Assembly: GCA_036376135.1 (NCBI GenBank) | Contig: DASVAW010000030.1 | Span: forward strand, 1 to 35,670 | Source of the DNA: Candidatus Polarisedimenticolaceae bacterium | Lineage (GTDB): Bacteria; Acidobacteriota; Polarisedimenticolia; Polarisedimenticolales; DASRJG01 | Direction: 5' to 3' | Length of the DNA: 35,670 bases | Shown here: piece after piece, positions 1-35,670 of the stretch | Layout: each line of letters opens with the position of its first letter | How positions within the stretch are numbered: position 1 is the first letter of the stretch | Notes under the pieces: generated by a model | Databases searched by the model: none | What the model saw: only the letters and a program-made list of their open reading frames with translations | What the model was told of the DNA's origin: nothing | Program-made: the position numbers and the translations under genes

Positions 1-1482
1 CCCCTCGCGACGCGGGAGCGGCTCGGCTCCCTGTTCGCCGTACTGAACCAGACCACGACCTTCCTGACACGCCGGAACACGCTCGACTCGCTCACGCGGG
101 CGGACGTCGTGATCGCGCCGGAGCTGTCCGAGATCAGCTCCGGCGCGTTCGAGCTCATCGGGGAGGCGATCGAACGCGGAAGCGCGGCGGCGAAGGCCGC
201 GGCCCCGGAGCTGTCGCGCTACGCGCTCGACGAGGCGGGCTGGTCCGAGCACCTGCGGCGGCGCGGGCGCGGGGAGCCTCCACCCGCGAGTCCGGTCGTC
301 TCCGAGATCCGCGTCGAAGGAACCGACATCGTGGACCCGCGCGTCGTGCTCGGTCGGGTCCGGACGCGTGTCGGCGCGCCGCTCGACCTCGCCGTCCTTC
401 GCGAGGACATGGCCCGCGTCTTCGGGCTCGACGACTTCCAGCGGGTTTCCTTCGACGTGCGGCCCGCTCCGGACGGGAACGTGCTGACGTTCGACGTCCG
501 CGAGAAGCCGTGGGGGCCGACGTACATCCGGTTCGGGGTCGAGGTGGTGGACGACCTCGAGGGGGACGCGGCGTACGGCGCGCGAGTCGGCATCACGCGC
601 ACGCGGTTGAACGCGCGGGGGGGCGAGTGGCGATCGGAGCTCCAGCTGGGCTCGCTCCAGCGCGCCTTTACCGAGCTCTACCAGCCGCTCGACTTCCGCG
701 GGCGCTGGTTCGTCGCCCCGTGGCTGTCCGCCGAGCGGGCGAACCAGCCGATCTTCCTCGACGGCACGAAGATCGCGGAATACGACGTCCGCTGGGCGGG
801 CGGCGGGATCGACGTCGGCGCCCAGTTCGGGCGGTTCGGCGAGATCCGCGTCGGCGTCGCGCGTCAGAAGGTCGAGGCCACGGTGGAGACCGGGGCCGCC
901 GATCTGCCGTCGTTCGACGTCGATTCGGGAGGATTCCGGTTCGCGTTCGCGGTGGGGACGATCGACCGGCCTGCGATCCCGCGGAAGGGATTCGTGTTCG
1001 GGGTCCAGGGCGGCTTCTCCCGCGAGGCGCTCGGGTCGGACGCGCAATACGACCGGGTCCAGTTCGGCGGGGCGAAGTTCGTCAACCGCGGGCGGCACAC
1101 CGTCTTCTTCGGAGTCGACGCCGGGACGAATCTCGGGAGCACGCTCCCCGTCTACGACGAGTTCGCGATCGGCGGACTGCTGTCCCTGGGCGGCTTCTCG
1201 CAAGGGGAGCTGCGGGGGCAGGTGTTCGCCGTCGGCCGCGTCGGGTATCACTTCCGGATCGCGACGCTTCCCGCGGGGTTCGGGGAGGGGATCTACGTCG
1301 GCACGCTGTTCGAGATCGGCAACACCTGGGAGTCGAGGAGCGCGGCGTCGCTCGACGACCTGCGCCACGGAACGACCGTCATCCTCGGACTCGACACGTT
1401 CGCGGGACCGGTCTTCCTCGCGTACGGCGTCGCGGAGGGAGGCGGGGACCGTTTCTACCTGACGGTCGGTCGCTCGTTCTAG
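1..1482 (+). CDS. Patatin-like phospholipase/Omp85 barrel protein, C-terminal part (5' end outside window)
   Basis: The frame is open from base 1, so the start and the patatin catalytic serine lie upstream. What remains is the end of the patatin domain (the VVIAPELSEISSG stretch, about nt 106-145, typical of RssA/NTE-type patatins), then one POTRA-like domain (about nt 298-535, beginning SEIRVEGTDIVDP) and a beta-barrel of the bacterial surface antigen family (about nt 540-1482) rich in alternating aromatic and glycine strands and ending in Phe. This order, patatin-POTRA-barrel, is that of PlpD-like type Vd autotransporters, which carry a phospholipase to the cell surface. It stops at TAG 1480-1482. 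Family assignment is firm; release of the patatin domain and its substrate are inference. Confidence 0.88.
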   Translation, partial: PLATRERLGSLFAVLNQTTTFLTRRNTLDSLTRADVVIAPELSEISSGAFELIGEAIERGSAAAKAAAPELSRYALDEAGWSEHLRRRGRGEPPPASPVVSEIRVEGTDIVDPRVVLGRVRTRVGAPLDLAVLREDMARVFGLDDFQRVSFDVRPAPDGNVLTFDVREKPWGPTYIRFGVEVVDDLEGDAAYGARVGITRTRLNARGGEWRSELQLGSLQRAFTELYQPLDFRGRWFVAPWLSAERANQPIFLDGTKIAEYDVRWAGGGIDVGAQFGRFGEIRVGVARQKVEATVETGAADLPSFDVDSGGFRFAFAVGTIDRPAIPRKGFVFGVQGGFSREALGSDAQYDRVQFGGAKFVNRGRHTVFFGVDAGTNLGSTLPVYDEFAIGGLLSLGGFSQGELRGQVFAVGRVGYHFRIATLPAGFGEGIYVGTLFEIGNTWESRSAASLDDLRHGTTVILGLDTFAGPVFLAYGVAEGGGDRFYLTVGRSF

Positions 1483-1510
1483 GACGCTCCAAGGAACCGC
1501 CCGTGACGAG

Positions 1511-1645
1511 ATGAACGCCAAGGGGTCCGAGGTCATCCCGAGAGAGGAGCTCGTCGCGACGCCGTGGTACGACAGGGACAGGTGCGAGTCGTCGATCTAC
1601 AAGCTGAGAAACGCCGCCGTGAAGATGGCCGCCGCGGGGATATGA
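1511..1645 (+). CDS. Possible small protein, 44 aa, unknown
   Basis: An ATG at 1511 opens a 44-residue frame (starts MNAKGSEVIPREEL, ends KMAAAGI). Nearly every codon ends in G or C, as in the genes around it. It lies 28 bases after the stop of the barrel gene and just before the convergent DUF4388 gene. There is no clear Shine-Dalgarno sequence, and the use of AGA, AGG and ATA codons is unlike its neighbours. No signal peptide, membrane segment or known motif is visible. It may be a small gene translated together with the gene before it, the remnant of a longer gene, or chance in GC-rich DNA. Confidence 0.3.
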   Translation: MNAKGSEVIPREELVATPWYDRDRCESSIYKLRNAAVKMAAAGI

Positions 1646-1651
1646 GCGGGG

Positions 1652-4162
1652 CTACCCCTTCGCCTTGCTCTTGAGGGCGCCCGCCTCGAGCCAGTGGGAG
1701 TACATGCGCCGGATGCGGTAGCCGTCGACGTCGAGAGCGTTCTCCACGACGTCGGCGGCGATTCCGGTGGCCGCCTGCTGCCACACCCGCTTGAGCAGCT
1801 CGACGTCGGTTTCCTCCTCGGGGGGAGTCGGCTTGATCCCGACCGCCTCGAAGGTCATCCCGTCCGGCACGATCGTGCGGGCCTGCTGGTACTCGTCGTG
1901 CCGGCGCAGCCCCTCGAGCATCACGCCGATCACGTCGAGGCCGTCCCCGCCGTCGACCGCCGGGCGGCCGCCGGTTCGGACGACGAAGGTCCCGGGGAAG
2001 GGGCGCTCGAGGACCTGGTAGACGGCCACCTCGCCGCGCAGCTTGCCGACCTCGGCGGCGACGATGCGCCCCTTCGCGAGGGAGATCGAGGCCCGCTTGG
2101 TCGACGACCGGTCGAACAAGACGATCTCGCCGCTGGACTGCGAATCGGCCAGCGACTGGAGGAGCGTCGGCAGGGCGAAGAGCTCGAGGTCGCCGGAGAG
2201 CGCCTCGCCCGTCGCGGGAGACGACGGGGCGGAACCGCCGGAGGAAGCCGCCGGGGCGGTCGCGGGCTTCGCGTCGAGCTTCGCCAGGGCCTTCGCCGCC
2301 TCCTCGCCGATCCCCTTGCCGTCGAACCGCTCGGTGACCTCGCGCAGGATGCCGCGTACCTCCGGGGTCGGCGTCCCGGAGATCGCCCGGATCAGGTGCA
2401 GCGTCTCCTCAGGCGGCCGCTTGCGGACGAATCCGAGGAGCTTCGCGGGAAGGCCCGCGCGCACGGCCTCGAGGAGCACGGCGAGCTGCTGCGGGTCGAT
2501 CGAAAGGTCCTGCCGCGAGAGATAGTCGAGGCGGGCGTACGTGTCCCCGAGGTTCGCCGCGCCGGAGAAGGCGTGCCCGACGACGGTGCGGATCGCGTTG
2601 ACCGTTCCCTGACGGGCGATCCCCGCGCACAACCGGTCGAGGGCCTCGACGGTGTTCTCGTCGAGGTGGGCCCTCCCGTCGGCCAGCTCCTTCTCGAGCG
2701 ACTTGAGGCGCGCGATGAGGATCGCCTCGGCCTCCGGGTTCTTCACCTGGCCGAGCGCGCCGATCGCCTCCTTGACGACCATCGGCGGCTCGCCGAGTCC
2801 GAGCGCCGCCTCGAGGTGCGGCAACGTCTCGTGCAGGGCGTCCGGCCCGGCGTCCGGGAGGCGGCGCAGCAGGAAGATCAGGTTGCGCTTGTACCAGCCG
2901 TTCGCGTCGCGCACCTCGCCGCGGCCGTACGCGTCCAGGCGCGAGAGCAGCGGAGCGCGCCCGTCGTCGCCGTGGACGGCGTACAGGCTGAGGAGGAGCT
3001 TCCGGCGGTCCCGCTTCTCCTCCCCGTCGAGCGCGTCGAGGATGCCGTCGGGACGCCAGCCCGGGAAGAACGCCAGCACACGACGCAGCAACGGATGCTT
3101 GTCGGCACTCTCCGAGAATCGCTTGAGCGTCGTTTCCGACAACGTCGCCTGCGCCTGGCCGAGCACGGTGCCGACCATCGACGGGTCGGTCTTGTGGTCG
3201 GCGATCAGCCGCGACACCTCGTCGAGGATCGCGACCGCCTGGGCGAGGCGTCCCTCGTTGAACTGCTCGATCGCCGCGTAAGTCATCTCGCCGACGCGCC
3301 GGCCGGCCTCGACGGCGTCGGGGGCGAGCGCGACGAGCTTGTGCATCGCCTCGATCGGCTTGGCCTTGGGAATCGCCGCGGCGGACTCCTCGCTCGTCGG
3401 AGCGAGCATCCACCCCGGAAGGCTCCTGCCGAGGGCGCGGAACACTTCGCCGATCGGAGCGGCCAGCCCCTGCTGGCGAACGCGGCCGAGGTAGGTCTCG
3501 AGCTCGGCCCCCGTTCGCGCCTCGAGGGCGGCGGTCGTGAGGACCTGGGCGAGGATCGCCGGGTCGAGCGCGGGGCCTCCCGCGGGTCCCGCCGTGGGGA
3601 TCGTCCCGGGAACGGACGGCTCGCCCGCCGGGACGACGGCCCCCAGGCGCTCGAGCAGGAGGGTCAACTTGCGCATCCCGCGCTCGAGGGCGACGTCGGT
3701 CGAGGCCGCCGCCTTGGCGGGGGCCGCCGCGGTGGGGGCCGCCGGCGCGCCGGCGGGGCGGTGGAGGATCTCGACCCTGGAGGTCGTGGTCGTCTCGACC
3801 TCTCCGATGCGGCTGAGCCGGACCTTGAGGTCGGCGCGCTCCTCCTCCGGACAGAGGGGAAGGAGCATCACGCTCAGTGCCTGGAGGAACCGGATCATCC
3901 GGTCCTGGGTCACGAGGCCGAACTCGGACAGTTGGTGGACCTTCGTGAGGGCGTGGAAGACGAGATCGGCGACGCTTCCGCCCCCGCGCGCGTACTGGGA
4001 GTGGATCCAGGAGCCGACGATGCGGGCCGTCAGCTCCGGCGGGTTCCCGGCGAGCAGCTCGAAGGTGTCCGCCACCATCATCGGCGCGATGTCGCCGGAG
4101 AGGTAGCGGTGCATTTCCAGCGCCGCTTCGCGGAATTCAGCTTGCGCGCCCAGTTCGGACAT
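1652..4162 (-). CDS. DUF4388 (PATAN-type) protein with HEAT-like repeats, 836 aa
   Basis: I chose the ATG at 4162 (MSELGAQAEFREAAL) because the frame upstream of it is low-complexity, non-homologous-looking sequence and a GAGG lies about 10 bases before it. The N-terminal third is helical. A long middle part (about residues 340-640) has repeated helical units of HEAT/armadillo type. Residues about 650-755 form a DUF4388 domain (LSGDLELFALPTLLQSL, then SGEIVLFD and KGRIVAAEVGKLRGEVAVYQVL). A linker rich in Ala, Pro and Ser precedes DUF4388. DUF4388 proteins occur with signalling and gliding/polarity systems in Myxococcota and Acidobacteriota, so a cytoplasmic scaffold or signalling role is likely. 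No catalytic motif is seen. It is transcribed away from the metalloprotease gene. Confidence 0.85.
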   Translation of the reverse strand: MSELGAQAEFREAALEMHRYLSGDIAPMMVADTFELLAGNPPELTARIVGSWIHSQYARGGGSVADLVFHALTKVHQLSEFGLVTQDRMIRFLQALSVMLLPLCPEEERADLKVRLSRIGEVETTTTSRVEILHRPAGAPAAPTAAAPAKAAASTDVALERGMRKLTLLLERLGAVVPAGEPSVPGTIPTAGPAGGPALDPAILAQVLTTAALEARTGAELETYLGRVRQQGLAAPIGEVFRALGRSLPGWMLAPTSEESAAAIPKAKPIEAMHKLVALAPDAVEAGRRVGEMTYAAIEQFNEGRLAQAVAILDEVSRLIADHKTDPSMVGTVLGQAQATLSETTLKRFSESADKHPLLRRVLAFFPGWRPDGILDALDGEEKRDRRKLLLSLYAVHGDDGRAPLLSRLDAYGRGEVRDANGWYKRNLIFLLRRLPDAGPDALHETLPHLEAALGLGEPPMVVKEAIGALGQVKNPEAEAILIARLKSLEKELADGRAHLDENTVEALDRLCAGIARQGTVNAIRTVVGHAFSGAANLGDTYARLDYLSRQDLSIDPQQLAVLLEAVRAGLPAKLLGFVRKRPPEETLHLIRAISGTPTPEVRGILREVTERFDGKGIGEEAAKALAKLDAKPATAPAASSGGSAPSSPATGEALSGDLELFALPTLLQSLADSQSSGEIVLFDRSSTKRASISLAKGRIVAAEVGKLRGEVAVYQVLERPFPGTFVVRTGGRPAVDGGDGLDVIGVMLEGLRRHDEYQQARTIVPDGMTFEAVGIKPTPPEEETDVELLKRVWQQAATGIAADVVENALDVDGYRIRRMYSHWLEAGALKSKAKG

Positions 4163-4216
4163 CGAAGAGGAACCTCGCCCCTTCCCGGCCGGAAATCCGC
4201 CGGAGTCGGGCTGGGA

Positions 4217-4245
4217 ATGTTCGGTTCCCGTCCGCCGCGGGTCAA
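4217..4245 (-). promoter_or_regulatory. Possible sigma-70 promoter of the DUF4388 gene
   Basis: On the minus strand TTGACC (4245 to 4240) is followed, after 18 bases, by AACATT, a poor -10 box. It lies 55-80 bases before the chosen start. The -35 match is good and the -10 match is weak. Confidence 0.3.
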
Positions 4246-4253
4246 GAAATCCG

Positions 4254-4282
4254 TTGCCGCACATTCCGATTGCCCATAAAAA
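4254..4282 (+). promoter_or_regulatory. Possible sigma-70 promoter of the metalloprotease gene
   Basis: TTGCCG at 4254-4259 and TAAAAA at 4277-4282 are 17 bases apart, in an unusually AT-rich spot for this window. A perfect 7-bp hairpin follows in the presumed leader (4299-4305 pairing with 4312-4318). The reading rests on box similarity alone. Confidence 0.35.
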
Positions 4283-4341
4283 GGGGGCGGGGACTGGGGT
4301 CCGGCCCTCCAGCCGGACGGTCCACCGGGGGAAATCTCGAA

Positions 4342-6528
4342 ATGAGGAATTGGCGTCGTGCCATAGCAGGGGCGTGTTGTGTCCTGGCCGCGGGGGTCGT
4401 TTCGGCGGCCATCGTCCCGGAGGCGTCGCGATTCGACGCCCTCGTCGTTCATGACCCGTCGGCGACCCTCGGGGTCGTCGCGGGGGCTCCGGAGGGCGTC
4501 GAGGGCTGGAGCGTCTGGTTCGACCGCCGCACGGGCACTCCCATGCTCGCCCAGGGGAGCGGGGTTCCGTGGCTCGGCGCGTCCGATCCGTTCGACGGGC
4601 GGCGGCTCGAGACGCTCGCGCGGGAGTTCGTCGCCGCGGGACGCGCCTGGATGCGGATCGACCCGTCGCAGCTGGTCCTCGACGCCGACGGCTCGGGCGC
4701 GATCGAGCCCGGCCGTTTCGTGGTCGTCTTCAACCGTTCGATCGGCGGCGTTCCCGTCGAGGGCGAGCGACTGACCTTCTATGTGAACCGCGGGAACCTC
4801 GTCTCGTTCGGCACCGATCGCTGGGGGACCGGCGCACCGGCCGGCCAGCCTCGACTCGAGCGCGACGCCGCCCTGACGATCCTCCGGGGCTACATGGGTC
4901 TGGAGCCGACCGATCGTGTCGAGACCGTACGGCCGGGCACCCGCTCCTACCTCGCGGTCCCGGGGGATGCGGGGACGTTCGAGCACCGACTCGCGTGGTC
5001 GTTCGCCCTGCGCGTGGACGGCGAGCGCGGGACCTGGGTCGGGAAGGTGGACGCCGACAACGGCCGCGTCCTCGCCTTCTACGACGAGCACCTTTACGCG
5101 GCGGTCGAAGGGGGCGTGTACCCCGTCTCGAACGACTTGAACTGTGCCGACGGAGGCTGCGAGCTCGGCGGGTACCCGATGCCGTACATCGACGTGACCG
5201 TCGGGCGGAGCCCGGTCGCGACCGGGGACATGGGCCTGTTCGGCTGCACCAAGGGGGCCAAGCGCTCCGAGGCGATGCTGGTCGGGCGGTACGTGCGCAC
5301 GCAGGACCTCTGCGGCAACGGCGTCGTCTCCGGGAGCTGCAGCAGCGGCATCGATTTCGGGACGAGCGCCGGGACGGACTGCACCTCCCCGCAGGGAACC
5401 TCGGGGAACACGCACGCCGCGCGCACCGGGTACTACCACCTCAACCGGATCAAGGAGAAGGCCCGCTTCTGGCTTCCGGCGAACACGTGGGTGACCCAGC
5501 AGCTCACCACGAAGCCGAACACCTCGGGGAACTGCAACGCCTTCTGGAACGGGAGCGTCAACTTCTACCGGTCCGGCGGTGGGTGCCGCAACGCGGGTGA
5601 GATCGCCGGCGTGGTCAATCACGAATACGGCCACGGCCTCGATCAGAACGACGGCGGCAACTACGACAACCCGTCCGAGGCCTACGCCGACGTGATCGCG
5701 ATCCTCCAGGAGCGGAACTCGTGCGTCGGCCGGGGGTTCTTCCAGAGCGGCACCTGTTCGGGGTACGGCGATTCGTGCCGCACCTGCAGCGGCATCCGCG
5801 ACATGGATTACGCCGCGCGGACGCGCAACATCGCCGCGACGCCGCAGAACTTCACCGCCACGCTGTGCGGCGGGGGCGGCGGTCCGTGCGGTCGCGAGGT
5901 CCACTGCGAGTCGTACGTCCCGAGCGAGGCGATCTTCGACCTCGCGACCCGCGACCTGCCTGCCTCCGGGCTCGACGCGGAGACCTCGTGGCAGCTCGCC
6001 GAGCGGTTGTTCTACCAGTCGCGCCAGGGTTCCGGGGGGGCGGCGTTCAATTGCGTCTCCGGCGGATCGTCGTCGGACGGCTGCAACGCCTCGTCGTGGT
6101 TCAACAAGCTGCGCAACGCGGACGACGACGACGGGAACCTCGCGAACGGCACCCCCCACGCGGCGGCGATCCACTCCGCCTTCGCGCGCCACAACATCGC
6201 CTGCGGGTCGGCCGCGGACGCCTCGAATCTGAACAGCTCGGTTTGCCCGGCGCTCGCGAAGCCGACGATCGGGACGACGGCGGGGTCCGGGGCGGTGACC
6301 GTCTCCTGGTCGGCGGTGGCCGGTGCTTCGAGCTACTACGTCCTGCGGAGCGAGGTCGGCTGCGATTTCTCCCAGAACGTCATTGCCACCGTCGCATCTC
6401 CGGCGACCTCGTACGTCGACGACGGCCTCCCCGCCGGGCTCCCGGTCTTCTACCGGGTGCAGGCGCGGGGCGCCCAGGGGGCTTGCGAAAGCGCGGTTTC
6501 AGCCTGCATTTCGTCCTCGGGTCAATAG
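4342..6528 (+). CDS. Secreted zinc metalloprotease (HEYGH) with C-terminal fibronectin III domain, 728 aa
   Basis: The start is ATG 4342, with GGGGGA upstream and a signal peptide right after it (MRNWRRAIAGACCVLAAGVVSA). Residues about 40-260 resemble a propeptide of the thermolysin/fungalysin type. The zinc site is HEYGH at residues 427-431, followed by SEAYADV with the likely third ligand Glu446. That layout is a gluzincin, but the gap from the last His to the Glu (15 residues) is shorter than in thermolysin. The region is rich in Cys, suggesting disulfides in a secreted enzyme. Residues about 637-728 form one Fn3 domain. It probably degrades extracellular protein. The exact peptidase family (M4/M36-like) is uncertain. 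Confidence 0.88.
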   Translation: MRNWRRAIAGACCVLAAGVVSAAIVPEASRFDALVVHDPSATLGVVAGAPEGVEGWSVWFDRRTGTPMLAQGSGVPWLGASDPFDGRRLETLAREFVAAGRAWMRIDPSQLVLDADGSGAIEPGRFVVVFNRSIGGVPVEGERLTFYVNRGNLVSFGTDRWGTGAPAGQPRLERDAALTILRGYMGLEPTDRVETVRPGTRSYLAVPGDAGTFEHRLAWSFALRVDGERGTWVGKVDADNGRVLAFYDEHLYAAVEGGVYPVSNDLNCADGGCELGGYPMPYIDVTVGRSPVATGDMGLFGCTKGAKRSEAMLVGRYVRTQDLCGNGVVSGSCSSGIDFGTSAGTDCTSPQGTSGNTHAARTGYYHLNRIKEKARFWLPANTWVTQQLTTKPNTSGNCNAFWNGSVNFYRSGGGCRNAGEIAGVVNHEYGHGLDQNDGGNYDNPSEAYADVIAILQERNSCVGRGFFQSGTCSGYGDSCRTCSGIRDMDYAARTRNIAATPQNFTATLCGGGGGPCGREVHCESYVPSEAIFDLATRDLPASGLDAETSWQLAERLFYQSRQGSGGAAFNCVSGGSSSDGCNASSWFNKLRNADDDDGNLANGTPHAAAIHSAFARHNIACGSAADASNLNSSVCPALAKPTIGTTAGSGAVTVSWSAVAGASSYYVLRSEVGCDFSQNVIATVASPATSYVDDGLPAGLPVFYRVQARGAQGACESAVSACISSSGQ

Positions 6529-6537
6529 TCGCCAAAC

Positions 6538-6562
6538 GGGGGCGCCCCACCGGGGCGCCCCC
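6538..6562 (+). terminator. Strong GC hairpin after the metalloprotease gene
   Basis: An 11-bp perfect stem (6538-6548 pairing with 6552-6562) with a 3-base loop starts 10 bases after the stop codon. The sequence after it is only moderately T-rich (TCTTTGTTATT), so it is a plausible intrinsic terminator or mRNA-end stabiliser. Confidence 0.65.
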
Positions 6563-6576
6563 CTAGATCTTTGTTA

Positions 6577-6606
6577 TTGCCGCATCGGGTCAAGGCGGCG
6601 TACGCT
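6577..6606 (+). promoter_or_regulatory. Possible promoter for the 6637-8199 gene
   Basis: TTGCCG (6577-6582) and TACGCT (6601-6606) are 18 bases apart, just after the hairpin and 31 bases before the start codon. Both boxes are partial matches. Confidence 0.3.
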
Positions 6607-6636
6607 CACCTCCCCTCCCCCAGGGGGTGACGTGCG

Positions 6637-8199
6637 ATGACCTGGAATCGTCGGGTCCTGTGGGGGCTGGCGGCGACCCTGGCTCTGCTCGCCGCGGCCC
6701 CTTCGATTGCGGAGACCGGGCAGGCGTCGGTGCTCGCCGCGATCGTGCGCGACGAAGAACCCGTCGTGCTCAGCGGCGCGTCCTTCCCGGCGCTCGCCGG
6801 TCAACCCATCACGTCGATGGTCGTCATGCGTTGGAACGGCACCTCGCTCCACTACGAGCCCATCCCCTTCCAGATCGACGAACGCATCGCCAAGACCTTC
6901 GACGCGGCGCCGTCCGGGACCTTCGTGGAGACGATCCACGACGTCGCCGGCGAGGACGACGGATTGTTCGACGCCGACGACGAGATCGTCGTGCGGTTCG
7001 GGGACGGCGGGGCGCAGGCCCCCCTCGACAGCTGGCCGCCCGCAGCGGACGAGGAGCGATTCGAGATCGTCGTGAACGATCCGCGCCCGGACGCCCCCGT
7101 CCCGCAGCGTCGGTTCTACGTCTTCACCGGCAACGATCTCCCGACGTCCGGCCTCGCCTACGTCAGCTGGAACGGAGCGGCGAACACGACGGTGTCGACG
7201 GCTTCGCAGCGGATCGTCTTCGTGGACCGCTGGCTGGCGACGGGGTACGCGGTCGAAGCACCGTGCGGCGCCGGAGTCGATCTGATCGACCGATTCAAGG
7301 GGCGCGCCGGAAGGAATCTGGACAACGAGAGCGAGCAGGAATGGAACGCCAGCTCGGAGTACATGGGGGGATACTCGGGGCCGATCCGGGCGATCCGATA
7401 CGTGCGGGGCGCCGCGAGCGCCATCAACACGATCCACTACGACGTCATGTATCGCGAGCGCTGGGACCGTAACGTGATGCTGCGCGTCCACCCGATCCCC
7501 GCGATCGCGATCTACTTCGACCTGCTGCCGATCGGCAATGCGCGCCTGTTCACCCCGGCGTTCCCGGCCGGCCTGTCGGTGGACGGCGTTCCGGAATCGG
7601 GGGGGATCACGTTCCAGCCCTGGTCGCTCGTCCGCACCCCGCTCGGGGGGTTCGTGGTGCTGTACGACGCCCCGCCGTCGCCGTTCTACGGAAGCAAGCG
7701 GAACTTCTACCGCGACGACACGAGCTACGACGACGCGCTGACGGCGTTCTACGACGACGAGGACAACTCGGCGTACGGTGCGCAAGGTTTCGAGATGCGC
7801 GACCTCATCGGCGATCCTCTCGACCGGATCGACCTCGGATTCCGGATGTACCCGCTGTGCGCGGGGACCGGGGACGCGGACACCGGCGCCGCCTACCAGG
7901 CGCTGAAGGACCAGCCTCTCGCGAATGTGGTGACCCCGCAGCTCCGGGCGATCGCGCCGATCCGTTCGTTGCGCCTGCGCCGGGTCGGTGCGGACGTCCT
8001 GCTCGATTGGGACCCGGTTCCCGGCGCCACGTCGTACCTCGTGCTGGCGGCGTCGAGTGCCTCGGAGCCCCGCGAGTTCTGGACGCAGCTCGACGAAGTG
8101 CCGACCCCGAACTGGATCGATTCGGGCGCGGGTCTGTCCGAGACCCCCCGCCAATACTCGATCCTCGGGGTGACCCCGGCCGGGACCACCCCCTGGTAA
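6637..8199 (+). CDS. Secreted protein of unknown function with Fn3-like C-terminus, 520 aa
   Basis: ATG 6637 is preceded by AGGGGG at good spacing and followed by a signal peptide (cleavage likely after APSIA). The body is acidic and aromatic-rich, with motifs such as PIPFQIDER and DGLFDADDEIVVRFGD near residues 75-135, and looks like an all-beta exported protein. Residues about 430-520 look like an Fn3 domain (LDWDPVPGATSYLVL), similar in style to the tail of the protease upstream. I do not recognise the central family. It precedes the cytochrome-MtrB pair by 72 bases on the same strand and may be co-expressed with it. No catalytic motif is evident. Confidence 0.75.
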   Translation: MTWNRRVLWGLAATLALLAAAPSIAETGQASVLAAIVRDEEPVVLSGASFPALAGQPITSMVVMRWNGTSLHYEPIPFQIDERIAKTFDAAPSGTFVETIHDVAGEDDGLFDADDEIVVRFGDGGAQAPLDSWPPAADEERFEIVVNDPRPDAPVPQRRFYVFTGNDLPTSGLAYVSWNGAANTTVSTASQRIVFVDRWLATGYAVEAPCGAGVDLIDRFKGRAGRNLDNESEQEWNASSEYMGGYSGPIRAIRYVRGAASAINTIHYDVMYRERWDRNVMLRVHPIPAIAIYFDLLPIGNARLFTPAFPAGLSVDGVPESGGITFQPWSLVRTPLGGFVVLYDAPPSPFYGSKRNFYRDDTSYDDALTAFYDDEDNSAYGAQGFEMRDLIGDPLDRIDLGFRMYPLCAGTGDADTGAAYQALKDQPLANVVTPQLRAIAPIRSLRLRRVGADVLLDWDPVPGATSYLVLAASSASEPREFWTQLDEVPTPNWIDSGAGLSETPRQYSILGVTPAGTTPW

Positions 8200-8271
8200 A
8201 AGGCCCTTCCGTCCCGGACATCAATTGGGTAGGCTCCCGCGATCCCGACGCGCGCGGAAGGAAGGGAATCC

Positions 8272-9177
8272 ATGCATCGAGGGATGAAACGGTACCGCCG
8301 CGGGACGGTCGCGCTGATCCTCGGGGCGGTCGTCGGACTCGCCGGACGGGCGAACGCCGAGGAGCCGCCGGTTTGCGCGACGTGCCACGCCGACCTCTAC
8401 GAGGGCATGGCGAAGGTGAAGCACGGGAACGGCGAGGACGCACGCACGCCGTTCGGCAGCGGCCGGGCCTGCGAGGCGTGCCACGGCGACGCCTCCAGGC
8501 ACGCGGAGGATCCCGCGTCGGCCAAGCCGGCCGTGCTCTTCGGCAGGGGGCGGAACGTCGACGCCCAGAACGCGGCCTGCATGAACTGCCACCAGGGCGG
8601 GAACCAGATGCATTGGGTGGGCAGCGCCCACGACCGCTCGAAGGTCGCCTGCGCCGACTGTCACGATCCCCACGCGGCGAAGGACCAGGTGCTCGTCAAG
8701 GAGACCCAGGCGGGCGTCTGCTCGAACTGCCACAAGGACGTCCGCGCCGACCTGTTCCGCACCTCGACGCACCCGCTGCGCAGCGGGACGATGACGTGCT
8801 CGAACTGCCACAACCCGCACGGCTCGATCGCCGAAGCGCAGCTCGTGAAGAACACCGTGAACGAGACCTGCGCGCAGTGTCACGCCGACAAGCGCGGCCC
8901 GTTCCTCTGGGAACACCCGCCGGCGCGCGAGAACTGCGCCGAGTGCCACAACCCGCACGGGTCGAACAATCCGCCGCTGCTCCGCGCGCGCGGCCCGTAC
9001 CTCTGCCAGCAGTGCCACGCCAACCCCAACCACCCCTCCACGCTCTACAGCGGCAACAACCTTCCCGGCGCTCCGTCCGGGACGAGCTTCGACAAGATGC
9101 TCGGATCCAGCTGCCTGAACTGCCATCCGAAGGTCCATGGCTCCAACCATCCTTCCGGTGCGCGGTTCACCCGCTGA
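8272..9177 (+). CDS. Decaheme c-type cytochrome, DmsE/MtrA family, 301 aa
   Basis: Ten CXXCH haem-binding motifs are present, with first Cys at residues 35, 67, 103, 127, 150, 176, 200, 222, 245 and 281. A signal peptide precedes them (ends near GRANA, residue 29), so the protein is periplasmic. The purine-rich GGAAGGAAGGG at 8256-8266 selects ATG 8272 over the internal ATG 8284. Length and haem number match MtrA/DmsE/PioA. In that family the cytochrome is plugged inside an MtrB barrel and passes electrons between periplasm and cell surface. The next gene, 19 bases on, is such a barrel, which supports the assignment strongly. Direction of electron flow (metal reduction or oxidation, DMSO-type respiration) cannot be read from sequence. 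Confidence 0.95.
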   Translation: MHRGMKRYRRGTVALILGAVVGLAGRANAEEPPVCATCHADLYEGMAKVKHGNGEDARTPFGSGRACEACHGDASRHAEDPASAKPAVLFGRGRNVDAQNAACMNCHQGGNQMHWVGSAHDRSKVACADCHDPHAAKDQVLVKETQAGVCSNCHKDVRADLFRTSTHPLRSGTMTCSNCHNPHGSIAEAQLVKNTVNETCAQCHADKRGPFLWEHPPARENCAECHNPHGSNNPPLLRARGPYLCQQCHANPNHPSTLYSGNNLPGAPSGTSFDKMLGSSCLNCHPKVHGSNHPSGARFTR

Positions 9178-9196
9178 GGCGCGACGGAGGCCACGC

Positions 9197-11551
9197 ATGT
9201 CGACCAACACGAAGATCCTCGGCGCCCCGGTCCTCGTGCTCGCGCTCGGCTGGGCCGTCGCGTCGGCCGAACCCCTGCAGCAGGTCCCGCTGTATCCCGA
9301 TGCGGACATGACCCGGTACTCCGGGAACAACGTCGAGCTCGGCGCCGTGTACACCACCGACGATGCGTACAAGTTCGGCGAATACACCGGCCTCACCGAC
9401 GAGGGCGCCTACGCGCTCCTGAACCTCTTCTGGGGCGGGAAGCTCGGCGGCCGCAACGCGTGGTCGGTAGCCGCGACGAATCTCGGACTCGATTCGCGAA
9501 GCGTCGGCGCGCGGTTCGGCGCCCAGGGAGTCTGGTTCGTCGACGCCGATTTCCTCCAGCTCAACCGCGCGCAGTGGAGCGACGCGCGGTTCATTCACGA
9601 CGGGCTCGGGGGCCCGGTGCTGACGCTCCCCGCGGCCTTCCCCGGCCTTCCCGGGCAGCCCCCGACCAGCGCCGCGTCGATCGACCCGTACCTCAAGACC
9701 TTCGCCATCGAGCAGGGACGCGACGTCCTGCGCTTCGGCGGTGGCTGGCACTTCGCCAAGGCCTGGGTCGCCGAGCTGGGCTGGCAGCAGCTCCGCCGCG
9801 ACGGCAATCGCATCATCGGCGCCGTGATCGGCAACTCCGGCGGCAACCCGCGCGCCGTGCTGGTCCCGTACGAGATCGACGACGGCACGTCGAGCGCCGA
9901 GGCGATCGTCCGCTACCGGGGCGAGAAGTGGCAGGCGAACTTCCTCTACACGAGGTCGGACTACGCGTCCGACTCGAACACGCTGCAGTGGGCCAACCCG
10001 TACAACACCATCTCCGGCTGGAGCGCCGCCGCAGGATTCGAGGCGGGCGGTCAGGGGTTGCTCGAGCTGTATCCCGACAACGCGTACGAGCACTGGCAGG
10101 CGACCGGCGGGTTCAACTTCAACCGGAACCACCGGATCACCGGCACCGTCGCGTTCTCCACGCTCACCCAGAACGACGCGTTCCGGCCGTACAGCGTCAA
10201 CCCGGATCTGTATCCCACGCCGGCGACGGCGCTTCCGCGCACCTCGCTCGACGGGGAGATCCAGCACGCCCTCTACGACGTCGCCTACGTCGGCAAGTTC
10301 GCGAAGAACATCACGATCCGCGCGAGCGTGCACGCGAGCGAACACGACAACAACACGCCGACGGCGCAGTACCTCTACATCGGCGGCGACTCGCTGATCC
10401 AGGATGCGAGCCCGGTCGGCTCGAGCCGCGCGCGCGTCAACGTGGCGCTCGGAGGCTCGGAGACCCGCTGGCGCCTCGGCGCCGACTGGGCGTTCGCGCC
10501 CCGGTGGCTCGTCCGCGGCGAATACGAGACCAAGAAGGTCGAGTACGAGCCGGCGGAGGGGGAGCTGCGCGCGGAGACCACGACCGACCGCTTCGATCTC
10601 GAGGTGCGCCGGACCATGTCCGAGTTCTTCACGGGGTCGGTCCGCTACTCCGTCTCGGAGCGGACGGGTTCGGACCACGACAACGCCCGGCCGTTCGCCG
10701 AAGGGTACGAGCCGACGTATGTCGCCGCGACCCTCTACGACAACCTCCCGACGCTTCGGCAGTATTACGTGAGCGACTACGATCGCGAGCAGGTCCGCGT
10801 GATGGGGACGATCACCCCCTCGGACAAGATCGCAATCCAGCTCTACTTCGATCGCTACGCGCTCGACCATGGGGGGCCGGACTGTGGCGGCCCGAACGAC
10901 CAGGTCCTTCTGGGCGTCGTGCCCGCGTACACGTTCCCGTCGCAATGCCAGGGGCGCACGGCCGCGGACGGCGAGTCGTGGACCGCCGACATCCAGTGGA
11001 CGCCGGTGAAGTCGTGGTCGGCGTATGCGTTCTACACGAACTCCGAATACGTGAACGACCAGGCCGGTCGGCAGTATTCGGGGAATCCGGCCGCGACCGC
11101 GAAGTATCCCCAGAGCACGAGCACGAACCGCAACTGGTTCGTGAATCTCGACTACACCGACAAGACCCTGGGCGTGGGCCTGGGATTCCATCCGGAGGGG
11201 GCGAGGTTCGACGGCGGCGTCCAGTACGTCGGCAACGACGGCCGCGGCGCCACGACGCAGGTCGTGGACGCGAACTGGACCGTCGCGGCCCCCGATGTTC
11301 CGGCCCTCGCGGCGCCGACGCCCGTGCCCGATACGGTCGCCAGGTTGCAGTCGTGGCAGGCGTTCGGCCGGTGGAAGCTCGGCGCGGCCTTCGCCCTGCG
11401 GATCAACTACTGGTACGAGAGGCTCGACCAGAAGGACTGGGCGTACGACAACGCGACCCCGACCTCGTCCAACAACGTGATCCTCAACGGCCAGGCGACC
11501 CCGAACTACTCGAACAACGCCGTCGCCGTTTCCCTCGCCTGGACGAGATAG
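9197..11551 (+). CDS. MtrB/PioB-family outer-membrane beta-barrel, 784 aa
   Basis: The start is ATG 9197 (MSTNTKILGAPV), 6 bases after GGAGG. A signal peptide ends near VASA and the rest is a large barrel of alternating aromatic/polar strands ending in SLAWTR. The mature N-terminus (YSGNNVELGAVYTTDDAYKFGEYTGL) and the AYALLNLFWGG segment are typical of MtrB/PioB. It forms the sheath through which the decaheme cytochrome upstream crosses the outer membrane. The N-terminal CXXC of Shewanella MtrB is absent. No surface cytochrome of the MtrC/OmcA type follows. The gene ends against a terminator-like palindrome. Confidence 0.93.
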   Translation: MSTNTKILGAPVLVLALGWAVASAEPLQQVPLYPDADMTRYSGNNVELGAVYTTDDAYKFGEYTGLTDEGAYALLNLFWGGKLGGRNAWSVAATNLGLDSRSVGARFGAQGVWFVDADFLQLNRAQWSDARFIHDGLGGPVLTLPAAFPGLPGQPPTSAASIDPYLKTFAIEQGRDVLRFGGGWHFAKAWVAELGWQQLRRDGNRIIGAVIGNSGGNPRAVLVPYEIDDGTSSAEAIVRYRGEKWQANFLYTRSDYASDSNTLQWANPYNTISGWSAAAGFEAGGQGLLELYPDNAYEHWQATGGFNFNRNHRITGTVAFSTLTQNDAFRPYSVNPDLYPTPATALPRTSLDGEIQHALYDVAYVGKFAKNITIRASVHASEHDNNTPTAQYLYIGGDSLIQDASPVGSSRARVNVALGGSETRWRLGADWAFAPRWLVRGEYETKKVEYEPAEGELRAETTTDRFDLEVRRTMSEFFTGSVRYSVSERTGSDHDNARPFAEGYEPTYVAATLYDNLPTLRQYYVSDYDREQVRVMGTITPSDKIAIQLYFDRYALDHGGPDCGGPNDQVLLGVVPAYTFPSQCQGRTAADGESWTADIQWTPVKSWSAYAFYTNSEYVNDQAGRQYSGNPAATAKYPQSTSTNRNWFVNLDYTDKTLGVGLGFHPEGARFDGGVQYVGNDGRGATTQVVDANWTVAAPDVPALAAPTPVPDTVARLQSWQAFGRWKLGAAFALRINYWYERLDQKDWAYDNATPTSSNNVILNGQATPNYSNNAVAVSLAWTR

Positions 11552-11556
11552 CGAAG

Positions 11557-11581
11557 AAAGGGGTCAGGCCCCTTTTTCTTT
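11557..11581 (+). repeat. RAYT-associated palindrome, left copy; likely terminator of the MtrB-like gene
   Basis: AAAGGGG (11557-11563), loop TCAGG, CCCCTTT (11569-11575), then more T's and TTCTTT, 5 bases after the stop codon of the barrel gene. This is a textbook intrinsic terminator shape. A 27-base stretch (11557-11583) occurs inverted and identical at 12419-12445 or so on the far side of the transposase gene. Confidence 0.8.
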
Positions 11582-11699
11582 CAGAGTCGTGGGCTGGGTG
11601 GGGCCGACGTCTCGACGGCGTCCGGTTCGGGTTGCGCGTAGGAGACGGCGCCACCCGTCCGCCGGCTTGACACCGCGCCGCGAGCGACGTCACGATCCG

Positions 11700-11712
11700 G
11701 GGGCAGGTCCCC
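11700..11712 (+). repeat. Short GGGG-N5-CCCC hairpin before the RAYT start
   Basis: GGGG CAGGT CCCC has the same stem and loop size as the flanking palindromes but a shifted loop sequence. It may be a decayed copy or part of the end recognised by the transposase; chance is possible in GC-rich DNA. Confidence 0.3.
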
Positions 11713-11732
11713 GCCTCCGGAAGCTCGTACCC

Positions 11733-12440
11733 GTGCCCAGGAAACCCCGACTGTCCTTGCCGGGCGTCCACTTTCATGCGCTCAATCGGGCCGTCCGTCG
11801 CGAGCGCCTGTTCCACGAAGCACGCGACTACGACCGTTTCGCGGACCTGCTGCGGCAGGCTTCGAGGCGAATTCCAGTCTCGATCGTCGCGTGGTGCGTC
11901 ATGCCCAACCACGCGCACCTCGTCCTGAGACCCGACGCGCACGGCGCACTGTCGAAGTTCATGCACTGGGTGTTCTCGGTCCACGCTCAATTGCATCGAG
12001 AGAGGCGCGGGACGTCCGGCCACGTGTGGCAGGGTCGATTCAAGTCCTTCCCGGCGCAGCCGGATCGCCATCTCCTCAGTGTGATCCGATACGTCGAGCG
12101 GAATCCGGTGCGGGCGCGTCTCGTGGCGAGCGCGGAGGAATGGCCGTGGTCCAGCATCCGAGAACGCGAAGGGCTCCCGGGATGGCACGGGCTCATCGTC
12201 GCCGCACCGGTGGCGCTGCCGCAGCGCTGGATCGAGTACGTCAACGCGGAGCAGGCGCCGGAGGAGCTCGCCAAGCTGCGGCAGTCGTCCGAGAAGGGAG
12301 CGCCGTTCGGCGAAGCGAGTTGGGCTCGCGGGACGGCGGAACGACTCGGGCTCGAGTCGACGCTTCGACCGAGGGGTAGACCACGAGGCCCCGGCTCGCG
12401 CCGAGGCCTCTCCGTGAATTTGAAAGAAAAAGGGGCCTGA
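11733..12440 (+). CDS. REP-associated tyrosine transposase (RAYT), IS200-like Y1 family, 235 aa
   Basis: I took GTG 11733 (PRKPRLSLPGVHFHALNR) as start, with GGAAG about 10 bases upstream; the frame stays open further up but without family-like sequence. The HUH motif is H60-A-H62 (in MPNHAHLV), the catalytic Tyr is probably Y120 (SVIRYVERNPVRA), and HVWQGRFKS at 97-105 is a hallmark of RAYTs. These single-strand DNA transposases act on palindromic REP sequences. Two inverted copies of such a palindrome flank the gene, and its own stop codon TGA (12438-12440) lies inside the right copy. It sits between the ends of two convergent genes, where it damages neither. Confidence 0.9.
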   Translation: MPRKPRLSLPGVHFHALNRAVRRERLFHEARDYDRFADLLRQASRRIPVSIVAWCVMPNHAHLVLRPDAHGALSKFMHWVFSVHAQLHRERRGTSGHVWQGRFKSFPAQPDRHLLSVIRYVERNPVRARLVASAEEWPWSSIREREGLPGWHGLIVAAPVALPQRWIEYVNAEQAPEELAKLRQSSEKGAPFGEASWARGTAERLGLESTLRPRGRPRGPGSRRGLSVNLKEKGA

Positions 12441-12448
12441 CCCCTTTT
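12427..12448 (-). repeat. RAYT-associated palindrome, right copy; likely terminator of the porin operon
   Basis: On the minus strand AAAAGGGG, loop TCAGG, CCCCTTTT and further T's begin 10 bases after the TAG of the porin gene (12459-12461). It is an inverted copy of the left repeat. On the plus strand the same bases encode the last residues of the RAYT. Confidence 0.8.
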
Positions 12449-12458
12449 CTACCCTTTT

Positions 12459-13553
12459 CTAGAACTGGAACAGCTGGAGTTGAATGAGGAACTGGTTGCG
12501 GTCGGGGAGTCCGTCGGTGGAGATCCGGGCCGCGCTGGCCTTCAGGCTGCGCTGGTGCCCCTTCATCCACCACGCGAAGCCCACGCCGGCGACGTCCTGG
12601 TCGGCGGTCGCCGCGTCGTCGAAATCGCGCGCCGCGTACTGCACGAACGGGGAGAACCGCCCCTTGCCGAAGTGATACCCGAGCTCGACGAGCCCGGCGG
12701 TCTGCTTCGCCAGCGACGTCATGAACGTGCCGCCGTCGATCGACGTGTAGTCGGCCTGGATCGTGATGCCCTGCTGGCCGCCGGCGATCGGCCAGTCCCA
12801 GAACACGTCGGCGCCGTACAACGCGTAGTCCTTCTGCACGTCGTAGGATGCGCCGATCGCGAGGATCTTCTTCGTGCCGTGGTACGTCCCGCCGTAGAAG
12901 AACCCGGTCTCCGCCTCGAACGGGTACCACACGAGCCGACCGCTGGTGCGGAACGCGTTCTGCGCCCCCGGGCCGCGGACCCCCTGGAAGACCCCCAGCC
13001 GGTACTCGAGCTTCTTGCCGAACGGATACCCGCGGACCTGGACGCCGTAGTCGCGTCCGACGCGCTCGCCGGCGGCGGTGCTCTCCAGGAACGAGTAGGG
13101 GCCGTAGTCCACCGGGAGCAGCGTTGCCGCGCTCTGGATGTGGTTGTGCGACAGCGGGAACAGCATCATCCCCGCGTCGACCTTGAACGCGTCGGCGTGG
13201 TCGTAGGTGAGGAACGCGTCCTGGATGTACACGTCGCTCGACCCCTTGGCGCCGGTGGGGTTCGCCTCCGTGTCGGGATCGGTCTTGCCGATGTTCGGGC
13301 TGTCGGTCTCGAAGAAGAACAGCCACTTCTCCGCGACCTTCCCGCCGAACAGGATGCGGAACCGGCGCAGGAACAGGTTCTGCGAGGTCCCTTCGCCGTC
13401 GGGCATCTCGAGCGCCTCTCCCTGGGCCTGGAGCAGGAAGCCCAGTTTCATCGACGCCTTGCCGTCCTTGCTCTCGATCTGCAACTGCGCGAACGCGGGG
13501 GCCGAACACGCGAGGAACGCGGCGCCCGCCAGGATGAAACGTCGTGCGATCAC
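12459..13553 (-). CDS. OprO/OprP-like outer-membrane porin, 364 aa
   Basis: GTG 13553 follows AGGAGG closely and begins a clear signal peptide (ending SAPAFA). The mature part reads as a porin barrel: KASMKLGFLLQAQGEA, then repeated aromatic strands, LRRFRILFGGKVAEKWLFFFETD, and a final Phe (QLFQF), the usual barrel insertion signal. It resembles the phosphate-selective porin O/P family, though family members take other anions too. The gene lies 9 bases after the acetate symporter gene, so it may let carboxylates through the outer membrane rather than phosphate. That substrate is inferred from position only. Confidence 0.85.
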   Translation of the reverse strand: MIARRFILAGAAFLACSAPAFAQLQIESKDGKASMKLGFLLQAQGEALEMPDGEGTSQNLFLRRFRILFGGKVAEKWLFFFETDSPNIGKTDPDTEANPTGAKGSSDVYIQDAFLTYDHADAFKVDAGMMLFPLSHNHIQSAATLLPVDYGPYSFLESTAAGERVGRDYGVQVRGYPFGKKLEYRLGVFQGVRGPGAQNAFRTSGRLVWYPFEAETGFFYGGTYHGTKKILAIGASYDVQKDYALYGADVFWDWPIAGGQQGITIQADYTSIDGGTFMTSLAKQTAGLVELGYHFGKGRFSPFVQYAARDFDDAATADQDVAGVGFAWWMKGHQRSLKASAARISTDGLPDRNQFLIQLQLFQF

Positions 13554-13562
13554 CGTGTCCTC

Positions 13563-15101
13563 CTACTCGGCGCCGATGCCGAGGTACGTCCGCAACTTCT
13601 CGTCGTCGAACTTGGCCGATGCGGTGTCCTCCTTCGTCAGGAGCGACACGAGGATGCCGACGACGAACGAGGCCGTCATCGACACGATCGCGGGGTTCTT
13701 GAGCCCGAACAGCGCTTCCTTGTTCTTGAAGATGTCCACCCACACCGTCGGGCTGATCGTGATGAGGATGACCGTGAGGATCGAACCGGTCAGGATCGAG
13801 GCCACGGCACCGGCGGTCGTGAACCGTCTCCACACGATGGAGAGCAGCAGCGAGGGGAAGTTCGCGCTGCACGCGATGGCGAACGCGAGGCCGACCATGA
13901 ACGCGACGTTCTGGTCCTTGAACACGATGCCGAGCATCACCGCGAAGATGCCGAAGACCACGGTCGCCCAGCGCGCGACCTTGACCTGCTCGGTCTCGCT
14001 GGCCTGCCCGCGCTTGATCACGCTGACGTAGATGTCGTGCGACAGCGCCGAGGCGCCCGCCAGGGTGAGTCCGGCGACCACCGCGAGGATCGTCGCGAAC
14101 GCGACGGCCGCGATGAACCCGAGGAACGGGGTTCCGGCGAGCTGCTCGGCCAGGAGCGGCGCCGCCATGTTCCCGCCCTTGTCGATCGCCGCGATGACGT
14201 CGCGACCGACGAGCGCCGCCGCGCCGAAACCGACGATCGGGATGATGATGTAGAAGTAACCGATGAAGCCGGTCGCGTAGAGCACCGACACGCGCGCGGC
14301 CTTCGCGTCGGGCACCGTGTAGAAGCGCATCAGGATGTGCGGGAGCCCGAGCAGGCCGAACATCAGGGCGAGCCCGAGCGACACCGCGTCGATCGGATTC
14401 GTCACGAGTCCGCCGGGCTCGAGCGCGGCCTGACCGTACTTCGCCGACACCGCGCCGTAGAGCGTGCCGGGGTTGAAGCCGAACTTCGCGAGGACCATCA
14501 GCGTCAGGACCGTCACGCCGCCGAGCAGCAGCACCGCCTTGATGATCTGGACCCAGGTCGTCGCGATCATGCCGCCGAAGAGGACGTACGCCAGCATCAC
14601 CGCGCCCACGATGACGACGGCGAACTCGTAGGGGATGCCGAACATCAGCTTGATGAGGTTCCCCGACCCGACCATCTGGGCGATCGTGTAGAAGAGCACG
14701 GTCAGGATGCCGCCGATCGCCGACGCGATCCGCACGGGCGTCTGCCGGAGCCGGAAGGCGACGACGTCCGCGAAGGTGTACTTGCCCAGGTTTCGCAGCG
14801 GCTCGGCGACGAGGAACATCAGCGCCGGCCAGCCGACGAGCCAGCCGGTCGCGTAGATCATCCCGTCGTATCCCTTCATCGCGACGAGGCCCGCGATTCC
14901 CAGGAACGAGGCTGCGCTCATGTAGTCGCCCGCGAGCGCCAGTCCGTTCTGGACGGCGCTCACGCTGCGGCCCGCGGCGTAGAAGTCCTTGGTCGAGCGC
15001 GTGCGTTTCGCCGCCCAGTAGGTGATGACGAGCGTCAACGCGACGATGATGAGAAAAAACGTGATCGCCGAGGCGGTCGGGGTTCCGAGAGTGGTTTCCA
15101 C
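13563..15101 (-). CDS. actP: Cation/acetate symporter ActP-like, 512 aa
   Basis: The start is GTG 15101 (ETTLGTPTASAITFF), after a G-rich Shine-Dalgarno stretch and 8 bases after the DUF485 gene. About 13 hydrophobic helices and sequences typical of sodium:solute symporters are visible (AGDYMSAASFLGIAGLVA, FADVVAFRLRQ, GLLGLPHILMRFYTVPDAKAAR). ActP in E. coli (549 aa) takes up acetate and other short carboxylates with a cation. The partner DUF485 gene just upstream is the same as in the E. coli yjcH-actP pair, which supports the call. Substrate range is not fixed by the sequence. Confidence 0.92.
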   Translation of the reverse strand: METTLGTPTASAITFFLIIVALTLVITYWAAKRTRSTKDFYAAGRSVSAVQNGLALAGDYMSAASFLGIAGLVAMKGYDGMIYATGWLVGWPALMFLVAEPLRNLGKYTFADVVAFRLRQTPVRIASAIGGILTVLFYTIAQMVGSGNLIKLMFGIPYEFAVVIVGAVMLAYVLFGGMIATTWVQIIKAVLLLGGVTVLTLMVLAKFGFNPGTLYGAVSAKYGQAALEPGGLVTNPIDAVSLGLALMFGLLGLPHILMRFYTVPDAKAARVSVLYATGFIGYFYIIIPIVGFGAAALVGRDVIAAIDKGGNMAAPLLAEQLAGTPFLGFIAAVAFATILAVVAGLTLAGASALSHDIYVSVIKRGQASETEQVKVARWATVVFGIFAVMLGIVFKDQNVAFMVGLAFAIACSANFPSLLLSIVWRRFTTAGAVASILTGSILTVILITISPTVWVDIFKNKEALFGLKNPAIVSMTASFVVGILVSLLTKEDTASAKFDDEKLRTYLGIGAE

Positions 15102-15109
15102 GGCCCCCC

Positions 15110-15412
15110 CTACTCGCCGACCTGGTCTTTGAGCCGCCGAACCTCGACGTCGTACCGGCGGTTCGCCCACACGACGTAGATCGCGGTCAGGACCCAGGAG
15201 ATCAGGATGACGCCGACGCCGGCGGGGATGCCCACGGTGGTGGACTCGCCGAGCTTGCGCGCCAGGAAGGGCTTGTCCCACGCGATCAGCAGGATGTAGC
15301 CGTAATACATGATGAAAAGCGCGAGCGTCAGCACGATCGACACGGCCCAGCGCTTGGAAACCATGCGCTTGAACTCCGCCGAATCGAGCATCTCGCGAGG
15401 CGACCGTTTCAT
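15110..15412 (-). CDS. yjcH: DUF485 membrane protein (YjcH-like), 100 aa
   Basis: ATG 15412 (MKRSPREMLDSAEFKRMVSK) has AGGAGGT at ideal spacing. Two hydrophobic helices are present (about residues 24-46 and 60-84), with a charged C-terminus (RRYDVEVRRLKDQ). Size, the N-terminal SAEFKRMVSKRW stretch and the position directly before actP match the DUF485 family, whose members accompany acetate/solute symporters and probably assist them in the membrane. Confidence 0.9.
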   Translation of the reverse strand: MKRSPREMLDSAEFKRMVSKRWAVSIVLTLALFIMYYGYILLIAWDKPFLARKLGESTTVGIPAGVGVILISWVLTAIYVVWANRRYDVEVRRLKDQVGE

Positions 15413-15505
15413 GCCCCACCTCCTAACCGCCGCGAGGTTTCGCCGCGGTGCGCGCGATTCTGCGCGACTTCCCGCGGCTGGGAAGGGGGGACTACCTGAC
15501 AATCA

Positions 15506-16105
15506 TCAAGTTCTTATAGTTAGGCGGAGTGCAAGGAAGAGCTCGGCGGCGGCGAGGGCGTCCGCCAGAGCATCGTGGTGGTCGTGCGGCGGCAGCCCCA
15601 GCGCCTCGCGTGCGTCGGCGAGTCCCGTGCGGGGTGGCGGGGGATGCGGGGTGAATCGGTGGCGCCGGCGGTGGGCTTCCAGCAGCAGATCGATCGTGTC
15701 CACCACCTTCGGTCGAGGCCAGGGCCTGCCGTGGCGCCGGTACGCCTCTCGAAGGAACGCGACGTCCAGCGGCGCGTGGTGCGCGAGCAACGCTCCCTCT
15801 CCCAGACGCCGGTCGACTTCGGCGAGCACCTCGCGCTCGGTCGGCGCGGCGGCGGCCGAACCGGGGAGGATCTCGTGGATCCGCAACCCTTCGGACTCCT
15901 CCGTGGCGACGCCGTCCTGCCGCACGAGGGAGTGGTACCGCTCGCCGTAGCGGATCACGCCGTCGCGGATCGGCACCATCCCCACGGAGACGATGCGGTC
16001 CGCCCTCGGGTTCAGACCGGTCGTCTCGAGGTCGACCGACCAGAGCACGGCGAGGTCGCCGCCCCCCCGGAGCCGGGCGAGCAGGCGATCAAGCCAGCCG
16101 CTCAA
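15506..16105 (-). CDS. DEDDh 3'-5' exonuclease (DnaQ/PolC epsilon-like), 199 aa
   Basis: Exonuclease motifs are visible: D25 and E27 in SVDLETTGLNPRADRIVSVG, an Asp in HHAPLDVAFLREAY, and the final HDALADALAAAELF with His and Asp. These bind two metal ions for cleavage of single DNA or RNA 3' ends. The frame starts at TTG 16105 and overlaps the end of the DUF294 gene by 17 bases; a later GTG at 16048 is possible but would leave only a few residues before the catalytic core. The same pair of genes is found next to solute symporters in other bacteria, so its link to the downstream acetate genes may be old. Its nucleic acid target is unknown. Confidence 0.88.
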   Translation of the reverse strand: MSGWLDRLLARLRGGGDLAVLWSVDLETTGLNPRADRIVSVGMVPIRDGVIRYGERYHSLVRQDGVATEESEGLRIHEILPGSAAAAPTEREVLAEVDRRLGEGALLAHHAPLDVAFLREAYRRHGRPWPRPKVVDTIDLLLEAHRRRHRFTPHPPPPRTGLADAREALGLPPHDHHDALADALAAAELFLALRLTIRT

Positions 16106-17891
16106 CCGAATGCCTCAGCGCGGCGGCCTCCTGGATCTGGCGGATGGCGACGAACACGTCCTTGAGCTGGCTGCGCTCGAGGGAGGAGAGGCTCTCGAGG
16201 GGAATGCGATGGGACGGCCGCCGGCCGTCGCGCAGCGCGCGCAGCTGCTCCCGGAGGCGCAGGCCCAGCAGGAACCGGAACGCTTCGGCGAGCGTGGCCG
16301 CGCCTTCGCCGCTGAGCGTGCCCGCGCGTGCGGCGTCCTCGAGCCGGTCGAGGGTGGGCCGCGACGCCGAGCCCGCCTCGAGCGCGTAGAGCCGCGCCAG
16401 GCTCACGATCGGGACGATGCCGCCCTTCTTGAGGTCGACGCCGCCGTCGTCCTCGCGGATGTGGCGGAACGCGCCGAGAGGCGGACGCAGCCCGAGCGAG
16501 GCGCGGGCGAAGTGCGCGAGGAAGACCTTCTCCCGACCGGCGTCGAGCACGAGCTGGTGCAGCGGCGCGAGATCGAGCGTGCCGTGAACCGGCCGGAAGT
16601 CGAAGAAGTTCAGGGCCTCGAGCAGGGCGCGCGGCTCGGGTGTCTCGATCCACCCGCGGAAGGTCGCGACCCAGCTCGCGAGCGGCTTGCGCCAGCGCGT
16701 GGCCATGAACCCGCCGTGGCAGCGGGGGAACGACGCGGCCTCGAGCCAGCCGACGACCCGCTCCGCGAGGGCGCCGAAGTACGCCTCGCCCCCTCCGTCG
16801 GCTCCTGCGAACACCAGCGCGTTGTCCTGATCGGTGGCGAGGGTCTGCTCCATGCGTCCTTCGGACCCGAATACGATCCACGCGTACGGGCCGGGGGGCG
16901 GGCCCGCCTCCGCCTCCGCCGCGCGCAGCAGCCGCGACGCCAGGGCGTCGTGCACGCGGGAGACGACCGGTCCGATCTGCGCCGCGCCGAGCCCTCCCCA
17001 CGACAGGGTCTCCACCATCGCCTTCAGCTCGACGGCGAAACGCGGGAGGTCGGCGGGGACCTCGAGACGATCCACGTGACGGAACACGTGGAGCGGGCTT
17101 TTGACCTGGAGCCGCAGGAGATCGGTGTCGGTGATCACTCCGGTGATCGTGTCGCCGTCGACGAGCGGCGCGTGATGCACCCGGTGCTCGAGCATGAACA
17201 GCAGCGCATCGAGCAGCGTCGCGCGCGCCTCGAGCGTTTTCATCGGGCGCGTCGCCACCTCCGCCACGCGCGTCTCCGGACCGCGCCCCTCGGCGAGGAC
17301 GCGGCTGCGAAGGTCGCGGTCGGTCAGGATGCCCGGGGGCTCGCCGTCGACGATGAGCGAGCTCGTTCCGGAGTCGCGCATCCGGCGCGCGGCCTCGCCC
17401 ACGGTGCGCTCGGGCGCGATCCGCAGCGGCGGACGTGTCGGCAGCGTGCTCACCGGCGTTCCGAGCTCGGCCCCGACCGGCAGGGGCTGGACGCTCGCCG
17501 ACCTTCGCAGGCGCTCGCTGAGGTCGACGAGGAAGTACTCCGCGAAGGCCGGAGCCTGCATCAGCCACGAGAAGACGGGGCCGGGGATCCGGTAGAGGAG
17601 CGATTCCTCCGAGGCGATCGCGTCGACGTGGGGCGCCGTGGCGCCGATGAGCGAGGGGAAGCCGAAGCACTCCCCCTCCTCGAGCACCTGCACGACCTGG
17701 CCGTCGCGCTCGAGCCGCACCGTGCCCTTGCGCACCACGTAGAGGTACTCGCTGCGCGCGCCGCCGCGACGGAGCACGAGCGCGCCGGCCGGCGCGAACT
17801 CGATCTCGAGGTTCTCCTCGATCCGCCGCACCGCGGCGGAATCGAGGACGTCGAACGGCGGGTGGGAGCGGAGGAACGCGATCGGCTCCAT
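16089..17891 (-). CDS. cNMP-binding/CBS/DUF294 nucleotidyltransferase-like regulator, 600 aa
   Basis: Domains in order: cyclic-nucleotide-binding fold (about 1-130), two CBS domains (about 155-270), DUF294 nucleotidyltransferase-like domain with the signature FGSEGRMEQTLATDQDNALVF (about 340-365), and DUF294 C-terminal helical part (about 440-590). The signature resembles GlnD/GlnE-type nucleotidyltransferases, so it may modify a partner protein in response to a cNMP or adenylate signal. ATG 17891 has no clear Shine-Dalgarno sequence. It heads a same-strand series with the exonuclease, DUF485, ActP and porin genes, and probably controls carboxylate uptake or use. Confidence 0.9.
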   Translation of the reverse strand: MEPIAFLRSHPPFDVLDSAAVRRIEENLEIEFAPAGALVLRRGGARSEYLYVVRKGTVRLERDGQVVQVLEEGECFGFPSLIGATAPHVDAIASEESLLYRIPGPVFSWLMQAPAFAEYFLVDLSERLRRSASVQPLPVGAELGTPVSTLPTRPPLRIAPERTVGEAARRMRDSGTSSLIVDGEPPGILTDRDLRSRVLAEGRGPETRVAEVATRPMKTLEARATLLDALLFMLEHRVHHAPLVDGDTITGVITDTDLLRLQVKSPLHVFRHVDRLEVPADLPRFAVELKAMVETLSWGGLGAAQIGPVVSRVHDALASRLLRAAEAEAGPPPGPYAWIVFGSEGRMEQTLATDQDNALVFAGADGGGEAYFGALAERVVGWLEAASFPRCHGGFMATRWRKPLASWVATFRGWIETPEPRALLEALNFFDFRPVHGTLDLAPLHQLVLDAGREKVFLAHFARASLGLRPPLGAFRHIREDDGGVDLKKGGIVPIVSLARLYALEAGSASRPTLDRLEDAARAGTLSGEGAATLAEAFRFLLGLRLREQLRALRDGRRPSHRIPLESLSSLERSQLKDVFVAIRQIQEAAALRHSVERLA

Positions 17892-17916
17892 GACGCGGCG
17901 GAGTGTACCGCCGCGG

Positions 17917-17937
17917 AAAAGGGGCCTGGCCCCTTTT
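17917..17937 (-). repeat. Solo copy of the RAYT palindrome; likely terminator after the YHS gene
   Basis: A 21-base perfect palindrome: AAAAGGGGCC, one central base, GGCCCCTTTT. It is the same element as those around the RAYT gene with two loop changes that restore full pairing. It begins 3 bases after the TGA of the YHS gene and fills the gap to the DUF294 gene. Confidence 0.75.
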
Positions 17938-17940
17938 CGG

Positions 17941-18393
17941 TCAGCGTCCCTTCTTCTCGACGAGCTTCGGCCAGTTGGCCTCGGCGTCCCGGGTGTGTCC
18001 CGCGACGTCGGCGTCGAACGCCTTCTTGATGTCGGCGTTCTTGTTGAGGATCAGGCGCCCGCCGAGGAGCTGCCACGTCGAGATCTCGACGGGCGCGAGC
18101 GCGTTCTTCGCGACGCCGTACGCGCAGTAGCCGCCGTAGGCGGGAGCGTACTTCGCGGGGTCCTTGTCGAACAGCGCCTTGTGTTCGGCGGTGGCGAAGC
18201 GATACGTGGCGCCTTCGTACGTGGAGGTGAACGTCGCGATCCCGAGGAGGGGTTTCCCGACGGTGACGAAGCCGACGGCGTCGTACCCCTGGAGCGCGAG
18301 CCCCGAGGCGTCGGTGTTGACGAGGTCCTTGGCGAGCGCGGCGCCGGAAGCGAAGACGGCGACGGCGGCGAAGCTCAGCAGGCGTCGGATCAT
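17941..18393 (-). CDS. Exported YHS-domain protein, 150 aa
   Basis: ATG 18393 follows GGAGAA and starts a signal peptide (MIRRLLSFAAVAVFASGAALA). The rest is a YHS-like fold: ALQGYDAVGF, then FTSTYEGATYRFATAEHKALFDKDPAKYAPAYGGYCAYGVA. YHS domains bind metal or act in metal-handling proteins, and this variant (often annotated YHS domain-containing, in copper/haem contexts) is periplasmic. The C-terminus (KAFDADVAGHTRDAEANWPKLV) is also characteristic. Its precise ligand is not known. The gene is 59 bases after the DUF4442 gene and ends at a RAYT-type palindrome. Confidence 0.88.
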   Translation of the reverse strand: MIRRLLSFAAVAVFASGAALAKDLVNTDASGLALQGYDAVGFVTVGKPLLGIATFTSTYEGATYRFATAEHKALFDKDPAKYAPAYGGYCAYGVAKNALAPVEISTWQLLGGRLILNKNADIKKAFDADVAGHTRDAEANWPKLVEKKGR

Positions 18394-18452
18394 GGCGGTT
18401 CTCCGGGTTGAAGGTTCCCCGCAGAGATGCCGTCCGCCGCCGCGTCGTTTCG

Positions 18453-19040
18453 CTAGAACGCGGAAACCTCCTTCTGCCCCTCCCTCGGAAGCCGGAGGTA
18501 GACCTCCGTATCGGCTTCCGCGCACACCTCGCCGGCGACGTCGGTCGCCACGACCCGGTGCGCTCGCGCGAAGCGACCCCCGCTTCGCAGCGCGGAGACG
18601 GCGTCCTCGACGTCCGCCTCGCCGATCTCGAAGGAGATCGTCAGCGCGGTCCTGGCCGGCTTCACGTAGCGGATCGACGCGCCGCGCAGCCACGCCTGCA
18701 CGCGCAGGCCGCGGTGGGCGAGGATCTGCCAGTAGAGGATCGCGCACACGGGGTCGAAGGCGGCGAAGACCGTCCCTCCGAAGGTGGAACCGTTGAGGTT
18801 CCTCGTGAGCAATCCGCGGCGGACCCGCACCGTCGCGCGCCGGAAGTCGGGCGAGATCGAGACGATCCGGATCCCCTGGAGCAGCCACGGCGGGAACAGA
18901 TTCAGCACCCACTTCACCTGCCGGGGCGAGAGGGCGCGGGGCGGGCGCGGGGCGCTCACGGCAAGGGCGTCGGTTCGTGAGGCCGATCGAAGCCCCTCGC
19001 GGCTGGCTCCCCGACGACGCCGACGCACGGTCGCATGCAC
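18453..19040 (-). CDS. DUF4442 hotdog-fold protein, possible thioesterase, about 195 aa
   Basis: From about residue 45 on it reads as a DUF4442 protein: SPRQVKWVLNLFPPWLLQGIRI, LLTRNLNGSTFGGTVFAAFDP, then strands of a hotdog fold such as that of PaaI-type thioesterases. GTG 19040 is chosen because AGGAAGGGAG lies directly upstream; its first 40 residues are basic and may not belong, and a shorter form starting at GTG 18959 has no ribosome-binding site. Members are often annotated as YiiD C-terminal-like or thioesterase; the substrate is unknown. Confidence 0.75.
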   Translation of the reverse strand: MHATVRRRRRGASREGLRSASRTDALAVSAPRPPRALSPRQVKWVLNLFPPWLLQGIRIVSISPDFRRATVRVRRGLLTRNLNGSTFGGTVFAAFDPVCAILYWQILAHRGLRVQAWLRGASIRYVKPARTALTISFEIGEADVEDAVSALRSGGRFARAHRVVATDVAGEVCAEADTEVYLRLPREGQKEVSAF

Positions 19041-19104
19041 ACTCCCTTCCTGGGCCGAACCCCCACCATGATGCAACCGTCCGCCAACCGTCACCGCGAT
19101 CCGG

Positions 19105-19320
19105 TCAGGAACGCGTCGGGCTCTCCCGGACCTCGCGAAGCAGCAGCGCGATGACGAAGAGCAGCGCCACCGCGGCGAGCTCGAGGAGCCGGGAGGCGGA
19201 GTAGCCGTTGATCACGGTGTAGTCGAAGAGGTTCGCCGCCTTCTCGACGACCGCCAGCGCGGCGAGGACGAAGGCCAGCAGGAAGAGGCTCCGGTTGACG
19301 AGGCTGGACAGATTGGACAT
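19105..19320 (-). CDS. Small inner-membrane protein, 71 aa
   Basis: ATG 19320 follows GGAGGT. Two hydrophobic helices (about residues 10-30 and 45-62) with charged ends fill the protein; it ends RSPTRS-like (LLREVRESPTRS). No family is recognised. It lies 12 bases after the lipoprotein gene and is probably translated from the same message. Confidence 0.7.
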   Translation of the reverse strand: MSNLSSLVNRSLFLLAFVLAALAVVEKAANLFDYTVINGYSASRLLELAAVALLFVIALLLREVRESPTRS

Positions 19321-19332
19321 CGCGACCTCCGT

Positions 19333-19626
19333 TCAGCCGCGCACGATGCGACGGGCGTTGATCAACTCCCCCGTGGTCGCGCGGTACACCGCGACGCGGA
19401 CGACCCCGTCGTGGTCCTCGAACCAGAGCTGCACGAGGTCGGGGTACTGACCGGCGCTCGAGACCCCCGCCAGACGCCCCCAGGAGGCGGGAACGACGTC
19501 GCCCGACGGGAGGGTCTCCGCGGCGGCCGCGCGGGTCCTCACGTCGGGGGCGCCGAGACGGCGACATCCCGGCAAGGCGACGATCAACGCCAGGCACACG
19601 AACGCTCCAACGACGGTTCTTCGCAT
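19333..19626 (-). CDS. Small lipoprotein, 97 aa
   Basis: ATG 19626 follows GGAGGA. The signal peptide ends in the lipobox LPGC (Cys21), so the mature protein is lipid-anchored. The rest holds a short beta-rich domain with PDLVQLWFEDHDGVVRVAVYRATTGELI. No known family is recognised. It sits before the small membrane protein gene. Confidence 0.75.
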   Translation of the reverse strand: MRRTVVGAFVCLALIVALPGCRRLGAPDVRTRAAAAETLPSGDVVPASWGRLAGVSSAGQYPDLVQLWFEDHDGVVRVAVYRATTGELINARRIVRG

Positions 19627-19720
19627 GGTTCCTCCTCCGGATGGGCCGAATCCCGGGGCCTGAAGGGATGGACGTGCGCGCACGGTCCCCTCCGCGGGTT
19701 GGGTTGCCGCGAACGATGGG

Positions 19721-19750
19721 ACCCTAACCCTGTCGGACCGTGGCGGTCAA
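19721..19750 (-). promoter_or_regulatory. Probable sigma-70 promoter of the lipoprotein gene
   Basis: On the minus strand TTGACC (19750 to 19745) and TAGGGT (19726 to 19721) are 18 bases apart in the 130-base gap between the VUT and lipoprotein genes. The -35 box is one base from consensus; the -10 keeps the TA...T frame. Confidence 0.45.
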
Positions 19751-19756
19751 TCGGGA

Positions 19757-20437
19757 TCAGGTCCGCAGGGTGAAGGGGTTGAAGTCGGTGTCGCGGTCGT
19801 AGTAGTCCTCGCTTTCGGCGCGCTTCAGCCACCCGACGATCTTGTAGGTGACCGGCGTCGCGAGGGCCTCCCAGGCGCACTTGATCAGGTAGTTCGTCGC
19901 CATCACCTGGAGGACGAGCTCCGGGGGCCAGGTTCCCAGGAAGGCGACCGAATAGAAGATGAGCGAGTCGGCGGCCTGGCCGACGAGGGTCGAGCCGATC
20001 GTGCGCTGGTAGAGCCGCCGCCCCTGCGAGAGGATCTTGAGCTTCGCGAGGACGTAGGAATTGCAGAACTCGCCGGCCCAGAAGCCGAGCAGCGATGCCA
20101 GCACGATCCGCCACGTCGAGCCGAGCGCGGTTTCATAGGCCGCCTGGTGCGGCCAGTCGGCGGCCGGCGGGAAGGCGAGCACGACGAACGACATGAACGA
20201 CGCGAAGGCGAGGGCGGCGAACCCCGCCCAGACCGCCCGTCGGGTGCGCGCGTACCCGTACACCTCGGTCAGGACGTCGCCGAAGATGTAGGAGACGGGG
20301 AAAAAGAGCACGCCGGCGCCGAACTTCACATCGCCGATCTGCGCGATCTTGGCGGGGCCGATCAGGTTCGCGCACAGGAGGACCGTGACGAACGCGGCCA
20401 TCACGAAGTCGTAGTAGCGGTATCGTCGTTCGGTCAC
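19757..20437 (-). CDS. yhhQ: VUT-family transporter, queuosine-precursor (preQ0/preQ1) type, 226 aa
   Basis: The frame begins at GTG 20437 (TERRYRYYDFVMAAFVTVLLC), after a G-rich stretch. About six hydrophobic helices and the family signatures FPVSYIFGDVLTEVYGYARTRRAVWAGF and GEFCNSYVLAKLK are present, and its length matches YhhQ (221 aa). The family imports 7-deazaguanine precursors for queuosine in tRNA. No queuosine synthesis gene lies nearby and no preQ1 riboswitch was recognised upstream. Confidence 0.9.
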   Translation of the reverse strand: MTERRYRYYDFVMAAFVTVLLCANLIGPAKIAQIGDVKFGAGVLFFPVSYIFGDVLTEVYGYARTRRAVWAGFAALAFASFMSFVVLAFPPAADWPHQAAYETALGSTWRIVLASLLGFWAGEFCNSYVLAKLKILSQGRRLYQRTIGSTLVGQAADSLIFYSVAFLGTWPPELVLQVMATNYLIKCAWEALATPVTYKIVGWLKRAESEDYYDRDTDFNPFTLRT

Positions 20438-20438
20438 G

Positions 20439-20466
20439 GAAACCCCCGGGAAACCGGCGGCACCCT
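20439..20466 (+). promoter_or_regulatory. Possible ECF-type promoter of msrA
   Basis: GAAACC (20439-20444), 16 bases, CACCCT (20461-20466), 20 bases before the msrA start. It is close to the pattern GAAACC-N16-CATCCC found before the sigma gene and the lipid operon, and the bases before the -10 (GCGG) also match. It is a variant, so less certain than those. Confidence 0.4.
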
Positions 20467-20486
20467 AACACGGTGGAGGGCAGCCG

Positions 20487-21143
20487 ATGTTCTCGAAGGA
20501 CCCAGGAAAGCTGCGCATCCCCGACACGACCCAGGCCCTTCCCGGACGGACCGCGCCGATGCGGATCACCGGGAAACACCTCGTCCTCGGAACGGTCATG
20601 AAACCCCCATTTCCGGCCGGTTTCGAGCAGGTGCAGGTCGGCCTCGGCTGCTTCTGGGGAGCGGAGCGGAAGTTCTGGCAGCTCCCCGGCGTCCACACGA
20701 CCGCGGTCGGGTACTCGGGGGGGCTCACTCCCAACCCCGACTACGAGGAGGTCTGTTCCGGCCTGACGGGACATGCCGAGACGGTCCTCGTCGTCTACGA
20801 CCCGGCGAAGGTCTCCTTCGACGAGATCCTGCGCGTCTTTTGGGAGAGCCATGACCCCACGCAGGGGATGCGTCAGGGAAACGACCGCGGCACGCAGTAC
20901 CGCTCCGCGATCTATGCCTATTCCGACGCGCAGCTCCGGGTCGCCGAGGCCTCCCGCGACGCCTACCAGGCGAAGCTCGCCGAGGCGGGATACGGCGCCA
21001 TCACGACGGAAATCCGGGAGGCGCCGGAGTTTTACTACGCCGAGGACTACCACCAGCAGTACCTCGCCAAGAACCCGAACGGGTACTGCGGGCTGGGCGG
21101 GACCGGGGTGACCTGCCCGATCGGCGTCGCGAAGGCCACCTGA
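20487..21143 (+). CDS. msrA: Peptide methionine-(S)-S-oxide reductase MsrA, 218 aa
   Basis: The catalytic GCFWG motif is at residues 54-58 (Cys55), followed by [31 protein letters not shown] and EDYHQQYL, all hallmarks of MsrA. A second Cys near the C-terminus ([13 protein letters not shown]) can act in recycling. It repairs oxidised methionine using thioredoxin. The ~45-residue N-terminal lead has no signal peptide, so it is cytoplasmic. GGAGGG precedes ATG 20487. It is divergent from the VUT gene and ends 4 bases from the convergent manC-like gene. Confidence 0.97.
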
Positions 21144-21147
21144 TCCG

Positions 21148-22116
21148 CTACGCCGCCCCGACCGCCGCCGCGAGCGTGACCGGCGCCACCGGGTAGCGCA
21201 TCGCCGCGGCGATCGGCGTCGGCTTCGGCCAGCGCCGCACGCACTCCGCCAGCCGATCCGGGGTCCCGAGATCGCTCCATCCGCAGAACGGAACGGTCAC
21301 GAGGCGCAGGCGGTCCTCCGATCCCTGCAGGAGCTCGCGGGAGAAGTCGGACGTCGGGATCGACGCATAGAGACGCGCCAGGGCGACCCCATCCAGCGAA
21401 CCGTCGGAGCGGCGCGGCGCCAGGGCGAGTGCGTGGAGCAGCGACGGCCGGCGCCGGAGGTAGAGCGCCTTCAGCGCGGGTCCCTTCGCGACCATCAGGA
21501 AGGAGTTCCACACGCCGCCGCGGCGCATCAGCTCCGCGGCGAACGTCGCATCCGGCTTCTCCACGAACGCCTTCACGCGGAAGGAGCCGTCGGTCGCCTC
21601 GTTCCCCGGGACGATCCACCCGTACTCCGAGTCGGGGGCGTCCGGTTCGATCCCCAGCAGCACGATGCCTTCCGGATCGCGCCGGACCTCGTCGAGCCCG
21701 CGCCGCAGCGCGCGGGCCATCACCGCCTCGTCGGCGACGAAATGGTCCGAGGGGAGCATCACGACGGTCGCGTCGGGATCGCGGCGCAGGATCTCGAGCA
21801 GGGGCAAGAGCACCCCCGCCGCGGTGCCGCGGTTGAGCGGCTGGGCGACGACGTTCTCCTCCGGGAGCTCGGCGAGCTCGTCCCGCCACCAGAGCCGGTG
21901 CTCCTCGGCGACGATCGCGAGCGTGCGCTCCGGGGGGGCGATCCGCGCGGCGCGGGAGAGGGCGTCCTGAAGGAGGGACGGTCCTCCGGCGAGCGAGCAG
22001 AACTGCTTGGGAACCGACGCGCCGTTCCCCAACCGCGTCAGCCCGCTCAGCCGCGTGCCCGACCCCGCGGCCAGCACCAGCGCCCACGTTTCGCCTCGAC
22101 CTCGTGCCAGTCTCAT
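21148..22116 (-). CDS. Mannose-1-phosphate guanylyltransferase-like sugar nucleotidyltransferase, 322 aa
   Basis: The N-terminus carries the nucleotidyltransferase signature LAAGSGTRL (residues 15-23) and VPKQFCSLAGG (35-45), followed by QPLNRGTAAGVLLPL, LPSDHFV, YGWIVPG, FVEKPD and WNSFLMVAK. These fit the ManC/GDP-mannose pyrophosphorylase family, which makes GDP-mannose from mannose-1-phosphate and GTP. The bifunctional isomerase tail is absent. GGGAGG precedes ATG 22116. It lies 16 bases after the NDH-2-like gene on the same strand and is probably co-transcribed with it. Use of the product (polysaccharide, glycan) is unknown. Confidence 0.85.
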   Translation of the reverse strand: MRLARGRGETWALVLAAGSGTRLSGLTRLGNGASVPKQFCSLAGGPSLLQDALSRAARIAPPERTLAIVAEEHRLWWRDELAELPEENVVAQPLNRGTAAGVLLPLLEILRRDPDATVVMLPSDHFVADEAVMARALRRGLDEVRRDPEGIVLLGIEPDAPDSEYGWIVPGNEATDGSFRVKAFVEKPDATFAAELMRRGGVWNSFLMVAKGPALKALYLRRRPSLLHALALAPRRSDGSLDGVALARLYASIPTSDFSRELLQGSEDRLRLVTVPFCGWSDLGTPDRLAECVRRWPKPTPIAAAMRYPVAPVTLAAAVGAA

Positions 22117-22132
22117 CGCGTCGCCTCCCTCG

Positions 22133-23449
22133 TCAGCCGTGATGCGCGGCCTCGAGGGCCGGTTTCGGTTTCGTCTCCGGTTTCACGGCGTCGACGTCGA
22201 GGTACTGCACCAGGTCCTTCGAGAAGAACAGGTCGAGCGTCCAGTCGAGCGCGACGCGCAGCTTCTTCTCGAAGCGGGGAAGCTTCGAGAGATAAATCGT
22301 GCGCCACATCCACCACGCGAGAAAGCCGGAGAAGTTCACGCCGAGAATCCGCGCGACACCCGTGCGTCGGCCGATCGAGGCGAGAAGTCCGAGCGTCGCG
22401 AAGGTGAAGGGGCGGAGGGCTTCTCCGCGGATCGACGCGGCGACGTTGCGGGCGAGCGTGCGCCCTTCGCGGATCGCGTGCTGCGCGGTGGGGGGATGGA
22501 AGCCCCCCGTGCCGTCGGGGACCGACGCCGCGTCGCCCACCGCCCAGACCCCGGGGTGGCCCGGGACGCGAAGGTATGGGTCCACGAGCACGCGCCCGCG
22601 TTCCTTCATACAGGGAAGCTCCGCCAGCATCGGGTTCGCGGCGGTCCCCGCGGTCCACACGAGGGTGCGGGCCTCGACCGTCGTGCCGTCGGTGAGGCGG
22701 ACGAGGTCGCCCTCCACCCTCGAGACCCTGGCCGAGGTGCGGATCTCGACGCCGCGCTCGGCGAGTTTCCGCTGGGCGTACCGCCCGAGCTCGGGGCCGA
22801 GCTCGGGGAGCACCACCTCCTGCGAGTGGACGAGGACCATCCGGAGGTCCTCGCGCTTCACGTTCGGGTAGTGCGGGAGGGCCTCGCGGACGAAGTCGTT
22901 CATCGCCGCGATCGTCTCGACTCCCGCGAAGCCGCCGCCCGCGACGACGAAACCCAGCAACGGGCGCCGCTCGTCGCAGGCGCACTCGGTGTCCGCCTCC
23001 TCGAGGTGCGCGATCATCCGGTTCCGCAGGTGCATCGCGTCGGCGAGCGTCTTCATCGTCCGTGCGCGCTCGGCGACCCCGGGAAGGCCGAAGAAGTTCG
23101 TGACCGAGCCGAGGGCGAGCACGAGGTGGTCGCAGGTGACCTCGTGTTCGTGACCGTCGGAGCCGTGGCGGAGCACCGCCGTCTTCGAAGGAAGGTCCAC
23201 GCGGACGACATCCCCCTCGAAAAACTTCACGCGTCGGAGCAGCTTGCGCACCGGGCTGACGATGTTCGTCGGGTCGAGATCGCTCGCGGCGACCTCGTGC
23301 AGCATCGGCGTGAAGAGGAAGAAGTTCTCCCGGCCGACGAGGGTGATCTCGACGTCGGGGTCGCAGCCGATCGTGCGGTCGAGCTCGAGGGCGGTGTAGA
23401 TCCCGCCGAACCCTCCGCCGAGGATGAGAATCCTTGTCCTGGTCTTCAT
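22133..23449 (-). CDS. Type II NADH dehydrogenase-like FAD oxidoreductase, 438 aa
   Basis: ATG 23449 (MKTRTRILILGGGFGG) is chosen; the first FAD-binding GGGFGG is at residues 11-16, a second dinucleotide fold near residues 165-180 (VAGGGFAGVETIAAM), and the FAD-binding GDAAS near 305. The C-terminal 85 residues carry an amphipathic membrane-binding helix (FSGFLAWWMWRTIYLSKL) typical of NDH-2. It likely moves electrons from NADH to quinone at the inner face of the membrane. No Shine-Dalgarno sequence precedes the ATG. A predicted ECF promoter ends only 9 bases before it, so the mRNA would be nearly leaderless. Confidence 0.9.
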   Translation of the reverse strand: MKTRTRILILGGGFGGIYTALELDRTIGCDPDVEITLVGRENFFLFTPMLHEVAASDLDPTNIVSPVRKLLRRVKFFEGDVVRVDLPSKTAVLRHGSDGHEHEVTCDHLVLALGSVTNFFGLPGVAERARTMKTLADAMHLRNRMIAHLEEADTECACDERRPLLGFVVAGGGFAGVETIAAMNDFVREALPHYPNVKREDLRMVLVHSQEVVLPELGPELGRYAQRKLAERGVEIRTSARVSRVEGDLVRLTDGTTVEARTLVWTAGTAANPMLAELPCMKERGRVLVDPYLRVPGHPGVWAVGDAASVPDGTGGFHPPTAQHAIREGRTLARNVAASIRGEALRPFTFATLGLLASIGRRTGVARILGVNFSGFLAWWMWRTIYLSKLPRFEKKLRVALDWTLDLFFSKDLVQYLDVDAVKPETKPKPALEAAHHG

Positions 23450-23458
23450 GGCGGCGGT

Positions 23459-23486
23459 GGGATGCCGCGCCCGCGTCCCGGGATTC
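23459..23486 (-). promoter_or_regulatory. Predicted ECF sigma promoter of the NDH-2-like gene
   Basis: On the minus strand GAATCC (23486 to 23481), 16 bases, CATCCC (23464 to 23459). It is the mirror of the sigma-gene promoter, and together they form the perfect 11-bp inverted repeat 23458-23468/23507-23517. Start of transcription would be within a few bases of ATG 23449. Confidence 0.55.
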
Positions 23487-23488
23487 GC

Positions 23489-23516
23489 GAAACCGGTTCG
23501 CCCGGAGCGGCATCCC
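23489..23516 (+). promoter_or_regulatory. Predicted ECF sigma promoter of the sigma factor gene (autoregulation)
   Basis: GAAACC (23489-23494), 16 bases, CATCCC (23511-23516), 42 bases before ATG 23559. The same boxes and spacing occur on the opposite strand here and on both strands at 30902-30974. GAAAC-type -35 boxes and 16-base spacing are usual for ECF sigma factors. Confidence 0.6.
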
Positions 23517-23558
23517 AGCTTCGAGTCGGCGCTCCGGGCGCCGAGGGAGGACGCCGGA

Positions 23559-24335
23559 ATGCTGGAGCCCCGGGCCGTCGGATTCTCCGTGACCCACATG
23601 GACGCGCTGGCGGCGTGGGCGATCTGGACCGGCGGGCTGGCCTGCGCGATGTGGACCGCGCACCGGGAACGGCGCCGCCGCGGCGATGCCGATCCGGCCT
23701 CGGGGTTCCCCGTCGGAGGGCCGGTCCCCTCGATCGAGGATCCCGCCGTCGACGCGGACGCCCTGCTCGTCCGACGACTCCGGGCGGGCGAACGGCGCGC
23801 CTTCGAGGACGTGGTCCAGCGCTACAGCGGCCGGATGCTGGCCGTCGCGCGGCGATTCGTCCGCGAGCCGGAGGATGCCCGCGACGTCGTCCAGGAGGCG
23901 TTCATCTCCGCATTCCGCAACTTCGACAGCTACCACGGCGAGGCGCGCCTTTCCACCTGGCTTCACCGGATCGTGGTGAACGCCGCGCTGATGCGGATCC
24001 GCAGCCGGAGCCGCAGGCCGGAGGAGTCGATCGAGGCGTTGCTCCCGAAGTTCGGCGAGGACGGCCACTCGGTGCAGCCCGCGCACCTCTGGGTCGAGAC
24101 GACCCACGAGAGCGTGGAGCGCGAGCAGCGCGCCGCGCTCGTGCGCCGCTGCATCGACGAGCTGCCGGATTCGTACCGGACCGTGCTGCTCATGAGGGAC
24201 ATCGAAGAGCTCGACACGGCCGAGACGGCGGCCCTGCTCGGGACGACCGAAAACGCCGTCAAGATCCGGCTCCATCGCGCGCGGCAGGCCCTTCGCGCCC
24301 TGTTGGACCCCCACCTGCGGAGGACGCGCGCATGA
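23559..24335 (+). CDS. ECF-family RNA polymerase sigma factor with hydrophobic N-terminal segment, 258 aa
   Basis: Region 2 spans about residues 67-140 (RRAFEDVVQRYSGRMLAVARRFVREPEDARDVVQEAFISAF) and region 4 about 190-248 (LPDSYRTVLLMRDIEELDTAETAALLGTTENAVKIRLHRAR), the helix-turn-helix that reads the -35 box. I chose ATG 23559 since GGGAGG lies 8 bases upstream; ATG 23598 lacks one. With either start the protein begins with a likely membrane helix (WAIWTGGLACAMWTA) followed by RERRRR, which is unusual for a sigma factor. Its stop overlaps the start of the anti-sigma gene (ATGA). Predicted ECF promoters here and at 30902-30974 suggest its regulon. Confidence 0.9.
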   Translation: MLEPRAVGFSVTHMDALAAWAIWTGGLACAMWTAHRERRRRGDADPASGFPVGGPVPSIEDPAVDADALLVRRLRAGERRAFEDVVQRYSGRMLAVARRFVREPEDARDVVQEAFISAFRNFDSYHGEARLSTWLHRIVVNAALMRIRSRSRRPEESIEALLPKFGEDGHSVQPAHLWVETTHESVEREQRAALVRRCIDELPDSYRTVLLMRDIEELDTAETAALLGTTENAVKIRLHRARQALRALLDPHLRRTRA

Positions 24336-24583
24336 TCACCTGCCGAGATTTCGTCGAGTTCCTGTGGGCCTACGTCGCCGGGGAGCTCCCTTCCGACCAG
24401 CGATCCGAGTTCGACGCGCACATGGCGATCTGCCCGCACTGCGTCAACTACCTCGACTCGTATGCGAAGACCGTTCGGCTCGAGAAGGCGGCGTTCGAGA
24501 ACCTCGACGAGCCCGTTCCCACCGAGATGCCCGAGGAGCTCGTGAAGGCGATCCTCGCCGCGCGGGGAAAGGGCGGGCGGTAG
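24332..24583 (+). CDS. Zinc-finger (zf-HC2) anti-sigma factor, 83 aa
   Basis: The start overlaps the sigma stop by 4 bases, with GGAGGA upstream. The N-terminal domain has the H30-x3-C34-x2-C37 zinc motif (HMAICPHC) of zinc-binding anti-sigma proteins (ZAS), which hold ECF sigma factors and release them on a redox or other signal. No membrane helix is present, so this is the small soluble type. The C-terminal half is short and charged. The partner must be the sigma factor just upstream. Confidence 0.9.
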   Translation: MITCRDFVEFLWAYVAGELPSDQRSEFDAHMAICPHCVNYLDSYAKTVRLEKAAFENLDEPVPTEMPEELVKAILAARGKGGR

Positions 24584-24601
24584 CCTCAGCTCCGCCCGCC
24601 C
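24571..24601 (+). terminator. Two-way hairpin between the anti-sigma and SMP-30 genes
   Basis: A perfect 10-bp stem GGGCGGGCGG (24571-24580) with CCGCCCGCCC (24592-24601) and an 11-base loop that contains the anti-sigma stop codon. It lies between convergent genes. No T-run follows, so it may be rho-aided. Confidence 0.5.
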
Positions 24602-24608
24602 CTTCCGA

Positions 24609-26084
24609 TCAGAGCCTCACCCGATACACGCTCGTCCTTGCCGTGAGGAACAACGTCCTCCCGTCGTCCCCCCCGAATGCGAAGTTCGCCGGGAGCTCGG
24701 GAAGCCGGATCGTGCCGAGGTGTTTCCCCGCGGCGGAGAGGACCCACACGCCGCCGGGACCGGAGACGAAGAGGTTCCCGCGGGGATCGACCTTGATCCC
24801 GTCGAGCGCCTCGGACTCCGGAGCCGCGCCCATGTCGAAGAAGACACGACCGTTCGCGAGACCGCCGTCCGGCCGGACCTCGTAACGCATCACGACCTTC
24901 CTCTTCGGGTCCCAGTTGGCGACGTACAGGTACGTCTCGTCCGGGGAGAAGGCGAGGCCGTTCGGGCCGAGCAGATCCTTCGAGACCACCTTCAACACGC
25001 CGTCCTTCAGTGCGAACACCCCGTAGAAGGGGAGCTCGCGCCGCGGGTCGTCGTGGTACTTCGGAAGCCCGAACGGGGGATCGGTGAAGTAGAGGGTGCC
25101 GTCGGAACGGTAGACGAGGTCGTTCGGGCTGTTGAGACGTTTCCCCTCGAACCGGTCGGCGAGGACGGTGATCGCCCCGTTCGGTTCGAGGCGCACGACG
25201 CGCCGGCGGCCGTGTTCGTCGATCGTGAGACGCCCCTCGGCGTCGAGGGCAAGCCCGTTCGATCCGGGCTGGCCGTATTCACCCACGTCGAGCCCGGCGT
25301 AGCCGCTCTTGGTGCGATAGACGCTCACCTGGCCGTCCGGGGCCCAGCGATAGATCGCGTTCGCGTTGGGGTCGCTGAACAGCAGGTAGCCGCCCTGCTT
25401 CACCCAGACGGGTCCCTCCGTGAACTGGAAGCCCCGCGCCACCCGCTCGAACACCGCGTCCCTCGGAACGACGGCGTCGAGGGCGGGATCGAGGCGTTCG
25501 ACGGTCGCCTTCACGACCTCGAACGCCCCGAGCTTGCCCGACTTGAAGAAGTCCAGAGTCGCCGAACGCACCCACACGCGGTTCTTCGGCGGCTCGGCAA
25601 GTGGACCGTTCGCGGCGAAAACCTCGAGCTTGAACGTGCGACCCGGCTTCGCGTCGGAGGTGAGCACGACCCGGTTGGGGGCGTTGAACCCCTTGATGAG
25701 CGCCCCTCCGGTCTGGCCGAGGACCTTGGGCAACGCCCCGTCCACGCGGATCTCGGCGTAGTCGTCGACCACGATCTCGAAAACGACCGCGTTCCCCGCC
25801 GTCGAGAGGGTCCCGACCTTCTCCGGGATCGTGACGCTCGTCCGGTACCAGGCGAACGCGCGTCCTCCCATGGTGCGGCGGGTCTCGAGGGCTTCCGGGA
25901 GGATCGCCTCGTCGGCCCCGTCCCCCTCGGCGAACCTCCACTGGGCCTTGACGAGCGCGGCGCCCTCGGCCGACTGAAGATCGACGATCGCGTCGGGATT
26001 TCCGGCCACGGGGGCGTCGGGGGTGACCTGGGCGGCGGCGGGGAGCGCCGCGAGCGCAACGGAGAGGACGACCCGGCGCATCAT
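24609..26084 (-). CDS. Exported SMP-30/gluconolactonase-like protein with N-terminal sandwich domain, 491 aa
   Basis: A signal peptide (MMRRVVLSVALAALPAAAQ) starts at ATG 26084, which overlaps the stop of the gene before by 4 bases. Residues about 30-185 look like a galactose-binding-like beta-sandwich (WYRTSVTIP, FEIVVDDYAEIRVDG). Residues about 215-490 form a six-bladed propeller of the SMP-30/LRE family; the conserved metal-binding Glu (FTEGPVW), Asn (NSPNDLVY) and Asp (SPDETYLYVAN) are all visible. Such enzymes hydrolyse sugar lactones. It is therefore likely periplasmic and active; the two-domain form and its neighbours are less usual. Confidence 0.88.
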   Translation of the reverse strand: MMRRVVLSVALAALPAAAQVTPDAPVAGNPDAIVDLQSAEGAALVKAQWRFAEGDGADEAILPEALETRRTMGGRAFAWYRTSVTIPEKVGTLSTAGNAVVFEIVVDDYAEIRVDGALPKVLGQTGGALIKGFNAPNRVVLTSDAKPGRTFKLEVFAANGPLAEPPKNRVWVRSATLDFFKSGKLGAFEVVKATVERLDPALDAVVPRDAVFERVARGFQFTEGPVWVKQGGYLLFSDPNANAIYRWAPDGQVSVYRTKSGYAGLDVGEYGQPGSNGLALDAEGRLTIDEHGRRRVVRLEPNGAITVLADRFEGKRLNSPNDLVYRSDGTLYFTDPPFGLPKYHDDPRRELPFYGVFALKDGVLKVVSKDLLGPNGLAFSPDETYLYVANWDPKRKVVMRYEVRPDGGLANGRVFFDMGAAPESEALDGIKVDPRGNLFVSGPGGVWVLSAAGKHLGTIRLPELPANFAFGGDDGRTLFLTARTSVYRVRL

Positions 26085-26932
26085 CGGGTCTCCTCCACCT
26101 TGACGACGTAATAGAGGAAGGGAGCCTTGACCTCGCGGAACCAGTGCGGCGTCCCCGCCGGGACGACCGCGACGTCCCCCTTCTTCAGCGTGAGGGTCTT
26201 CCCGCCGTCGATCGACGCGCCGCGAACCTCGCCGGGTGCGGTGGACTTTCCATCCACCACGCTCCCGCCGACCACGAACGTCGCCTCGCCGTCGAGCACG
26301 TGGATCGTGTCGGTTTCGGCCAGGTGGACTTCCGCGGCGCCCGCCTTCTCGCGGCGCGAGGCGTGGATCTTGTAACCCGGCACCTCGACGAGGGGCTTTC
26401 CCTCGGCGAAGGCGGCGGCGACCTCCTTCGAGGGGATGAAGGTGGTCTCGGCGGACGCGACCGACGCTCCCGCCGCGGCGGCGACGACGGCGATGTCCTC
26501 GTCCTGCTGGGCGCTCGCGGCTCCGGCGACGCCCACCGCGCCGACGACCTGCCCGTGGACGACGACGGGGACGCCCCCCTGCAGCGGGAGCAGCTCTTCG
26601 TTGGCGACGAGGGAGAGACGGCCGTTCTTGATGGCGTTCTCGAACAGGCTCGTCGGCTTGCGGAAGTTCGCCGCCGAGCGGGCCTTGGCGATCGCGATGT
26701 TGGACGCGGCGGCGAAGGTGCCGTCGAGACGGACGAGGGCGAGCAGGTTGCCGCCGTCGTCGACGACGGCGATCGCGCCGCCCGCGTCGTGCTTGCGGGC
26801 CTCGGCTTCGGCTGCGGCGACGACTGCGCGCGCTCCGCCGAGGGTGAGGGAGGGTTTGTTCTCGACGCGGGGGGCCGCCTGGGCGGCCCCCGCGATCGCG
26901 ACGGACAGGAGAAGGGCGAGCGTGCGGGACAC
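26081..26932 (-). CDS. Exported GlcG/HbpS haem-binding domain fused to a cupin, 283 aa
   Basis: GTG 26932 (SRTLALLLSVAIAGAAQA) is chosen because GGAGG lies 7 bases upstream and a signal peptide follows at once. Residues about 25-155 are a GlcG/HbpS domain (LTLGGARAVVAAAEAEARKH, AIAVVDDGGNLLALVRLDG, PLQGGVPVVV). Residues about 195-283 are a cupin barrel (HLAETDTIHVLDGEATFVVGG, GDVAVVPAGTPHWFREV) with metal-type His residues. HbpS-like proteins bind haem or cobalamin and sense oxidative stress; the joined cupin could bind a metal or act on a small molecule. The fused pair is followed, with a 4-base overlap, by the SMP-30 gene. Confidence 0.85.
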   Translation of the reverse strand: MSRTLALLLSVAIAGAAQAAPRVENKPSLTLGGARAVVAAAEAEARKHDAGGAIAVVDDGGNLLALVRLDGTFAAASNIAIAKARSAANFRKPTSLFENAIKNGRLSLVANEELLPLQGGVPVVVHGQVVGAVGVAGAASAQQDEDIAVVAAAAGASVASAETTFIPSKEVAAAFAEGKPLVEVPGYKIHASRREKAGAAEVHLAETDTIHVLDGEATFVVGGSVVDGKSTAPGEVRGASIDGGKTLTLKKGDVAVVPAGTPHWFREVKAPFLYYVVKVEETR

Positions 26933-26961
26933 GGGGACCTCCAGGGAATGAAGGAAGGGAG

Positions 26962-27336
26962 TTACTTGGCGGCCGGAGTGAAGGAGGCTTCGCCGAGGTT
27001 CACTTCGGCGAAGGCGCACCAGATCTGGACCTTGGCGACGTCCTTCACGTACGAGGGGACGGTGATGGTGCGGTTGACCTTGTCGCCCTTGATCGGCAGG
27101 CGCTGGAGCAGGTAGGTGTTCCCCTTCGAGTCCACGACCTGCCAGTGCGGATCCGGGGTGTCGGGGACCTTGAAGTCATCCGACACGGTGAGGACGATCT
27201 TGCCGCCCTCGTTGGAGTGGGTCACGTAACCGGTGTTGGCCTTCGGCCCCTGGAAGGGGGTCGAATCGTGGGCGGCCAGCGCCGGCGCGGCGACGAAGGC
27301 CAGGACGGCGGCGGCCAGGGTGAGCTTGCGGATCAT
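26962..27336 (-). CDS. Exported DM13-like protein, 124 aa
   Basis: ATG 27336 follows AGGAGA; a signal peptide ends near ALA. The mature part matches a DM13-like fold: LTVSDDFKVPDTPDPHWQVVD at about residues 49-69 and VQIWCAFAEVNLGEASF at about 103-119, with the single conserved Cys in WC. DM13 domains have been proposed to act in electron transfer at the cell envelope, using that Cys. The gene heads the three-gene group with the HbpS-cupin and SMP-30 genes, 29 bases before the first. Confidence 0.78.
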   Translation of the reverse strand: MIRKLTLAAAVLAFVAAPALAAHDSTPFQGPKANTGYVTHSNEGGKIVLTVSDDFKVPDTPDPHWQVVDSKGNTYLLQRLPIKGDKVNRTITVPSYVKDVAKVQIWCAFAEVNLGEASFTPAAK

Positions 27337-27415
27337 CTCGGGATCTCCTTTCGAGTTCGGGACGTCGTGTCCCGCGCAGGGTGGGATTCCCGGTCCCGAA
27401 AGGCGTTACGAGGTT

Positions 27416-28864
27416 TCAGCCGCTCCAGGCGGCGACGAGGCGGAGCACGTCGCGCGTCGTCGCGGGGCGCGATCCCCTCTCCACGTTCGCGCGGCCGATC
27501 TCGAAGGCAAGCCGCCACTGCGCGAACAACGTCCTCCACGCGCGGACGACTCCGTGGCGCGGGTCGTAGATGTGCGTCGACTCGGAGAGGACGCCGTTGA
27601 GCTCGAGGATCTTCAGGTTGCGCCCGGCGAGCAGATCCGCCTCGGTCGGGGCGCGCAGGTCGAACCGCCCGAAATGGAAGCCACGGACGCCGCGGGCGAT
27701 CGCGTCGATCGCCGCGATGAGCTCCGGAGTCGCGAACCGCGCGCCGTCGAGGAAGATCGCGCCGCGGCAGTGATTGCCGATCGTCGCCAGCGGGACGCGC
27801 TCGCCATCGGGAGGGATCTCCTCCAGGCGGTCGGCGAGTCGCTCGAGGTAGATCCCCGCCATCGCGACGGCGCGCGGATCGTCCAGCACGAGCGCTTCGA
27901 TGCTGCGGCGGCCGTCGCCGGTGACGAACGGGAGCCTCTTCTCGGTGATCGAGATCACGCGGTCGTCGGCCCAGAACACCCCGAGCTCGGGCCCTTCGAC
28001 GTACTCCTGGATCAACACGTCGCGCGTCGCCTCACGCAACGCGCGGTCGAGCGCCTCGCGGTCGCGCGCGATCACGACCCCCTCGCCGCGCTCGCCGACA
28101 TCGGGCTTCACGACGACGGGGAACTCCGCGGTGTCGGCGGTGCGAAAGGCGGCGATCGGGGCGCCCGACGCGGCGAGCCCCTCGAGGATGGCGCGTTTGG
28201 ACTCGCCGACCAGCCCTCCCGCGGGAAACGCCGGGTTGGCGGCGGTGAAGACCCAGAGCGAACGGTGCTTCAGGGCGAGCCAGGCGACCCAGGCGATGAC
28301 CGGCGGGTAGAACAGACACCGGGGCCAGAACTCCCACCGCGTCCACCGGCGCCAGAAGCCGACGAGCGCGCGCCTTCCCCTCCAGGTGGCGAGCCGCGTC
28401 GCGACGACGAGGGCGAGCGCTCCGAGGACGAAGGCGACCGGAGAAGGCACCGGCAGGGAAGCCGACGCACCCACGAGCAACGGCACCCACACGACCGCTC
28501 CGAGGAGCATCAGAAGGGAGACGCGTACGAGGCTTTCCGCCAGGAGCCCCGAGGCCACGTAGGTCGGAAGACGCATCCCCGGCACGAAGCGCGCGACGAG
28601 GATCGCGGCGTCGCCGCGCCGCGCGAACCAGAGTTCGGCGCGCCGCCAGGCGTCGGCGCGGATGCGGCGCCGAAGCCACGCGCGCCCCGCGCCCCGTCCG
28701 GCGAGCGCCAGCGCGACGTCCCCGACCCAGATGCCGAGCAGGCACGCCAGCGTCGCGGGGAAAAAGCCGAGCTCCCCTCGGGCGACGAGAACCCCCGCCG
28801 CGATGCAGGCGAGGTCCTCGCTCGCCAGCGTGAATAGGGCGAGGCCCGCCAGCAGCGCGGTCAT
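27416..28864 (-). CDS. DedA (VTT) membrane protein fused to an ATP-grasp ligase-like domain, 482 aa
   Basis: The N-terminal ~165 residues are a DedA/VTT membrane domain: E16DLACIAAG, and ARFVPGMRLPTYVASG (91-106) with the family's R92-F-x-P-x-x-R98 signature. A further hydrophobic stretch follows (185-200). From about residue 205 to 440 it reads as ATP-grasp: VVKPDVGERGEGVVI (251-265, Lys253), QEYVEGPE (286-293), and D402, E421 and N423 (FDLRAP, LKILELNG) as likely magnesium ligands. ATP-grasp enzymes join a carboxylate to an amine or other nucleophile; DedA proteins act in lipid-carrier or lipid flipping. It ends the ornithine-lipid operon; start overlaps the DinB stop by 4 bases. Product unknown. 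Confidence 0.85.
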   Translation of the reverse strand: MTALLAGLALFTLASEDLACIAAGVLVARGELGFFPATLACLLGIWVGDVALALAGRGAGRAWLRRRIRADAWRRAELWFARRGDAAILVARFVPGMRLPTYVASGLLAESLVRVSLLMLLGAVVWVPLLVGASASLPVPSPVAFVLGALALVVATRLATWRGRRALVGFWRRWTRWEFWPRCLFYPPVIAWVAWLALKHRSLWVFTAANPAFPAGGLVGESKRAILEGLAASGAPIAAFRTADTAEFPVVVKPDVGERGEGVVIARDREALDRALREATRDVLIQEYVEGPELGVFWADDRVISITEKRLPFVTGDGRRSIEALVLDDPRAVAMAGIYLERLADRLEEIPPDGERVPLATIGNHCRGAIFLDGARFATPELIAAIDAIARGVRGFHFGRFDLRAPTEADLLAGRNLKILELNGVLSESTHIYDPRHGVVRAWRTLFAQWRLAFEIGRANVERGSRPATTRDVLRLVAAWSG

Positions 28865-29388
28865 CGGGCCGCCGCCGACTCCCAGTGGCGAAGGGTCGAG
28901 GGGGCCACGCCGAACTCCTCGGGGGGCTCGATCCCGAAGCTCCGGAGGAACACCGCGACCAGGGCGTAGTGGTGGATCGTGTGGCTCAGCAGCGCGTCGA
29001 TCTCGCGGCCGACCGAGCTCACCGCGTCGCGCGTGCTTCCCTCTCCGCGGGCCCGCAGGCCGCGGTCCGGCGCGCGAGCTTCCGTCGACTCCAGCCGGTC
29101 GGCGAGATCGTCCATGCGTCGCGCCGCCTCGCCGGGAGACGACTCGAACCCCGCGTCGCGGCGACGGCTCTCGTAGTCGATGCGGCCGGCCGCCGCGCCG
29201 TCGAGGAACGCCTCGTAGAACTCCGCGACGTGCCGGAGGTGCTTGCCGATCGTGCCGCCGGGGAGCATCGGCAACGTGGACGTGAACTGCTCGGCGGGGA
29301 GGGAGCGTGCGATCGCGGCCCCCTGCCGGAGCAGCGCCGCATTCAGGAGAAGGCCGCTCTCCGGTGCAGCTGTCGAACCGTCGTGCAC
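28861..29388 (-). CDS. DinB-like four-helix protein, 175 aa
   Basis: GTG 29388, with GGAGG just upstream, starts HDGSTAAPESGLLLNAALLRQG and overlaps the end of the acyltransferase gene by 46 bases. The protein is all helical with the His residues of a DinB-type metal site (GKHLRHVAEFYEAF and LLSHTIHHYALVAVFLRSFG). DinB proteins include thiol-dependent transferases and many of unknown role. Its place between OlsA-like and DedA-ATP-grasp suggests a part in lipid head-group chemistry, which is inference. Confidence 0.8.
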   Translation of the reverse strand: MHDGSTAAPESGLLLNAALLRQGAAIARSLPAEQFTSTLPMLPGGTIGKHLRHVAEFYEAFLDGAAAGRIDYESRRRDAGFESSPGEAARRMDDLADRLESTEARAPDRGLRARGEGSTRDAVSSVGREIDALLSHTIHHYALVAVFLRSFGIEPPEEFGVAPSTLRHWESAAAR

Positions 29389-30101
29389 AAGGCCTCCGCG
29401 AGGACCTTGCGGTCCGCGTGGTGCCGCGCTCCGGGACCGAAGACGACCTTCGCCTCGAATCCCGGCAGCCGCAGCAGGTCGAAGAAGTGCCGGAGAAAGG
29501 TCATGTCGCCCCACCAGGCCACCGCTTCGCGGGCCGAAGGAGACCCCTCCGGCGTGCGGTAGGCGACGGCGCAGCAGGTGAGCGGAGCCGCGCCGGACGC
29601 CGCGGGCTCGAGGAGCGACGACTTGAACGGGAGCACCTGCGATCCGTCGGTACTCGTCCCCTCGGGAAACAACACGACGGAGCGGCCGTGCTCGAGGGCT
29701 CCGCGCATCGCGGCGGCGACCCGGCCGACGTCGGTGCGCCGCTCGCGGTCGATGAAGACGGTGTCCACGGCGCGGGCGAGGTAACCGATCACCGGCCACC
29801 GCGCGACCTCGGACTTGGCCACGAAGGCGCAGTCGGTCAGGGTGGCGAGGATCATCACGTCGATGTAGCTGACGTGGTTCGACACGAGCAGCGTCGCACC
29901 CCTCGGGACCTCTCCCTCGACCGAGACGGTGGCGCCGAAGATCCGGACGAGACCGCGCGACCAGAACCGCTGCACCCGCGCGTTCCACCTCGCGCGCGCC
30001 GATCCCGCGGTCACGACGTGCCCGGCGAACAGGACGAGGGCGACGCCGGCGGTGAACGCCGCGAAAAGCGCGGAGCGGAGCAGGGCGCGCATGAGGCTCA
30101 T
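29343..30101 (-). CDS. 1-acyl-sn-glycerol-3-phosphate/lyso-ornithine-lipid acyltransferase (PlsC/OlsA family), 252 aa
   Basis: The acyltransferase motif HX4D is at His76-Asp81 (NHVSYID), FPEG at 145-148 (LFPEGTSTDG), with an N-terminal membrane helix (about 10-30). PlsC enzymes pass a fatty acid to a lyso-lipid. The gene overlaps the stop of an OlsB-like N-acyltransferase gene by 4 bases; the OlsB-OlsA pair makes ornithine lipids in many bacteria, so here the acceptor is more likely lyso-ornithine lipid than lyso-phosphatidate. Confidence 0.9.
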   Translation of the reverse strand: MSLMRALLRSALFAAFTAGVALVLFAGHVVTAGSARARWNARVQRFWSRGLVRIFGATVSVEGEVPRGATLLVSNHVSYIDVMILATLTDCAFVAKSEVARWPVIGYLARAVDTVFIDRERRTDVGRVAAAMRGALEHGRSVVLFPEGTSTDGSQVLPFKSSLLEPAASGAAPLTCCAVAYRTPEGSPSAREAVAWWGDMTFLRHFFDLLRLPGFEAKVVFGPGARHHADRKVLAEALCTTVRQLHRRAAFS

Positions 30102-30877
30102 GCCCCCCGATTGTGGTCCGAAACGCCCGGCGCGAACAGGCGCAACACCGCCGGGTCCATCGCCGCGAGGTCGATCAGCATCAGGAAGTCGATCGTCTTG
30201 AACGCGCGGTCGATCGCGGGAGGGCCGCAGACCTTCGCGCCGTGGCGAAGGTAGGTGTGGAACAGGATCGGCAGGCGCACCGGCGCCAGCTCGCGCGAGC
30301 GCCCGTCGTCCTCGCAGGCGAACCCCGGGTTCGGCAGGACCTCGAACCCCGGGTGCTGATGTCCCGATCGCCGCAGGTCGGCAAGCGCCCGCAACCCCAC
30401 CGAAGGGTCCTGGCTCGTCAGCGACGAGCACCCGAAAAGGTAACGCTTGCCGTGGGCGAGGACGTATTCGGCCAGCCCGCGCCAGAGAAGGAAGAGCACG
30501 CGGCGGTTGCGGTACGGCTTCGCGATGCAGGCGCGACCGATCTCGACCGCCTCGTCGAGGATCCCGGCGGGGAGTCCCGCGAGGTCGAACTCCCCCGCCG
30601 CGTAGAAGCCGATGCCTTCGCGGGCGCGTTCGGGGGTCTGCAGGCGGTAGGTCCCGACGACCGCGCCGGTGGCGACGTCCTCGACGAGAAGGTGGTCGCA
30701 GAACGCGTCGAAGGGGTCTTCGTCGCGCCCCGTCTTCCACGAGGCGTCGAGCCCCTCGTCGAGCTCGAGGTTGAACACCTCGAAACGCAGCCGAAGCGCG
30801 GCGTCGACGTCGCGGGAGCCCCGCGCGAGGCGAACCCGATATCCCGAGGCAACGGCTTCGAGCGGCACGACGTGCAT
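30098..30877 (-). CDS. OlsB-like GNAT N-acyltransferase (ornithine-lipid first step), 259 aa
   Basis: ATG 30877 follows GGAGGA and starts MHVVPLEAVASGYRVRLA. The GNAT-like fold of the hemolysin/OlsB family is visible: LRFEVFNLELDEGLD, DPFDAFCDHLLVED, VVGTYRLQTPE, EIGRACIAKPYRNRRVLFLLWRGLAEY, YLFGCSSLTSQDPSVGLRAL. Family members join a 3-hydroxy fatty acid to the amino group of ornithine. It is the first gene of a four-gene operon with the PlsC/OlsA partner next. A predicted ECF promoter lies 25 bases before the start. Confidence 0.88.
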   Translation of the reverse strand: MHVVPLEAVASGYRVRLARGSRDVDAALRLRFEVFNLELDEGLDASWKTGRDEDPFDAFCDHLLVEDVATGAVVGTYRLQTPERAREGIGFYAAGEFDLAGLPAGILDEAVEIGRACIAKPYRNRRVLFLLWRGLAEYVLAHGKRYLFGCSSLTSQDPSVGLRALADLRRSGHQHPGFEVLPNPGFACEDDGRSRELAPVRLPILFHTYLRHGAKVCGPPAIDRAFKTIDFLMLIDLAAMDPAVLRLFAPGVSDHNRGA

Positions 30878-30901
30878 CGACGGGTCCTCCGCGTCGGGAG
30901 T

Positions 30902-30929
30902 GCGATGCCGCCTGATGCGGGGTGGTTTC
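30902..30929 (-). promoter_or_regulatory. Predicted ECF sigma promoter of the ornithine-lipid operon
   Basis: On the minus strand GAAACC (30929 to 30924), 16 bases, CATCGC (30907 to 30902), 24 bases before ATG 30877. It differs in one base of the -10 from the promoters at the sigma gene. Confidence 0.5.
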
Positions 30930-30946
30930 ACGAACGCGACGAAAAC

Positions 30947-30974
30947 GGAAACACCCCCCCGCAGCCGGCATCCC
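30947..30974 (+). promoter_or_regulatory. Predicted ECF sigma promoter of the DoxX-to-VOC operon
   Basis: GGAAAC (30947-30952), 16 bases, CATCCC (30969-30974), 17 bases before ATG 30992. The stretch GGCATCCCA is identical to that at 23509-23517 before the sigma gene. Confidence 0.5.
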
Positions 30975-30991
30975 ACGCGCCGGAGGACACG

Positions 30992-31405
30992 ATGGACACC
31001 TGCACCACGCTCACCGGATGGAGGAAGGGGGCCGCCTGGGTCGCCCAGATCGGGGCCGCGGTCATCCTGGCCCAGACGCTCTTCTTCAAGTTCACCGCCG
31101 CCCCCGAGTCGGTCTACATCTTCACGACGCTCGGCATGGAGCCGTGGGGGCGGATCGGCAGCGGGGTCGCGGAGCTCGTCGCCGTCGTGTTGCTGCTCCG
31201 GGCGAGCACCGCGGTCTTCGGGGCCGGGCTCGCCATCGGTCTGATGGGCGGCGCCCTCCAGGCCCATCTCGGCAGGCTCGGCATCGAGGTCCAGGGGGAC
31301 GGCGGGCTGCTCTTCGGGCTCGCCTGCACCGTCCTCGCGGCCTCGCTTGCGATCCTCGTCCTGCGCCGCCGCCAGATCCCGATCCTCGGCGAGAGGTTCG
31401 CGTGA
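30992..31405 (+). CDS. DoxX-like membrane protein, 137 aa
   Basis: ATG 30992 follows CGGAGGA. Four hydrophobic helices are visible, the first with ILAQTLFFKFTAAPESVYIFTTLGMEPWGRIGSGVAELVA, a DoxX-type signature. DoxX proteins are small membrane proteins, some in thiosulfate-quinone oxidoreductases or in envelope redox complexes. It heads five same-strand genes with 4-base overlaps. Confidence 0.82.
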   Translation: MDTCTTLTGWRKGAAWVAQIGAAVILAQTLFFKFTAAPESVYIFTTLGMEPWGRIGSGVAELVAVVLLLRASTAVFGAGLAIGLMGGALQAHLGRLGIEVQGDGGLLFGLACTVLAASLAILVLRRRQIPILGERFA

Positions 31406-33270
31406 GCTCGACTCGACGGGAGTGGCTCGAGGCCGACGGGCTCGGGGGGTTCGCGTCGGGGACCGCGTCGGGGATCCGCACGCGGCGCTACCACGCGCTG
31501 CTCCTCGCCGCGGCCCGCCCTCCCGCCGAGCGATTCGTGCTGGTGAACGGCCTCGAGGCGACCGTGGCGACCGCCGCGGGGCGCTTCGCGCTGAGCTCGC
31601 AGCGTTACGCCCCCGGGGTCGTGCACCCCGACGGCGCGGCGCGGATCGTGTCGTTCACGGCGACGCCGTGGCCGCGCTGGACGTTCCGTCTCGAGGACGG
31701 AACCGTCGTCGAGCAGGAGATCGTCGTGCCGCGCGGGGCGCCCGCGGTGCTCGTGCGTTTCCGCGCGAGCGCTGCGGCGATCCTCACGATTCGGCCCCTG
31801 ATGTCCGGGCGCGACTTCCACGCTCTCCAGCGCGAGAACGGCGCGTTCCGTTTCGACGCCGAGCCCGCGGGCGACGGCGTGCGTTTCCGGCCGTACGACG
31901 GCGTTCCGGCGACCCGCGTGAGGTCGAACGGGATCTACCGGCCGGCTCCGGACTGGTACCGCAACTTCGAATACGAGGAAGAGCGCGCACGCGGCCTGGA
32001 CTTCGTCGAGGACCTCGCGTCCCCGGGGGAGTGGTCGTTCGACCTCTCGACGGGGGAGGCGTGGATGCTCCTCGTCGCGGAGGTTCCGGGGGCGGAGCGC
32101 ACCCCGGAGCCCGAGGCGATCGTCGAACTCGAGCGCGCTCGCTGCGACCGTGCCGTCGAGGCGTACCTCGTCGAGCGCGATCGCGGCCTCACGCTGATCG
32201 CGGGATACCCGTGGTTCGGCGACTGGGGGCGGGACACCTTCATCGCGATCCGGGGACTGTGCCTGGCGACCGGCCGCCGGAAGGAGGCGGGCGCGATCCT
32301 CTCGGCGTGGGCGGGCGCGGTGTCCGAGGGGATGCTCCCGAACCGTTTCCCGGACCATGGCGAGACCCCCGAATACAACAGCGTGGACGCCTCGCTGTGG
32401 TACGCGATCGCGGTCCACGAGTACCTCGCTTCGGGGAAGACCCCGGTGAGAGAGCGCGACCGCCTGCGCAAGGCGGTCGGCGAGATCCTCGAGGGGTACG
32501 CCCGCGGCACGCGCTTCGGGATCCGACTCGACGGGGACGGCCTGCTCGCCTCCGGTGTCCCGGGGGTGCAGTTGACCTGGATGGACGCCAAGGTCGGCGA
32601 CTGGGTCGTTACCCCGCGCACCGGCAAGGCGGTCGAGATCCAGGCGTTGTGGCTCAACGCCCTGCGCGCCGCCTCGGCGTGGGATCCGCGTTGGACGGAA
32701 ACCTGGCGACGCGGCTCGGAGTCGTTCGTCACGCGCTTCTGGAATCCCGAACGCGGCTACCTCCTCGACGTCGCCGACGTCGACCACGTTCCCGGCCGCG
32801 ACGACGCGAGCTTCCGGCCGAATCAGATCCTCGCCGTCGGCGGCCTCCCCTGGAGTCTGCTTCCGCAGGCGGAGGCCCGGCGCGTGGTCGATGCCGTCGA
32901 GGCGCGGCTGTGGACGCCGCTCGGACCGCGCTCGCTCGCACCGGGCGAGCAGGGCTACGTCCCGCGTTACGCCGGCGGCGTGCTCGAACGCGACGGCGCC
33001 TACCACCAGGGGACCGTCTGGCCGTGGCTCGCGGGGCCGTTCGTCGAGGCGTGGGTTGCGGTGCGCGGCGGCACGATCGAGGCGCGGCGGGAGGCGCGCG
33101 CGCGGTTCCTCGAGCCGCTGCTCGCCCACCTCGACGACGCCGGGCTCGGCCACGTCTCCGAGATCGCCGATGCCGAGGCGCCCCACGAGCCGAAAGGGTG
33201 CCCCTTCCAGGCATGGTCGCTCGGCGAGCTGCTGCGCCTGGACCGCGTCGTGCTGCGGGAGGCGGCATGA
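31402..33270 (+). CDS. Glycogen debranching enzyme (amylo-alpha-1,6-glucosidase family), 622 aa
   Basis: GTG 31402 overlaps the DoxX stop (GTGA), with GAGAGG upstream. The N-terminal domain begins WLEADGLGGFASGTASGIRTRRYHALLLAA, and the C-terminal (alpha/alpha)6 glycosidase domain shows AGYPWFGDWGRDTFIAIRGL, MLPNRFPDHGETPEYNSVDASLWY, TWMDAKVGDW, KAVEIQALWLNAL and GTVWPWLAGPFVEAW, characteristic of the bacterial debranching family with acidic catalytic residues. It trims alpha-1,6 branches of glycogen or a like glucan in the cytoplasm. It overlaps the aquaporin gene by 4 bases. Confidence 0.93.
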   Translation: MSSTRREWLEADGLGGFASGTASGIRTRRYHALLLAAARPPAERFVLVNGLEATVATAAGRFALSSQRYAPGVVHPDGAARIVSFTATPWPRWTFRLEDGTVVEQEIVVPRGAPAVLVRFRASAAAILTIRPLMSGRDFHALQRENGAFRFDAEPAGDGVRFRPYDGVPATRVRSNGIYRPAPDWYRNFEYEEERARGLDFVEDLASPGEWSFDLSTGEAWMLLVAEVPGAERTPEPEAIVELERARCDRAVEAYLVERDRGLTLIAGYPWFGDWGRDTFIAIRGLCLATGRRKEAGAILSAWAGAVSEGMLPNRFPDHGETPEYNSVDASLWYAIAVHEYLASGKTPVRERDRLRKAVGEILEGYARGTRFGIRLDGDGLLASGVPGVQLTWMDAKVGDWVVTPRTGKAVEIQALWLNALRAASAWDPRWTETWRRGSESFVTRFWNPERGYLLDVADVDHVPGRDDASFRPNQILAVGGLPWSLLPQAEARRVVDAVEARLWTPLGPRSLAPGEQGYVPRYAGGVLERDGAYHQGTVWPWLAGPFVEAWVAVRGGTIEARREARARFLEPLLAHLDDAGLGHVSEIADAEAPHEPKGCPFQAWSLGELLRLDRVVLREAA

Positions 33271-33989
33271 ACGCGCTGATCGAGGCGGCGGCGCTGGGCA
33301 CGTTCATGGTGTCGGCGAGCGTCTTCACCGTGTTGCTCGAACACCCGGCTTCACCCTTCCGCGCCGCGATTCCGTCGGACGACGCGAGGCGGCTGCTGAT
33401 CGGGATCGCGATGGGGCTCACGGCGATCGGGCTCATCTACTCCCCGTGGGGCCGCCGCTCCGGGGCGCACATGAACCCCGCGGTGACCCTCGCGATGTGG
33501 CGGCTGAAGAAGATCCCCGGCCCCCAGGCCGCCGGCTACGTCGCCGCGCAGTTCGTCGGCGGGGTGGCCGGGATGCTCGTCGCGAGGCTCCTGCTCGGGA
33601 GCGCCCTCGAGCACCCGGCGGTGAACTTCGTCGCGACGGTTCCGGGCTCGGCCGGGTCGGGCGCCGCCTTCGCGGCGGAGCTCGCGATCTCGTCGATCCT
33701 GATGCTGGCTGTGTTGGCCGCCTCGAACACCCCGCGGCTCGAGCGCTTCGCCGGAGTCGTCGCCGGGACCCTCGTCGCGACCTGGATCTTCCTCGAGGCG
33801 CCGCTCTCGGGGATGAGCATGAACCCCGCGCGCACCTTCGCGTCGGCGGCGGTCGGGAACGTGTGGGAGTCCTGGTGGATCTACTTCACGGCGCCTCCGA
33901 CCGGCATGGTGGCGGCGGCGTCGCTCTATTCCGCCCTGAGAGCGGGGCACGTGCGTTGCCTCTGGCACGCCTGCGAGGCGAGTCGATGA
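33267..33989 (+). CDS. MIP/aquaporin channel, 240 aa
   Basis: Two NPA motifs are present (HMNPAVTLA at about residue 70 and SMNPARTFA at about 187) in six hydrophobic helices, the hallmark of aquaporins and glycerol facilitators. The start overlaps the debranching stop (ATGA). It carries water, glycerol or another small neutral solute across the inner membrane; selectivity residues were not resolved by eye. Confidence 0.92.
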   Translation: MNALIEAAALGTFMVSASVFTVLLEHPASPFRAAIPSDDARRLLIGIAMGLTAIGLIYSPWGRRSGAHMNPAVTLAMWRLKKIPGPQAAGYVAAQFVGGVAGMLVARLLLGSALEHPAVNFVATVPGSAGSGAAFAAELAISSILMLAVLAASNTPRLERFAGVVAGTLVATWIFLEAPLSGMSMNPARTFASAAVGNVWESWWIYFTAPPTGMVAAASLYSALRAGHVRCLWHACEASR

Positions 33990-35530
33990 ACGACAACCGC
34001 TACGACGTCATCCTCATCGGCACCGGGGCGGGGGGCGGCACGCTCGCCTGGAAGCTCGCTCCCTCAGGGAAGCGCATCCTGATCCTCGAGCGCGGCGGCT
34101 ACGTCCCGCGCGAGAAGGAGAACTGGGACCCGAAGCTCGTCAACGTCGAAGGGCGTTACCAGGCGAAGGAGACCTGGTACGACCGGAACGGCAAGCCGCT
34201 GCACCCGCACACGAACTACTTCGTCGGCGGGAACACGAAGTTCTACGGCGCGGCGCTGTTCCGGATGCGCGAGCGGGACTTCGGAGCGTTGCGCCACGCG
34301 GGGGGCGTCTCCCCCGAGTGGCCGATCGCCTACGCCGACCTCGAGCCGTATTACACGCAGGCCGAGCGCCTCTACCAGGTCCACGGGGAGCGCGGCGTCG
34401 ATCCGACCGAGCCCGAAGCGTCGGCTCCGTACGCCTACGCGAAGGTCTCGCACGAGCCGCGGATCCAGAAGCTCCACGACGCCCTCGAGAAACTCGGGCA
34501 CCGGCCGTTCCACGTTCCGCTCGGGATCCGGCTCGACGAGTCCAACCCTCGGAAGAGCGCGTGCATCCGCTGCAACACCTGCGACGGCTTCCCTTGCCTC
34601 GTGCGCGCGAAATCCGACGCCGAGGTGATGGCGGTCGAGCCGGCGCTCCAGCACGCGGGCGTGACCCTGCTCACCGGCGCGTACGTCGAGCGCCTCGAAA
34701 CCGACGCGTCGGGACGTTCCGTCACGAGGGTGCACGTCGTGCGCGACGGCGAGCGCGAGGTCTACGAGGGCGGGATCGTCGTCGCCTCGTGCGGCGCGAT
34801 CAACTCCGCCGCGCTGCTCCTGCGCTCGGCGAACGACCGCCACCCGCAGGGGCTCGCCAACGGCTCCGGAATGGTCGGCCGCCACTACATGGGGCACACG
34901 AACTCCGTCCTGATGGCGATCTCGAAGGAGCCGAACGCAACCGTCTTCCAGAAGACCCTCGCGTTGAACGACTTCTACTTCGGCTCGAAGGAGTGGGACC
35001 ACCCCATGGGGCACATTTCCTTCGTCGGCAAGCTCGACGCAGAGACTCTGGCCGGCGGGGCGCCGCCGTTCGTGCCGGGGCTGACCCTCGACGTGATGGC
35101 GAAACACTCCCTCGACTTCTGGCTGACCTCCGAGGATCTTCCCGATCCCGACAACCGCGTCACCCTGAATCGCGACGGGAAGATCGTCCTCGCCTACACG
35201 CCGAACAACGAGGAAGGGCACAAGCGGCTGATCGCCAAGCTCAAGGACCTCCTCGGGCATCTCGACTGTCGCGAAACCCTGATTCCGAGAAACCTGTTCG
35301 TCGGGCAACGCATCCCGTTGGCGGGGGTCGCCCACCAGTGCGGGACCCTGCGGTTCGGCCACGATCCCGAGACCTCGGTGCTCGACGTGAACAACAAGGC
35401 CCACGAGCTCGACAACCTGTACGTGGTGGACGGGAGCTTCTTCCCGTCGAGCGGCGCGGTGAACCCGGCGCTGACGATCATGGCGAACGCGCTGCGCGTC
35501 GGGGATCACCTCCTGGAGCGGCTGTCGTGA
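33986..35530 (+). CDS. GMC-family FAD oxidoreductase with four-cysteine cluster, 514 aa
   Basis: The FAD-binding GTGAGGG lies at residues about 12-18 (VILIGTGAGGGTLAWKL, then LERGG). Central parts show YFVGGNTKFYGAALFRM, and the C-terminus carries the catalytic-site stretches HQCGTLRFGHD and VDGSFFPSSGAVNPALTIMANALRVGDHL with His and Asn. Residues C193, C196, C199 and C204 form a C-x2-C-x2-C-x4-C cluster, not part of the core GMC fold. The family oxidises alcohols or sugars. No signal peptide. Overlaps the aquaporin stop by 4 bases. Substrate unknown. Confidence 0.92.
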   Translation: MNDNRYDVILIGTGAGGGTLAWKLAPSGKRILILERGGYVPREKENWDPKLVNVEGRYQAKETWYDRNGKPLHPHTNYFVGGNTKFYGAALFRMRERDFGALRHAGGVSPEWPIAYADLEPYYTQAERLYQVHGERGVDPTEPEASAPYAYAKVSHEPRIQKLHDALEKLGHRPFHVPLGIRLDESNPRKSACIRCNTCDGFPCLVRAKSDAEVMAVEPALQHAGVTLLTGAYVERLETDASGRSVTRVHVVRDGEREVYEGGIVVASCGAINSAALLLRSANDRHPQGLANGSGMVGRHYMGHTNSVLMAISKEPNATVFQKTLALNDFYFGSKEWDHPMGHISFVGKLDAETLAGGAPPFVPGLTLDVMAKHSLDFWLTSEDLPDPDNRVTLNRDGKIVLAYTPNNEEGHKRLIAKLKDLLGHLDCRETLIPRNLFVGQRIPLAGVAHQCGTLRFGHDPETSVLDVNNKAHELDNLYVVDGSFFPSSGAVNPALTIMANALRVGDHLLERLS

Positions 35531-35670
35531 TCGCGGCGCTGCTCCTCGCGGCGGCCTCCGCGGTGGACTCGGTGTCGATCGTCGTTGCCGACCTCGATCG
35601 CTCCACGGCCTTCTACCGCGACGTGCTCACCTTCGAGAAGACCGGAGAGGGGGAGTACTTCGGCGACGAC
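35527..35670 (+). CDS. VOC/glyoxalase-like protein with signal-like N-terminus, 5' part only
   Basis: GTG 35527 overlaps the GMC stop (GTGA). The first ~13 residues are hydrophobic (IAALLLAAASAV), then the vicinal-oxygen-chelate start VSIVVADLDRSTAFYRDVLTFE, whose strand-helix pattern is typical. The window ends after residue 48. The N-terminal hydrophobic part suggests export, which is uncommon for this family. The rest lies beyond the window. Confidence 0.75.
   Translation, partial: MIAALLLAAASAVDSVSIVVADLDRSTAFYRDVLTFEKTGEGEYFGDD

Follow-up and report, generated by a model that had tools for sequence, protein, structure and literature searches.

A transposase gene that stands between two convergent genes, framed by palindromes that resemble terminators, raises the question of what brings such repeats to stop codons: the mobility of an element, a service of transcription termination to the host, or survival in the few places where an insertion does no harm. 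The window, a stretch of 35,670 nucleotides from a Candidatus Polarisedimenticolaceae bacterium, corresponds to contig C30 of a 4.38 Mb genome (97.6% complete, 179 contigs), in which the coding share is 95%; the G+C content of the window is 70%. The features of the locus, and a further copy of its palindrome in the same window (family F1 below), are as follows.

9137 to 11551, + strand: gene for an MtrB/PioB-type outer-membrane beta-barrel protein (PF11854, E=2.7e-87; TIGR03509), TAG stop at 11549-11551
11557 to 11583, + strand: left terminal inverted repeat (TIR), an F1 palindrome with T-run, 5 nt past the TAG of the MtrB/PioB gene
11733 to 12440, + strand: RAYT-type Y1/HUH transposase gene (PF01797, NF047646), TGA stop within the right repeat
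12421 to 12447, - strand: right TIR, an inverted copy of the left one, holding the transposase TGA (12438-12440)
12459 to 13553, - strand: convergent porin gene (Porin_O_P / ExtI-like; PF07396, E=1.5e-9), stop at 12459-12461
17918 to 17936, - strand: solo copy of F1 in its CCAGG variant, lying 4 nt beyond the stop of a gene at 17941-18393 (-); the next co-directional start follows after 26 nt

The core of the preliminary description, a RAYT-type transposase between inverted 27-nt copies of one repeat, was confirmed. The exact 26-mer AAAGGGGTCAGGCCCCTTTTTCTTTC occupies 11557-11582 (+) and 12422-12447 (-), while 100 shuffled controls gave 0 matches, and the inverted arm is identical over 27 nt and 94% identical over 32 nt. 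The transposase, whose GTG start at 11733 was picked from the (V/M)PRKPRL N-terminus, matches the Pfam family Y1_Tnp (PF01797) with E=4e-14 to 6e-14 and the NCBIfam model 'REP-associated tyrosine transposase' (NF047646) with 77.1 bits, just short of the cut-off of 80; the motifs NHAH and RYVERNPVRA are seen in its translation, and it carries a C-terminal extension in which no second Pfam family was detected at E<=10. Its host codon score is 15, as against 399 and 222 for the two neighbours, which marks the gene as compositionally foreign or unusual. Both repeat copies had been described as standing directly after the stop codons of different genes, and these are indeed two convergent genes, but the actual spacing is 5 nt on the left and 11 nt on the right, where the repeat begins beyond the TAG of the ExtI-like porin gene. 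To this can be added that the reading frame of the transposase enters the right repeat and ends at a TGA inside the palindrome. As to the neighbours, the codon-usage gene finder favours 9197 over 9137 as the start of the MtrB/PioB gene, and NF040900 scores 86.8 bits on the porin gene, under its cut-off of 150. Genes for a multihaem cytochrome c, the MtrB/PioB barrel and the ExtI-like porin are consecutive at 8284-13553, a row that suggests extracellular electron transfer, with the element between the last two genes.

The palindrome is dispersed through the genome. There are 31 exact copies of GGGGTCAGGCCCC in the 4.38 Mb, versus 0 for the reversed control. A search with AAAGGGGTCAGGCCCCTTT at up to three mismatches gave 73 matches, which represent 38 distinct sites of the 19-nt F1 palindrome (26 match exactly and 12 have one mismatch); the other matches fall on the reverse strand of sites already counted. 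These sites group into 31 units, namely 24 solo copies and seven inverted pairs, one of which encloses the transposase. Two 13-mer matches, at C94:36681 and C179:18441, have no flanks, lie at or in genes and were excluded from the 38. An A is found at position -1 of the repeat edge in 31/35 cases for F1, as well as in 49/53 for a second family of the same genome (F2), 14/16 in G006 (same order, other family) and 11/15 in G001 (same family). The idea of a set four-base target, for example GTAG, was rejected, as the edge columns show a strong A at -1 only and no four conserved bases.

The position of the units relative to genes was determined with a self-written, unpublished codon-usage gene finder, whose starts are approximate and whose stops are fixed by the frame, and the control consisted of 311 kb (14 stretches of 16-20 kb and the window). 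F1 copies hug stop codons: an in-frame stop lies between -4 and +13 nt from the AAAGGGG edge at 31 of the 38 sites, and at least one facing stop falls in this range for 29 of the 31 units (the exceptions being those on C114 and C117), while a facing stop within 13 nt is found for 13% of the intergenic bases of the control. This genome-wide count of copies and stop distances, which the preliminary description had put forward as a check, excludes random placement. Among the 25 units that could be resolved, 15 are convergent, 10 co-directional and none divergent; of the others, five were not placed (contig ends or distant calls) and one lies within a gene. Control gene pairs are convergent in 29, co-directional in 202 and divergent in 27 cases (n=258), which gives a convergent enrichment of 15/25 versus 29/258 (p=8e-8). 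In convergent junctions, closeness to stops is partly forced because convergent genes in the control stand close together (median gap about 3 nt), and many of them overlap by 4 nt. It is not forced in the 10 co-directional junctions, in all of which the copy keeps within -1 to 10 nt of the stop but stays 14-137 nt away from the start (KS p=0.001). An overlap of exactly 4 nt is frequent among the convergent control pairs of L059-L072 and the window, in several cases at CTAG, where two TAG stops share one palindrome.

One F1 19-mer is found inside a gene. It is exact, with about 25 nt fitting the family consensus, and lies at positions 1498-1516 of locus L019 (C117:4858-4876) in a gene named malate-synthase-like from its translation. 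The 19-mer sits at the motif EKGSGPFFYLPKM, and the length is unchanged versus orthologs; the gene has Phe at this place and the aligned relatives have Tyr (10/11) or Cys (1/11). Moreover, the four most deviant of its 516 codon windows are at or just past the 19-mer. This looks like in-place overwriting and not insertion, although it is a candidate case for which an assembly error is possible.

A second RAYT gene of the same genome (C179; L031 1296-2199) is framed by another repeat, TTAAATAGGGACAGCAACCTATTTC, identical over 25 nt, and each of the two RAYTs is single-copy. The F2 family comprises 74 sites (at up to three mismatches) in 46 units. Its stop is often within the repeat itself (AAA TAG or TAA ATG GGG); the TAG of the second RAYT falls inside its own right repeat, and both of its convergent neighbours have their stops inside its repeats. 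A left stop within the tested range of -8 to 13 nt was found for 50/74 sites and a stop within -5 to 13 nt for 35/46 units, and convergent junctions account for 26 of the 33 resolved units (p=8e-16). F2 forms a weak hairpin (-5.7 to -6.9 kcal/mol) that no T-run follows. F2 is thus placed like F1 without the features of a terminator, which indicates that the placement does not need terminator function, and it is the main evidence against termination as what positions the repeats. One F2 pair lies in frame within a putatively dnaE2-like ORF (L183; C3:14508-14565); REPs inside dnaE2 genes are mentioned in an earlier report (PMC3733652).

Comparison with a relative of the same family indicates what the gene ends look like when no element is present. 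For 10 of the 101 genes adjacent to F1 or F2, an ortholog (at least 45% identity and at least 70% coverage) was found in the 1.185 Mb sampled from G001. Eight of these 10 orthologous ends have no element, and the remaining two face each other across a single conserved convergent junction, which in G001 is occupied by another repeat family. This junction (L179; L233 13900-14160) contains an F2 pair in the genome studied here and a pair of the G001 family in G001, and, as the one syntenic case found, it suggests that such convergent junctions are repeated landing places. Protein ends are stable, agreeing within 2 residues in 8 of the 10 orthologs (6 and 12 residues in the others) versus 25/35 control genes. 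On the other hand, the same stop type is kept in 0/10 element-adjacent genes versus 17/35 controls (p=0.007). Stops beside elements (n=101) are TAG in 50, TAA in 31 and TGA in 20 cases, and the genome (n=253) uses TGA in 173, TAG in 63 and TAA in 17. This shift means either that the element supplies the stop, as is evident in the F2 core, or that TA-type sites are preferred; for F1, either may apply. A preference for TA-type stops could replace the writing of stops by the element, because controls limited to TAG/TAA stops keep the type in only 4/12 orthologs.

The same kind of arrangement recurs in other genomes. GGGGTCAGGCCCC occurs in 15 of 60 relatives, mostly in one or two copies; it was not found in G001, and G006 has 16 copies, 10 of which have a left stop within 17 nt. 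One G006 pair frames a RAYT only 31% identical to that of the window, so the inheritance of the near-identical palindrome and that of the transposase are not strictly coupled. In the 1.185 Mb sampled from G001, a repeat of that genome's own, GGGGACAGTAACC, occurs 15 times, and for 9 of these copies a left stop lies at -11 to 13 nt. G008, of the same genus as G006, had to be rejected as an empty control: it has 0 exact 13-mers but a RAYT with a one-base-variant repeat, GGGGTCAGGCACC (L227) as compared with GGGGTCAGGCCCC in G006 (L154), with a similar left flank, which suggests co-evolution of repeat and transposase. G042 was rejected as an F1 carrier, its five matches having no AAA/TTT flanks and lying far from stops or in a gene; they appear to be due to chance or to another family. 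Transposases 42-53% identical to that of the window are found in Planctomycetota, Nitrospirota and others. Of 80 related loci retained from 485 matching stretches, 55 have inverted repeats of at least 12 nt. For the 44 loci with repeats of at least 13 nt and enough flank, an ORF stop lies within -15 to 30 nt of the left edge in 16, of the right edge in 7 and of both in 0, compared with 7% at random places. Repeats framing related transposases in other phyla are thus near stops too, more weakly than in G001, and the absence of stops at both edges in these 44 loci indicates that stops lying close on both sides are a peculiarity of this compact genome and related ones.

With regard to termination, F1 combines a GC stem with an A-run and a T-run on both strands, and each strand is predicted to fold (-12.2 and -11.0 kcal/mol), in line with the earlier statement that each of the two copies has a stem plus T-run. 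A hairpin-plus-T rule holds at 26/44 F1-bearing gene ends, 4/64 gene ends near the F2 core, and 3/221 and 8/983 control gene ends in this genome and in G001, respectively. F1 palindromes are absent from the list produced by a generic consensus terminator scan, probably due to pairing of the T-run with the A-run. F1 can be regarded as a predicted two-way intrinsic terminator. For approximately 3,500 genes, a number scaled up from 253 gene ends in 311 kb, one would expect very roughly 50 other T-run terminators at the control rate, so that F1 could make up about a third, with a wide interval. Of nine sites with a single-base change in the core, 8 have C-G or U-A in place of the U.G pair beside the loop, and these probably stem from two lineages only.

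Taken together, the locus is most likely a mobile element of the TIRYT type ('TIRtron'), with a RAYT-like transposase, its own TIRs and a non-autonomously dispersed F1 family, whose terminator capacity is plausibly a by-product and not the cause of its placement. The non-autonomous copies would be inverted pairs (REPIN-like) or solo remnants. The transposase, or its past activity, may have copied the repeats into the few non-coding spots that are tolerated, with insertion at or a few bases from existing stop codons, where the A-rich end of the element would often complete the stop or supply a new one; the ends of the transposon tolerate such sites and perhaps seek them. For F1, the perfect hairpin with A- and T-runs would additionally make each copy a two-way terminator, a by-product that selection could retain. 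What weighs against this explanation is that movement has not been seen and that both RAYTs are single-copy. The same holds for the edge columns, which conserve nothing beyond the A, for the partly forced closeness to stops in convergent gaps, for the controls limited to TAG/TAA stops, for the HTH domain not detected, for the weakly related RAYT framed in G006 and for the two F1 units that have no facing stop in range.

Several other explanations have to be set against it. The palindromes could primarily be bidirectional terminators for convergent genes, so that the service to the host keeps the module and its copies. The folding of F1, the rate of T-run hairpins at its gene ends relative to both controls, the core variants that change the pair beside the loop, and solo copies that fill whole convergent gaps all argue for such a role. 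Nevertheless, F2 takes up the same places without a terminator, the typical sequences of G001, G008 and the common TIR types fail the rule, and the copies on C15, C63 and at C30:17918 lie 14-26 nt before a co-directional start, where an efficient terminator would keep the following gene from being transcribed. Termination as the primary role is therefore unlikely. The proposal that the module serves as a terminator for both flanking genes is retained as a predicted capacity that does not explain placement, and the further proposal that termination gives the host its reason to keep the module is not supported, given the behaviour of F2. A better chance, though still short of even, can be given to insertion anywhere followed by purifying selection, with survival in tiny non-coding gaps only and closeness to stops as an automatic result. 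This would suit a genome with such a high coding share and such short convergent gaps, and the in-frame survival of the F2 pair in the dnaE2-like ORF also speaks for it. However, 15 of 16 co-directional units (10 F1 and 6 F2) have a stop within -5 to 10 nt despite more room on the start side, and divergent gaps (control median 103 nt), in which promoters are also selected against, hold 0/25 F1 and 1/33 F2 resolved units.

It is also conceivable, but rather improbable, that the copies play the part of REPs at the 3' ends of mRNAs, where a hairpin within about 15 nt of the stop would stall ribosomes and tune or stabilise the upstream mRNA. In E. coli, REPs less than 16 nt from stops are reported to down-regulate translation (PMC12306157, citing earlier work), the spacing observed here is in that range, and hairpins are formed by both F1 and F2; yet in many cases, above all in F2, the stop falls on the repeat itself, and the repeats typically found at transposases of other phyla show hardly any folding (-1.8 kcal/mol). 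The most far-reaching possibility, and an improbable one, is that of mobile gene-end cassettes, which would home to stops, rewrite or complete the stop and keep the protein end, with F1 adding a two-way terminator and the spread occurring maybe by in-place overwriting; the latter is proposed because the F1 19-mer replaces the malate synthase motif with the length unchanged.

Should the pattern be causal, a transposase that looks domesticated would be re-engineering gene ends genome-wide, with new stops, terminators and convergent spacers; if it is not, the locus still shows clearly that palindromes found behind stop codons can be the ends of transposons. The presence of the terminator-like F1 beside the non-terminator F2 makes target choice, survival and termination directly testable against each other.

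Most of these features have counterparts in known systems. TIRYT genes are flanked by inverted GGGGWSAS repeats, with families occurring in dimers, and REPs have been reported under 20 bp away from the 3' ends of both genes of a convergent pair, with REP ends often giving a TAG stop (Di Nocera et al. 2013, PMC3733652); TIRYTs fall mostly in TnpA_REP subclass 2.1 (Quentin et al. 2018, PMC6006769). Among open-licence papers, the TIRYT names turned up in these two reports only. RAYTs are described as always lying between inverted REPs, sometimes with a REP right after the rayt stop, and the same report notes no sign of RAYT self-movement (Nunvar et al. 2010, PMC2817692). In the accessible parts of the open-licence literature on REP/RAYT, terminators, stop codons and convergent genes, no treatment of TIR repeats as terminators was found. 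The element resembles an intrinsic bidirectional terminator in its GC stem, its A-run/T-run on both strands and its position right after stops, but differs in that F1 is part of a mobile repeat family and its terminator role is predicted. It shares with GTAG REP/RAYT systems (REPtron, REPIN, BIME) the palindromes that frame a transposase in inverted orientation and the dispersed inverted pairs, whereas F1 has no GTAG head and its flanking columns no conserved tetranucleotide. With TnpA_REP subclass 2.1 it shares a RAYT-like Y1 protein and flanking GGGG[AT][CG]A[CG] inverted repeats, although the C-terminal HTH domain reported for that subclass was not detected here (Pfam, E<=10). The closest match is TIRYT/TIRtron: a RAYT-like Y1 transposase is framed by GGGGWSAS inverted repeats, here as GGGGTCAG in both 27-nt repeats; copies are dispersed as dimers and singles, here as seven inverted pairs among 31 units; some repeats are self-complementary, and repeats may overlap the transposase gene end. 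What sets the present case apart is that two systems occur in one high-GC genome with the stops of neighbours on both outer sides of each, that the right repeat of each system supplies the transposase stop, and that F1 is additionally terminator-like. The element is thus a known type of repeat and transposase in an unusually clean case.

Follow-up and report, generated by a model that had tools for sequence, protein, structure and literature searches.

Two abutting, divergent ECF-type promoters predicted between a sigma/anti-sigma operon and an NDH-2 gene

The window, by which we mean the whole of contig C30 (35.7 kb of a 4.38-Mb draft genome), contains a two-box signal between two divergent transcription units, an ECF sigma/zf-HC2 anti-sigma operon on the plus strand and an NDH-2 gene on the minus strand (Table 1). 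Read directly, the plus strand carries GAAACC-N16-CATCCC at 23489-23516 and the minus strand GAATCC-N16-CATCCC at 23486-23459; the distance from GAAWCC to CATCCC is exactly 16 nt on both strands, the two -35-like hexamers are separated by 2 bp, and the CATCCC on the NDH-2 side ends 9 nt ahead of the ATG. An earlier, sequence-only reading of this DNA had described these mirror-image boxes and a perfect 11-bp inverted repeat, the arms of which (23458-23468 and 23507-23517) match exactly, and its coordinates proved to be correct.

Table 1. Predicted genes and signals of the window, in order of position.
Feature	Position	Strand	Details
Secreted YHS-like protein, 150 aa	17941..18393	-	PF04945 at E=1e-6, just under its cut-off
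Site before the YHS-like gene	18426..18453	-	GCGAAACG-N14-GGCATC; 32 nt upstream
Weaker candidate site, msrA	20437..20464	+	CGGAAACC-N14-GGCACC
Peptide methionine sulfoxide reductase MsrA	20487..21143	+	PF01625; TIGR00401 above cut-off
Mannose-1-phosphate guanylyltransferase-like nucleotidyltransferase	21148..22116	-	PF00483; TIGR01479 below its cut-off; 16 nt after NDH-2
NDH-2-type NADH dehydrogenase	22133..23449	-	PF07992 and NDH2_C PF22366
Weaker candidate site, nucleotidyltransferase	22141..22168	-	CCGAAACC-N14-CGCATC; 24 nt before ATG; within the 3' end of NDH-2
Predicted ECF promoter, NDH-2	23458..23488	-	GCGAATCC-N14-GGCATCCCA; middle part CGGGACGCGGGCGC; same signal before NDH-2 orthologs
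Predicted ECF promoter, sigma/anti-sigma operon	23487..23517	+	GCGAAACC-N14-GGCATCCCA; middle part GGTTCGCCCGGAGC; same signal before the L163 and L166 sigma genes
ECF sigma factor, 258 aa	23559..24335	+	Sigma70_r2, Sigma70_r4_2; TIGR02937 above cut-off; GGGAGGA ribosome-binding-like site before ATG
zf-HC2 anti-sigma-like protein, 83 aa	24332..24583	+	PF13490, HxxxCxxC motif; start overlaps sigma stop codon; pairing recurs in relatives
OlsB-like N-acyltransferase	30098..30877	-	PF13444; NCBIfam OlsB models below cut-off
Site before the OlsB-like acyltransferase gene	30904..30931	-	GTGAAACC-N14-GGCATC; 26 nt from start at 30877

The sigma factor is a short protein with sigma2 and sigma4 regions only (Sigma70_r2 at 86-153, Sigma70_r4_2 at 194-245), as in group IV (ECF) of the sigma-70 family, and scores 100.9 bits against the TIGR02937 cut-off of 42.9. 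The overlapping zf-HC2 gene encodes its predicted cognate partner, an arrangement that recurs in most homologs; the sigma homologs of L010, L015 and L034 are not followed by a zf-HC2 gene. Several homologs of the subfamily have a STAS-like domain immediately upstream of sigma, and in L093 and L113 the two share one open frame. The sigma ORF of the window opens (23559-23700, +) with roughly 60 extra N-terminal residues, among which a moderately hydrophobic stretch, DALAAWAIWTGGLACAMWTA, is followed by RERRRRG. This extended start has a good ribosome-binding-like site in its support, yet most homologs begin later; the extra segment may anchor the protein in the membrane or may be an artefact of annotation.

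Inverted repeats such as the one described above are common in this GC-rich window: 11-bp repeats with loops of 15-60 nt amount to seven arm pairs, five of them independent, and shuffled windows contain 0-6. The repeat is thus not above chance and was rejected as evidence in itself; it is the two-box signal that counts. GAAWCC-N16-CATCCC occurs three times in the genome, as the two intergenic boxes and as an exact match at 35289, which lies inside a coding sequence and was counted as chance. The fuller form, GCGAAWCC-N14-GGCATCCCA with zero mismatches, is found genome-wide only at the two intergenic sites. Raw counts of a looser core pattern (GAAWCS-N13/14-GGCATC) show no enrichment, being at background level in most genomes and similar in other relatives, and were rejected as evidence; the reversed-pattern control flattered the core (68 vs 11, 13 genomes). 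In the genome search that the earlier reading had proposed, the exact motif is almost confined to the sigma/NDH-2 intergenic site, and the looser core is not enriched. An automated comparison of promoter positions was not significant (21/69 vs 4/27, p=0.13), and a DNA search of relatives with the intergenic region returned nothing useful. The case depends on gene identity, conservation and co-occurrence.

To assess conservation, we scanned the 150 nt upstream of 80 NDH-2 orthologs (57-69% identity, from named genomes of many phyla) for GCGAAWCC-N13..15-GGCATC with at most two mismatches. The signal is present in 6 of the 80 upstream regions and in none of 80 equal-length coding controls, most orthologs being without it; reverse-strand matches were found in 4/80. 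One ortholog, that of L124, has the pattern with zero mismatches. Upstream of the sigma gene the signal is found in the window, L163 and L166 and is missing before most sigma homologs; those in related genomes have no signal upstream, and some have sigma-70-like -10 boxes near the start. Genes for a member of the window sigma's subfamily and for a zf-HC2 anti-sigma come after NDH-2 in L163, L166 and L130. Distant genomes thus also carry the boxes ahead of NDH-2 and sigma. Together with the co-occurrence of a sigma subfamily and the coherent gene families described below, this recurrence makes it extremely unlikely that the boxes are a chance likeness in a GC-rich intergenic region with the real promoters elsewhere, although the abundance of 11-bp repeats in the window and the background level of the core counts in most genomes would agree with that explanation.

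The boxes co-occur with one sigma subfamily, defined by a threshold of E<=4e-51. Among genomes picked via the NDH-2 locus, the subfamily is present in five of the eight with the signal before NDH-2 and in none of the 22 without it (Fisher p=0.0004); the former proportion becomes 8/11 once loci picked for sigma linkage are included, with G397, G400 and G406 carrying the signal and no close sigma. With the window excluded, a word search recovered GAAAC-N16/17-CATC from 8 of 11 regions, compared with at most 5 after shuffling; this result is partly circular, since the signal or the sigma had guided the choice of most of these regions. This genome encodes three sigmas of the subfamily (that of C30 and the paralogs C110 and C120), and the sigmas from motif genomes do not form one clade; for these reasons, that the adjacent C30 sigma and not a paralog reads the boxes is something we infer. 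With three members of the subfamily in one genome, the boxes might be ECF promoters used by C110, C120 or several sigmas. We regard this as improbable, since the sigma's own gene has the signal before it in the window, L163 and L166, whereas C110 has no signal upstream (four mismatches at best) and C120 a weak one (two mismatches).

Copies on both strands, with partner genes other than sigma, were found in L093, L159 and L164. The divergent gene in L093 is the start of a bufferin-like run (a BufA-like peptide, then an MbnB/TglH/ChrH-type enzyme), and its counterpart in both L159 and L164 codes for an aquaporin. The gap between paired -35 boxes is 12 bp in L093, 33 bp in L159, 11 bp in L164 and 2 bp in the window, and such variation argues for independent directional promoters instead of a fixed palindrome. 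The symmetry of the window's sequence, with near-palindromic arms of 32 nt around a central TTCGCGAA, would also suit an operator at which a dimeric regulator controls both genes. An operator is nonetheless highly unlikely, given that the signal is directional and stands singly before many genes, that the gap of paired copies ranges over 2-33 bp, and that the mismatches between the arms fall in the spacer, as two boxes would predict. The earlier proposal of two divergent ECF-type promoters is thus supported by recurrence in a single orientation, by the variable gaps of the pairs, by the sigma sites of L163 and L166 and by the co-occurrence of the sigma subfamily.

Only 6-10 nt separate the end of the -10 box from the NDH-2 ATG in the window, L124, L166, L093 and L159, and from this proximity we predict near-leaderless NDH-2 mRNAs. 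TANNNT-type -10 boxes lie 6-9 nt from the predicted ATG in the sigma homologs L007, L008, L009, L011 and L035, suggesting that leaderless transcripts are common in the group.

The core pattern has 13 matches in this genome, four of them in the 35.7-kb contig, where every one lies before a gene: those for sigma, NDH-2, the secreted YHS-like protein and the OlsB-like acyltransferase. This clustering has P=0.0035 with the two defining sites left out. A fifth promoter-like match, on C146, is upstream of a gene for an arsenosugar-associated peroxidase. The OlsB-like gene is the first of a minus-strand run (27416-30877) whose other genes encode a PlsC-like acyltransferase, a DinB-like protein and a VTT/ATP-grasp fusion; the site at 30931 may control the run as one stress operon. 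The weaker copies before the nucleotidyltransferase gene and msrA may be due to chance. The earlier reading had linked the guanylyltransferase-like gene to the sigma factor, which is plausible: the gene comes just after NDH-2 on the same strand and has a weaker signal copy of its own, and in G399 the signal is followed by a nucleotidyltransferase belonging to the Pfam family of the window's.

Predicted targets in other genomes were assigned by promoter-position matches plus Pfam/NCBIfam, and by these annotations their families appear coherent: MsrA, bufferin, DoxX, arsenosugar-associated peroxidase and anti-sigma. In other bacterial phyla, too, the signal stands before genes for the repair of oxidised proteins and the handling of toxic metals. 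The signal precedes genes for MsrA in G399, G400 and G016; for bufferin-type peptides or BufB in G398, G402, G405 and G397; for DoxX in G402, G405 and G016; and, as on C146, for an arsenosugar-associated peroxidase in G016. In the genome of L130 it precedes two genes of the same contig, one for DoxX and one for a bufferin-like peptide. Other genes preceded by the signal encode glucose dehydrogenase (G399, G402), an ArsM-like methyltransferase, YceI and zf-HC2 anti-sigma. A DinB-like gene follows the signal in G018 and G029 and is homologous to that of the window's OlsB run.

We consider it probable that the boxes are two abutting, divergent ECF promoters read by the adjacent sigma factor in a small oxidative/metal-stress regulon. 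Each promoter would comprise GCGAAWCC, a 16-nt spacer to CATC and the extended -10 GGCATCCCA, with the -35 boxes abutting. For transcription from the boxes, the anti-sigma mechanism and the nature of the stress, we infer the following course. The zinc-finger anti-sigma would hold the co-encoded sigma inactive and would release it most likely under thiol-oxidising or metal stress. Free sigma would then drive its own operon rightward and NDH-2 leftward, transcription of the latter probably extending into the nucleotidyltransferase gene downstream. The sigma would also serve other sites, including the two in this contig before the genes for the YHS-like protein and the OlsB-like acyltransferase. 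Simultaneous binding of two polymerases at abutting -35 boxes is probably impossible, and the two directions may compete.

The nearest PDB sequences to the window's sigma are ECF sigmas of the RpoE/AlgU/SigW type, from which it differs in its -10 CATC. The -35 GAAAC is similar to the SigW -35. The anti-sigma has the ZAS motif in common with the zinc anti-sigmas RsrA and ChrR; neither window protein reaches the curated NCBIfam cut-offs for SigW, RpoE, RsrA or ChrR. Similar in function, in the sections of the published accounts drawn on here, are Neisseria sigma-E, which is autoregulated and has the ZAS anti-sigma NMB2145 (PMC2893595), and Haemophilus RpoE2/HrsE (PMC7907618); both have a methionine sulfoxide reductase target and, as in the window, a small zinc-type anti-sigma after sigma. 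The Neisseria promoter given there, GTMAGBWTT-N12/13-CGTCTAAH (PMC2893595), differs from the window's GCGAAACC-N14-GGCATC, and NDH-2, aquaporin and arsenosugar-associated genes do not appear in those sections (PMC2893595, PMC7907618). Caulobacter sigma-F/CC3252 (PMC3511200) and Sinorhizobium RpoE7 (PMC6180224) are ECF sigmas that drive themselves and DUF2282-DUF692-DUF2063 (bufferin) operons, the former also DoxX. The sigma-F promoter is GTAACC-N16-CGAA, in contrast to the window's CATC -10, and its anti-sigma is a membrane protein of the DUF1109 family, whereas that of the window is a soluble zf-HC2 protein. MsrA and/or bufferin-DoxX targets are found in the relatives, this genome having only the weak site before msrA. 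Because the promoters (and, for sigma-F, the anti-sigma) differ, we do not claim membership in the Neisseria sigma-E or Caulobacter sigma-F regulons; by analogy with these, the regulon looks like an example of a familiar general type, one that differs from them in its promoter and in having NDH-2.

In the open-access literature that we searched, neither this promoter nor any ECF regulon linked to NDH-2 is described. We give about even chances to a broader proposal, that the GCGAAACS-N13/14-GGCATC promoter class and one ECF/zf-HC2 subfamily make up an undescribed oxidative/metal-stress regulon in Acidobacteriota, Planctomycetota and other phyla; in it NDH-2, with near-leaderless mRNA, would stand alongside MsrA, bufferins, DoxX and arsenosugar-associated enzymes. 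If this is right, it would supply a promoter motif, a list of targets and a likely function for a sigma subfamily that is unstudied and whose hosts are mostly uncultured; NDH-2, a respiratory enzyme without proton pumping, would join a stress response of methionine repair and metal chelation; and such regulons would be predictable from the motif in many metagenome-assembled genomes. Elsewhere in the window, a plus-strand pair at 8272-11551 encodes a multihaem cytochrome and then an MtrB/PioB-type outer-membrane porin, a possible conduit for extracellular electron transfer.

Follow-up and report, generated by a model that had tools for sequence, protein, structure and literature searches.

The window considered here, the entire 35,670-nt contig C30 of a 4.38-Mb genome in 179 contigs (G000), makes up 0.8% of that genome and contains at 30902–30974 a short region separating two divergent operons, which raises the question of whether both are transcribed from promoters of one alternative sigma factor and, if so, which one. 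A preliminary description had noticed similar boxes on both strands of this region and of a second divergent region 7 kb away, and had read them as an envelope stress regulon. From the evidence given below, we consider it quite likely that the region carries back-to-back ECF promoters belonging to a damage-repair and membrane-lipid regulon of an ECF sigma/zinc-finger anti-sigma pair.

Both boxes claimed for the region are indeed present, the minus-strand one (GAAACC-N16-CATCGC) at 30929–30902 as GAAACC-ACCCCGCATCAGGCGG-CATCGC and the plus-strand one (GGAAAC-N16-CATCCC) at 30947–30974 as GGAAAC-ACCCCCCCGCAGCCGG-CATCCC. The former (30902–30929), which can also be written as GAAACC-N12-GCGGCATCGCA, has its −10 end 24 nt from the ATG of olsB and is the putative promoter of a minus-strand operon coding for an OlsB-like acyltransferase (Acetyltransf_5; 30098–30877), an OlsA-like lyso-ornithine lipid acyltransferase (29343–30101), a DinB_2 family protein (28861–29352) and a VTT (DedA-like) domain fused to ATP-grasp (27416–28864). 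The OlsB and OlsA assignments are based on Pfam and sub-cutoff NCBIfam matches. The VTT-ATP-grasp protein at the end of the operon is 482 aa long and represents an unusual fusion. The plus-strand box (30947–30975; (G)GAAAC-N16-CATCCCA), with its −10 end 17 nt from the ATG, precedes plus-strand genes for a DoxX-like small membrane protein (30992–31405), a glycogen debranching enzyme (GDE_N/GDE_C; 31405–33270), a MIP family aquaporin/glyceroporin (33267–33989) and a GMC oxidoreductase (33986–35530). While the box of this operon stands, its "DoxX" label is weak, the Pfam DoxX_2 match having an E-value of 0.0078, below the cutoff.

The second divergent region includes a putative autoregulatory box of the sigma/anti-sigma operon (23489–23517, plus strand; GAAACC-N12-GCGGCATCCCA, i.e. 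GAAACC-N16-CATCCC) and a predicted promoter box of the gene coding for an NDH-2 type pyridine nucleotide-disulfide oxidoreductase (box 23458–23486, gene 22133–23449, both minus strand; GAATCC-N12-GCGGCATCCCA, i.e. GAATCC-N16-CATCCC), whose −10 box is only 9 nt from the ATG, so the mRNA would be near-leaderless. According to the gene calls, which were made with a home-made caller, the −10 boxes lie 9 to 42 nt 5′ of the NDH-2, DoxX-like, olsB and sigma starts. The spacing, described earlier as the same in all four sites, is shared by three of them (GAAAC-N17-CATC) but not by the DoxX-side site (GAAAC-N16-CATC), which is out of register with a spacer one base shorter, inside the normal ECF tolerance. 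The similarity around the −10 element is longer than first noted, with GCGGCATC in three sites and CCGGCATC in the fourth. The two promoters of the NDH-2/sigma region are also arranged as an inverted repeat with perfect 10-bp arms, GGGATGCCGC...GCGGCATCCC (23459–23516). Only 2 bases separate their −35 boxes, so simultaneous occupancy of both is probably impossible.

The sigma factor encoded at 23559–24335 (plus strand, likely start ATG 23559 behind GGAGG) matches only Sigma70_r2 and Sigma70_r4_2 (with overlapping r4) in Pfam and thus has regions 2 and 4 and no region 3. The adjacent, co-oriented anti-sigma gene (24332–24583) overlaps the sigma stop, the two ORFs sharing 4 bases, and codes for a soluble 83-aa zf-HC2 protein with C4, H30, C34 and C37 and an H-x3-C-x2-C motif (HMAICPHC), a zinc motif which is retained in homologues. 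The candidate targets share an AAC-type −35 and a common −10, GAAAC(C)-N16/17-CATC-N-N-A in 17 aligned sites. Judged by domains, motif and promoter type, the pair is a group IV (ECF) sigma with a class I zinc (ZAS) anti-sigma. The HbpS-cupin and SMP-30/gluconolactonase genes adjoining the pair (24609–27019) have the same neighbourhood in G034 (contig C22), a genome from a different taxonomic order, and no box was found before them.

The recurrence of the boxes had been called unlikely by chance and a genome-wide motif scan proposed, which was carried out here and showed the tight patterns to be rare, concentrated in the window and located 5′ of genes. Three sites in the 4.38-Mb genome, all in the window, match the 16-position pattern GAAWCC-N12-GCGGCATCSC exactly. 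GAAAC-N14-CGGCATC has exactly four matches (0.43 expected genome-wide, 0.0035 in the window), three of which lie in the window just 5′ of the genes for the sigma, OlsB and the YHS protein and the fourth, as good as those in the window, on contig C146, 83 nt before a gene coding for a TIGR04169 arsenosugar-biosynthesis-associated peroxidase-like protein followed by ArsS; its one-mismatch matches were intragenic in 21 of the 24 cases checked. Since this pattern was partly derived from the window sites, held-out tests were used. With a weight matrix built from the two NDH-2/sigma-region sites only and applied to 318 upstream regions, in a sample of roughly 0.6 Mb of the genome (the pattern searches covered all of it), the olsB, msrA, DoxX and YHS promoters outranked all other unselected upstream regions, i.e. 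those not fetched because of a match (hypergeometric p about 5e-6 for the four window promoters). The four sites of the preliminary description all exist, and the held-out ranking brings the count in the window to six, adding a box before msrA (20439–20467, plus strand; GAAACC-N12-GCGGCACCCTA, with CACC as the −10) and one before a YHS gene (18424–18451, minus strand; GAAACG-N12-ACGGCATCTC). The former is located 20 nt from the ATG of the MsrA peptide methionine sulfoxide reductase gene (20487–21143, plus strand), and the latter 30 nt from that of a YHS domain-containing (seleno)protein gene (NF041384; 17941–18393, minus strand).

It is scarcely credible that the boxes are short GC-rich words chosen by eye: the looser GGAAAC-N16-CATC does occur at the coding background in this genome, but such an explanation is contradicted by the genome-wide uniqueness of the tight patterns, by the leave-out ranking and by two results given below, the co-distribution of the boxes with the sigma factor and an A column that had not been selected for, so that the original judgement on chance holds. 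An excess of GGAAAC-N16-CATC was itself rejected as support (11 matches in the genome, 10 of them outside the window and 9 of those intragenic), and so was an enrichment of GAAAC-Nk-CATCC over the reversed pattern, whose spacing spectrum has the coding period of 3 and nearly all of whose matches are intragenic; loose patterns are therefore uninformative. A weaker box, GAATCC-N12-CCGGCTTCGC, was observed 36 nt before a ferritin gene on contig C8 (L293, 9417–9390), a possible further regulon member.

Conservation of the boxes in related genomes, also suggested earlier as a check, was studied among Acidobacteriota, using the exact GAAAC-N14-CGGCATC across 41 genomes from the class; the lineage is represented almost only by metagenome-derived genomes, and the comparison set includes one genome of the same family (G001) and none of the same genus. 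In G016, which belongs to another family and has a sigma homologue with 54% identity, all four matches are intergenic, 12–60 nt before genes for a VTT protein, an ArsM-like methyltransferase, an Msr and TIGR04169, and a search with GAAACC-N15/16-CATC brings in two more, OlsB (37 nt) and an orthologue of the window MsrA (24 nt). Positions no more than 60 nt 5′ of a start account for 7 of the 19 G016 matches but for none of the 20 matches in three genomes that lack a close homologue of the sigma (p = 0.003). A G016 match 5′ of trxA was dropped, being 444 nt away and inside an apparent uncalled reverse-strand ORF. Boxes were also found before VTT, DinB and MsrB-type genes in G018, before TIGR04169 and MsrA genes in G004, and in G010 between the anti-sigma gene and the VTT gene directly behind it. 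Msr genes with upstream boxes, as judged from sequence, are present in G000 (the CACC variant), G004, G010, G016 and G018.

When MsrA, OlsB and TIGR04169 orthologues were taken together, GAAAC-N16/17-CATC preceded 9 of the 17 cases from sigma-bearing genomes, defined as having a close homologue of the window sigma (at least 52% identity), versus 0 of 38 cases from other genomes (p = 4e-6), and in 7 of 14 versus 0 of 38 when the own genome was left out (p = 2.6e-5), both p-values being optimistic because the genomes are related and not independent. No spacing other than 16 or 17 stands out in this comparison, and the GC content is equal. A point against the regulon reading is that in the same-family genome G001 neither msrA nor TIGR04169 has a box; among 80 OlsB homologues from many phyla, no upstream box was found above background. 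The third base after CATC, a column which the class-wide and relative searches left out of account, is A at 16 of the 17 aligned sites versus 5 of 43 coding matches (p = 2e-9), as well as in all four sites with the 16-base spacer, so the −10 element is CATC-N-N-A, which is close to the familiar ECF CGTC-N-N-A. Between G018 and G029, two members of one genus, the promoters of DinB have retained GAAAC and GCGGCATCCGAGA and diverged in spacer and flanks, which is a classical footprint. G018 also contains candidate boxes 130 nt before a sigma-70-like gene and 37 nt before a RuBisCO-like gene, the latter without the conserved A (contigs C81 and C90).

The rarity and placement of the boxes, their conservation in sigma-bearing genomes only and the G018/G029 footprint support the suggestion that a single alternative sigma factor uses them as promoters, and they are very probably the signature of a real stress regulon. 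An alternative in which they are operators of a DNA-binding regulator would make the inverted repeat of the NDH-2/sigma region, with its perfect 10-bp arms, a regulator-binding site; it is very improbable, since msrA, YHS, TIGR04169 and all the targets in relatives have single non-palindromic boxes, and the fixed −35/−10 spacing, the A after CATC and the distances of 12–60 nt to many starts suit promoters.

If the boxes are ECF promoters, the sigma factor reading them is probably the one encoded at 23559–24335. Two paralogous ECF sigma factors with 55–58% identity are encoded in the same genome (C110:7928–8500 and C120:28963–29574), so it is from the clustering of the boxes and their co-distribution that we infer the cognate sigma. 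These paralogues share most DNA-contacting regions with the window sigma, and the sigma homologue of several box-bearing relatives lies among other genes and has no box of its own, which would fit a different or additional sigma reading the boxes; we nevertheless regard this as unlikely, as the window boxes cluster around and precede the window sigma, with three of the four exact matches in 0.8% of the genome. A box is present before the window sigma and before none of its readable close homologues, including both paralogues, so autoregulation has not been conserved among them, and the promoters could be shared by a paralogue. The C110 copy, like the homologues in G001 and G016, is located behind a small STAS-like ORF, and in the latter two genomes the C-terminus of a Fis-type regulator is found further upstream.

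With the window sigma as the most probable reader, 30902–30974 would contain back-to-back promoters for one ECF sigma with the consensus −35 GAAAC(C), 16–17 bases and an extended −10 (GCGG)CATC-N-N-A, the leftward one driving the OlsBA-DinB-VTT operon and the rightward one the DoxX-like/debranching/MIP/GMC operon. The sigma factor, encoded 7 kb away with the same box before itself and the divergent NDH-2 gene, would be held in unstressed cells by the zinc-finger anti-sigma with its C4/H30/C34/C37 residues and freed by an inducing signal, probably oxidative or thiol-reactive; it would then induce MsrA for methionine sulfoxide repair, redox enzymes, the operon of the AhpD-like peroxidase-like protein and ArsS, and membrane lipids based on amino acids. 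Promoter activity, the identity of the sigma factor and the inducing signal are what we infer here from sequence. The envelope stress label is half right: OlsBA and the VTT membrane proteins are predicted targets, but the members found across families are Msr and the AhpD-like peroxidase-like/ArsS operon. The recurring members, namely Msr, TIGR04169, VTT, DinB and OlsB, point to oxidative damage repair together with a change of membrane lipids and not to envelope stress alone.

More tentatively, GAAAC-N12-GCGGCATCNNA may represent a conserved, undescribed ECF promoter class of uncultured Acidobacteriota, with unusual GC-rich back-to-back divergent promoters, that places methionine sulfoxide repair, the synthesis of phosphorus-free ornithine lipids and metabolism of the arsenosugar type (ArsS/TIGR04169) under a common stress regulon; a literature search found no relevant sigma regulon combining Msr with ornithine lipids or including ArsS. 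A promoter pattern picked out by eye has become a regulon that can be tested and has a defined consensus in an acidobacterial lineage, which predicts joint control of Msr, ornithine-lipid and ArsS-linked genes and offers a first functional guess for the DinB_2, VTT and YHS genes of these genomes.

Among known systems, the best NCBIfam resemblance of the window anti-sigma is to the zinc anti-sigma RsrA of Streptomyces SigR-RsrA (TIGR03988, 2.8e-7), although it scores below the equivalog cutoff (30.5 bits versus 62.5), and SigR promoters read GGAAT-N18-GTT, which differs from the present boxes. The anti-sigma of Caulobacter crescentus sigmaF is NrsF (CC3252), a DUF1109 membrane protein unlike the window zinc-finger anti-sigma. 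The ECF regulon of sigmaF is small and includes a DoxX gene, and autoregulation is weak under metal stress, but the promoter, GTAACC-N16-CGAA, is unlike the present consensus (PMC3511200). In Haemophilus influenzae, RpoE2-HrsE responds to hypochlorite, its regulon contains MsrAB and a DoxX operon, and the sigma gene is located near msrAB; little or no autoregulation was described, and HrsE is related to the neisserial anti-sigma and small, though with 67 aa versus 83 aa here and in a different phylum (PMC7907618).

The system resembles sigmaE-MseR of Neisseria meningitidis more closely than a pure envelope-stress regulon. There, a small ZAS anti-sigma is encoded behind the ECF sigma, MsrA/MsrB is a main target, and the MseR residues C4, H30, C34 and C37, of which the three cysteines were essential, were examined (PMC2893595); Cys4, His30, Cys34 and Cys37 of the window anti-sigma are at the very same positions. 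Msr is a target of the neisserial sigmaE and, going by the boxes, of the present system, and the sigmaE regulon includes a DoxX gene cluster (summarised in PMC7907618). The −35 elements differ, GTAAGGTT for Neisseria sigmaE versus GAAAC here, and the available part of PMC2893595 reports no ornithine-lipid or arsenosugar genes for that regulon; the likeness drawn here is one of function. With methionine sulfoxide reductases and the AhpD-like/ArsS operon as recurring members, the system is similar to oxidative (hypochlorite-type) ECF regulons. Taken together, the results suggest that ECF stress responses of the MsrA/DoxX type also exist outside Proteobacteria. By analogy, the present system would work like the neisserial and Haemophilus Msr/DoxX systems with a different promoter consensus.
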